A model generated the notes under the pieces. That model saw only the letters and a program-made list of their open reading frames with translations. It was not told the origin of the DNA and did no database searches. A stretch of DNA of 41,182 bases from Candidatus Poribacteria bacterium. GTDB taxonomy: Bacteria; Poribacteria; WGA-4E; WGA-3G. Of the stretch, positions 1-41,182 are shown in pieces. Numbering within the stretch: the first letter of the stretch is position 1; every line of letters starts with the position of its first letter. The DNA lies in NCBI GenBank assembly GCA_009843785.1, contig VYCT01000219.1, positions 1 through 41,182 of the forward strand. Direction: 5' to 3'. The translations under genes and the position numbers were made by a program.

Positions 1-169
1 ATATAAGATAGCGTTGGATGAATGTTTAGATATAAACGTGCATCTAATTGTTAAAGTTCTTGCTTTCGATTGCGTAGCAAAACCTTAACTTCTGAAAATT
101 GTCCAAACTTGGAATACCTTTAAGACTTACACAACCGCCCTAAGGGCAGAAGAGGTGGCACCGTCCGAA

Positions 170-1189
170 ATGCTGTTATCAAGAGAGAAGTTGCATGGGA
201 ATTATGGCGATCTTATCGGTGAGAGTCCCGTGCATCTTAAAGTGCTGAAACGTATTGACACATTCGCAAAATCTTCTAAAACCGTGCTTATTTCTGGTGA
301 GACAGGAACCGGTAAAGAACTCGTCGCGCGTGCTTTGCACGCAGAGAGTCCTTATGCAATGCACCCTATCGTCATCGTGAACTGTGCGGAGATTGCAGAG
401 AACCTGATAGACAGTGAACTCTTTGGACATGAGAAGGGCGCGTTTACCGGTGCCGATCAGCGACATATAGGGCTATTTGAAACCGCATCGGGAAGCACAC
501 TGTTCCTTGACGAAATCGGGGAACTTCCCAAACCTCTACAATCAAAGTTGTTGCGGGTCCTTCAGGAAAACGAGATTCGCCGCATGGGCGGGACAAAACA
601 GATTCCAGTGTCAGTGCGCGTTCTTGCAGCTACAAATATCGACCTTATAGAGGCGGTTGCAGCAGGTAGGTTTCGCCGAGATCTCTATGAGCGATTGAAA
701 CCGCTTCATATCCGGTTGCCGGCGTTACGGGAGCGACGGGAAGACATTCCTGCGTTGGCAAAACACTTTTTGAAAAAGGAAAACAACCTTTCCAATCGAA
801 AGATAGAAGATATAAATCCAGAAGTTCTCTCGTTATTTGATGCGTACAGCTGGCCCGGGAATATCCGAGAGTTAGAAGGCATCATCGGTCGTGCTGCCCT
901 CTTAGCGGAAGAGGGTGAAATCTTACTGCCCCACTTACCACAAGATGTGCGGATGCCTCAAGCCGCCCCATTGCCGTTGACGGATGCAACAGCCGCAGCC
1001 AATCTTAACGCCGCAGAACGTTTCGTGTTACCCTTTCCGATGGATACAACTTTGAAAGAGATAGAGAAGTCAGCGATCTTGACGACTTTGGCGCGAGAGA
1101 ATGGGAATAAATCAAAAACGGCAGCGGTTTTGGGGATTAGTCAACCCACCTTGCGCGCCAAGTTACACGCCTATGAGCAAGAAGAATAG
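170..1189 (+). CDS. Sigma-54-dependent activator without sensor domain (AAA+ plus Fis-type HTH)
   Basis: This is a bacterial enhancer-binding protein that would remodel sigma-54 RNA polymerase using ATP. Numbered from the GTG at 155, the AAA+ domain shows Walker A GETGTGKE (48-55), the sigma-54 contact loop GAFTGA (95-100), Walker B TLFLDE (115-120), sensor ATN (159-161) and the arginine-finger region FRRDLYERL. A Fis-like helix-turn-helix (KSKTAAVLGISQPTLRAKL) closes the protein. No receiver, GAF or PAS domain precedes the AAA+ core, so it resembles PspF-type activators that are controlled in trans or by expression. ATG 170 is preferred because AGAGGTGG (151-158) sits upstream; GTG 155 is the alternative. 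The next 300 bases hold paired palindromes and a sigma-54 promoter, so its target is probably the adjacent operon. Family certain, start less so. Confidence 0.93.
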   Translation: MLLSREKLHGNYGDLIGESPVHLKVLKRIDTFAKSSKTVLISGETGTGKELVARALHAESPYAMHPIVIVNCAEIAENLIDSELFGHEKGAFTGADQRHIGLFETASGSTLFLDEIGELPKPLQSKLLRVLQENEIRRMGGTKQIPVSVRVLAATNIDLIEAVAAGRFRRDLYERLKPLHIRLPALRERREDIPALAKHFLKKENNLSNRKIEDINPEVLSLFDAYSWPGNIRELEGIIGRAALLAEEGEILLPHLPQDVRMPQAAPLPLTDATAAANLNAAERFVLPFPMDTTLKEIEKSAILTTLARENGNKSKTAAVLGISQPTLRAKLHAYEQEE

Positions 1190-1323
1190 GACGTTAGGAA
1201 CTTCTGTGTAAACGCGCCTACAGCGGAAAGGTTTGTTTGACCCATGGTGTCCATTCGTCTTTCTCAGGAAACTGGGTATTATGATGCTCAGTATTCGATC
1301 CAAGATCATGCGCTTGGTGTATC

Positions 1324-1346
1324 AACTGGAAAGATTCTTTCCAGTT
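1324..1346. promoter_or_regulatory. Perfect palindrome, candidate activator binding site 1
   Basis: Half-site AACTGGAAAG is followed by ATT and its exact reverse complement CTTTCCAGTT. Its centre (1335) is about 120 bp upstream of the predicted sigma-54 start point, a normal distance for an enhancer. It lies directly downstream of the activator gene. Assignment to that activator is inference. Confidence 0.65.
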
Positions 1347-1365
1347 CAGTAGAAAAAATGTTTCC

Positions 1366-1388
1366 AACTAAAAAGATTCTTTCCAGTG
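1366..1388. promoter_or_regulatory. Imperfect copy of the palindrome, candidate activator site 2
   Basis: AACTAAAAAG-ATT-CTTTCCAGTG repeats site 1, with an intact right half and a degenerate left half. The centre-to-centre distance is 42 bp, four helical turns, so both sites face the same side of the DNA, as expected for cooperative binding by an enhancer-binding protein. Confidence 0.6.
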
Positions 1389-1427
1389 GAAAAATCGTGG
1401 GATTCCCTAATAGTCAGGTTTCTCACA

Positions 1428-1444
1428 TTGGCATGATACTTGCT
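1428..1444 (+). promoter_or_regulatory. Sigma-54 (-24/-12) promoter
   Basis: TTGGCATGATACTTGCT matches the sigma-54 consensus YTGGCACG-N4-TTGCW with one mismatch. GG (1430-1431) and GC (1442-1443) are separated by exactly 10 bases. The predicted start point is near 1455, giving a leader of about 85 nt before the gene at 1539. The promoter follows a sigma-54 activator gene and two palindromes, which strongly supports it. Confidence 0.8.
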
Positions 1445-1538
1445 ACTACTATAAACGAACGTGAACTCAACTTGTAGCACATAGGGTTACCAATAGTGCC
1501 ACCAAAGATGAGTTAGTTAAAGGACAAAGGTGAATAAT

Positions 1539-2276
1539 ATGTTACGTGATTTACTTTCCAGTAGATGGTTCCAAGGTGGTTTCGCATTCTTTGTGCTGTG
1601 TGTTGGAGGCAGCCTGCTATATAGTTGGCATGTCCACCGCACCACTGATGCCGAGTTTGGAAAGAGACCGCCAGCAGTGTCGTCTATCGAAAACAAGCCT
1701 GAGACAAGTACCTCAACTGTTGATTTTCAAACCGAAGGCTTTGTGAACACACCCGACGAAACAGCGGACACACAAATGTCCGATGAAACCGAGGCAGAAA
1801 CGATAGATGAGACCGAGTTCGCGGACATGGCGGATGCGTTCTTACCCGAAGATGTTGTGTCAGCGGACGCACTCGATCCTTCAAAGATGTCACGCTTCGG
1901 ACTCGGGCCCTATCCTGAAATACCAAAAGAATGGGGCTTTATACCTAATTATTGGGAATTCATGGTCGATAGCATAGAAGATGAATTGCTCAGTCGTGTA
2001 ACCATCAAGATGAAGAAAGAGGGCACACGTTCCAAATACGGTAGTGTTGGTGTTAGTCCTACTGGACAGGTTATAGCTCTCGAAAGAGGCAGTGTCCTTG
2101 TTGAATACGAGATTGATAAGAATGGCGAGAAACGTATATGGAGCGTACTTGCTCATCCCGATGATCTATCGGCAGGGATGTACACGCGCGATAGCGAGAT
2201 TCCCTCAAATCTGAAAATTGTGACATCTGATGAAATAGCGTTTGATGCCTACGAATACTTAGGGCTTCCTAAGTAA
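1539..2276 (+). CDS. Unknown membrane-anchored protein, first gene after the sigma-54 promoter
   Basis: I do not recognise a family. From ATG 1539 the protein has about 245 residues. A short N-terminus is followed by one hydrophobic segment (about residues 10-30), and an acidic Thr/Glu/Asp-rich linker runs to about residue 110. The C-terminal part, of about 130 residues, looks folded and starts near GPYPEIPKEWGFIPNYW. The topology suggests a single-pass protein with its C-terminal domain outside the cytoplasm. ATG 1539 is chosen over GTG 1530 because AAAGG (1526-1530) is correctly spaced for the ATG. The gene is 13 bp before the next one and both lie behind the sigma-54 promoter, so they are probably co-expressed. 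Function unknown. Confidence 0.75.
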   Translation: MLRDLLSSRWFQGGFAFFVLCVGGSLLYSWHVHRTTDAEFGKRPPAVSSIENKPETSTSTVDFQTEGFVNTPDETADTQMSDETEAETIDETEFADMADAFLPEDVVSADALDPSKMSRFGLGPYPEIPKEWGFIPNYWEFMVDSIEDELLSRVTIKMKKEGTRSKYGSVGVSPTGQVIALERGSVLVEYEIDKNGEKRIWSVLAHPDDLSAGMYTRDSEIPSNLKIVTSDEIAFDAYEYLGLPK

Positions 2277-2289
2277 AGGAGTTTAATTC

Positions 2290-2847
2290 ATGAAAAAATT
2301 GACAGCGTTCTTTACGATTGCACTACTCGTTTGCATCGCAACTTTTGTTGCCTTTGCGTCTAACCGAAACCGCGATTCGTCCTGTTCCAGTTTAGTCATG
2401 GCTCAGACTGATGATAATCTCCCCGTCGAGATTAAAGTTCAATCTGAATCCAATTGGGGTGTTGATAGTCAGGGGCCTCTCTATAGCTCAGGGTCTACAG
2501 GGTATTGGTATTATCGTAGCGGCGAAGATTTAATGATTAGTATCAATGGTGCCGCGTCTGTTTCTTGCTCTACAGATAACGAGGACTACAGAACAACTTA
2601 TAGCGTGTCTGCGAAAGTGCCAGGGAATTTAGACATCCCGCCTGAACGAACCCCAGACACACTACCAAAGGATGGTTCTTTCTCTCATTATGTATACCGA
2701 GCTGGTGATGGCAATGGCAAGTTGTATGGCAGGAGCGACGCAGGCGGGAGTGCATCAGCAACTGGTAAGGATCCAAATGGTGACCAACACGGCACCTCCG
2801 CCGAGGCCCCAACACCGGCCACTGCCCGCACTTTGTATGAATACTAA
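2290..2847 (+). CDS. Unknown secreted protein, second gene of the sigma-54 unit
   Basis: A 185-aa protein with a clear signal peptide: MKK, a hydrophobic core (FFTIALLVCIATFVAFA), then a probable cleavage near residue 24. The mature part is polar, rich in Gly, Ser and Thr and of low complexity towards the C-terminus. It has two cysteines in the mature region (one near the start, one in the middle). No family is recognised. AAAGGAG lies eight bases before ATG 2290, a strong ribosome site. The gene follows the membrane-anchored protein by 13 bp. An extracytoplasmic role together with that neighbour is likely, but the function is unknown. Confidence 0.75.
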   Translation: MKKLTAFFTIALLVCIATFVAFASNRNRDSSCSSLVMAQTDDNLPVEIKVQSESNWGVDSQGPLYSSGSTGYWYYRSGEDLMISINGAASVSCSTDNEDYRTTYSVSAKVPGNLDIPPERTPDTLPKDGSFSHYVYRAGDGNGKLYGRSDAGGSASATGKDPNGDQHGTSAEAPTPATARTLYEY

Positions 2848-2910
2848 CAATTCTGGTTGTGATCTGTGTGAGGCGTATAGATAGCAGAGACACTCACGAA
2901 AGCACCTTTC

Positions 2911-3135
2911 TTGAAACGCGCCGGTTATCTCTTGATAGCTGGCGCGTTCATTGGATTGGCCGTTATCTTTGCTGTGCGTTTTCCTACGTCCTCGCCCCCG
3001 TCGTGGAAAGGACAACCCCCCTGTCGCGTCGCGATGCCCGGTCCCTGCCTGCATCCCTACCAAAAACTGGCGAGGTTTCAAACCTCGCCAGGAAATAAAG
3101 GCTTATTTTCCGCGCCAACGGCACGTCCGCTATAA
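2911..3135 (+). CDS. Possible small membrane protein (weak)
   Basis: The frame opens at TTG 2911 with a convincing membrane helix (KRAGYLLIAGAFIGLAVIFA) followed by a Pro-rich tail. The tail runs through a 12-bp palindrome at 3067-3091, which looks like intergenic repeat rather than coding sequence. No ribosome site is visible. It may be a third gene of the sigma-54 unit, a decayed gene end, or chance. Confidence 0.25.
   Translation: MKRAGYLLIAGAFIGLAVIFAVRFPTSSPPSWKGQPPCRVAMPGPCLHPYQKLARFQTSPGNKGLFSAPTARPL
3067..3091. terminator. Palindrome between convergent genes, possible bidirectional terminator
   Basis: CTGGCGAGGTTT pairs perfectly with AAACCTCGCCAG across one base. It lies between the plus-strand sigma-54 operon and the 3' end of dnaN, where both transcripts must stop. 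There is no T-run on either side, so it may be a dispersed repeat that serves as a stop rather than a textbook intrinsic terminator. Confidence 0.5.
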
Positions 3136-3147
3136 GAAGCATATCTC

Positions 3148-4260
3148 TTATTCCGAAGGGCCTTCCAAACGCATCGGCATAATGAGGGAAATATATTCAT
3201 CATCGCTGACCGGCTTAATAAGGACGGGGTTCAACTCGCCTATAAACTCAATGGCTAAAGACTCGGTTTGAATGTGTGCCAACGCCTGTACCAACAAACG
3301 CGCATCAAGACCGATCCTTACACTCGCGTTCCCAGACGCTACAGGCACCGTTTCGTGTGCCTCTCCTAATTCAGGAGTCCTTGCGGAAACCTGAATCTGT
3401 TCTGTATCAATCTCTAAACAGATCAAATAGTTCTTCGGGTTTGACAGCAGTGCCACACGCCGTGTTGCGCTCAAAATCTGATCTCTCGAAACGACCGTTC
3501 TGCCATCAGTGGATTCAGGAATAATCTTCTCATAATTCGGATACTCGCCCTCCACGAGGCGTGTCGTCAAGGTGGCATTCCCATCGGTAAAGAGGATCTG
3601 GTTCTCAAAAATAGAGACCTCCACTTCGCCAGCATCGACAAAAGTTTTGGCGATCTCTCGAACCGCCTTGAGTGGGACAATGAACCCGCTGGCTTCCCCG
3701 GATGTGTTAAGCGACTCGCAGTGTGTGAGCGCGAGACGTTTCCCATCAGTCGCAACGACTTCCGTCCTGTCCGTCAGAAGATTAAAGTAGAGTCCGTTAA
3801 GAAAATAGCGAACCTCTTCTGTAGACGCAGCAAATTCCGTTTTTTGGATGACATCCATTAACGTCTCTCCACCGATCGACAACGCTTCGCCTTCAACAGA
3901 AGGCAGCTGCGGGAACTCTTCATCGGGCAGCCCGATAATCTTGTAGACACCGTCGCCGCACGTAATTTCAACCCGGTCGTTGGCTGTCGTCACCAAGTCT
4001 ATCGGTTTATCCACGGGCAACTCTTTGACAATATCCACCAACTTCTTGGCGGAGACAGTGAACGCCCCATCCTCTTTGACTGCCCCATCAACTTGCATCT
4101 TGATGCCGACTTCCAAATCCGTCGCGATACACTCAATCCTGCTATCCTCCGCTCGGATGAGCACATTCGAGAGGATAGGTAAGGTATTCCGCCCCCCTGT
4201 GACCCCTTGCAGTACCTGTAAGGCGTATAACAGGTCATCTTTTTCAAAAGTTAATTCCAT
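3148..4260 (-). CDS. dnaN: DNA polymerase III beta subunit (sliding clamp)
   Basis: The 370-aa protein is full length for the bacterial clamp and carries the family's features throughout: N-terminal LQGVTGGRNTLPILSNVLI, the central VSAKKLVDIVKELP and YFLNGLYF segments, and the C-terminal VLIKP followed by the conserved end SLIMPMRL. The clamp forms a dimer ring around DNA, loaded by the clamp loader, and tethers the polymerase. dnaA and recF are not beside it here, so the usual dnaA-dnaN-recF order is broken or lies elsewhere. A good minus-strand promoter is at 4348-4376, and the gene ends close to a palindrome shared with the convergent operon. Confidence 0.97.
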   Translation of the reverse strand: MELTFEKDDLLYALQVLQGVTGGRNTLPILSNVLIRAEDSRIECIATDLEVGIKMQVDGAVKEDGAFTVSAKKLVDIVKELPVDKPIDLVTTANDRVEITCGDGVYKIIGLPDEEFPQLPSVEGEALSIGGETLMDVIQKTEFAASTEEVRYFLNGLYFNLLTDRTEVVATDGKRLALTHCESLNTSGEASGFIVPLKAVREIAKTFVDAGEVEVSIFENQILFTDGNATLTTRLVEGEYPNYEKIIPESTDGRTVVSRDQILSATRRVALLSNPKNYLICLEIDTEQIQVSARTPELGEAHETVPVASGNASVRIGLDARLLVQALAHIQTESLAIEFIGELNPVLIKPVSDDEYISLIMPMRLEGPSE

Positions 4261-4328
4261 CCCAAAATCTCCGTATCAAAAATTGCGAATTCGATTCAGA
4301 AGCATTCAGCCAATTTGGACAAAAAATC

Positions 4329-4357
4329 TTGACAAGCGTCTCCATTTAGTATAACAT
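4329..4357 (+). promoter_or_regulatory. Probable plus-strand promoter facing the DUF6785-type gene
   Basis: TTGACA (4329-4334) is followed 17 bases later by TAACAT, or 15 bases later by TATAAC. It faces away from dnaN and would give a leader of about 180 nt. The core overlaps the dnaN promoter, so the two may compete for polymerase. Confidence 0.4.
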
Positions 4358-4376
4358 ATTCAGTGCATACAGTAAA
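4348..4376 (-). promoter_or_regulatory. Probable sigma-70-type promoter of dnaN
   Basis: On the minus strand, TTTACT (-35) and TATACT (-10) are separated by exactly 17 bases. The start point would be near 4341, about 80 nt before the dnaN ATG. It overlaps a plus-strand promoter candidate. Confidence 0.55.
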
Positions 4377-4541
4377 GAAAAATTTCAGCAATTTCATTCA
4401 GTTTTGAAAATAAATTCTACAACACCGCGTCCACTTTACAACTCAAGCTTCCTAACAAGATATATACCAGAGCCCTTAGTTTTTACAGACCACAATCGAA
4501 TCGACAAAAAAACTAACGGGTATCGTTCTTCTCCTTAAAAT

Positions 4542-6473
4542 ATGCACACTACGGACTCACGCGCCTCACAGGCAATCGCGAAACGCGCAGTGCTCATTGG
4601 CACTATCCTTATCATTGGGAATAGTTACTGGATCGCTTACGTTGAGATGATTTGGCATACCGCGCATCTGACAACCGTCGCGATGTCTGTCAATGTCATG
4701 TTCGGTATTTTGGCGATGACGTTGTTGAACATCGGCGTACGGCGTATCTTTCCACGGATTGCCTTGGCACCGCGCGACCTTCTTGTCGTCTATAGTATGC
4801 TCGCTGTCGGGAGCGCGTTTTCAGGACACGACTGTATTCCACGCCTGATGGGACTCATCCCGTATGCCTTCCGCTTCGCGACACCGGAAAACGATTGGGA
4901 GGCACTCCTCTTTCACCATCTCCCCGAATGGCTCGTCGTGAAACATCCGAAAACAGTTACCGACTTCTACGAAGGCGACGTAAACTTTTTTACGGAAGGG
5001 TATGTACAGCATTGGATTATACCGATCCTCTCTTGGTCCGCAGTGATCTTCCTACTAATGCTCATCTTTCTCTGCTTGACTGCGCTCCTTCGTAAGCAGT
5101 GGATCGAAAATGAGAAACTCGCGTATCCGATTATCCAGATTCCTTTAGAGATTACCACCAACCGCGGCATCTTCAGGAACCGCTTGCTCTGGATCGGTTT
5201 CGGGATAGCGATGGGCATCAATCTGATCAACGGGCTGCAGTACTTCTTTCCTGTGCTTCCAGAGATTCCGGTCCGAAAGTACAATCTTAATATCTACTTC
5301 ACACAGAAACCGTGGAACGCCATGGGCAGTACGCCGCTCCGGTTCCATCCGTATCTGATCGGTTTCTCGTTCATTCTGCCGTTAGATTTAGCGTTCTCGT
5401 GCACATTTTTCTATCTCATGAAGAAGGTACAACTGCTATTCGGAAGTGCCGTCGGTATCGCAACGTTCCCAGGTTACCCATTTCTTGGAGAACAGGGTGC
5501 AGGTGCCTTATTGGCACTGCTTGCGATTGCGTGCTGGCATGCGCGAAAGCACTTCGCGTCCGTGCTGAGACAAGTCGTGCGTCCAAATCGCGCCGAGTCA
5601 CGAACCGAGGCACTCTCATATCGGAGTGCGATGATAACGCTCGGGGTCTGTCTACTGCTTCTCGCGGTTTTCTGCATCCGGGGCGGGATGTCGCTGTGGG
5701 CATTCGCGATTTATATCGGTATCTACCTCACCATCGTCGTCGGGTTAACTCGGATGCGAGCCGAATTGGGACCGCCGATACACGCTATCGGGTATCTCAC
5801 GCCACAATATATGATGATCTCGCTCCTCGGTACACGGCGTTTGCGTCCGGGCAACCTAACGATGCTCTCGCTGATGAATTGGCTCAGTGGTGCGAGCTAC
5901 GCCTCTTTCCGAACACACCCGATGCCAGAGCAATTAGAGGCGTTCAAACTTGCCGAGCGTACCGGCATCCGAAACCGAACGATGTTCACAGTCTTAGTCA
6001 TCGCGAGTCTCGTCGGTATCCTATCAAGTCTGATTCTCTACCCTTATGCGATTTATAGCGAGGGCGTGGCTGCAGGTTCAGAGCAGATTCATGCCGGTGG
6101 TGCCGACACATATAACTTCCTCTCATCGTGGTTAGTGAATCCGAAACCGACGGATTGGCTCGCGACCTCGGTGTTAGGTTTAACGTTTGCAGCGAATTTG
6201 GGCATCATGTTCCTGCGTGCGCGTTTTGTATGGTGTCCGTTGCACCCAGCAGGATACGTTATCGGTGTCGCGCCAGGGACAACAGATGTCATCTGGTTTC
6301 CGCTGCTTCTTGCGATGGTCGCAAAATGGCTTATCCTAAAGCACGGCGGTATTAACGCCTATCGGAAAGCGGTGCCATTTTTCATCGGTCTGGTGTTAGG
6401 AGAGGCGTTGATGGGATGTTTCTGGCCCCTACTGAGCCTCGTACTGAGGTCGTCAGAGTATAGTTGGATTTAG
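4542..6473 (+). CDS. Large polytopic membrane protein, DUF6785/DUF6784 type
   Basis: A 643-aa protein with roughly a dozen or more hydrophobic helices spread over its length. Segments such as RMRAELGPPIHAIGYLTPQY, LMNWLSGASYASFRTHPMPE and the end AGYVIGVAPGTTDVIWFPLL are, to my recollection, typical of the DUF6785/DUF6784 family, which is distantly like oligopeptide transporters (OPT) and is expanded in Poribacteria-like and other uncultured lineages. A transporter role at the inner membrane is inferred; the substrate is unknown. No other gene shares the transcript: dnaN is divergent and the following ABC operon has its own promoter. No good ribosome site precedes ATG 4542. Confidence 0.8.
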   Translation: MHTTDSRASQAIAKRAVLIGTILIIGNSYWIAYVEMIWHTAHLTTVAMSVNVMFGILAMTLLNIGVRRIFPRIALAPRDLLVVYSMLAVGSAFSGHDCIPRLMGLIPYAFRFATPENDWEALLFHHLPEWLVVKHPKTVTDFYEGDVNFFTEGYVQHWIIPILSWSAVIFLLMLIFLCLTALLRKQWIENEKLAYPIIQIPLEITTNRGIFRNRLLWIGFGIAMGINLINGLQYFFPVLPEIPVRKYNLNIYFTQKPWNAMGSTPLRFHPYLIGFSFILPLDLAFSCTFFYLMKKVQLLFGSAVGIATFPGYPFLGEQGAGALLALLAIACWHARKHFASVLRQVVRPNRAESRTEALSYRSAMITLGVCLLLLAVFCIRGGMSLWAFAIYIGIYLTIVVGLTRMRAELGPPIHAIGYLTPQYMMISLLGTRRLRPGNLTMLSLMNWLSGASYASFRTHPMPEQLEAFKLAERTGIRNRTMFTVLVIASLVGILSSLILYPYAIYSEGVAAGSEQIHAGGADTYNFLSSWLVNPKPTDWLATSVLGLTFAANLGIMFLRARFVWCPLHPAGYVIGVAPGTTDVIWFPLLLAMVAKWLILKHGGINAYRKAVPFFIGLVLGEALMGCFWPLLSLVLRSSEYSWI

Positions 6474-6500
6474 CGTTTCGTTTGATGAATCAATTTTTTC

Positions 6501-6529
6501 TTGACATTCGGCAAATTCTATGCTAATAT
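6501..6529 (+). promoter_or_regulatory. Promoter of the gliding-type ABC operon
   Basis: TTGACA is followed after 17 bases by TAATAT in an AT-rich stretch. The start point would be near 6537, leaving a leader of about 140 nt before the ATPase gene at 6680. Confidence 0.5.
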
Positions 6530-6679
6530 TATAAAATATACATTCCACTTTGAGGCACGTCAGGAAGTTTATACTCCCTAACTCTCCATTCCTAAAAGAC
6601 GGGAACCAACTTTAAAGGAAACCGTTTTTTCGACAACGGAGAAAAAACGAGCGATGGGCCCATAATTAAAAGTAAAAAA

Positions 6680-7708
6680 ATGATTGAAGTTAGAGAACTC
6701 ACAAAATCCTATGGACCTACGGTTGCTGTCAACCAGGTCTCATTCGAGGCACACGCCGGTGAAGTCGTAGGGTTCATTGGTCCGAATGGCGCGGGGAAAA
6801 CCACAACGATGCGCATCCTCACCTGCTATCTCACAGCAGATGCCGGGAGTGCTACCGTCGCAGGTTATGATGTCCTTGAAAACGCTATTGATGTCAGAAA
6901 AAACGTCGGGTATCTCCCTGAGAGCGCGCCGCTCTATGTGGATATGGGCATCCTTGAATACCTCAACTTTATGACGGAAGTTCGGAACATTCCCAAAAAC
7001 CAACGCAAAGATAGGGTCAAATCGGTTATTGACATCTGTGGACTTGACGGGGTCATCCAAAAAGATATTGGTGAACTCTCAAAAGGCTACCGGCAACGCG
7101 TCGGGTTAGCACAAAGTCTCATCCACGATCCACCTATCCTAATTTTAGACGAACCTACCTCCGGGCTTGACCCCAGTCAAACGATTGAAATCCGAAATCT
7201 GATTAAGGAGATCGGGAAAGAAAAACTGGTACTCTTTAGTACCCACATTCTGCCGGAGGTGGCTGCGACTTGCAGCCGAATTCTTATGATCAATCGTGGA
7301 GAGATTGTCGCAAACGGAACCCTTGAAGAACTTATTAGCCAGGTTCGGGTTGAAAACAAATTCCATATTGCCATCCGTGGCGAGGCGGAAGCGATTACAG
7401 CAAAATTGCATGAATTGCAGGGTATTGCTGAACATACGCATGTCAAGACAGACAACGGTGTCGTCGGCTACGACATCACTGCAACGCAAGAAAACGACAC
7501 CATTGCTGAGACCCTCTTTCAGACTGTTGTGCAAAACGGGTGGAGCCTGGTTGAACTGCGCCAAGAATCTGCGGATTTGGAGCAGGTGTTCCTTCACTTT
7601 ACTGCGAACTCAGGCAGAGAAATCTCGTCCATGACAGCACCTTCAAGACCAGAACCGCGTTCCACCAAGGCAGCAACAGATACAGTTGCGCCTTCAGAAG
7701 AAGAATAA
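6680..7708 (+). CDS. ABC transporter ATPase, GldA-like
   Basis: The 342-aa protein has Walker A GPNGAGKTTT, signature LSKGYRQRVGLAQ, Walker B LILDEPTSGLDP and switch histidine FSTHI. After the roughly 220-residue ATPase core there is a regulatory-like C-terminal domain, as in the NatA/CcmA/GldA group of ABC-2 exporters, and then a Pro/Thr/Glu-rich tail. It hydrolyses ATP on the cytoplasmic side to drive the permease encoded 93 bp downstream. The following GldG-like and DUF4340 genes identify this as a gliding-type ABC-2 system. In Bacteroidetes the Gld ABC genes are linked to gliding, but similar operons occur in many non-gliding phyla, so the cargo is unknown. Confidence 0.92.
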   Translation: MIEVRELTKSYGPTVAVNQVSFEAHAGEVVGFIGPNGAGKTTTMRILTCYLTADAGSATVAGYDVLENAIDVRKNVGYLPESAPLYVDMGILEYLNFMTEVRNIPKNQRKDRVKSVIDICGLDGVIQKDIGELSKGYRQRVGLAQSLIHDPPILILDEPTSGLDPSQTIEIRNLIKEIGKEKLVLFSTHILPEVAATCSRILMINRGEIVANGTLEELISQVRVENKFHIAIRGEAEAITAKLHELQGIAEHTHVKTDNGVVGYDITATQENDTIAETLFQTVVQNGWSLVELRQESADLEQVFLHFTANSGREISSMTAPSRPEPRSTKAATDTVAPSEEE

Positions 7709-7801
7709 GGAGCCGGTTAACATTTTTTGGAAAATTTGGTAAAAACACTTCCAATTAGGGTTTCCTAAAACCACATCCTGTTTGTATAAAATAGAATACT
7801 T

Positions 7802-8518
7802 ATGCAGAACATCACAGCTATTCTCAAAAAGGAATTCAGAAGTTATTTCAATTCGCCTATCGCGTATATTTTCATCACATTTTTCCTCGGCATCTCTTCA
7901 TGGCTCTTCTTCCAGAGTTTCTTTCTCGCGAATCAGGCTGAAATGCGTGGATTTTTCGGGTTAATGCCGTGGATCTTCCTATTTTTTATCCCTGCTGTCA
8001 CGATGAAACTCTGGGCTGAAGAAAAGAAAATCGGCACGATAGAAATCCTGATGACCCTCCCTATTCGAGATTATGAGGTCGTCATCGGTAAATTCTTAGC
8101 GTGTCTCGCGCTCCTTGCGGTAACAATTCTACTGACGCTCGTCGTCCCATTCTCAGTCATGTACCTCGGGAATCCCGATGTTGGGACACTGATTACCGGC
8201 TACATCGGACTTTTGTTAATGGGTGCCGCCTATATCGCGATCGGGTTCTTCGCCTCAACACTAACAGAAAATCAGATCGTCGCTTTCATTATCGGTATTG
8301 TTGTCTGTCTGACCTTACTCCTGATAGGTGAAGACATTGTGCTTTTCAAGACCCCGAATTGGTTGTACCCGATTTTCAGTTACCTTGGACTCGGTGCGCA
8401 TTACAGTAGCATTTTGCGCGGTGTGCTTGACTCCCGCGACATTATCTACTATCTGTCAGTCATCGCTTTTTTTCTCTATTTAAGCACATTGGCAGTTGAA
8501 AGCCGAAAATGGCGTTAG
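7802..8518 (+). CDS. ABC-2 type permease, GldF-like
   Basis: A 238-aa membrane protein with about six hydrophobic helices. It begins with the typical QNITAILKKEFRSYFNSPIAYIF motif region (an amphipathic coupling helix before TM1) and includes MKLWAEEKKIGTIEILMTLP, the conserved segment of ABC-2 permeases that touches the ATPase. It forms the membrane channel for the upstream ATPase. It lies 15 bp before the GldG-like gene, with that gene's ribosome site directly after its stop codon, so the two are co-transcribed. Confidence 0.9.
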   Translation: MQNITAILKKEFRSYFNSPIAYIFITFFLGISSWLFFQSFFLANQAEMRGFFGLMPWIFLFFIPAVTMKLWAEEKKIGTIEILMTLPIRDYEVVIGKFLACLALLAVTILLTLVVPFSVMYLGNPDVGTLITGYIGLLLMGAAYIAIGFFASTLTENQIVAFIIGIVVCLTLLLIGEDIVLFKTPNWLYPIFSYLGLGAHYSSILRGVLDSRDIIYYLSVIAFFLYLSTLAVESRKWR

Positions 8519-8533
8519 AAAGGAGAAACTGTC

Positions 8534-10189
8534 TTGGCTAATAAACAGATCAGATACGGTGGGAATACCCTCGCTTTTATCGTCATCATCTTCGGCATCC
8601 TTGCGCTGATTAACTTTCTGTCAACCCGTCGTTTTATTCGTGCAGACCTCACCGAGGACAAACGCTATACCATCTCAAAAGCGACTAAAAATGTGTTGGG
8701 GTCATTAGATGATATTGTAACAATCACTGCCTATTTTTCCACAGCACCCGCGGAAGTCGCTCGCATACGGCGCGACATCAAAGATGTGTTAGACGAATAC
8801 AACGCCTTCTCACAGAAACTCCAGATCGATTTTGTGAACCCCGCCGATTTCGACGACGCACAAAAACAGGAACTCCGTTTCAAGGGCATTCCTGAAGTGC
8901 AAATCAACGTCGTGAAAAAGGACAAAGCGGAAATAGCAAACGTCTATATGGGGCTCTCTATCGGTTACAGCGGTAAAGAAGAAACTTTACCCATAGTCCG
9001 CTCAACAGGGAATCTCGAATATGAACTTACCTCTACTATTCTCAAAGTTACCACAAAAGAGGCAAAAACAGTAGGATTCTTGACCGGGCACGGCGAATTT
9101 GACATCAACGCCCAACAATATCAGCAGTTCCGCCAACTTTTGGATAAAAATGGACAAGGGCAATATAACGTCACATCTGTCAGTCTACAAGACGGAAACG
9201 CCATTGATGATACCGTGACAACGTTGGTCGTCGCGGGGGTCCAGCAACCCTTGACTGAACGCGAGAAATATGAACTCGACCAGTTTATTATGCGTGGCGG
9301 CAGAGCAATCTTCTTGGTTGACACCATTCAAATACCACCGGGGACATTGCAAGGCACACCTGTGAACACAGGGTTAAACGATCTGCTGGAACATTATGGT
9401 GCCAAACTCGGCAATAACCTGCTTATTGACCGCAGATTCCATGACAATGCTCGGTTCCAACAAGGCCGCATGACCGTTTTTCAACCGTACCCGTATTTTG
9501 TTAAAATCATCAAATCAAACTTCTCAACAGAACACACCGTTACGAACCAATTGGAGGCGTTGACCCTACCTTGGACAAGTTCCTTAGAGGTGATACCGAA
9601 GGAAAGCATCACAGCAACACCGTTAGCAAAGACAAGTGAATTTGGGCAGACCCTCCAAGGTTATTATAATCTGATGCCAGATTTCCCGATACCGAATGCA
9701 GAAACTCAAGCCTATCCTGTCGCTGTCGCTTTAGAAGGTCAATTCAAAAGTTTTTATGCGGATAAAGAAATTCCAACAGCAGCAACCGACGCTGCTACAA
9801 GTACCGATGACAGCGAAACACCTGTTCCAACACAAGAGGCTGAAGCACAAACAACTATACCTGAAAGCGCGCAGACACAAATTGTTGTAGTCGGCACAGC
9901 ACAATTTCTAACACAGATGCGTCCTGATGGAATTAACTTTTTCTTAAACACCGTGGACTGGCTCACCCTTGGTGATACGCTCATCGGTATCCGATCGCAG
10001 ACGATCACAGAGCGGCCACTTCAAATAAAGACACCCGATGGCGGGTTCCGTGAAGTCTCAGAAATTGAGAAAAATTTTATTAGATACCTCTGTACTGTCG
10101 GAGTCTCATTCTTAGTAATCGCCTTCGGACTCGTCCGATATTTCTTAAAGAGGCGGGCAAAACGCTTAGTAGAATCGATGGCTCGGTAA
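8534..10189 (+). CDS. GldG-like ABC auxiliary protein
   Basis: A 551-aa protein with one helix near each end (about residues 11-29 and 520-538) and a large domain between them that should face the periplasm. The start DLTEDKRYTISKATKNVL, the FVNPADFDDAQKQ segment, VGFLTGHGEFD and the late VDWLTLGD are typical of GldG-type proteins (PF09822, ABC_transp_aux). A Thr/Ala/Glu-rich insert lies around residues 415-445. The start is TTG 8534 with AGGAG eight or nine bases upstream. In the Gld model GldG joins GldF and GldA as a transporter component; its exact role is not settled. Confidence 0.9.
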   Translation: MANKQIRYGGNTLAFIVIIFGILALINFLSTRRFIRADLTEDKRYTISKATKNVLGSLDDIVTITAYFSTAPAEVARIRRDIKDVLDEYNAFSQKLQIDFVNPADFDDAQKQELRFKGIPEVQINVVKKDKAEIANVYMGLSIGYSGKEETLPIVRSTGNLEYELTSTILKVTTKEAKTVGFLTGHGEFDINAQQYQQFRQLLDKNGQGQYNVTSVSLQDGNAIDDTVTTLVVAGVQQPLTEREKYELDQFIMRGGRAIFLVDTIQIPPGTLQGTPVNTGLNDLLEHYGAKLGNNLLIDRRFHDNARFQQGRMTVFQPYPYFVKIIKSNFSTEHTVTNQLEALTLPWTSSLEVIPKESITATPLAKTSEFGQTLQGYYNLMPDFPIPNAETQAYPVAVALEGQFKSFYADKEIPTAATDAATSTDDSETPVPTQEAEAQTTIPESAQTQIVVVGTAQFLTQMRPDGINFFLNTVDWLTLGDTLIGIRSQTITERPLQIKTPDGGFREVSEIEKNFIRYLCTVGVSFLVIAFGLVRYFLKRRAKRLVESMAR

Positions 10190-10220
10190 CTTATGCTATT
10201 AATGCCCCTTAGCAACAATT

Positions 10221-10270
10221 GTAGGGGTTGGGTTACCCAACCCGTTCGGACGAGGAAACCTCGCCCCTAC
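10221..10270. repeat. Cloverleaf-like intergenic palindrome
   Basis: An outer stem, GTAGGGG (10221-10227) with CCCCTAC (10264-10270), encloses two inner hairpins, TTGGG-TTA-CCCAA and GAGG-AAA-CCTC. The whole element would fold as a three-way junction on either strand. It lies inside an operon, between the GldG-like gene and the DUF4340 gene. Related words recur at 12199, 22035 and 31545. Confidence 0.7.
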
Positions 10271-10326
10271 ATCAGAAACCACCGTGAAACGCAGTGGAAC
10301 GGTGCCCAGAGGCCATAGTCAAAAAA

Positions 10327-11295
10327 ATGAAAACGAAACAACTTCTTATCTTAGGTGGCGTTCTTGTCGTTTTGGCAATCGTTGTCCTTGTTTTTGAAAA
10401 CCCCTTTGGAAAAAGCGAGTACGAAAAGAAGGTTGAGACAGCGACACCCCTGTTTCCAAACTTCGACAAAGAACAGGTTGCGAAAATAGAAATCATCGCC
10501 ACCGATGGAACAACAACGCTTTCAAAACAAGAGGGGACATGGATAGTCGCCTCGATGGACAACTATCCCGCGGATAGCGAAGGTGTTGCACAGTTACTGA
10601 CCAAAGTCGGGGAACTCAAGAATACGCAGCGCGTCTCTACCAACCCCGAAAAGCAGTCGGAATTTGAAGTAGACAGCACCGGTGTCGAAACGAAACTGAT
10701 GGACGTAAACGATAAAGTGTTAGCACACCTGTTTGTCGGAAAAATAACCCCCGGCTTTCTGAGCAGTTACGTGCGTGCAGCGGATGCCAATGATGTCTAT
10801 GTGGCACAAGGCAACCTCCAATCCGTTTTTAACAAAGGTACGCGTACTTGGAAAGATCGGACCATCTTCGAGTTTAGTAAAGGAAATGTTACCGAACTTA
10901 ACATCTCTTCACCAGAGGAAATGGTCGAACTGCGTCTCGATGCAGATGGAACATGGCAGATGCTCAAGCCTGAAGCGGCTACCGCCAATACAACTGAGGT
11001 TGACAACCTGCTGACAACACTTAGCGGATTGGATACAGACGACTTCGCTGACGCACAAGACGACCTTGCCGAATACGGTTTAGAGACCCCACAATCCGTT
11101 ATATCCGCTGCACTGAATGATGGCACAACGGCAACACTGTATATCGGAAACGAGGCAGAGGGGAAACTTTACGTCAAACGCGACGACAGCAACACCGTTT
11201 TCAGACTCTTCAAATCGAATGTAGATAGGTTAATAAAGAAATCTGATACGCTCAAGGCAGAGGCACCTCCGCCAGAAGTTGTACCAGGGGAATAG
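10327..11295 (+). CDS. DUF4340-type protein of the gliding-type ABC operon
   Basis: From ATG 10327 the protein is 322 aa. It has one N-terminal membrane helix (LLILGGVLVVLAIVVLVF) and a long extracytoplasmic region of two similar halves, with motifs such as TTTLSKQEGTWIVA and VELRLDADGTWQM, followed by a YGLETPQSVISAAL segment. This pattern fits DUF4340 (PF14238), which commonly follows GldG genes. The frame opens at 10294, but the first eleven codons lie at the edge of an intergenic repeat, so the MKTK start is preferred; its ribosome site is weak. It probably acts with the GldG-like protein outside the membrane. Confidence 0.82.
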   Translation: MKTKQLLILGGVLVVLAIVVLVFENPFGKSEYEKKVETATPLFPNFDKEQVAKIEIIATDGTTTLSKQEGTWIVASMDNYPADSEGVAQLLTKVGELKNTQRVSTNPEKQSEFEVDSTGVETKLMDVNDKVLAHLFVGKITPGFLSSYVRAADANDVYVAQGNLQSVFNKGTRTWKDRTIFEFSKGNVTELNISSPEEMVELRLDADGTWQMLKPEAATANTTEVDNLLTTLSGLDTDDFADAQDDLAEYGLETPQSVISAALNDGTTATLYIGNEAEGKLYVKRDDSNTVFRLFKSNVDRLIKKSDTLKAEAPPPEVVPGE

Positions 11296-11346
11296 TTATC
11301 AGTACGATTTTTTTTCAAAAAATCTTTCAGTTTGCCTCGCAGTGAG

Positions 11347-11402
11347 AGTTATCAGTTAAGAGAAAGACTTTATCTGTCAAGTTTCTTTCTTAACCGATAA
11401 CT
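11347..11402. repeat. Inverted repeat of the GTTATCAG family
   Basis: AGTTATCAGTTAAGAGAAAG (11347-11366) pairs almost perfectly with CTTTCTTAACCGATAACT (11385-11402). It is followed by degenerate CGACAACCGACAAC units and lies between the DUF4340 and SIMPL genes. Related sequence appears at 14852 and 28894. Confidence 0.65.
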
Positions 11403-11441
11403 GTAAACCGACAACCGACAACTATATTAAGGAGATTTAAC

Positions 11442-12182
11442 GTGAAGAGATTTAAATTTTTGTGTTTAGGGCTAAGTTTACTGTTTGCCACAATTCTCGT
11501 CGGATGTGACTCACAAATCATATCCCCCCTGGTTCCATCACCGGAGAGCAGGAGTATTCACGTTAACGGAAGCGGTTCGGTTACAGGTGAACCGGATATA
11601 GCGACGCTTCACTTGGGTGTATCTGTTGAGAAAGAGACGGTCGAGGCGGCACGCGAGGCAGCCGCAAGCGCGATGACAGCAGTCATAGACACTCTGAAAG
11701 CCAACGATATCGCTGAAAATGACATTCAAACGGAGAATTTTAGCATCTACCCCCAGTATGATTGGACGGAGGAGGGGCGCACGCTGCGGGGTTACAGGGT
11801 AAACAATAGCGTTCGCGCGAAGGTCCGAGACCTCGAAACGCTTAGCGATATAATTGACGACGCTACCGGAGCCGGTGGAGACATTATCGTTGTAAACTCG
11901 ATCCAATTCATGATTGAGGACCCTACACCCTTACAAGCACAAGCGCGTGTCTTAGCAGTGAAGAACGCCGAAGCGAAGGCGCAAACTTTAGCGGAGGCGA
12001 GTGGTGTTACGCTCGGAAAACCTATCACGATCATGGAAACATCGCATGCCGCGGGTCCCCCTATCGCCTATGCTGAGACTGCCGAGTTCGCCGCTGATGA
12101 TAGTGCTCGCAGTTCAACCCCTATTCAAGCGGGAGAACTCACCGTCACCATAAACATCACTCTCGTTTACGAGATGGAGTAG
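11442..12182 (+). CDS. SIMPL-domain (DUF541) lipoprotein
   Basis: A 246-aa protein with a lipoprotein signal peptide ending in lipobox LVGC (Cys near residue 22). The mature domain starts with SIHVNGSGSVTGEPDIATLHLGV, the hallmark of SIMPL/DUF541 proteins, and continues with IDTLKANDIAENDIQTENFSIYPQYDW and the closing TVTINITLVYEM. Members are periplasmic or surface-anchored; the E. coli homologue YggE is linked to oxidative stress, but the molecular role is unclear. The GTG start at 11442 has AAGGAG ten bases upstream. The gene ends before a palindrome shared with the convergent acyltransferase module. Confidence 0.92.
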   Translation: MKRFKFLCLGLSLLFATILVGCDSQIISPLVPSPESRSIHVNGSGSVTGEPDIATLHLGVSVEKETVEAAREAAASAMTAVIDTLKANDIAENDIQTENFSIYPQYDWTEEGRTLRGYRVNNSVRAKVRDLETLSDIIDDATGAGGDIIVVNSIQFMIEDPTPLQAQARVLAVKNAEAKAQTLAEASGVTLGKPITIMETSHAAGPPIAYAETAEFAADDSARSSTPIQAGELTVTINITLVYEME

Positions 12183-12198
12183 CATTCCCTCAACACCC

Positions 12199-12226
12199 GT
12201 AGGGACAGGCTCTACTCTGTCCCTAC
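12199..12226. terminator. Palindrome between convergent genes
   Basis: GTAGGGACAG and CTGTCCCTAC form a perfect 10-bp stem with an 8-base loop, placed between the SIMPL gene (plus) and the last gene of the acyltransferase module (minus). It lacks a long T-run, so it may be a bidirectional stop or only a dispersed repeat. Confidence 0.5.
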
Positions 12227-12227
12227 T

Positions 12228-13280
12228 TTATCGGATCACAGGCACCTTCCGCCACCCTTGCCCTTCTGTGAATTCTCGGACACTCAAGCACCAAACAACA
12301 ACCCGTTTCCCCTTCATATTATCGCGCCGCCGATGAAGGTTCAAGCGGGACGGTGTCGCGCCCGAACCCCGAACCGCTACGACATCTACAGGAAACCCAA
12401 GTTGATGCGCGAGATGATCCGGCAACCCAGCACCTTTTGCATGCATGTCTGCCCCCGCGTGAAAGACAAGGTTGTGACTATCTCCGAGCAAAACAACCGG
12501 ACTCGCTCGCCACGACGCGCTGACACCTTCCTTGATATAAGTCAGCCGTAGTTGTTCTTTCTGCAGTTTTTCGTCACCGAGTTCCCTCCAGAGATCACCC
12601 GTAATTTCAGCCGTGCGCGTTTCTGTCTCAATATTTCTGTTAGGGATTTCCGCTACCCACGAAGGCGTACCGATGGCTTCAGCAATCGCCTCCGCTGCCA
12701 ACACACACCCCTGCCCAGACCAGTGCGTATCCTGTTTGCAGTAGACAGGCCCAGCATCGGTGAACCGGTTTTTGCGGAAAATCGGTGTTAAGTCAAGCAC
12801 ATTCACGCCCTGTTCCCGCAGAATGTCGTAGAATTTGAGATGGTATTCATCAATCCGTGCTGTTGTGTGCCCATGTTCAGAAATCATCTCAGGATAAATC
12901 GTGGTTTTTGCCGGTATTGGCACGAAGATGAGTTCAATACCTGCTCTATCCAACTGCGCCTTGAAATCGAGGATAGCAGGCAGTGGATCGGCGAATTCAG
13001 GATTTGATGCGCGACTGACGCGCGGCGCTGCATCTCCCCAAAATTGTCCAACGCTCATAGAACGGAGTTCGGGCGCAAAGAACAACCACCCCTCTTTCCC
13101 AGAAACGACTGTCGTCTTTTGCGTCTCTGCTTCGGCAGCCTTTTCAGCTAATGACTCTATGAAAAATTCCGTTTCGGCAGCGGTGAAGTTAACAAACGAT
13201 ATAAGTAGCAAAAGAGACAATAATACGTAACAAGTAGATTGCAACCCGACCTTCAAAAGCAGTAGATTTTCCAAAGTCAT
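12228..13280 (-). CDS. AlgJ/AlgX-like SGNH O-acetyltransferase, last gene of the module
   Basis: About 350 aa from ATG 13280, with an N-terminal membrane anchor (a hydrophobic run of about 30 residues) and an SGNH-type domain. Markers are KEGWLFFAPE, the DTHWSGQGCVLAA block with the catalytic Asp and His, and VVLLGDSHN with the catalytic Ser. AlgJ/AlgX-type proteins accept acyl groups delivered by an AlgI-type membrane acyltransferase and move them to exopolysaccharide in the periplasm. The open frame extends 12 codons further upstream, but ATG 13280 overlaps the TGA of the preceding gene (ATGA), a typical coupled start. Confidence 0.88.
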   Translation of the reverse strand: MTLENLLLLKVGLQSTCYVLLSLLLLISFVNFTAAETEFFIESLAEKAAEAETQKTTVVSGKEGWLFFAPELRSMSVGQFWGDAAPRVSRASNPEFADPLPAILDFKAQLDRAGIELIFVPIPAKTTIYPEMISEHGHTTARIDEYHLKFYDILREQGVNVLDLTPIFRKNRFTDAGPVYCKQDTHWSGQGCVLAAEAIAEAIGTPSWVAEIPNRNIETETRTAEITGDLWRELGDEKLQKEQLRLTYIKEGVSASWRASPVVLLGDSHNLVFHAGADMHAKGAGLPDHLAHQLGFPVDVVAVRGSGATPSRLNLHRRRDNMKGKRVVVWCLSVREFTEGQGWRKVPVIR

Positions 13281-14839
13281 TCTGGTAACTCTCCCCAATA
13301 TACATCCAGTAACCATGCTTCTTCATTTTCCAACTCTTTTCGATTGTAGCTGCCGTATTCAGTTTCGACTGCTGTCCATGGACGGAGATGCAACTTAACT
13401 TTCTGATCCACTTTGAAAGTCGCAGCGGCTGTCCACTGATTTTCACGCATACCCCACAAAAATACAACGAACGCCTCTGGCAGCTCAGATGTATCTGCAT
13501 TTTCGAGATGTAGTGCGATGATGCATTCAGCATACGGAACGGTTCGCGGCATCGGCGGCTCCGTTTTTGTCTTGATCGTTGCCGTGACAGTTATGGCTTC
13601 GCCTTGATTAATAGGTGTCGTTTCTAACTGCTCAGCAGTTTGAATCTGTGGTATTGATAATAGTTTCCAGTTACCAGAGAAAAGCTCCCGCGCTGCGAAC
13701 TGATAGATAAGCACGCGTTTACCGGCGAGACGATCATTTCCACGGATAATCTCTTGCACAAGTGCCTGACGCGTCGCATCAGCACCACCAGCATTGATGA
13801 TAATCTTATCAATCGGTCGCGCAAGTGCCGCACTGAGGTGTTCAACGAAACCAGCAGAATCGCCCCACCCCATGCCGCCAAGCGAATAGATGTTGCTGAA
13901 ACTGTCTCCCAAAAATAGAATCTCTGATGCCTGCATAGATTGCCACAGATCGCCTGAACGGGTTTTAACAACGTGACGTGTGACGTGCGCCTGCGTAAAC
14001 AACTGCTGATCCTCTGGCAGCTTCAGCATCTTCGCGATGTCCCCGATATTAGTAGTCTCCTCGGCAGTTTTCGTGTAGACGAACGATTGATCAGAGGGCA
14101 ATTCAACCTGTTCCGCCATGAACGCAGCCAAATGTTTCGCGACGCGTTCCATTGCTTCTGGTTTCCAGTGCGTATCCGTTTTGAGATATTGGGGTTCTCG
14201 ACGGGCAGCTGCAAAGAGCAGTGGCGCGGGATCGTATACCAGAACGCCTTCTGACCTGAGTCCATCAATAAACGCCGCATAATCGGGATGATGTATCGAC
14301 GCCTCAACGTTTTGGTAGCGTGCTGAAAATTTCTCAGGGTGAATCGTCGGTTTAACAGGTGTTGGCATAATGATAAGCATAATGTCGCGTGCCTGCAACT
14401 GACGATTGAAATCGATAAGCGCGGTGAGTGCTGTGCTTACTGTCTTCTCGGAGTTAGGACTGATGAGTGAATCTATGTCGGCACGGTAGAATAACCACCC
14501 GTCGCGTCCGAGATAGGCTTGTTCATTGCCGATAAAGAACACCCGCGTCAGAATTGTCTGAACGCTCGGCAACAGCCAATCGGTCAGTACAGATTCTTCT
14601 GCCAGCGTATCCTCGTACTGCGCAATCTCTGTGAGACTGGGGACCGGTAACAAATGAATGGCTCGGAAGATGTGAGGGGGTTTATCTCGCTGGATGTCAG
14701 AAACCAACTGGCAGATCGGAACGGACAGAAGCGTCACACTGAAGATGACAAGACCAACAATGCTTACATTTCGTTTGACTTGTGTAGAGCCGAGTTCTTT
14801 TTCAGCCGTCTCCCGGCGAATTTCAGCTAAGTTTTGCAT
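13277..14839 (-). CDS. AlgJ/AlgX-like SGNH O-acetyltransferase
   Basis: A 520-aa protein with one membrane helix near residue 30 and an SGNH domain marked by GRDGWLFYRAD, KTDTHWKPEAMERV (catalytic Asp/His) and ILFLGDSFSNIY (catalytic Ser). A C-terminal region of about 120 residues, starting near LLSIPQIQTAEQ, may be a beta-rich accessory or sugar-binding domain; that is a guess from composition. It is translationally coupled to the next gene through an ATGA overlap. Two AlgJ/AlgX-like proteins beside one MBOAT suggest two acceptor steps or two substrates, as AlgJ and AlgX share work in alginate acetylation. Confidence 0.9.
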   Translation of the reverse strand: MQNLAEIRRETAEKELGSTQVKRNVSIVGLVIFSVTLLSVPICQLVSDIQRDKPPHIFRAIHLLPVPSLTEIAQYEDTLAEESVLTDWLLPSVQTILTRVFFIGNEQAYLGRDGWLFYRADIDSLISPNSEKTVSTALTALIDFNRQLQARDIMLIIMPTPVKPTIHPEKFSARYQNVEASIHHPDYAAFIDGLRSEGVLVYDPAPLLFAAARREPQYLKTDTHWKPEAMERVAKHLAAFMAEQVELPSDQSFVYTKTAEETTNIGDIAKMLKLPEDQQLFTQAHVTRHVVKTRSGDLWQSMQASEILFLGDSFSNIYSLGGMGWGDSAGFVEHLSAALARPIDKIIINAGGADATRQALVQEIIRGNDRLAGKRVLIYQFAARELFSGNWKLLSIPQIQTAEQLETTPINQGEAITVTATIKTKTEPPMPRTVPYAECIIALHLENADTSELPEAFVVFLWGMRENQWTAAATFKVDQKVKLHLRPWTAVETEYGSYNRKELENEEAWLLDVYWGELPE

Positions 14840-14851
14840 GTGAATGGTTAT

Positions 14852-14903
14852 GAGTTATCAGAGGAAATAGTTTTCAGTTATCGGTTATCAGTTTTCAGTT
14901 AAG
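14852..14903. repeat. GTTATCAG-family repeat
   Basis: Tandem degenerate copies of CAGTTATC/GGTTATCAG/TTTTCAGTT fill the gap between the MBOAT gene and the downstream AlgJ-like gene. The same words occur at 11347-11402 and 28894-29000, which makes this a dispersed intergenic repeat family. Confidence 0.6.
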
Positions 14904-14983
14904 AGTCCCCTTGTGGCAGTCATAGAAAATGTTCCCAGCACAAGCCCCTAACTGGTTACTGGTAACTATTACTCTGATAGCCA

Positions 14984-16387
14984 TTAAAAAATAAAATAGA
15001 TGAACGGATTATACGCCTGCGTTGCCAAAACAGCAAGAGATAACCAGAGCAGAGTTATGCATATCCCTATTTTGAGAAGTGTCAACTGTTGCGTCCAGTC
15101 CCACGTCTGTGGAAAACGCCAGACGACAATGCACGCTATGCCCATCACCAATAGATAGTAAGGTTGATAGAGGATACCTGCAATTAAATCGGTGCTGGGT
15201 TGAACCTGGACTTTGCTGAACATGCATTGCAGATAGGTGATTGCGTGTGGGAGTTCATTCATTCTAAAGAAAACCCACGCGATCAAAACAAGTAGAAACG
15301 TCGCCGCGACCCGTAAGGGTTTCGGTATTGATCCGTAAAAACTCGCTTTTCCGCGTTTCCTCTCAAGGGCGAGCATGCCGCCGTGAATTCCGCCCCAGAT
15401 AACAAAATTCCAAGACGCGCCGTGCCATAAACCACCGAGCAGCATCACAAGTGCCAAGTTGACATAGGTACGAGCAGCACCTCGACGATTTCCACCGAGT
15501 GGAATATAGAGATAATCGCGCAACCAACTTGAAAGCGAGATATGCCACCGCCGCCAAAACTCCGTAATAGATTCAGCACGGTAAGGGGCATCAAAGTTCT
15601 TGGCAAAAGTAAATCCGAGCATTAACCCCAGACCGATCGCCATGTCGGAATAACCGCTAAAATCGAAATAGATTTGAAACGCATACGCGATGACACCATA
15701 CCACGCATCAAGTGTACCAACGACACCGACCTCGAAGACTGTATCAGCACATTTGCCGCAAGGGTTTGCTATCAAAACCTTCTTCGCCATTCCGAGCGAA
15801 AAGAACGCGATCCCACGAGCGAACTTCTGCAACGTGTGCGTGCGATGGTGTAACTGATCGGCAATCTCTGAAAATCGAACGATCGGCCCCGCGACGAGCT
15901 GCGGAAACATTGACACATAACAGGCGAAGTCAATAAAATTCCGAATCGCCTTCGCATCGCCGCGATAGACATCTATCGTATAACTCATCGACTGGAAGGT
16001 GTAGAAACTGATACCGAGTGGAAGCGTTACGTGAAGCACACTCTCCCATATCGGTAGACCGAGCCAGCCCACAATAGCGTTTATGTTCGCGATGCCGAAG
16101 TTAAAGTACTTGAAAAAACCTAAAAGAGACAGATTTGAGCAGATTGAAACCGTTACTGCTAATTTGCGGTTGCGCGGACTCTCACTTCCTGAAATGATGC
16201 GTCCACAAGTATAATCAATGAGTGTTGAGGCAAACATGAGCGGCGCAAACAGAGGGTTTGCCCAACCGTAAAAGATATAACTAAAGAGGGTCAACCCGAA
16301 GTGTTTCGCCCAGCGCGGGAGCAGATAGTAACTGATTAACGCAATAGGGAAGAAATAATAGACGAAGATGTGCGAACTGAAAACCAT
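14984..16387 (-). CDS. AlgI-like MBOAT O-acyltransferase
   Basis: A 467-aa polytopic protein with the markers of the AlgI branch of membrane-bound O-acyltransferases: LPLGISFYTFQSMSYTIDVY, MFPQLVAGPIVRF, QIYFDFSGYSDMAIG, FWRRWHISLSSWLRDYLYI (His 282) and GGLWHGASWNFVIWG (His 322, the expected catalytic histidine). It should move acyl groups, usually acetyl, across or to the outer face of the inner membrane for transfer to polysaccharide by the SGNH partners downstream. No glycosyltransferase or polymerase gene lies in the window, so the polysaccharide is made from genes elsewhere. Confidence 0.95.
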   Translation of the reverse strand: MVFSSHIFVYYFFPIALISYYLLPRWAKHFGLTLFSYIFYGWANPLFAPLMFASTLIDYTCGRIISGSESPRNRKLAVTVSICSNLSLLGFFKYFNFGIANINAIVGWLGLPIWESVLHVTLPLGISFYTFQSMSYTIDVYRGDAKAIRNFIDFACYVSMFPQLVAGPIVRFSEIADQLHHRTHTLQKFARGIAFFSLGMAKKVLIANPCGKCADTVFEVGVVGTLDAWYGVIAYAFQIYFDFSGYSDMAIGLGLMLGFTFAKNFDAPYRAESITEFWRRWHISLSSWLRDYLYIPLGGNRRGAARTYVNLALVMLLGGLWHGASWNFVIWGGIHGGMLALERKRGKASFYGSIPKPLRVAATFLLVLIAWVFFRMNELPHAITYLQCMFSKVQVQPSTDLIAGILYQPYYLLVMGIACIVVWRFPQTWDWTQQLTLLKIGICITLLWLSLAVLATQAYNPFIYFIF

Positions 16388-16410
16388 TTTTTTTACTATG
16401 GCCCCTTGCC

Positions 16411-16436
16411 ATGGTCAACCCCGTTGGGTTGACCAT
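16411..16436. repeat. Palindrome upstream of the MBOAT gene
   Basis: ATGGTCAACCC pairs perfectly with GGGTTGACCAT across CGTT. It lies in the 106-bp gap between the PepSY-SGNH gene and the MBOAT gene, which are transcribed the same way. It could attenuate or protect the operon mRNA. Confidence 0.6.
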
Positions 16437-16493
16437 CGGTTTTCGATAAGACCGGGGCGTTCTCGGCAGGAAGTCCGTTCTCTAATAGGAAGT

Positions 16494-18218
16494 TCAGGGG
16501 TACTGACCGTCATAGCGTTGCCGAACTTCTTCTAACGTCCGCGTTAACTTCGTCGCGCCAAGTGCATTCAGATGGTCAAGGTCTTTGAACATCTCTGGAA
16601 GGAAGTCGTGATTCCCACCCTGAAGGAAATCAACCAAGACGAGATTCGGGAACTGTGTCTCCAGTTGTTTTAACCGATTCACCAATTCCCGATACCCTTC
16701 CTGCGTTGTCCCATCATCGTCTACAACGGGTTGACCTTGCATGATCGGATGAAGGGGTGACAAATATAGCAAAATCTTAACATCCCGCTCGTTCAATGCG
16801 GCGATCATAGACGTAAGACGGTCCCATCGCTTTTTAGAAATCTCCCATTCCTGTCCAAACCTTTTAGTCTTCGGATCATTCCATACTTCAGCCTTGAACT
16901 TCCAACCCCATGGACGCTCGTTCCAGTATTCCGAGACGTGCGGTATAGCAGTAATCCCAGCAACCGTCTTTTTAGCTTCATCGGTTCTCTGCCAGAGACT
17001 CTCGGCGTGCTTCCGATCAAATGCAAAGCCGCGACTTTTTAACAATTCCCGATCCGCTGAATGTTCAAAATATCGGTTCACCGCGCGGGGTGACATCTGA
17101 TAAACGACCCATTCTAAGTTGCGCATTTTTGTGAGGTATTTATCAACGACAATTTCTTGGAACTCCAACGGTCCCCCCGAAATTGCGAGGTTATACGCCA
17201 CCGGCGTTTTGCGGTTCTCCTCACCATAAAACATCTCTGCGCGAACACCCGCCGCGCCTCGCGAGTCCCCCAAGGATACAAGCTTGAGTTGATCTTTTAT
17301 CCGCCAGAAAATCGGCATCTTCTCTGAAAAAATGCTGTCGTAGTCGTACCGTTCCTCAACGGATCGGTTTTCGAGAATCTTTTGTCCGACATCGTGATAG
17401 AGTGGAATATCAGGGTCTAATGTAAGTGTATCGCTGGTGTAGAGGCTCTTCAGTTCGTTGAATTGTTGGTATGGATAAAGGTGGAGTGTGTGTGAACTTC
17501 CTACTTTTGCTTTTCCGATTGCCTGCGGTTGATTGTCGTAGATCGCCCAATGCGCGACGCGGAGTTTTTGGTTTCTTTTGAATTTGCCCTCAATGCGTTT
17601 CCGGACGTTGTACTCGTAAAAGACAAGTGCCTCTCGATACGGAGCAATATCGGCAAGCGTCGGGATTTTGGATTTCGCGAGCAGTTTTACCTTGAGTCGG
17701 ATAGGATCGCTCATGTCTATGTCTAACAATCTGCCATCCGGTGCGATCTCCAAGTCGATTTCTACGCCAAACTCCTCAGCTTCAACATTGTAATAGGTCG
17801 TATCAGTTTGCAAACGACTGCCTACAATACTCATGCCGAGTTCAGTCCTGCGTTCCACATCATTAATTTTCAGTGTTCCAACCTGCTGATGGACCGTATC
17901 TTGGACGGGTATCGGCAGCTCCGAGAAAGTGATCTTCTCTGTAACATCCTTCTCTCTGAAGGTGCCATCCGCTGCAATTTCAAGTTCGATGTCAATGCTA
18001 TCGTCTTTCGCCTCTATGTCATAGACGGTTTCACCATCTTCTCTTTCGCGATCAACATCGCTAATAGGCACATCCCCGATTTCGCGGAGCGCAATTTTCT
18101 GGATAGCCTCAGGCACTTCATCGAACGATATGTCCTTAGAAAACCCATCAACACTTACAACGAAACATGCTATCATACAAAAGATAAGAAACGGTTTCAA
18201 GCATCGGCACTTCTTCAA
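16494..18218 (-). CDS. Secreted PepSY-like/SGNH fusion protein
   Basis: A 574-aa protein starting at TTG 18218 with AAAGGAGG eight bases upstream. A signal peptide (residues 1-25) is followed by two tandem PepSY-like modules (about 30-92 and 97-170), each with an amphipathic helix, a strand of the VYDIEAKDDSIDIELEI type and a turn at AADG/APDG. After a linker comes a domain with LVSLGDSRG (Ser near 319) and a late DLDHLNALGA (Asp 546, His 549), the block I and block V signatures of SGNH hydrolases. It leads the acylation module and is probably a further periplasmic acyl-handling enzyme. The PepSY-SGNH architecture is unfamiliar to me. Its ribosome site touches the stop of the restriction gene, so read-through from there is possible. 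Confidence 0.78.
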   Translation of the reverse strand: MKKCRCLKPFLIFCMIACFVVSVDGFSKDISFDEVPEAIQKIALREIGDVPISDVDREREDGETVYDIEAKDDSIDIELEIAADGTFREKDVTEKITFSELPIPVQDTVHQQVGTLKINDVERRTELGMSIVGSRLQTDTTYYNVEAEEFGVEIDLEIAPDGRLLDIDMSDPIRLKVKLLAKSKIPTLADIAPYREALVFYEYNVRKRIEGKFKRNQKLRVAHWAIYDNQPQAIGKAKVGSSHTLHLYPYQQFNELKSLYTSDTLTLDPDIPLYHDVGQKILENRSVEERYDYDSIFSEKMPIFWRIKDQLKLVSLGDSRGAAGVRAEMFYGEENRKTPVAYNLAISGGPLEFQEIVVDKYLTKMRNLEWVVYQMSPRAVNRYFEHSADRELLKSRGFAFDRKHAESLWQRTDEAKKTVAGITAIPHVSEYWNERPWGWKFKAEVWNDPKTKRFGQEWEISKKRWDRLTSMIAALNERDVKILLYLSPLHPIMQGQPVVDDDGTTQEGYRELVNRLKQLETQFPNLVLVDFLQGGNHDFLPEMFKDLDHLNALGATKLTRTLEEVRQRYDGQYP

Positions 18219-18232
18219 AATGCAAACCTCCT

Positions 18233-19216
18233 TTAATTATCTCTGAATACCCTCGCAAAATTGTATCGCCACTGAAGTGCAAAACTCATTCCGATTTGCC
18301 CATTTAGAGGGCTAACGAGCAACCGGTTCCATTCATTCTCGTTTGGCAAACGCGCGAAGTCTTTGTAATTCTCCACCACCCAATTATCCGCTGCATCAAT
18401 AATTCCCAAAGTTATCGGTTGTGCTTCGGCTATCGAAAGTAGACTCTCAATCTCATGTTCCGGTATTGCATCTTTATCTTTTCGGGCACGCTGCTCATTT
18501 TTCTTTCTGAAGTCTATTTCTGCCTCAAGGACCAATCTTTGTATCCTATCTGCCTCTTGTATTGCACCAATGATGCGAAGCAAGTGCTTTGCTCGCCAAT
18601 CACTCTGATTGATGTACGCCAGAAATCGAAAAATCTTTTGTGTCCACGTCTCGCTTTGAGTTAGTAGCCAATCTCGGTGTTTCCGCGCTATTGCAGTTAA
18701 AGCGAAATCTGCCAATTCTGTATTTAAGAAATAGTGCCATTGGATGACTTGAAGTTTCAACGGTGGATGCAATTTTCGTTTTTGGTAGTCAGTTAACACA
18801 ATAAGAGCATCATATTCACTTCCAAGAAGTCTCTCGTATGCTGACACAAAAGGTTCACTGGTAGCATAATTTTGAGAAGGTGCTTTTATACCTAAATCAA
18901 GATCTGGTATGTCAACACCTCGTGCGGGGTTCAAGCGGAGCTGGGGTATTTTAATATCTTGAAGAATCACGGTTTCAAGAACAGCAACAAAAAGCATTTC
19001 AATAACGCTGCCAACTGTTTTCCCATCGAGATTGGGAAGTGTTTGTTGATCGCGAAGTTGTTCATACCAATGTGGTAAGGTTTGACTACGGCCCAAGCGT
19101 AAAAGCACCGGTCCAAGCCTTTCAAGGTTTACACCTTGGAGGGCATGATTTAATTCAACGATAGTTTGATCCAGTCTTTCTCGGAGCAGATTACGCAATC
19201 CTGCTTTTGTCAGCAT
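18233..19216 (-). CDS. Probable type II restriction endonuclease
   Basis: A 327-aa protein whose gene overlaps the end of the C5 methyltransferase gene by 26 bp, the usual place for the cognate nuclease. The sequence is not one I can assign to a named enzyme. A PD-(D/E)xK-like core is suggested by the helix with Glu 73 (GSVIEMLFVAVLE) and the run IPDLDLGIKAPS (Asp 105, Asp 107, Lys 111), followed by a strand (YDALIVLTDY). The C-terminal half is helical and charged and could bind DNA. Position is the stronger evidence. It would cut unmethylated sites recognised by the neighbouring methyltransferase. Confidence 0.65.
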   Translation of the reverse strand: MLTKAGLRNLLRERLDQTIVELNHALQGVNLERLGPVLLRLGRSQTLPHWYEQLRDQQTLPNLDGKTVGSVIEMLFVAVLETVILQDIKIPQLRLNPARGVDIPDLDLGIKAPSQNYATSEPFVSAYERLLGSEYDALIVLTDYQKRKLHPPLKLQVIQWHYFLNTELADFALTAIARKHRDWLLTQSETWTQKIFRFLAYINQSDWRAKHLLRIIGAIQEADRIQRLVLEAEIDFRKKNEQRARKDKDAIPEHEIESLLSIAEAQPITLGIIDAADNWVVENYKDFARLPNENEWNRLLVSPLNGQIGMSFALQWRYNFARVFRDN

Positions 19217-20384
19217 AAGTTATCGGCTCCTGAAACAGGTGGAGTTGTTGTCCTTTAACGTTTTCTAATAAGGTCACACGGTCCTCTAAAATCTTATCAA
19301 GCACCCAACCTACCAATACAGGTGGAACAGCGTTACCGTATAAGGCATATTGATTATAAACAGAAACAGCAGAACAGTGATCATCTGGAAAATCTTGTAG
19401 GCGAGCATATTCCACATTTGTCAAGCGCCGATATCGATCTCCGACTTTGTAACGTTCATAATGTCGGCTTGTAGCCGCCGTAAGCGTTGGCGCGATTCCA
19501 TCAATGCCAAATACTGTGTAGCCCATGCGAGCCCCTCTCTTCTGATTATAGAGGAGTTGAACACCATCAAGAAATCTATTAATCGGCGTGCTTTTTTCTA
19601 AACGTTGTAAAGTGCTCTCCGTGAAGTCAAAAGTTGGATCAACAGTAGGTTGGAGAACGCTCCGTAAAGTTACAACCGGTTTCGCCTCCGAAAAATGTTC
19701 CAAGTTACACGAAAAAAAACGTTGACGAAACGCCACCCCCCAAGTGTCAAATCTCCGACGATGCCTTTCAATCTCAATCCAACCTGACATATCTGTGAGC
19801 CAGCGAAAATTGCCTTCTAAACTTTCTGAAAGATCCGTTGACTCCGCAAGTCTAATCGTAGGATGGTTATCCTTTACATCTAAGGAACCTAATATAAGCA
19901 CGCGCTCGCGATTCTGTGCTAAGCCGAAGTGTCGCGTATTGACTAAACGCCACTCAATATGATAGCCGAGTTCTGTGAGTGCAGAAAGCACCGTCGCAAA
20001 ATGGATACCCTTTTCCATTAAAAGTAACCGCTTCACGTTTTCCAAAATGAAATAGCGCGGCCGATGTGTTCTTAAAACCTCTACAATAACCGAGAAAAGC
20101 AGTCCTCTTGGATCGCGAAACCCCTTTTTTTGTCCAGCACTACTGAACGGCTGACAAGGAAAACCGGCCGTGAGCAAATCATGCGAAGGAATCTCATGCG
20201 TCAATTCCCGAATATCGCCTTGACGAATTTCAGCATCACCAAATTGACTCCGATAGACTTGACAGGCTTTCGGACAAATATCATTTGCCCACAACGTCTG
20301 AAGACCTTTCTGAGCAGCAGCTAAACGAAACCCGCCTATACCGGCAAAGAGTTCAACTGTTGTCTTAATCGCTTCAGAAGCCAT
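19191..20384 (-). CDS. DNA (cytosine-5) methyltransferase
   Basis: A 397-aa enzyme with the C5 motifs in order: I FAGIGGFRLA (SAM binding), IV GFPCQPFSSAG (catalytic Cys), VI ENVKRL, VIII QNRERVLILG, IX ARLQDFPDD and X YGNAVPPVL. The region between VIII and IX (about 175-310) is the target recognition domain, so the recognition sequence cannot be read off. It has AAGGA before ATG 20384. It follows a beta-class methyltransferase by 12 bp and overlaps the putative nuclease gene, giving a compact M-M-R cassette on the minus strand. Confidence 0.96.
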   Translation of the reverse strand: MASEAIKTTVELFAGIGGFRLAAAQKGLQTLWANDICPKACQVYRSQFGDAEIRQGDIRELTHEIPSHDLLTAGFPCQPFSSAGQKKGFRDPRGLLFSVIVEVLRTHRPRYFILENVKRLLLMEKGIHFATVLSALTELGYHIEWRLVNTRHFGLAQNRERVLILGSLDVKDNHPTIRLAESTDLSESLEGNFRWLTDMSGWIEIERHRRRFDTWGVAFRQRFFSCNLEHFSEAKPVVTLRSVLQPTVDPTFDFTESTLQRLEKSTPINRFLDGVQLLYNQKRGARMGYTVFGIDGIAPTLTAATSRHYERYKVGDRYRRLTNVEYARLQDFPDDHCSAVSVYNQYALYGNAVPPVLVGWVLDKILEDRVTLLENVKGQQLHLFQEPITYADKSRIA

Positions 20385-20396
20385 TCGCTGTTTTCC

Positions 20397-21317
20397 TTAT
20401 TGTGGATTTGATTCAAAAAGTGCTGCCTGTTTAGAAACAGACAAGCCAAAAGGCGTAGATTTTCTCATTGGCATAGTTTTCCCCCAAATTGCTTCTAAAT
20501 CTGGAGTGCATGCGTAATCCTTGAAAAAGCGTGAAACATCGTCCGATTCTCTCCGTTCAGCAAGTCTGTTTTCAATGAGGGCAACATTCTGCGAATCCAG
20601 TTCAATCCCGACCGATTTTCGCCCCAATTGCTCTGCTACAACCAGCGTTGTCCCAGAACCTGCGAACGGATCCAAAACAACATCACCCGGATTTGTCGAA
20701 GAGAGAATAATCCGAAGAAGGAGTTGGATAGGTGCTTGCTGCTTGTGCAAGCGATTGCCATCTGCATCTCTCAACGCCTCATCACCAGCAAAATAGCCAG
20801 AGGTTAATTCACGGATATCGTCCCACACATCGGTAACAAACATACCGTTCTCCCGCGCGTGTTTGTAGCCTGCGGGTAGCGGCGGATCAATGCGCAAGCG
20901 GTGGAAAACGCGCGGTGTTTTGCCTTTCGTCGCAAACGCAATCACCTGATAATGCTTGCCGAAACGCTTTACCCCTGGCACCGCTGAGGTCTTCTTTTTC
21001 CAGATAATCAGATTTTGGAAAGTCCACCCAGCATCGCGTAAGCAGCGCAAAACGAATTCGGTATTCTTTTCGCGCTGCATGAAATAAATCGCCCCACCAT
21101 CGGAAGTCAATGCATACACCTTTGCACAGATATCGCGCATCCATTCCCAATACTTCTCGGGCGGCATGTTATCATCCCAAGCGTTGTAAGCCTTATCCTG
21201 ATTAAAAGGCGGATCGAGAAAAGAGAGGTCTACTTTTGTCGCAAAGTTGCTGCTATCCAAAGCAGTGGTGCAATTTTCATGGAGAACGATGCAGTTTTCG
21301 CTAAATGAATTGTTCAT
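20397..21317 (-). CDS. Beta-class DNA methyltransferase (probably N6-adenine)
   Basis: A 306-aa protein with catalytic motif IV DPPF (35-38) near the N-terminus and SAM motif I DPFAGSGTT (216-224) near the C-terminus, the permuted order of the beta class. DPPF rather than SPPY points to adenine-N6. The region between (about 105-190) would recognise the target. The end of the protein, after residue 265, is a short tail not typical of the core. The gene lies directly before the C5 enzyme. It may be a second methyltransferase of the same restriction system, as when a target is asymmetric, or an independent enzyme carried along. Confidence 0.92.
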   Translation of the reverse strand: MNNSFSENCIVLHENCTTALDSSNFATKVDLSFLDPPFNQDKAYNAWDDNMPPEKYWEWMRDICAKVYALTSDGGAIYFMQREKNTEFVLRCLRDAGWTFQNLIIWKKKTSAVPGVKRFGKHYQVIAFATKGKTPRVFHRLRIDPPLPAGYKHARENGMFVTDVWDDIRELTSGYFAGDEALRDADGNRLHKQQAPIQLLLRIILSSTNPGDVVLDPFAGSGTTLVVAEQLGRKSVGIELDSQNVALIENRLAERRESDDVSRFFKDYACTPDLEAIWGKTMPMRKSTPFGLSVSKQAALFESNPQ

Positions 21318-21444
21318 GGTGTTTACGCGTTTCTACAATCATTCTGGCAAACAAGCGTCGTGACACCGTGCCAATATCCGAGTGTACGGGTGGGGTCCCA
21401 TACACACGGGATAGAGCCACAATCTGACACGCTTGTAATTGAGG

Positions 21445-21966
21445 CTACACCGTATACTGCTTCAGTGTATCGTCATCTAAATTCTCTAAAACATCTTTCG
21501 GGTCGTGCTGCTCGCCCTGCTCGAGTTCTTGTTCAGAGAATCCGTGGTCTGCAATCACATCTTCGGCAATATAGATCGGCACGTCGCAGCGCAGCGCAAG
21601 CGCGATCGCGTCACTCGGACGGCAATCCACCTCAATCGTGTTATCATTCACTTCCAAAGTGATGTGTGCATAGAACGTCCAGCGGTTATTCAGCTGTTCA
21701 ACCGAGTGTACACACACATTTATGACCTTTGCCGCAAGCGTCTGAATCATATTTTTCAGCAAATCGTGTGTCATCGGGCGCGGGAGTTCTACATTTTCCA
21801 AATGCATCTGAATAGCTGCCGCTTCCGATTCACCGATCCAAATTAGCAGTATCCGGTTGAGACTGTCCTCTTTCTCTTTCAGGACTACGATGGGCGCGCC
21901 TGTACCCCGATCAATAGAGAGAAAATGAACTTTAACTTCAGTCGTCGTCTGTTTCTCAGTATCCAT
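21445..21966 (-). CDS. DUF151 bifunctional nuclease-family protein
   Basis: A 173-aa protein with the full DUF151/BFN pattern: VVLKEKEDSLNRILLIWIGESEAAAI, an ELPRPMTHDLLKNMI segment, and VDCRPSDAIALALRCDVPIY. In other bacteria this fold is linked to nuclease activity on DNA or RNA; the true cellular role is not settled. It starts at ATG 21966 with GAAAGGAC upstream. Its acidic C-terminus (about residues 142-165) is an extension beyond the conserved core. It lies 127 bp before the methyltransferase genes and 213 bp after the flotillin, so it may be its own transcript. Confidence 0.92.
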   Translation of the reverse strand: MDTEKQTTTEVKVHFLSIDRGTGAPIVVLKEKEDSLNRILLIWIGESEAAAIQMHLENVELPRPMTHDLLKNMIQTLAAKVINVCVHSVEQLNNRWTFYAHITLEVNDNTIEVDCRPSDAIALALRCDVPIYIAEDVIADHGFSEQELEQGEQHDPKDVLENLDDDTLKQYTV

Positions 21967-22034
21967 GTGTGCGTCCTTTCATACGCCCGGCGTTTAAGGC
22001 ACCGTCGCTTGGTGACCCCGCCAGTATCTATTCA

Positions 22035-22190
22035 AAAGAGAAGGTGGGGGATGTAGAGGGTGGGTTGCCCAACCCCTACGCACCTTCATAAAAAATGTCA
22101 ATTAATCGGCATAAAGAGAAGGTGAGGGATGTAGAGGGTGGGTTGCCCAACCCCTACGCACCTTCATGAAAAATGTCAATTAATCGGCAT
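22035..22190. repeat. Tandem 78-bp duplication spanning the flotillin stop codon
   Basis: Two adjacent copies (22035-22112 and 22113-22190) differ at only two or so bases. Each contains an outer stem GAAGGTG/CACCTTC and an inner GTGGGTTGCCCAACCC hairpin-like core flanked by GTAG/CTAC. The right-hand copy covers the last two codons and stop of the flotillin gene, so the left-hand copy carries a duplicate of that coding end outside the gene. Confidence 0.85.
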
Positions 22191-24075
22191 CAGGTGAATC
22201 ATCTGAACTCACTTGCGTATCCACCGCCAATTCGGCATCAGGTGAACCATCTGAACTCACTTGCGTATCCACCGCTAATCCGGAAGCGTAATCCCGAACA
22301 GTCCGGGCAATCTTTTCGGTGTCTAAACCGCTGAATCCAACAATCTCCTTGAGCAAGGGTACGGCTGCCCCCGCGTTGACAATCGAACTGAGAACACGGT
22401 TCATACCGCCGCCGCCATTGCCGTTGTTTCCGAGATCAAGTACCCGGATGCTTTCAATGCGTTCCGCAGGTTTCATCAATTCGCCTGTCACCTCAGGGAG
22501 TGATTCCACGAGTGCCAATATAGCATCACTCACGAGCACTTTGGAATCCGCCTGATTCTTCGCAGCAATAGAGGCTTCTTCACCATCAGCCTTCGCTTTC
22601 GCTTCAACGAGCAGTGCCTCTGCGAGAATTCTCTGTGCCTGCGCTTCAAGCTCAGCGGCTTCAAGCGCTGCCTTGGCGGCTTCCACAACGGCGTATGCCT
22701 CTGCATCCGCATTGCGTTCTTTGGCAATCCGTTCCTCATCGGCTTCTTGCTCGGCACGGATCAGTTCGATTTTGCTTTGACGTTCCGCTTCCTCAATCGC
22801 TTCGGCTGTTAAAACTGCTGCTTCGGCTCTCGCCTTTTGTGCACTCACCTCCAAGAGTTCAGTGAGTGCCGCCTCACGTTCCTTCTCTTTGATTGAAACC
22901 TGGACCGCGTTTTCGGCTTGTGCCTCTTTTTCCGCGCGATCTTTCTCAACGAGAACGATTCGACTCGCGATGCTTGTTTCTTCTACAGCGCGTTCCTGCT
23001 CAATCTTGGCAGTTTCGACAGAAAGATTACGCTCGATTTCTGCTTCCTGAACCGTCTGTTCTTGTTGCACACGTGCAATTTCGATTGCCTGCTTTTGTGC
23101 AATTTCTGTCTCTTCGACTTGGCGTTCCTGTTCAATCCGAGCGGTCTCTAACCGCTGCTTCTGCATAATCTCCGAGGACTTGACCGCCTCTTCCTGTTTG
23201 ATGCGCGCTTCTTCAACAGCCTGCTGCTGCTCAAGTTTGTGCGCTTCAACCTCGCGTTCCTGTTCTGCCTTGTTCGTAGCGATGGCTTTCCGTTGCTCTT
23301 CTTGTGCAAACTCAAGCCGTCTCTCGACCTCTAACCCTTCCGTTTCCGTCTCCTCCTCGCGCTGCTTAATCTCAAGTTCGGCTTTGAGACGATCCTCTTC
23401 ACGCTTCACCTTGTTTTCGTGCTCAATCCGAGCCGTTTGCGTCTGCTTGTCTTCAACCTCTTGCTTGATCGTCTGAATTGCAACAACATCAAAACGGTTA
23501 TTCTCGTCAAGCGCATCAAGCGGCGTCTGGTCAAGATTCGTGACAGCAACGCTTTCTAATTTAAAGCCGTTTTGCTCAAGATCATCGCGACAGGCTTCCT
23601 GAACTTGGTCAGAAAATTCTTGGCGCTTTTCGTGCAGTTCTTGGAGGTCCATAGTCGCAGCAACACTTCGTAGGACCCCGACAAGTTTACCTTCAAGGAG
23701 TTTATTAACGGCTTCCGGAGTTAGGGTTTTATCACCGAGACTTGCGACAGCCTTGAGTACATCTTGTTCGTTGGGTTCAATCTTGACATAGAATTGCGCC
23801 TCTATATCAACCCGTAAACTGTCTTTTGTAATCAGCGCGCCTTGTCCTGTACGTTCAACAGGTAACTGGAGCGTATTTAAGGAAATGAGTTGGTGCGTGT
23901 TGGTAATCGGGTTAATAAGGGTACCACCAAAGACGACGCGCTTTTTACGCCCACCAGAGATCACTAACGCCGCATCCGCGGGCGCCTTTTTATAGAACGA
24001 ACGATAGACTAACAGAAAAATAACGATCAGCGCAACAACGCTACCGATAATCGTAACAAACAAATTGGGATTCAT
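22180..24075 (-). CDS. Flotillin-like SPFH/band 7 protein (YqiK-type)
   Basis: About 631 aa from ATG 24075 (GGAG eight bases upstream; the TTG two codons earlier is too close to that site). An N-terminal membrane helix (FVTIIGSVVALIVIFLLVY) leads into the SPFH domain (about 30-190, including SLNTLQLPVERTGQGALITKDSL). A long Glu/Ala/Gln-rich coiled coil follows (about 200-500), and then a C-terminal segment with LESLPEVTGELMKPAERI, typical of YqiK/FloT flotillins. The tail ends in a duplicated 16-residue acidic unit. Flotillins oligomerise and organise membrane microdomains. The NfeD-like partner gene is 26-32 bp upstream, the classic YqiJ-YqiK or YuaF-FloT pairing. Confidence 0.95.
   Translation of the reverse strand: MNPNLFVTIIGSVVALIVIFLLVYRSFYKKAPADAALVISGGRKKRVVFGGTLINPITNTHQLISLNTLQLPVERTGQGALITKDSLRVDIEAQFYVKIEPNEQDVLKAVASLGDKTLTPEAVNKLLEGKLVGVLRSVAATMDLQELHEKRQEFSDQVQEACRDDLEQNGFKLESVAVTNLDQTPLDALDENNRFDVVAIQTIKQEVEDKQTQTARIEHENKVKREEDRLKAELEIKQREEETETEGLEVERRLEFAQEEQRKAIATNKAEQEREVEAHKLEQQQAVEEARIKQEEAVKSSEIMQKQRLETARIEQERQVEETEIAQKQAIEIARVQQEQTVQEAEIERNLSVETAKIEQERAVEETSIASRIVLVEKDRAEKEAQAENAVQVSIKEKEREAALTELLEVSAQKARAEAAVLTAEAIEEAERQSKIELIRAEQEADEERIAKERNADAEAYAVVEAAKAALEAAELEAQAQRILAEALLVEAKAKADGEEASIAAKNQADSKVLVSDAILALVESLPEVTGELMKPAERIESIRVLDLGNNGNGGGGMNRVLSSIVNAGAAVPLLKEIVGFSGLDTEKIARTVRDYASGLAVDTQVSSDGSPDAELAVDTQVSSDDSPDAD
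22191..22283. repeat. Tandem in-frame 48-bp duplication in the flotillin tail
   Basis: Two copies at 22191-22235 and 22239-22283 (period 48 bp) encode LAVDTQVSSDGSPDAE and LAVDTQVSSDDSPDAD at the very C-terminus. Both this repeat and the 78-bp one carry TCGGCAT at their junction, which suggests slippage or unequal exchange at shared microhomology. Confidence 0.85.
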
Positions 24076-24107
24076 GTTCAATTCTCCTTTCTAATGCTGA
24101 ATTGACG

Positions 24108-24863
24108 CTAATCTACTTCACTCTTTCTGACATCAAAGATCCGCTTTCTGCGATCATAGTTTATAAGAATTATGGTATCTCCCTTGACAGGAGTGGCTTC
24201 ATCGGATTTGGTGCGGCAACTGACAGTTAATTCCGGACCATCCGGAACTTGGACACGAGCGGTACCAAAAGTTGTGGTAATTTGTCCACTAATAACGCGT
24301 CCACTTAAACCGAGGAGATGTACATCGCTGATGGCTCTCTCGCTTTCAGGGAATAGTTTTGAAAGGGCGAGAGATATATAGCGCGTACAAACAAAACAAC
24401 AGAAAAGCGCAATCACACACGATATCCAAACCCACCCGGGTCTTTCTGGCACATTAAGGGATGCGTTGGCAATAAGTCCAGCAAGCCCCCATGTCCCAAA
24501 CAGCGACATCAGCACAACCATCAACGGAACTCTCCCAACATTCAGGAACCCAAATACGTCGCCGAAAGAGAAGCCCTGCCCGCCCGCATCTACAGCCACA
24601 TCCGCATCCGCATCTATATCTACGTCCGCATCTATATCCACATCGGCATCTATATCCACATCGGCATCTATATCCACATCGGCATCTATATCTACGTCCG
24701 CATCTATATCCATATCGGCATCTACGTCGGCATCTGCATCCGCATCACCGAAGTCCATTGCTCCCATAGCAAGTCGAAAGAGCGCAAATATGAACACAAT
24801 CGTTAACGGTGCCGTAAACCAGACATTATACGAGGCGAGGAAATAATCCAAGAATTCTTTCAT
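24108..24863 (-). CDS. YqiJ/NfeD-like membrane protein with Asp-rich repeat
   Basis: A 251-aa protein: one helix (about 15-37), an Asp-rich repeat (40-93), two more helices (about 112-133 and 143-165) and a C-terminal OB-like domain (about 182-250, [20 protein letters not shown]). Helices plus a cytoplasmic OB fold are the design of YqiJ/NfeD proteins that pair with flotillins. The insert is one ADMDID and five ADVDID hexads within a longer DADAD run. It lies between the first helix and the central pair and is far longer than anything I recall in this family. The gene sits 9 bp after the PH-like gene and just before the flotillin. Confidence 0.88.
24585..24746 (-). repeat. Coding 18-bp tandem repeat (ADVDID units)
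   Basis: The DNA encodes alternating Asp with Ala, Val or Ile. The core repeats an 18-bp unit, read on the plus strand as ATATCCACATCGGCATCT with silent variants. The near-identity at third positions points to recent expansion by slippage. The plus strand of the same repeat is also open (SASIST units) but that is a by-product. Confidence 0.9.
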
Positions 24864-24872
24864 GGTTTTCTT

Positions 24873-25253
24873 CTACTTTGCAATCTGATCCGTAATGTAG
24901 ATGTAGGCACAGCGTGCCGAACGGAAGCTGATATTATCGATCCAATGGACATTACGCAGCACGCTAATTTCCAATTTCGCTTGGTTGAGGAGCCGATGCT
25001 TGAACTGGCGGACCAACTTCACATCACGAATCTCGGTGAATAACAGGTTACACCGGATATTCGCATAAGAAACGCCGAGGCTGCCTATATACCGCTCATC
25101 TAAAACCAGCACCCGCCGCGCCGTGATAAAAACGAAATCCGGACGCAGCAGATCCGAACGCCCGAGGATGCACAAACAGACCTCTTCATCCTCGCCTATC
25201 TGCGCGCGCACAGTCTTTTGGATACGAGGTGGCATGTTCGTAAATTCAGCCAT
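24873..25253 (-). CDS. PH-like domain protein upstream of the NfeD-flotillin pair
   Basis: A 126-aa soluble protein whose pattern (EDEEVCLCILGRSDLLRPDF, FITARRVLVLDERYIG, FTEIRDVKLVRQF) matches bacterial PH-like domains: strands around a T-x-R-R-x-x-x-x-D turn, then an amphipathic end. No membrane helix or enzyme motif is visible. It is 9 bp before the YqiJ/NfeD-like gene and runs the same way, so the three genes probably form one operon. A role as a cytoplasmic adaptor at the membrane is inferred. Four cysteines are present without a metal-site pattern. Family call moderate, operon membership good. Confidence 0.65.
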   Translation of the reverse strand: MAEFTNMPPRIQKTVRAQIGEDEEVCLCILGRSDLLRPDFVFITARRVLVLDERYIGSLGVSYANIRCNLLFTEIRDVKLVRQFKHRLLNQAKLEISVLRNVHWIDNISFRSARCAYIYITDQIAK

Positions 25254-25308
25254 GGCATTTCGCGACCAAATCTATCGTCGGAAACCAGAATAGGATCCGT
25301 TGTGGAAA

Positions 25309-25661
25309 TGGAGGTGGCGGGAATCGAACCCGCGTCCGAAGGCATTTCAATAGAGGCTACTACATGCTTATCACAGGTTTGAAGATTCGCCGATAAGCCT
25401 CCCCTGTGCAGGATTCATCATAGGCTATCTCAAAAGTGATTCGCGGCACGCCCCTTGAGAAAGAGCGAGCGGCTAGCCCGTATTACGACGCTTTAACTGC
25501 CCTGACGGGCGGCAAGTCAGTCAAGCGTAGCCGCATTATTAGGCAGCTAGTGCTAATTCTTCATCAGCAATTATAAGTGTTCCGCCTATTTAACGAGGCC
25601 TGCGGAGACCTCGGCATGCAACCTATATCTCATTTACCTTCGTCGAAACCTTGACACCCCC
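25309..25661 (-). ncRNA. ssrA: tmRNA (ssrA)
   Basis: On the minus strand the 5' end GGGGGTGTCAAGGTTTCGAC and the 3' tRNA-like part (GCGGGTTCGATTCCCGC, then CACCTCCA) form a seven-pair acceptor stem, GGGGGUG with CACCUCC. CCA is not encoded. The tag frame at 25542-25568 reads ADEELALAA followed by TAA TAA, so the added peptide would be A-ADEELALAA if GCT is the resume codon. The RNA is about 353 nt, a normal length. It lies 30 bp after smpB, its protein partner in ribosome rescue, and is probably co-transcribed with it and then processed. Confidence 0.97.
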
Positions 25662-25691
25662 ACATTGTAAGGGTACGATTACAAACCGCTG

Positions 25692-26150
25692 TTAGGTATA
25701 CGCCCGTATCTCATTTGCTGTCGCTTCACGTTCAATCTTATCGCGTTTATCGTAAAGCCGCTTCCCCATCGCAACAGCCAATTCCAACTTCACTCTGCCG
25801 TTGCTGAAATACGCGCGCGTCGGAACGATCGTCATCCCCTTTGAACGAATCGAACGTTCAAGCTTCGTGATCTCTCGACGATTGAGCAGCAGTTTGCGTT
25901 TGCGTTTCGGTTCGTGGTTGGCGATATTTCCGTGTTCATACGGACCGATGTGCGCATCAATGAGGAACACTTCACCGTCTGTTACCTGTGCGTAACTATC
26001 TGTCAGGTTCAGCCGTCCCGCGCGAATCGCCTTCACTTCAGTGCCTTGCAAAACGACACCCGCTTCATACCGGTCACGTAAGTGATAGTCATACCGTGCT
26101 TTGCGGTTAACGGTAATCGTTGGGGTTGTAGAATCTTTGGCACTTTTCAT
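25692..26150 (-). CDS. smpB: SsrA-binding protein SmpB
   Basis: About 152 aa from ATG 26150. Family motifs are clear: NRKARYDYHLRDRYEAGVVL, GTEVKAIRAGRLNLTDSYA, AHIGPYEHGNIANHEPKRKR and the basic tail KRLYDKRDKIEREA that enters the mRNA channel. SmpB binds tmRNA, which is encoded 30 bp downstream, for trans-translation. The open frame goes back to 26186, but the extra residues (MYINSYGILNIT) match no SmpB feature, and a promoter-like TATACT at 26161-26166 lies inside them. If that promoter is used, the mRNA has almost no leader. Confidence 0.97.
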   Translation of the reverse strand: MKSAKDSTTPTITVNRKARYDYHLRDRYEAGVVLQGTEVKAIRAGRLNLTDSYAQVTDGEVFLIDAHIGPYEHGNIANHEPKRKRKLLLNRREITKLERSIRSKGMTIVPTRAYFSNGRVKLELAVAMGKRLYDKRDKIEREATANEIRAYT

Positions 26151-26160
26151 AGTGATGTTA

Positions 26161-26190
26161 AGTATACCATAAGAATTAATGTACATGCAA
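26161..26190 (-). promoter_or_regulatory. Candidate promoter of smpB-ssrA
   Basis: On the minus strand, TTGCAT is followed after 18 bases by TATACT. The predicted start point near 26154 is only about 4-5 nt from ATG 26150, so the mRNA would be nearly leaderless; no ribosome site is visible upstream of this ATG, which agrees. Confidence 0.45.
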
Positions 26191-26260
26191 GAAAAAATGG
26201 CAGTGAAGTCAGAACGGACCCACCGAAAATTTGAAGTTTTTTCTTAAAACAGGGTTTTAG

Positions 26261-26289
26261 TTGAAAACTGAAAGTAAATATGATAAACT
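26261..26289 (+). promoter_or_regulatory. Candidate promoter of hflX
   Basis: TTGAAA and TAAACT are 17 bases apart in an AT-rich divergent intergenic region. The start point near 26296 gives a leader of about 70 nt to ATG 26369. Confidence 0.45.
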
Positions 26290-26368
26290 ATACGATAAAT
26301 ACCGCGTTGTTGGAAGTGCCAAACATAGTGCTTCGATTGCGCTTCAAAACTGAGAAAGGAGTCGCTTG

Positions 26369-27664
26369 ATGCCAGAACTTTACGATACACGTGCACCGAA
26401 CCCGCCTTCACGTGCGATCTTAGTCGGTGTAAAACTACGAAATATGCTGATGGACGAAACAGAAGAATCGCTGCAAGAACTCCAGCAACTCACCGAGACT
26501 GCTGGTATTGAAGTTGTCTGTGAAACGATTCAATCGCGTAACGCGCCAAATCCGACGTATTTTATCGGCGAAGGGAAAGTTGAAGAACTCAAACCGCTCA
26601 TTGAAGAACTCAACGCCGACGCAATCATCTTTGACGAAGAGCTCTCACCAGCACAGACCCGTAACCTCGAACAGGCGTTCGATATCGCCGCAATTGACCG
26701 GACAGGACTTATCCTTCAGGTGTTCGCGCAACGCGCGCTTACCAAAGAAGCACGGTTACAGGTGGCATTGGCACAACTCGAATATGCACTGCCACGCCTC
26801 ACTCGGATGTGGACACACCTCTCGCGACTCGCGACAGGCGGTGGCGGGGGTAGGCACCTTCGCGGGCCCGGTGAAACACAACTCGAAATGGACAGACGTT
26901 GGGTACGCCGGAATATTGGACAGGTCAGAAAAGCACTTCAAGCCGTTGAAAAGCAACGCACTGTCCAACGCAGAAACCGCTCCGAAAAAGTCAAAGTGTC
27001 TCTCGTCGGATATACCAATGCCGGGAAATCGACACTTTTCAACCATTTGACAGGTGAAAGCGTCTTGGTTGAAGATAAACTGTTCGCAACCTTAGATTCA
27101 ACCACACGGAAGGTGAATTTGCCACAAAAGCAGCAGATTCTCCTCAGCGACACTGTCGGATTCATCAAGAAGCTCCCACACCAGTTGGTCGCAGCATTCA
27201 AGGCGACGCTCGAAGAGGTAACGGAAGCCGACCTGCTACTTCACGTCATTGATGTGAGTCATCCAGAAGCAGAAGCACAGATCGCCGCTGTAAACGAAGT
27301 CCTTCATGAATTGGATGCTACGGAGATTCCGACGTTCATGGTTTTCAATAAAATTGACCGGCTTAAAACCGAAGACGACCTACACCTGCTACAGTGCCAA
27401 CATCCAGATGCGTTTCCAATCTCCGCCCAACGCGGCGATGGTGTTGAGACATTAATGGATTCACTATCAAAGCGGTTTGCTGAACTCGGTACGAACCTTT
27501 CCTTCAGTTTTCCATACACAGAAGGAAAAACGCTCGATTTACTCTATAAACACGGCACCGTGCTTAACACGGAATACGCGGACGAAGCCATTCACGTCGA
27601 GGCACGCCTACCGGACCGCTACCTCAAATCGGTCTCCGAATTTTTGGTAACTTCTGAAGGATAA
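26369..27664 (+). CDS. hflX: GTPase HflX
   Basis: A 431-aa GTPase with the HflX layout: an N-terminal ribosome-binding domain (NAPNPTYFIGEGKVEEL, ADAIIFDEELSPAQTRNLEQ), a Gly-rich hinge (GGGGGRHLRGPGETQLE) and a G domain with G1 GYTNAGKST, G3 DTVGF and G4 NKID. HflX binds the 50S subunit and splits stalled or heat-damaged 70S ribosomes. ATG 26369 has AAAGGAG seven bases upstream; TTG 26366 is too close. It heads a three-gene run with a zinc-ribbon protein and a TIM-barrel enzyme. smpB, another ribosome-rescue gene, is divergent from it. Confidence 0.97.
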   Translation: MPELYDTRAPNPPSRAILVGVKLRNMLMDETEESLQELQQLTETAGIEVVCETIQSRNAPNPTYFIGEGKVEELKPLIEELNADAIIFDEELSPAQTRNLEQAFDIAAIDRTGLILQVFAQRALTKEARLQVALAQLEYALPRLTRMWTHLSRLATGGGGGRHLRGPGETQLEMDRRWVRRNIGQVRKALQAVEKQRTVQRRNRSEKVKVSLVGYTNAGKSTLFNHLTGESVLVEDKLFATLDSTTRKVNLPQKQQILLSDTVGFIKKLPHQLVAAFKATLEEVTEADLLLHVIDVSHPEAEAQIAAVNEVLHELDATEIPTFMVFNKIDRLKTEDDLHLLQCQHPDAFPISAQRGDGVETLMDSLSKRFAELGTNLSFSFPYTEGKTLDLLYKHGTVLNTEYADEAIHVEARLPDRYLKSVSEFLVTSEG

Positions 27665-27673
27665 ACGATAAAG

Positions 27674-27922
27674 ATGCCATGGCTCGACCAGACGGACATC
27701 GGACACGACTTGCAAATCTGTCCGGATTGTAATACGGAATACGAGGTACTTGACCAATTTTTGGGCAGTCCGTCGGAAGACCCATCGCACAACTGGATTG
27801 ATGCCGTGTTCAACGATGCGTATTATGTCGCGATTCGGTGTCCGCAATGCCTCGAAATCCGACACCTCTGTATACAATCTCTAACGGCTACACAGTTTCA
27901 TAACGAAAAGGAAAAGCAATGA
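27674..27922 (+). CDS. Small CxxC-CxxC putative zinc-ribbon protein
   Basis: An 82-aa protein with two CPxC knuckles, CPDC (16-19) and CPQC (56-59), spaced as in a zinc ribbon with a long loop. The rest is acidic and lacks membrane segments. No family is recognised. It starts 9 bp after hflX and its stop overlaps the next ATG by 4 bp (ATGA), so translation is probably coupled to the isomerase. A role as a small zinc protein is inferred from the cysteines only. Confidence 0.75.
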   Translation: MPWLDQTDIGHDLQICPDCNTEYEVLDQFLGSPSEDPSHNWIDAVFNDAYYVAIRCPQCLEIRHLCIQSLTATQFHNEKEKQ

Positions 27923-28710
27923 AGATAGGTGTTACCCAAATTATACTTGGAGGCATGTCGTTAAACGATACGCTCTCCCTCTGCCAAGATGCCGGATATG
28001 ATGCCGTTGAACTGACTTTCGGTGAAGGAAAAGATACCGACATCAATATGAGCGACACGGAGCTTAGCGGCATCGCAGCGAAGTGTGAAACGGCAGGTAT
28101 CGAAATTGGCAGTATCACAGCAGGTTACGCCGACCGTGGTAACCTCCTGAGTTTGGATGCGACGCAGCGCGAAAAAGGGGCGGTCTCTCTCGCCCGTGGT
28201 TTGGAAGTCGCAGGGGCACTCGGTGTCGGAGGGATACTATTGCACCCCGGCCAACTCACTGCTGAAGGGACATATCAAGAAGTTTGGGATAACCTCGTCG
28301 GTATCCTCAAAGACTTAGCACCTTCCGCAGAAGCACACAAGGTTGCCATCGGGCTCGAAAACGTTTGGAACAAATTCTTGCTCAGCCCTAAAGAGATGCG
28401 GGATATTGTAGATGAGATAGATAGCGAGTGGGTCGGCACCTATCTGGATACCGCAAACATGATGGCTTACGGCTACCCGGAACACTGGATCCGTGAACTC
28501 GGGCCCCGCATCAAACGCGTACATTTCAAAGATTTCGCACGCGGCGCACACCAGTTCGTTAACCTCTTAGACGGTGATACAGACTGGAAAGTAGTGATGG
28601 CGGCGTTCCGCGCCATCGGGTACGACGGTTATGTCATCCATGAAGTCGGTGGCGACAGAGCAACCCAGATTGACCTCGCGAAACGGATGCGTCAAATCGT
28701 TGCCATGTAA
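27919..28710 (+). CDS. Sugar phosphate isomerase/epimerase-type TIM-barrel protein
   Basis: A 263-aa protein of the AP endonuclease 2/xylose isomerase-like TIM-barrel superfamily (PF01261). Typical segments are the start KIGVTQIILGG, DAGYDAVELTFGEG, GGILLHPGQL, IGLENVWNKFLLSP (metal-binding Glu), GTYLDTANMMAYGYPEHWI (Asp and the following His), RVHFKDF (His) and YVIHEVGG (final Glu). The metal ligands are all present, so it is probably an active isomerase or epimerase; the substrate cannot be told from sequence. Such enzymes are very numerous in Poribacteria-like genomes. The start overlaps the stop of the small zinc-ribbon gene. Confidence 0.92.
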   Translation: MKIGVTQIILGGMSLNDTLSLCQDAGYDAVELTFGEGKDTDINMSDTELSGIAAKCETAGIEIGSITAGYADRGNLLSLDATQREKGAVSLARGLEVAGALGVGGILLHPGQLTAEGTYQEVWDNLVGILKDLAPSAEAHKVAIGLENVWNKFLLSPKEMRDIVDEIDSEWVGTYLDTANMMAYGYPEHWIRELGPRIKRVHFKDFARGAHQFVNLLDGDTDWKVVMAAFRAIGYDGYVIHEVGGDRATQIDLAKRMRQIVAM

Positions 28711-28722
28711 CCGAAAAAAAGA

Positions 28723-28752
28723 AGGCGATGGCTCTAAGAGAAACCATCGCCT
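28723..28752 (-). terminator. Intrinsic terminator of tRNA-Leu
   Basis: Read on the minus strand, AGGCGATGG and CCATCGCCT form a perfect 9-bp stem with a 12-base loop, followed at once by TTCTTTTTTT. It lies directly after the tRNA 3' end, so it ends that transcript; it may also stop the convergent isomerase transcript. Confidence 0.85.
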
Positions 28753-28754
28753 GA

Positions 28755-28839
28755 TGCCGGAGGTCGGACTCGAACCGACATGGACCTAGGGCCCGCGGGA
28801 TTTTGAGTCCCGTGCGTCTACCAATTTCACCACTCCGGC
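28755..28839 (-). tRNA. tRNA-Leu (anticodon CAA)
   Basis: On the minus strand the acceptor GCCGGAG pairs with CTCCGGC (discriminator A). The anticodon stem CGGGA/TCCCG encloses CTCAAAA, anticodon CAA, which reads UUG. A long variable arm (GCGGGCCCTAGGTCCATGT region) fits a class II tRNA. The T-arm has GGTTCGAGTCC. The 85-nt gene does not encode CCA. A strong promoter lies just upstream and a terminator just downstream. Confidence 0.97.
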
Positions 28840-28856
28840 TCTGCTCAGCAACATAT

Positions 28857-28885
28857 ATTATAGCACACTCTCAGCAAAAGGTCAA
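28857..28885 (-). promoter_or_regulatory. Promoter of tRNA-Leu
   Basis: TTGACC and consensus TATAAT are exactly 17 bases apart on the minus strand. The start point near 28850 is about 10 nt before the mature tRNA. This is the clearest housekeeping promoter in the window. Confidence 0.85.
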
Positions 28886-28893
28886 ATTTTTAT

Positions 28894-29000
28894 AGTTTTC
28901 AGAGTTAAGAGTCGTCAGTTATCAGCGCGGTTGTTCAAAAAAACGCACTGATAACCATTCCCTCTGAAAACCGAAAACTGATAACTGATAACTGACAACT
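28894..29000. repeat. GTTATCAG-family composite inverted repeat
   Basis: GTTTTCAGAG (28895-28904) pairs perfectly with CTCTGAAAAC (28962-28971). Inside, GTTATCAGCGC pairs nearly perfectly with GCACTGATAAC. Tandem CTGATAA/CTGACAA words then run up to the next gene start at 29009. Same family as 11347 and 14852. Confidence 0.7.
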
Positions 29001-29008
29001 CAAAAACC

Positions 29009-29860
29009 ATGGCGAACCAACAACGAAATCTTGCCCCTGAAAGCATATTCCAACGCTTCTGGACAAGCGTGATCGCATTCCTTAACCAACTCCGTGAAAG
29101 GGAGACATGGCAGACCTTATGGCATTGGGGACTCTGGCGCGTCATACCCAAACGCCGCCGCATTCTTAAACGGATACAAGAACTCCAACCGCTTCACGCA
29201 AATGCCCCGCCTGAAATGCGGGCACTCAGAGATGAAGTCTTCTCAAAAAGCTGCTTAGAACTGAAACGTCCAGAACAAGAACAGATTCTTTTGGACACTT
29301 TGACACACGTACATCAACCGCTCGGATTTGAACAAATTTTCTTCGCAGCGATCTATCCGATCTTACTCAAACGCGACATGGTCGTCATCCCAATGACGAC
29401 TGAAACCCCACACCGGCTTGACGTAGAAATCGGGTACCTCGGACACAATGAAGATTATTTCTTTTGGGTGCTTGAGATTGACAGCACAAAACGCCTCACA
29501 CTCAATACACCGCTCAATCCGAGATTCGAGGTGCGGGACGACAAACGTTATACAATCTATTCACTCGGAAGTAGTGGACTGGTGGATACAGACTTTGCCG
29601 AATACGCTGAGCAGTGGCTCCTTGATTCTCCGCGTTTGACAATAGCACTGCCGCTGCTTGCCGCGGCTTATGCCGATCAGTGGATCCTTAACGCACGCCT
29701 CTATCTCGCGCACATCCTCACTGATCTGAAGAAGCGGAATTATAAGGTTACAGCAACGGTAATACCCGATTTTGAACGGGAGCGGTTGTCACTTTTACGC
29801 CGTCTCTCCCTGGACCGGCTAAGAAAACGTCAACTTCTGTCCGAACGCCGAAATCGGTGA
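29009..29860 (+). CDS. Unknown cytoplasmic protein
   Basis: A 283-aa protein I do not recognise. It has no signal peptide. A Trp-rich amphipathic N-terminus (WHWGLWRVIPKRRRILKRI) could touch the membrane. The middle (about 95-190) is a mixed region with ETPHRLDVEIGYLGHNEDYFFW. The end is Leu/Arg-rich and helical. The last 113 bp overlap, tail to tail, the 3' end of the M24 peptidase gene on the other strand, so the C-terminal sequence is constrained by two genes or is extended by loss of an earlier stop. It has no visible ribosome site before ATG 29009 and is preceded by repeats. Confidence 0.7.
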   Translation: MANQQRNLAPESIFQRFWTSVIAFLNQLRERETWQTLWHWGLWRVIPKRRRILKRIQELQPLHANAPPEMRALRDEVFSKSCLELKRPEQEQILLDTLTHVHQPLGFEQIFFAAIYPILLKRDMVVIPMTTETPHRLDVEIGYLGHNEDYFFWVLEIDSTKRLTLNTPLNPRFEVRDDKRYTIYSLGSSGLVDTDFAEYAEQWLLDSPRLTIALPLLAAAYADQWILNARLYLAHILTDLKKRNYKVTATVIPDFERERLSLLRRLSLDRLRKRQLLSERRNR

Positions 29861-30929
29861 GGTAAATCCCCGGCTCAATAGAGAAACAGATACCAGAAAT
29901 CAAGGCACGTGCATCCCGCGTCTCTAAGTTATCCAAATTCACGCCGTTGCCGTGGATAACAGTGCCGATGTTGTGTCCCGTACGGTGGATAAAGTATTGT
30001 CCGTATCCTTTTTCAGTGATATAGCCGCGAACACAATCATCGACCTCATAGCCGTGAATCGGTACGTCTGCTTCCCACCTCTCCTGAATGAATCGTATGG
30101 CACTATCCCGTGCTTCTCTGACGATATCAAAAATCTCAACGTACCGAGTCGGAACGGTTTCCTCGGCATAAGCCACCCACGTCGTGTCCGCAAAAACGGC
30201 ATCTCGATCTTTCTGCTTCGCCCATAAGTCAATTAAGATGAAATCGCCTACTTGAATTTTTTGGGTATCCGTTGCGGAGGGTGCATAGTGCGGGTCGCTG
30301 CTTTTGGCATTCACAGCGACAATCGGTGGGTGATCTGTCACCAAATCCATCGCATCAAATTGTCCGAGAATCTCCTGCTGCACGTCGTATTCTGTAATAC
30401 TTTTCCCATCCCGCAGCTGCGAACCGATCCACGCGAAAGCGTAATCTTTCGCTTGCAATACCAAGCGTGCAGAGGTCTGATGTCCTGCTGCCTGCGCCTC
30501 GCTGAGACGTGCCTCTACCCGTTGCGCCAGTTCCGCAGACGTTTGCACTTCAATCCCAAACGAACGAATCCATTCCAGCGTACCAGCATCTACCCGTGAA
30601 ATGTAAGGGATTTCGGCGTTTGGCGAATACTCCATCGCAACCGTTTTGACACCAGTGAGCAAGGTACGGATTGCGTCGTTAAGTTCTTCCCAGCCAGCGT
30701 AAAGCGCGACCTGTCCTTGCACACGCGTGAAGTTCGATGTCTCAATCCGATGGACCAACCATCGCGGCTCGCCCTGTTTCGGGATAAGGCAGAACCATCG
30801 GCGGGTAATATGTGCCCCCGCCAAACCTGCGACGTTCTGTGCAATCGGGTTGATCCCCCGAAAATCGTATAGAAGCCACGCATCTAACTCTAACGCTGCC
30901 AGCGCATTCTGAATTTCAGTTATTTTCAT
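29748..30929 (-). CDS. M24-family metallopeptidase (Xaa-Pro aminopeptidase-like)
   Basis: A 393-aa protein with an N-terminal creatinase-like domain (about 1-150, starting with DAWLLYDFRGINPIA) and a C-terminal pita-bread domain. The five metal ligands are visible: Asp 234 (LIDLWAK), Asp 248 (VFADTTW), His 319 (HRTGHNIG), Glu 352 (FSIEPGIY) and Glu 365 (VRTEVDVF). The two Asp ligands are a few residues further apart than usual. It should cleave N-terminal residues before proline, or another small amide bond. The 3' end overlaps the unknown gene on the plus strand by 113 bp. Confidence 0.92.
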   Translation of the reverse strand: MKITEIQNALAALELDAWLLYDFRGINPIAQNVAGLAGAHITRRWFCLIPKQGEPRWLVHRIETSNFTRVQGQVALYAGWEELNDAIRTLLTGVKTVAMEYSPNAEIPYISRVDAGTLEWIRSFGIEVQTSAELAQRVEARLSEAQAAGHQTSARLVLQAKDYAFAWIGSQLRDGKSITEYDVQQEILGQFDAMDLVTDHPPIVAVNAKSSDPHYAPSATDTQKIQVGDFILIDLWAKQKDRDAVFADTTWVAYAEETVPTRYVEIFDIVREARDSAIRFIQERWEADVPIHGYEVDDCVRGYITEKGYGQYFIHRTGHNIGTVIHGNGVNLDNLETRDARALISGICFSIEPGIYLTDFGVRTEVDVFLAGPGRDGVKVTTAPVQNRVLPLL

Positions 30930-30947
30930 ATTTTTTAACCTTGTTAG

Positions 30948-31220
30948 TCAACGGTACGCGCTTCCACGATGCTTGATTCGATAAATTTTGACACGATAAT
31001 TCTCATCGTCTATTCGATAAAGGATTCGGTACGCCCCGACACGCAGTCGCCAACTATCGCCAGTCTGTCCGGAAAGTTTAACAACCCCAGGAGGACGAGG
31101 ATTAGTCTCCAATTGCTGGAATATAGCATCAATACGACTGATGACATGCTGTGGTAGATTCCGCATTTCCCGTTCAGCGCGACGTTCTAATTGAACAGTA
31201 TACATTGGCGAACTATTCAA
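30948..31220 (-). CDS. RelE/ParE-type toxin
   Basis: A 90-aa protein with the RelE-fold pattern: YTVQLERRAEREMRNLP, RIDAIFQQLETNPRPPGVVKLSG, WRLRVGAYRILYRIDDE and the closing KIYRIKHRGSAYR, in which Arg and Tyr residues line the likely mRNA-cleavage site. Proteins of this type cut mRNA on the ribosome or poison gyrase (ParE branch). The TTG start overlaps the antitoxin's TGA by 4 bp (TTGA) and GGAAGG precedes it; ATG 31205 is an alternative. It pairs with the antitoxin directly upstream. Confidence 0.9.
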   Translation of the reverse strand: MNSSPMYTVQLERRAEREMRNLPQHVISRIDAIFQQLETNPRPPGVVKLSGQTGDSWRLRVGAYRILYRIDDENYRVKIYRIKHRGSAYR

Positions 31221-31423
31221 AGTTTTCCTTCCTTCTGTAGGTCGGATCGGATTTCTTGGTAGTCGCGGAAATTGGTTGCAGTTTCAACTACTGAGTCCAT
31301 CTCTAAAATATCTTCTAAATCCTCAAGGCACTTTATGAGAAAGTCGTATTCTTTCATTGTAAGAACAGCAGCAGTCTTTTCTCCTTTGTCATCAATAATA
31401 TATTTAGGATTGATAGTAAGCAT
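31217..31423 (-). CDS. Antitoxin of the RelE/ParE-type pair
   Basis: A 68-aa protein with ATG 31423 and GGAG seven bases upstream. The N-terminus (INPKYIIDDKGEKTAAVLTMKEYDFLI) resembles the Phd/YefM-like or related DNA-binding fold, and the acidic C-terminal helix (LEDLEDILEMDSV) should wrap the toxin. It would neutralise the toxin and repress the shared promoter. The family is uncertain; the partner position is the main evidence. Confidence 0.8.
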   Translation of the reverse strand: MLTINPKYIIDDKGEKTAAVLTMKEYDFLIKCLEDLEDILEMDSVVETATNFRDYQEIRSDLQKEGKL

Positions 31424-31788
31424 GAAGACTCTCCTATGTAATAACCCAAGTTGCTACCAAGGGATTTTGGTGTTTTTGCTTAAGAAACACCCAAGTAAAA
31501 CGGTATTTCTGCGTATTCTAAAACGGTTTTTCAGACACTTTCTTCACCCCGTAGGGGTGCTATGTCTATAGAAATGGCATATTTAAGCGATCGCACTCCG
31601 TAGGAGTGCTATGTTTATAAATCGGTGGCAACTCGCGTTATGTAATAGTGTCTGTTTAAGCAACATTAAATAATAAATTCGGATTTTCTATCGGGCACGA
31701 ACCCCGTAGGGGCGGGGTTTCCCCGCCCGTTAGCGACATACAATGTGCAAATTTAATACTGAAAATTGCTAAAAAAAATAAAACCAAC
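31424..31788. repeat. Intergenic cluster of three GC-rich palindromes
   Basis: This 365-bp stretch has no gene. It holds CACCCC-GTA-GGGGTG (31545-31559), CACTCC-GTA-GGAGTG (31594-31608), both followed by GCTATGT-TATA, and CCCCGTAGGGG fused to GGGCGGGG-TTT-CCCCGCCC (31702-31728). The first two are near-direct repeats 49 bp apart. The second and third differ by paired changes that preserve the stem. They separate the toxin-antitoxin pair from the SIR2/STAND locus. Confidence 0.75.
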
Positions 31789-34700
31789 TTACCGGAAAAC
31801 CTCATCAAGCCGCCAGACGAGTTTAAGCGCATCCGACCAGCCTATTTTGGCAAAGAGATCTAACAGATTCAGGAGGTCTTCCAAAGCCTCGCCATCGCGG
31901 ACTTCATGCCGGTAATCAGCAAGCACAATTTCAACGAATTCGACAACCTCCCTAACGGCAAGCGAATCAAGCGTATATCCGAACCGCTCACTTGACTGGA
32001 CAACCCCCGTTGCTAAATGCAGTACCTCTTTCGGATTGCATCCGAGGAAACTCCTTAAAAGTTGCATGAAATAGTGCGCTGTCGGTGCGAACATAATACC
32101 GCTTGTTGGGTCTTGCGCGACAGCAATAACCTGTTGCATCAAAGGTCTGACTTGAGCGTAGTAGTCGCAGCGCAACTCGTGGGAGATTTCCGCAACGGGT
32201 TCTTTAGACCGATCTCTTTTATAAGCAACAGCAAAGTAGAGACGTGTAATAACTTCATCAATCACTTTGTACGTATCATGTAACTTTTTCACATTCTCCT
32301 CAGTTTCATCTTCCTTGACGATACGATGCAATTCCTTAATTTCATCAGAGACCAGATCAATCACTTGTCCTAACCATTGAATGGCTCTTTTTGCTGTTTC
32401 GCGTCCTTCATCCATTTCGAGATGCTTCGGCAGGACGTACTCCTTCACAACCTCCGACACAGCACGACTCAGCGGATTAGCAAACCGGATCGGATCTTTG
32501 AAGTATGTCTCCTTAAGTGTTTTGAACGCCCAGGCATTTTGGCGATCAATTGCCAACCACATCAACAAGACAGTAAAGGAATCTGATGGCTCTAATCCTT
32601 CTGTAGGCGGCGGTGTATGCGCCAATAGTTTCGCCATAACACGAGTTATCTTGTCTTCATTTTCTTTCTCCCTTGTGATCACCCGAGTTAATGTATAGTA
32701 GAGAAACTTTTGCACGACGCGCTTCGGTTCATGGATTGCCCGATTGTTCATGATACGCCAGAACCTTTCCTGTGCTTTGTTGTAAACAAGGAATAACTCC
32801 ATCGCAGTTACCATCCGAACAGAGGGCACAGGATCACTCGCAAGTGTCTCAATCGCGTCTAACATTTCTGTATCAGGTTGGTAAAAAGTAAATCTGAGGA
32901 GTCCACTGGCAGCTTCGTGTCTTGCACACGGTGAATATGGTGAATAACCTGGGGAATCGAATTGATCGTCGTATCGGGGATTTAGTTTAGGTTCTTCATG
33001 TTTCGCTGCCTCAAGAAGTATTTCTCGACAAAAAGAAAATTCGCTGTTCTCAAGTTTATTAGCAATCCGACCCAGAATTGCCACACAAGCAGCTAATTTA
33101 TGCCAAAGCGAATTCATCATTTCTTTATCGGCTTCTGTGTTACTCTTTACAGCAGTATATGCCTTCTGTAATTGCGGTAGAACCAACTTAGCCGCATTCA
33201 CAGTTGGTACACCGTTCATCCAATCCGAACTAAATTTATTGAGAGGTGCAGAAAAGCGTTGTAAGTCTTGATTAGCGGACTTAGTTATGTCAACACCTTG
33301 TCTTTGAAACCACTCTTTATCAGTAACAGCTTCTGTCTGAGTACTGAAACTAACCAAGGGTCGATTTTTCTGAATATCGTTTTCACGCATCATCTTTTTT
33401 CGGATTCGCTTCGCTTCATCCGTAATCAGCAAACCTTCAGGAATTCGTTCAAGGAGCCGATTTCTTCGATAGACAAGCGCGTTATGTGAATCCTCATCTG
33501 TTGCTTCTTGCGGAAGCATCAAGATACTCTCTTCAAGCCGACGCAGTTGGTCTGAGCTAAACTCAGGCGCAGCAGCTTCTAAAAACTGACCTAATTCATA
33601 ACGGGCATCGTTCCCTCTCAAGATTGGTTTCGCTATGCACAATTCAAATAAGTACGGCGTGAATATCTTTGGAAATTGTGACGCAGTCCCTAAAAGGCGT
33701 TTCCAGAAAAATGCTACTATCACTTCATTGCGGAAAACGTCAAGCAGGGAATCAAGACCCGCGTCTTCTGACTTCGCCAACTCTGCGATGAATTCAAATA
33801 GCGCATCTGCCATTTCAATCGGTTCATCAGAGGAATTTCGCGCATCCCACATATAACTGCCATCTTCCATAAAATAAGCGGGTTTTCCACGAAAATTGAA
33901 GATTTCTATTATATCCTCAAGTTTCACATCTGCTTTAAGGTATCGGGCAATATGTTCGCCAACAATAAAGACGTTTAAACTTCGGATTACCGATAGTGTT
34001 GCGGATAATGGGGCCTCTTGAAGAAAACCGGGGAAATGTTTTATCAACCGATATCGGCACATGCTGTAATCCTGTCGGCGAGTGCTTGTCATAGCTAAAA
34101 CGCCGCCACTAAGACTTGTTTTTGCATCGCTGGATTCATTGTGGTGGAATACGGTGCGATAAATTAAGGTGACAAATTCAGGATCATACTCCCAAACCCT
34201 ATTGACATGCTCAGTCAACCATGACAAGAAGGTTATCGGGAAATTATCTTCCTTCGGTAGTTCAAGGATCTTTTCAAGAAGCATCCGAGATTCTTCAGGA
34301 TTCGTGTGATATGTTTGGGCAACAAGCGGGACCGCCCAACGTCCACCAAACCGATCATACCAAGTACTTTTGCCTGCTTCTCTTTTCTGCCATACCCACT
34401 TAAGTAACCGTCGTCCAATCCGCCCACAAGCATTTACAACCTCTGATTTTTCAGATTCACTCACTCGTTCAAGAATAGCCGAGGTGAGGTTTGCCAAATC
34501 CCAAGCAAAGTTCTCGTGCAAATGCCGCGAAGCCTGATCAAAAAAATTGATCCAGAGAGTGTCACGTTTAATTTGTAGGGTTTGAAGTGCTTGCGAGAGG
34601 CGTGTTACTGCTTCGTTTGCGATTTTTCCCTTTTCACCGTTTCCAAGTTCCTCTAAAAGTGGTATCAATTGTTCAATCCCGCGGGCTTCATTGGCAATAA

Positions 34701-35859
34701 CGCTCGTCGGAATCAAGCGGGCTACGAGGCGCAAATGGACAGATTGATCGCTTGGAAAAATGTGCCAGAATGCCTTCCAAAAACTTTCTGAGTCTTCGGA
34801 ATCATAATACCAGAGACGAGTGAAAAAGTAGGTAAGGCTTGGCCGCAGAAAGAGCGGCCGCGACGCATCTTGAAGAATAAAATTTTCAAGTTGTTGAGGT
34901 TCATCTTCAATAAGCAGGACGCTAATTGCATAGTCAAAGAGAATATTGTGAGAAAAAGCAATCCGTTGTCCAGACGAAGATACCCTTGACAGAATTTCAT
35001 TACTCTGAAGTTTATCCCAAGCGTTTTTTCGTATTGGTTTATCAAGATCCACATCGTCATAAACGTCACTTACTCTAACGCTCAACGAACGTTCTTGAAC
35101 CATCTTGTCTGCAATTTGCCGCAGAAGGTGCTCACTCTTTTCGTTCTCAATCCGTCGTTGCCAAAATAGGTCGAGTAATTGTACCTCAGAACGGATATGA
35201 CTGAAATCAGGAACATTCTTTGATGTCTGTATAATCCTTTCCATCAACCAGAGATTAAAGGGATTTGAGAGAATGTTTTTAAAGTCCTGAGAACCCTCAT
35301 TATAGATAGATTTCGGACATCCAATCTGGTCAAACACTTGTAGGATCTCGTCTTTGTTGAAAGGCGGAATTGTGAAATGGCGGCATAAGATATTTTCGCT
35401 GTGATATCCATTATTATCAAGGTTGCCAAACAGATCTAAGAGTTCTTGTGATTTTTTCGCGTCATAGGTACGGACTGTGACAATGACATTCCAAGAGTCC
35501 TTGAGCTCACGAACTGCACGTTGAATCAGGCGTAGAAAATTTTTGCGTGTCCCTTCATCTCGAGCAGCATCAAATGCATCAAACAATAAAATTGCTTTCT
35601 GATCTGAAACAGGAACGGATTTCAACCTCTCAATCAAATCACCTTCATAAGACAACTCACTTTGTAAAGTTTCATCAGTGCCATCCCCGAGTTGGTCAAT
35701 AGGGAGTATGAGTTGTGGTATTTCAAGAGATTCTAAACTGTAGTAGAGTTCCTTCAGTAAGTAAGTTTTTCCAATCCCTGGGCTTCCTATGATGACTCCA
35801 TTTCCTCGCATGGCAAAGTCTTGCAAGTCATTAAGTAGTTTCTCTCGCTTAATCTTCAT
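31789..35859 (-). CDS. Large STAND-like P-loop ATPase, partner of the SIR2 protein
   Basis: About 1356 aa from ATG 35859, which has AGGAGG seven bases upstream; the SIR2 gene's last codons overlap it by 11 bp, so the two are translationally coupled. Numbered from the longer TTG start, Walker A is GSPGIGKT (27-34), Walker B ILLFDAFD (92-99) and a sensor strand with Arg IVTVRTYD (128-135). SHNILFDYAISVLL (about 300-325) resembles the winged-helix end of STAND/NACHT modules. The remaining 1000 residues are helical with no enzyme motif, probably HEAT- or TPR-like repeats that could sense a target. The lack of an effector domain on this protein fits the separate SIR2 gene supplying it. No known family name could be given with confidence. 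Confidence 0.82.
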   Translation of the reverse strand: MKIKREKLLNDLQDFAMRGNGVIIGSPGIGKTYLLKELYYSLESLEIPQLILPIDQLGDGTDETLQSELSYEGDLIERLKSVPVSDQKAILLFDAFDAARDEGTRKNFLRLIQRAVRELKDSWNVIVTVRTYDAKKSQELLDLFGNLDNNGYHSENILCRHFTIPPFNKDEILQVFDQIGCPKSIYNEGSQDFKNILSNPFNLWLMERIIQTSKNVPDFSHIRSEVQLLDLFWQRRIENEKSEHLLRQIADKMVQERSLSVRVSDVYDDVDLDKPIRKNAWDKLQSNEILSRVSSSGQRIAFSHNILFDYAISVLLIEDEPQQLENFILQDASRPLFLRPSLTYFFTRLWYYDSEDSESFWKAFWHIFPSDQSVHLRLVARLIPTSVIANEARGIEQLIPLLEELGNGEKGKIANEAVTRLSQALQTLQIKRDTLWINFFDQASRHLHENFAWDLANLTSAILERVSESEKSEVVNACGRIGRRLLKWVWQKREAGKSTWYDRFGGRWAVPLVAQTYHTNPEESRMLLEKILELPKEDNFPITFLSWLTEHVNRVWEYDPEFVTLIYRTVFHHNESSDAKTSLSGGVLAMTSTRRQDYSMCRYRLIKHFPGFLQEAPLSATLSVIRSLNVFIVGEHIARYLKADVKLEDIIEIFNFRGKPAYFMEDGSYMWDARNSSDEPIEMADALFEFIAELAKSEDAGLDSLLDVFRNEVIVAFFWKRLLGTASQFPKIFTPYLFELCIAKPILRGNDARYELGQFLEAAAPEFSSDQLRRLEESILMLPQEATDEDSHNALVYRRNRLLERIPEGLLITDEAKRIRKKMMRENDIQKNRPLVSFSTQTEAVTDKEWFQRQGVDITKSANQDLQRFSAPLNKFSSDWMNGVPTVNAAKLVLPQLQKAYTAVKSNTEADKEMMNSLWHKLAACVAILGRIANKLENSEFSFCREILLEAAKHEEPKLNPRYDDQFDSPGYSPYSPCARHEAASGLLRFTFYQPDTEMLDAIETLASDPVPSVRMVTAMELFLVYNKAQERFWRIMNNRAIHEPKRVVQKFLYYTLTRVITREKENEDKITRVMAKLLAHTPPPTEGLEPSDSFTVLLMWLAIDRQNAWAFKTLKETYFKDPIRFANPLSRAVSEVVKEYVLPKHLEMDEGRETAKRAIQWLGQVIDLVSDEIKELHRIVKEDETEENVKKLHDTYKVIDEVITRLYFAVAYKRDRSKEPVAEISHELRCDYYAQVRPLMQQVIAVAQDPTSGIMFAPTAHYFMQLLRSFLGCNPKEVLHLATGVVQSSERFGYTLDSLAVREVVEFVEIVLADYRHEVRDGEALEDLLNLLDLFAKIGWSDALKLVWRLDEVFR

Positions 35860-37003
35860 CGCCAATCCTCCTTATCATGCGTTGGCCCGCTTGTTTAAGC
35901 CAATTTAATATATCTCTTGACCCACTTGAAGTAGGTTTCGATTCTTGATTTTCGGAGGAATCACTATCGCTTGATGGGTCTTGGATTTCCTCATCTGATT
36001 GACTCCTATTTTCATACTGTTTTTTGATGTCAGCGAAAATATCCTCTAAACGTTTATGTGATTTTTCAACAACCTCGTAAAATACAGTATCAATGCCATA
36101 CTTACTTTTCAGTCTCTCCGCTTTACCTTTTGAATCTTGGATGTCTTCTTTGTCTTCGGCAGAGATACCCATTATTGCGAAGTGAATGGATTTATTCCAT
36201 CCCCACAAATCAGTACTGACGATTTCTAACATTTTTTCAAAATAGGGATCCTCCATGCTGAAACCGACAAAAACGACTCTGCGAGTTGCTAAAACAGCCC
36301 ACAGCAGTTTCCTATGGAACGTCCATCTGTCTTCATTTCCTTGGTCATCACCGTTTTTTTTGACGCGCAGACCATAATTTTCAACATAGTCCTCAGAACT
36401 CAAAATAATACTCTCTCTATACCTATGTAATCCGTGTAGATGTGCAATTCGTTGTGGTATGTGAGGATCATTACTCCGCGCTAACAAAAATTCATGGATG
36501 AGTCGAGGCGTATCCGGTCCAATCACCAACGGCATCACATCTATCGGACGAATCTGCCACCCTTCTCGTTCTGCCTCGATCTTTTTTGCTAACAATGCTG
36601 CTTCAAGGACAGTATCATAATTTGTGGTTAAAATACCTCTGAAAGGGAGATCAATAAGTAAGCTATGGAATTCGTCATAGGCTGGAGATTTAGGCTTAAA
36701 AAGTTGATCAAGCAAATCATAATATTTACCTATATCAGCCGTTTTCTCAATATGTGATTTGATGTCTTCAGCATACTCCAACGGGTTATCCTTGCGCGTT
36801 TGATTGAGACCGCTACCACATCTATTGGCTAAATCTTCTAACTTTTCCAGAAGACCATTCCAAGTCACGTACCCCACACGCGCACTACTTCCAGCACCAA
36901 CTATAAGTGTAGCCTCTCCCGAAGCAACAAGTTCAATCAACTCACGCTTTCGCTCTTCGTTTTCGTTTTGTTCTTCAGATGTAAAAATTTCTGGATTGTT
37001 CAT
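35849..37003 (-). CDS. SIR2-domain protein, likely NAD+-consuming effector
   Basis: A 384-aa protein of the SIR2-like group found in defence systems. Visible motifs are ATLIVGAGSSARVG (33-44, Rossmann NAD-binding), W48, GILTTNYDTVLE (123-134, with the Asn of the TNYD motif), IAHLHGLHRY (His 190, catalytic His) and VFVGFSMEDPYF. The zinc ribbon of true sirtuin deacetylases is absent. In Thoeris, DSR and SIR2-STAND systems such domains deplete NAD+ when phage is sensed. A Ser/Glu/Asp-rich linker (about 328-365) leads to a basic helix (SRDILNWLKQAGQRMIRRI), a possible docking tail. It is first in a two-gene operon with the STAND-like ATPase. No ribosome site precedes ATG 37003. Confidence 0.9.
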   Translation of the reverse strand: MNNPEIFTSEEQNENEERKRELIELVASGEATLIVGAGSSARVGYVTWNGLLEKLEDLANRCGSGLNQTRKDNPLEYAEDIKSHIEKTADIGKYYDLLDQLFKPKSPAYDEFHSLLIDLPFRGILTTNYDTVLEAALLAKKIEAEREGWQIRPIDVMPLVIGPDTPRLIHEFLLARSNDPHIPQRIAHLHGLHRYRESIILSSEDYVENYGLRVKKNGDDQGNEDRWTFHRKLLWAVLATRRVVFVGFSMEDPYFEKMLEIVSTDLWGWNKSIHFAIMGISAEDKEDIQDSKGKAERLKSKYGIDTVFYEVVEKSHKRLEDIFADIKKQYENRSQSDEEIQDPSSDSDSSENQESKPTSSGSRDILNWLKQAGQRMIRRIGDED

Positions 37004-37213
37004 GTAAAACGCAAGAACAATAGCACAAGTAACCAGTGAAAAATCTCCGATAACCTTGCAGACGAAGATACTGCTAAACTTATGAATTGCTATCCTAAAA
37101 GTCCTTCAATATTATTGTAAAATGACACTGCAAGGAACATAGCGGAATCTTACCAAAATGCACGTCCGCCCAATTGACCGGTAAGAAAATAATAGCATAT
37201 CTGACCGGAAGAA

Positions 37214-37309
37214 TCAAGAAAAATGACAAACCCCCGTCAAATTCAAGACCTCATTCCAAATCGGGATCTGAAACGTTTTCGGATCAAGTTTTGGCATTTT
37301 GTGTTTCAC
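37214..37309 (-). CDS. 31-codon ORF after the metallopeptidase, possible gene remnant
   Basis: The ORF begins at GTG 37309, five bases after GGAGG, which itself touches the stop of the dockerin-bearing metallopeptidase gene. It reads MKHKMPKLDPKTFQIPIWNE and ends at TGA 37214. The good ribosome site suggests a real downstream gene start, cut short where the SIR2/STAND region begins. The rest of 37004-37318 holds no other gene, only a pair of GACCGG words near 37175-37210. Confidence 0.35.
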   Translation of the reverse strand: MKHKMPKLDPKTFQIPIWNEVLNLTGVCHFS

Positions 37310-37318
37310 CTTATCCTC

Positions 37319-38242
37319 CTATCGACTTTTAATCGCTCCCCAAGTTGTTGCCAATTTAAACTTTGGCTTTGAGGGAGAAGCGGCGATGATAGCCTCCATC
37401 GCTTTTACCTTTACAATCGCCAGATCATTTTCGTCAGTGACACCATCATTGTTGATGTCCGTATCGTAAGAAGTCGAATTCTGCATACCACTTCGGACGA
37501 TCATCACATCGTAAAGGTCAACGTAACCGTCATTATTCACATCAGCGTCAATACCATCACTCTCCTCCTCTGCTAAAACGGAAAGAAACACCGATTTATC
37601 TAAAACTTTCGCTTCTTCAAAACTAATCGCGTGCTTCTCAATCCCTTTCAAAGGTGGAGTAATGGCTTGCATGAGCGTTCGTTTCTCACCCGTCAAAAGA
37701 TCATTTCTATGAACAATCCCAAAAACATGCCCTAACTCATGTGCTAAAACAGGGGTCATCAACTCCGGTAACTCCTCTACTTTCACAGGAATCCAAACTA
37801 AAAAGTATCCAGGGTCAATCCCCCATATCTGACTCTCACCAAAAAAAAGAGGCAGAACCGATCCAGCCGCATTTCCAGGCAACGCACGGGTACCTTCCAT
37901 AAAAACAATATCTGCCAGACTTTCAGGGAGCCATGTCTGCCGAGATAACTCAAACCATACATGGTTTATATCCGACAAATATTCTTTCAAAGTATGTTGA
38001 CCATTATGAACTCTGATGTTTTTATTATACTGGAAAGTTTTTCGCTCAAAACCGTGTCGTTTCATCTCGTCGGCATAAAACGTTTGGACATCCGCGACCA
38101 TCTTACCCAATACATCTAACTTATCTTCATCTTGGCGTTGATCCGAGGGAATCAAATAGATAACCTCAATCGGAGGTTGTGCAGAAACAGACGATGAAAG
38201 GCACAATAGAAAGGCACACGCTAAAAACAAAAATCTTCTCAT
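37319..38242 (-). CDS. Secreted zinc metallopeptidase with dockerin-like C-terminal repeats
   Basis: A 307-aa protein with a signal peptide (residues 1-21, ending SAQ). The zinc-binding site HELGHVFGIVH (168-178) is the metzincin HExxHxxGxxH motif, and Met 191 (RTLMQAI) is a candidate Met-turn. Two dockerin-type loops follow, DVNNDGYVDLYDVMIV (about 234-249) and DINNDGVTDENDLAIV (about 262-277), likely calcium binding. It is probably exported and may attach through the dockerin-like module to a partner, though no cohesin gene is visible. GGAGG sits eight or nine bases before ATG 38242. Confidence 0.9.
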   Translation of the reverse strand: MRRFLFLACAFLLCLSSSVSAQPPIEVIYLIPSDQRQDEDKLDVLGKMVADVQTFYADEMKRHGFERKTFQYNKNIRVHNGQHTLKEYLSDINHVWFELSRQTWLPESLADIVFMEGTRALPGNAAGSVLPLFFGESQIWGIDPGYFLVWIPVKVEELPELMTPVLAHELGHVFGIVHRNDLLTGEKRTLMQAITPPLKGIEKHAISFEEAKVLDKSVFLSVLAEEESDGIDADVNNDGYVDLYDVMIVRSGMQNSTSYDTDINNDGVTDENDLAIVKVKAMEAIIAASPSKPKFKLATTWGAIKSR

Positions 38243-38575
38243 CTAAATTTCCTCCATGAAAAATTGTCGAAAACCTAACGCATTCCGATGAGAAGTATCA
38301 TACATCATCCCTCATTTTTCCTCTACAATAATCGGAAAATTCTGTGATCAACCCTCCCCGTTAAATCCGTTTTCCTCTTAAATCTGGCGGTATACACTAC
38401 CCTATGCTTGAGTCTCGGATTGCCCAACGCGAGTGCTACCGAAACGTCACCTTTCGGGTTATACTGTGCAGTCGCTCCCCCATAGGATTTATTTTTACCG
38501 AAGAATTACACTCAGGATAGCACATGGGAAACCAACAGTATATCCTACAGAATACCAACACAGGCTGAGGGCTGA
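38243..38575. other. Intergenic region with no gene seen
   Basis: This 333-bp gap lies between the metallopeptidase start and the 3' end of the type ISP remnant. I see no conserved frame, RNA or strong palindrome. A short open frame on the plus strand here runs antisense into the ISP remnant and is not supported. Confidence 0.5.
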
Positions 38576-40021
38576 TTATTTTAAGGTGGGCAATTGGTTA
38601 ATGATGTCTACTGTCTCCAAACTCACTGTAATCACCTTCGCAATCAACTTGACGATGTACTGCGGATCGTCCGCACGGTTCGGGTCGTTGACAATACCGC
38701 TGCGTTTGTCTATTTTGACGCGATATTGATCTACCACCCATTCCAAGGCAGAACGGGTGCCAAGCCGATAATCAAAAACCTTTGGAGGGATACCCGATAG
38801 TGTCAGGAAGTTGTTATAGATAAGTGAGGTTTTGTCTTTGGAGAGTTTCATCTTCTCAACACACCAATCAAGGGGTGTGTCTGGGGTCTGGACAAACTTC
38901 AGTTTAGCGTATTCGGGTTGGGATTCGTAGGTGACGTGGAGATTTGCTAAGCGTGCACCTGCCTCTGCGAATCCTCGGAAATCCGTGGCGAAAGGGATAT
39001 GTGGCAGATCGCGCTTGAGGTTCGCTTCGTATTTCTCGCGATAGTCAGGATGATGCAGGAGTCCATAGTTGTAGTGGAAGATGTCCCATTTGGTGATAGT
39101 GTCGTCTTCGTAATGCGTGCGGAACTGTGCTAATGCCCAATCTGTGATGTTTTCGCGACGGTTTGTGCCGTCCTCGTCGTAGATGTAGAACGGAAAGCAT
39201 TGAAAACCATCGCTTGTTGAAAGCGTATGAAGGTCGGGAATTAGATTCGCCATTAAGGTGCTGAATTCTGAGCGAAAACCGTGATCGCTGACGATTATCA
39301 CTCGATTTTCTGTTTCGGTCTCTGGAATAGGAAAAATCAATGGAAAAAGGCTAACAGCTTGATTCATGATGCGATCAAAGAATAAGTTTGATTTCGTGAA
39401 GGGGCGGTAGAGCGATTGCCTAACCTTTACATTTGAAAATTCTGCGGCTTGGCCACTCATCAATTTTTGTTTTAAGCCTGAACTCCATTTAATTTTCTCA
39501 CTATCAGACATCACAAAATCGTCAATGTTTATTCCGGGATTATCCTGACGTTGCCACCGATCAACTTCAGCATTGTAATTCTCAATCATTCTATGCACAT
39601 TTTCAGAAAGCACATCTTGATTGAAATTATAAACCCAAACATCACGGTTCGTACTGACACCAAGACTGTACGTCTTGAAAATTACATCCGTCGCTACACC
39701 TTTAGCTGCTTTCATCGCTTTATTTCCCATAGGAATAAAGGAGTCAAATTCAGCATGGAGGCCTTCGGTGAGCCATGTATTCCGTTTGTCAGGTGTTACT
39801 CGCTTCCATTCAACATTCCGGTAATGTTGCTTTGAATTGAGATGGTCATACTTATCTTCCTTCCGCCAGAATTCATCAACACAAGCGTAGAAAATTTGCG
39901 TTTGCGAATCTGTGTTGTCAGCCTTTTTGATGAAAAAATTAACGCAGTTAGTAGTTTGGGGGATGGTTAATTTTGATTTCACGCCATTTCTATTGTAGGT
40001 TGTTGCTATGTATTTTAGCAT
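38576..40021 (-). pseudogene. 5'-truncated type ISP restriction-modification enzyme (specificity domain)
   Basis: About 481 residues from an internal ATG 40021 match the end of LlaBIII-type single-chain restriction-methylation enzymes: IFYACVDEFWRKEDKYDHL, LFFDRIMNQAVSLFP, DIFHYNYGLLHHPDYREKYEANLKRDLPHI and AGARLANLHVTYES. Full-length enzymes have about 1600 residues with an N-terminal nuclease, a helicase and an adenine methyltransferase; none of those parts, nor the NPPY motif, is here. The open frame runs to 40087 only by passing through a terminator hairpin. The fragment is therefore a remnant, although its frame is intact for 1.4 kb and it could be a free specificity protein. Confidence 0.8.
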
Positions 40022-40040
40022 ATTGAAAATGTTTAGGCAA

Positions 40041-40079
40041 CAAAAACCGCGAGACTTCGGTGAAATTTCGCGGTTTTTG
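40041..40079. terminator. Bidirectional intrinsic terminator
   Basis: CAAAAACCGCGA (40041-40052) pairs perfectly with TCGCGGTTTTTG (40068-40079), giving a GC core with T-runs on both strands. It sits at the broken 5' edge of the type ISP remnant, just before a plus-strand promoter. It would block transcription into the remnant from upstream. Confidence 0.85.
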
Positions 40080-40080
40080 C

Positions 40081-40110
40081 TTGACAATCGTAGCCGTAAC
40101 TGGTTATCAT
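40081..40110 (+). promoter_or_regulatory. Promoter of the 59-aa gene
   Basis: Consensus TTGACA (40081-40086) is followed after 18 bases by TATCAT. The start point near 40117 gives a leader of about 50 nt to ATG 40167. Confidence 0.65.
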
Positions 40111-40166
40111 GTGAGATGTAGTAATCAAGCCTTATGATTAATCAACATTAATTGGAGGTGTTTGAA

Positions 40167-40346
40167 ATGACAAAACCAATTGAACAAAGCACAGAATCTT
40201 TGGAAGAATCCCATGTTTATTCAGAAGAAGAAGCAGAAGAAATTTATACGAGAGCTCTTATCATCTGCGCTGAAGCGTTGCAAGGCGTTCTGAAAGACGT
40301 TCAAGAGTTGAGAGCTGACTTTTCTGCTTTGTATCATGGACATTAG
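40167..40346 (+). CDS. Small acidic helical protein
   Basis: A 59-aa protein from ATG 40167 with GGAGGTG six bases upstream and a strong promoter before it. It is acidic and helical, with heptad-like spacing in the second half (ALQGVLKDVQELRADFSAL), so it may form a coiled coil. No family is recognised. Its last 86 bp overlap a minus-strand ORF that also has a good ribosome site. Confidence 0.6.
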   Translation: MTKPIEQSTESLEESHVYSEEEAEEIYTRALIICAEALQGVLKDVQELRADFSALYHGH

Positions 40347-40449
40347 TTTGTGTTCTGATTTGGCATAACAGAATCACTATATCTGATATTTTGTCAACTT
40401 TGTCTTCTATCAACTTTAAACGACGCTCTAAACGTTGTTGTTCATTCAT
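40261..40449 (-). CDS. Small coiled-coil protein overlapping the opposite gene
   Basis: A 62-aa protein with AAGGAG five bases before ATG 40449. It is basic, with two heptad stretches (RRLKLIEDKVDKISDIVILL and LSTLERLSERLATLQ) split by a polar linker. It converges on and overlaps the 59-aa gene. No family is recognised. Confidence 0.55.
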   Translation of the reverse strand: MNEQQRLERRLKLIEDKVDKISDIVILLCQIRTQTNVHDTKQKSQLSTLERLSERLATLQRR

Positions 40450-40568
40450 ATTATCTCCTTTGGAGTTAGAGGTGCTGTTGCCTCTCTCGGTTATGTTACG
40501 AAAATCGCAACTGCTATTAGTTACGCTTAAATCTCAAAAAGCGTATCACTTTAATAACACAATATTTT

Positions 40569-40784
40569 TCAGTTGCTTTTGGGTTCTAATTCCACAGCAT
40601 TTTCTCGTTCTTCTGGAGAGAATAACACTTTACGTATCGCATTTTGCGAACGTGCTTTGCACACTTTACAAAACAACCGATATGCACCAGAGTTCGGTTG
40701 AAATCCCAACGTAATATCTGGTGTGTGAGGGTATGGCTCACACACTGGATACTCTTTACCTTCAAACCGTTCCTGATAACTCAA
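40569..40784 (-). CDS. Small CxxC protein
   Basis: A 71-aa protein starting at TTG 40784 with AGGAGGA six bases upstream. Cysteines at CEP and FCKVCKA (one CxxC plus a lone Cys) may bind a metal. The rest is polar and Pro-rich near the start. No family is recognised. The ribosome site begins directly before the secreted gene's stop region, so it may be the second gene of that transcript. Confidence 0.6.
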   Translation of the reverse strand: MSYQERFEGKEYPVCEPYPHTPDITLGFQPNSGAYRLFCKVCKARSQNAIRKVLFSPEERENAVELEPKSN

Positions 40785-40795
40785 AATAAATCCTC

Positions 40796-41182
40796 CTAAT
40801 TTTGATTAAAGGCATTTGAAACTATAACCAAGTCTAAAATGTTGACAACGCCATCGCCATTCAGATCAGGTTCTGTTTGACCAAAAGCATTAGCAACTAT
40901 GACCAAGTCCAGTATATTGACAACGCCATCACCATTCAAGTCAGTCATAGACTTGAGAAACATATCACCGTCTAAATCAAGGACACTATGTTCTTGGCTT
41001 AGTTGACCACTTGAAACGGCTGTTGTCAAAATAGGCAGACTAATCGTTTGCTCTTTACCACTACGATTATAGACTGCCCACCCGTTTGTAAACTCTCGGA
41101 TAAACAAGCCCTCTCGGTTATCATAGGGTTGTCCTTTTTCACCAACCGGACGACCAAGATCGGCATTCCAAAAGTCATACCA
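40796..41182 (-). CDS. C-terminal end of a secreted enzyme with dockerin-like repeats (partial)
   Basis: The frame is open through the right edge of the window, so the gene is cut. The visible 128 residues start with WYDFWNADLGRPVGEKGQPY, then GLFIREFTNGWAVYNRSGKEQTIS (typical of the end of large secreted glycoside-hydrolase-like proteins). They close with two near-identical dockerin loops, DLNGDGVVNILDLVIVANAF and DLNGDGVVNILDLVIVSNAF, preceded by a DLDGDMFLKSMTDL stretch. The two loops are almost exact copies, suggesting recent duplication. The small CxxC gene follows by 11 bp. Confidence 0.8.
   Translation of the reverse strand, partial: WYDFWNADLGRPVGEKGQPYDNREGLFIREFTNGWAVYNRSGKEQTISLPILTTAVSSGQLSQEHSVLDLDGDMFLKSMTDLNGDGVVNILDLVIVANAFGQTEPDLNGDGVVNILDLVIVSNAFNQN

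Follow-up and report, generated by a model that had tools for sequence, protein, structure and literature searches.

Why would the membrane partner of a flotillin carry a loop in which every second residue is aspartate, and is that pattern kept for a purpose? The question is raised by a contig of Candidatus Poribacteria (VYCT01000219.1, assembly GCA_009843785.1), of which 41,182 nucleotides, referred to here as the window, were analyzed. The gene concerned (24108..24863, minus strand) encodes a 251-aa YqiJ/NfeD2-like protein, assigned with PF21001, hhalign, and Foldseek, in which a first transmembrane helix (TM1) is followed by an acidic loop, TM2, TM3, and an OB-like domain. A sequence-only reading had described the loop as an expanded Asp repeat inserted in a flotillin partner and had suggested calcium binding or a role as an electrostatic spacer.

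The Asp-rich tract spans residues 40-93 (24585..24746, minus strand), with 26 Asp in 54 residues. Its strictly alternating part, residues 40-88 (24600..24746, minus strand), holds 25 Asp at every second position without a break, and five tandem ADVDID hexads occupy residues 55-84 (24612..24701, minus strand). The density, the hexads, and the spacing had thus been described correctly. The longest D.D.D run was 25, compared to a maximum of 6 in 2000 whole-protein shuffles and 14 in 20000 loop-only shuffles. The hexads are encoded by 18-bp units: copies 2-4 are identical, and copies 1 and 5 share one sequence that departs from the others by silent changes alone; TRF likewise reported an array of period 18 at 24600-24724, so the description of 18-bp units with few silent changes was borne out. 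Because three of the five units are identical and the other two differ only silently, the latest duplications appear to be recent. Reading frames on the plus strand are also open across the repeat, but the minus-strand frame is fixed by homology, selection, and operon context. NCBIfam matches suggesting kinship with hexapeptide transferases or MSCRAMM proteins were rejected as composition only; they scored 21-23 bits against cut-offs of 999-2500, were confined to the tract, and do not make it an MSCRAMM SD-repeat. No sequence relative was found in the PDB.

The window protein matched PF21001 (YqiJ_N) with an E value of 2.8e-9 and 37.6 bits, compared to a curated cut-off of 23, and the same domain was matched by 29 of 29 members of alignment A1. 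PF07290 (YqiJ_OB) fell below threshold in the window protein and in all Poribacteria rows, and one A1 member matched it (E 1.2e-23). A Poribacteria profile aligned with an E. coli/proteobacterial YqiJ profile at an hhalign probability of 98.3% over 201 columns; the two profiles had no shared rows, and Oceanicaulis was left out to avoid circularity. The C-terminal OB region lay within this alignment. In the AlphaFold2 model of the window protein, helices were predicted at residues 14-40 (24744..24824), 114-135 (24459..24524), and 142-170 (24354..24440), followed by a five-strand OB-like domain at residues 187-247 (24123..24305), all on the minus strand. The proposed position of the tract, between the first helix and a central helix pair, agrees with this model.

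We compared the window model with that of a tract-less homologue, which was somewhat better (mean pLDDT 67, pTM 0.43). For both, the best Foldseek match in the PDB was YbbJ of the QmcA-YbbJ complex (8z5g; E 7.6e-5 and 5.4e-4). The soluble NfeD-type domains 3cp0 and 3wwv ranked second and third for the tract-less model, and 3cp0 ranked third for the window model. The order of transmembrane helices followed by an OB-fold is that of the NfeD superfamily, in models of modest confidence (pTM 0.43 for the tract-less homologue). Since both model confidences were modest and the global TM-score to YbbJ was low (0.2-0.36), these results support the fold class rather than its detail. Together with the conserved adjacency of a flotillin gene, the PF21001, hhalign, and Foldseek results uphold the identification as a YqiJ/NfeD-like flotillin partner. 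The idea that the carboxylates line one face of a strand fared less evenly: the geometry is correct and hydrophobic residues are conserved on the opposite face, but AlphaFold2 predicts no strand in the tract and gives a pLDDT below 50 over residues 36-101. When alone, the tract is probably disordered according to this model.

The next gene downstream (22180..24081, minus strand) encodes the cognate flotillin, with Band_7 and Flot domains (PF01145, E 1.2e-16; PF15975, E 9.5e-18), and a flotillin gene adjoins the YqiJ gene in 55 of 63 tract-clade copies. It is followed by a bifunctional nuclease gene (BFN_dom; PF02577, E 1.4e-36) at 21445..21966 on the same strand. Upstream lies a 126-aa ORF (24873..25253, minus strand) with weak similarity to a bacterial PH domain (bPH_3; PF14470, E 0.008, below cut-off). 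In almost every Poribacteria locus this ORF precedes YqiJ, including loci from which the flotillin gene has been deleted, and its product may be a steady third partner.

A homologue set of 64 distinct proteins was extracted. All named relatives above 45% identity were Candidatus Poribacteria, and the gene was present in 55 of 59 genomes of the window's family. Comparison of repeat number among related genomes, which the sequence-only reading had called for, revealed a family-wide tract of 19-71 residues in 60 of the 64 proteins, namely 59 from two families of Poribacteria and one from Bacteroidota. Acidic residues filled nearly every D-phase position (1179 D and 41 E, or 1220 of 1233; 99%), and the other phase was A, V, I, M, F, or L at 97% of positions. 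The amplified unit was the six-residue DIDADV (18 bp) in the window's genus and the eight-residue DADVDFDV (24 bp) in a second genus; because different genera amplified different units, lengthening must have occurred separately by lineage. Of 10 pairs at least 97% identical in the remainder of the protein, 7 had tracts of unequal length, the largest difference being 12 residues. Unit number thus varies between close species, and it may also vary between cells, as the sequence-only reading had suggested. The parity of such length differences was considered as a sign of selection on phase and discarded as worthless, since the tract finder yields only odd lengths and duplication of 6n bp preserves phase. 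Loop length from anchor to anchor was odd in 47 cases and even in 10.

The same loop is short in other Poribacteria families, for example IGDIAIDMDDESGED, and in E. coli, so the tract is an expanded native loop and the word "inserted" was wrong: the TM1-TM2 loop belongs to the family itself and has expanded across the whole lineage. A local insertion or strain-specific oddity is ruled out by this family-wide occurrence. Oceanicaulis (L037) and Dysgonomonas (L038) copies also alternate; they came from a pattern set that included DVDADMDI and so give no measure of prevalence. In plasmid and E. coli homologues, identified by whole-protein similarity, the loops were short or acidic and non-alternating. 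Queried with the window protein, plasmid sequences gave no relative and phage sequences a single weak match, which lay outside the tract. In plasmid-borne loci of Hymenobacter, Vitreoscilla, Bosea, and Agrobacterium (L138, L139, L140, L141), a PspA/IM30 gene was seen directly before the YqiJ gene, a gene order that agrees with described operons (PMC11237479).

Codon comparisons indicate that the pattern itself is constrained. Seven pairs with tracts of equal length together showed 20 silent and 4 replacement changes in D-phase codons, the latter being two D/E, one D/N, and one D/G. The neutral expectation for a GAY codon is approximately 11-27% silent, and P was about 1e-8 or less under any transition bias tried; the excess is large, although the model was simple and only seven pairs were available. 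Of 16 replacements in the other phase, 14 were swaps among A, V, I, and M. The 20 silent versus 4 replacement changes argue that the Asp pattern is under purifying selection. On these codon counts, selection keeps the alternation while length shifts fast through duplication of 6n-bp units, a clear bacterial case of tandem repeat DNA that changes quickly beneath a selected amino acid pattern. Elsewhere in these genomes, long, near-pure (Asp-Ala)n tracts were observed in Poribacteria proteins with export-like N-termini (L096, L097, L098, L099), with lengths very different between genomes. Both kinds of tract have alternating Asp; however, these linkers have hardly any residue but Ala in the other phase and occur in proteins that look exported, whereas V, I, M, F, and L make up 59% of the other phase in the YqiJ tract. 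Since the other Asp tracts are almost pure (DA)n, the V, I, M, and F of the YqiJ tract are no general habit of these genomes.

Within the tract-bearing clade (four genera and a second family), a tract of at least 19 residues was kept in 55 of 55 copies with a flotillin gene next door, flotillin presence being assigned from the contigs at hand. Tracts of 3 residues or fewer were seen only in copies without an adjacent flotillin. Two grouped flotillin-less copies (L031 and L032) had tracts of 3 and 1, and L090, which groups with them, had a tract of 25 with N, G, S, and K inside. Tract length was 19 in flotillin-less L022 compared to 25 in its sister, and 3 in flotillin-less L093 and L094 compared to 37-71 in relatives. 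In L005, where the flotillin is reduced to a C-terminal fragment, it was 19 compared to 45-53 in sisters. L111 (genome G075), in contrast, had a normal tract of 27 (sisters, 19-31) although its flotillin is likewise reduced to a C-terminal fragment. The nuclease gene follows YqiJ directly in L022, L090, L031, and L032, and in L005/L095 a flotillin C-terminal fragment lies between them, which indicates that the flotillin gene was deleted in those loci. Genome-wide searches of G039, G040, G058, G005, and G011 revealed no other close flotillin.

Flotillin status changed six times on the tree. In four of five flotillin-deleted lineages the tract was shorter, decayed, or absent; complete loss occurred in two separate events, both without flotillin, with shortening or decay in three more copies and one lineage unchanged. 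A sign test on the five independent pairs gave a median p of 0.6. Because this test is underpowered and one lineage is unchanged, we call the link suggestive only: the module itself is real and probably tied to flotillin, but the association is not phylogenetically significant. The persistence of flotillin-less YqiJ copies beside the bPH-like gene argues that YqiJ also has some flotillin-independent use.

Two genomes, G036 and G045, have two YqiJ copies each (L066/L095 and L067/L091), and the native copy lacks an intact flotillin and has a short tract or none. The second copy, whose tract has 51 residues, belongs to a complete YqiJ-flotillin pair like that of the other genus and looks like a replacement by transfer. 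The flotillin C-terminal remainders at L095:3800-4240 and L111:602-991 have about 100-120 matching residues in open frames of 147 and 130 aa; each may be either a remnant or a small surviving domain.

Two nearly invariant positions, R30 and R/K111, bracket the loop, and few positive residues are present on the N-terminal tail and loop 2. From these positive-inside residues, and from the cytosolic location of NfeD-type OB domains (PMC11222466), the loop and C-terminus are predicted to be cytosolic. Regarding an OB domain that binds its SPFH partner from the cytosolic side, the positive-inside residues are consistent with the cytosolic placement only. As a TM1-TM2 loop, the tract does lie beside the membrane, as had been proposed, and an electrostatic spacer there is still viable. 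Flotillin cores had a net charge of -29 to -47, and longer tracts accompanied more acidic flotillins (rho -0.65, with no phylogenetic correction). Since flotillin itself is strongly acidic, a simple attraction of the tract to flotillin is weakened. Core length was 512 in 37 of 38 flotillins, against a threefold variation in tract length; the tract therefore does not set ring size, and its use as a ruler for the ring was ruled out.

Free Ca2+ is low in the cytosol. Canonical Ca2+ loops, whether DxDxDG or the RTX motif GGxGxD, were found in no flotillin-paired Poribacteria tract, and these tracts accordingly fall outside the RTX, EF-hand, and thrombospondin-3 types. DxDxDG occurred only in L090, a decayed tract without flotillin, and in the Bacteroidota copy L038. 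With canonical loops absent and the loop predicted to be cytosolic, the calcium idea is left without positive support.

Known SPFH systems offer a frame for these observations. E. coli YqiJ (DUF1449; PF21001, PF07290), the partner of flotillin YqiK, shares the three transmembrane helices and the OB-like domain and is likewise encoded directly upstream of its flotillin; its loop, however, has approximately 25 residues and no such tract, compared to 19-71 residues of alternating Asp in Poribacteria. YbbJ of the QmcA-YbbJ cage (PDB 8z5g) resembles the window protein in having an SPFH partner in the same operon, but QmcA is SPFH1 whereas the partner here is a flotillin (SPFH2). According to PMC13086221, this E. 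coli SPFH-NfeD cage comprises 26 heterodimers protruding into the cytoplasm; the structure is that of Tan et al. 2024, as cited in PMC13086221 and PMC12624060. In Staphylococcus aureus, an OB-fold partner on the cytosolic side binds and stabilizes flotillin oligomers (FloA-NfeD; PMC11222466), although the NfeD form is different and no Asp tract is reported, the terms "acidic" and "aspart" being absent from the text of that paper.

Taken together, these data lead us to favor, tentatively and at somewhat less than an even chance, a reading in which the TM1-TM2 loop of flotillin's NfeD2/YqiJ-type partner has been expanded into a polyanionic, amphipathic, flotillin-linked module at the membrane base of an SPFH-NfeD assembly. 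In this reading, the expanded alternating Asp/hydrophobic tract shortens, decays, or vanishes after deletion of the flotillin gene, a step that is supported but unproved. In a many-copy cage, several hundred carboxylates contributed by the loops could ring the base on its membrane side; were the assembly like the E. coli cage, 26 heterodimers with 25 Asp each would bring the number close to the membrane to about 650. What is conserved on the second face is hydrophobicity rather than mere smallness of the residues, and we therefore propose that the loop adopts extended, amphipathic, strand-like contacts only once assembled. In that state it might serve as an electrostatic bristle or spacer, holding cations or cationic partners and adjusting the spacing of the cage; exact length would then matter less than total charge and pattern. 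That these fast-evolving Asp-hydrophobic loops fold together only on assembly into a tunable polyanionic collar at the base of the cage is possible but on balance doubtful.

One alternative is a slippage-prone linker without specific function, in which any hydrophilic sequence is tolerated and the alternation is merely inherited from the repeat unit. Hypervariable length, the three identical 18-bp copies that mark recent duplication, the different units amplified in different genera, the (DA)n linkers of other Poribacteria proteins, and the disorder predicted by AlphaFold2 would all be accounted for. Such a linker would not, however, be expected to show purifying selection on D-phase codons, conserved hydrophobic residues in the other phase, or loss in 0 of 55 flotillin-paired copies, and we consider it unlikely. 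The assembly could instead be at fault. Short-read assembly of a MAG can miscount a low-complexity array of 150 bases by one unit, and the unit count in this genome could be off by that much, but the same architecture was present in more than 50 separately assembled genomes, and the chromosome-level records OX639973 (L007, tract of 47) and OX638316 (L013, tract of 35) carry the tract. As an explanation for the existence of the tract, an assembly artefact or annotation error is therefore refuted.

The remaining alternatives assign the carboxylates a ligand. Rows of carboxylates could fold to a strand or sheet on Ca2+ or Mg2+ and so couple flotillin assembly to cation level, and both the alternation on one face of a would-be strand and the need of an acidic flotillin and an acidic loop for counter-ions in order to associate would suit such an element. 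The absence of DxDxDG and RTX motifs outside L090 and L038, the lack of the Gly and Asn used by known Ca2+ loops, the predicted cytosolic location, and the lack of a PDB sequence relative make it quite unlikely. A tether by salt bridges, either to cationic clients or to flotillin's basic juxtamembrane strip (YRSFYKKAPAD..GG[RNS]KKR), would explain why the tract is present wherever flotillin is paired and why long-tract Poribacteria flotillins have GG[RNS]KKR at a site that reads GG[SA]KEK in the unpaired SPFH paralogue from these genomes and GG[QK]KV or similar in Proteobacteria. However, the flotillins are themselves negative, more so with longer tracts; the E. coli YqiK strip has a similar number of K/R although YqiJ has no tract; and only about two contrasts are independent, so that this tether appears improbable. 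Because the cores are acidic, and more so with longer tracts, attraction to the strip explains the data no better than cation-mediated association or a repulsive spacer does.

The YqiJ/NfeD2-type flotillin partner was already known (PMC2636767, PMC11237479), and the new element is the alternating-Asp tract; the literature searched, which covered little of the subscription journals, contained no account of the tract or of such a collar in an SPFH complex. With its fixed pattern, its variable length, and its apparent dispensability after flotillin loss, the loop offers a direct experimental handle on what NfeD-type proteins do for flotillins.

Other repeats and a tmRNA were observed near the gene. 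The 3' end of the flotillin gene contains a 48-bp in-frame duplication that encodes AVDTQVSSD[GD]SPDAE twice (22184-22283), and an intergenic 78-bp tandem duplication follows this 3'-end repeat (22035-22190). A tmRNA gene (tag ADEELALAA) and smpB adjoin each other at 25309-25661 and 25692-26186, both on the minus strand.
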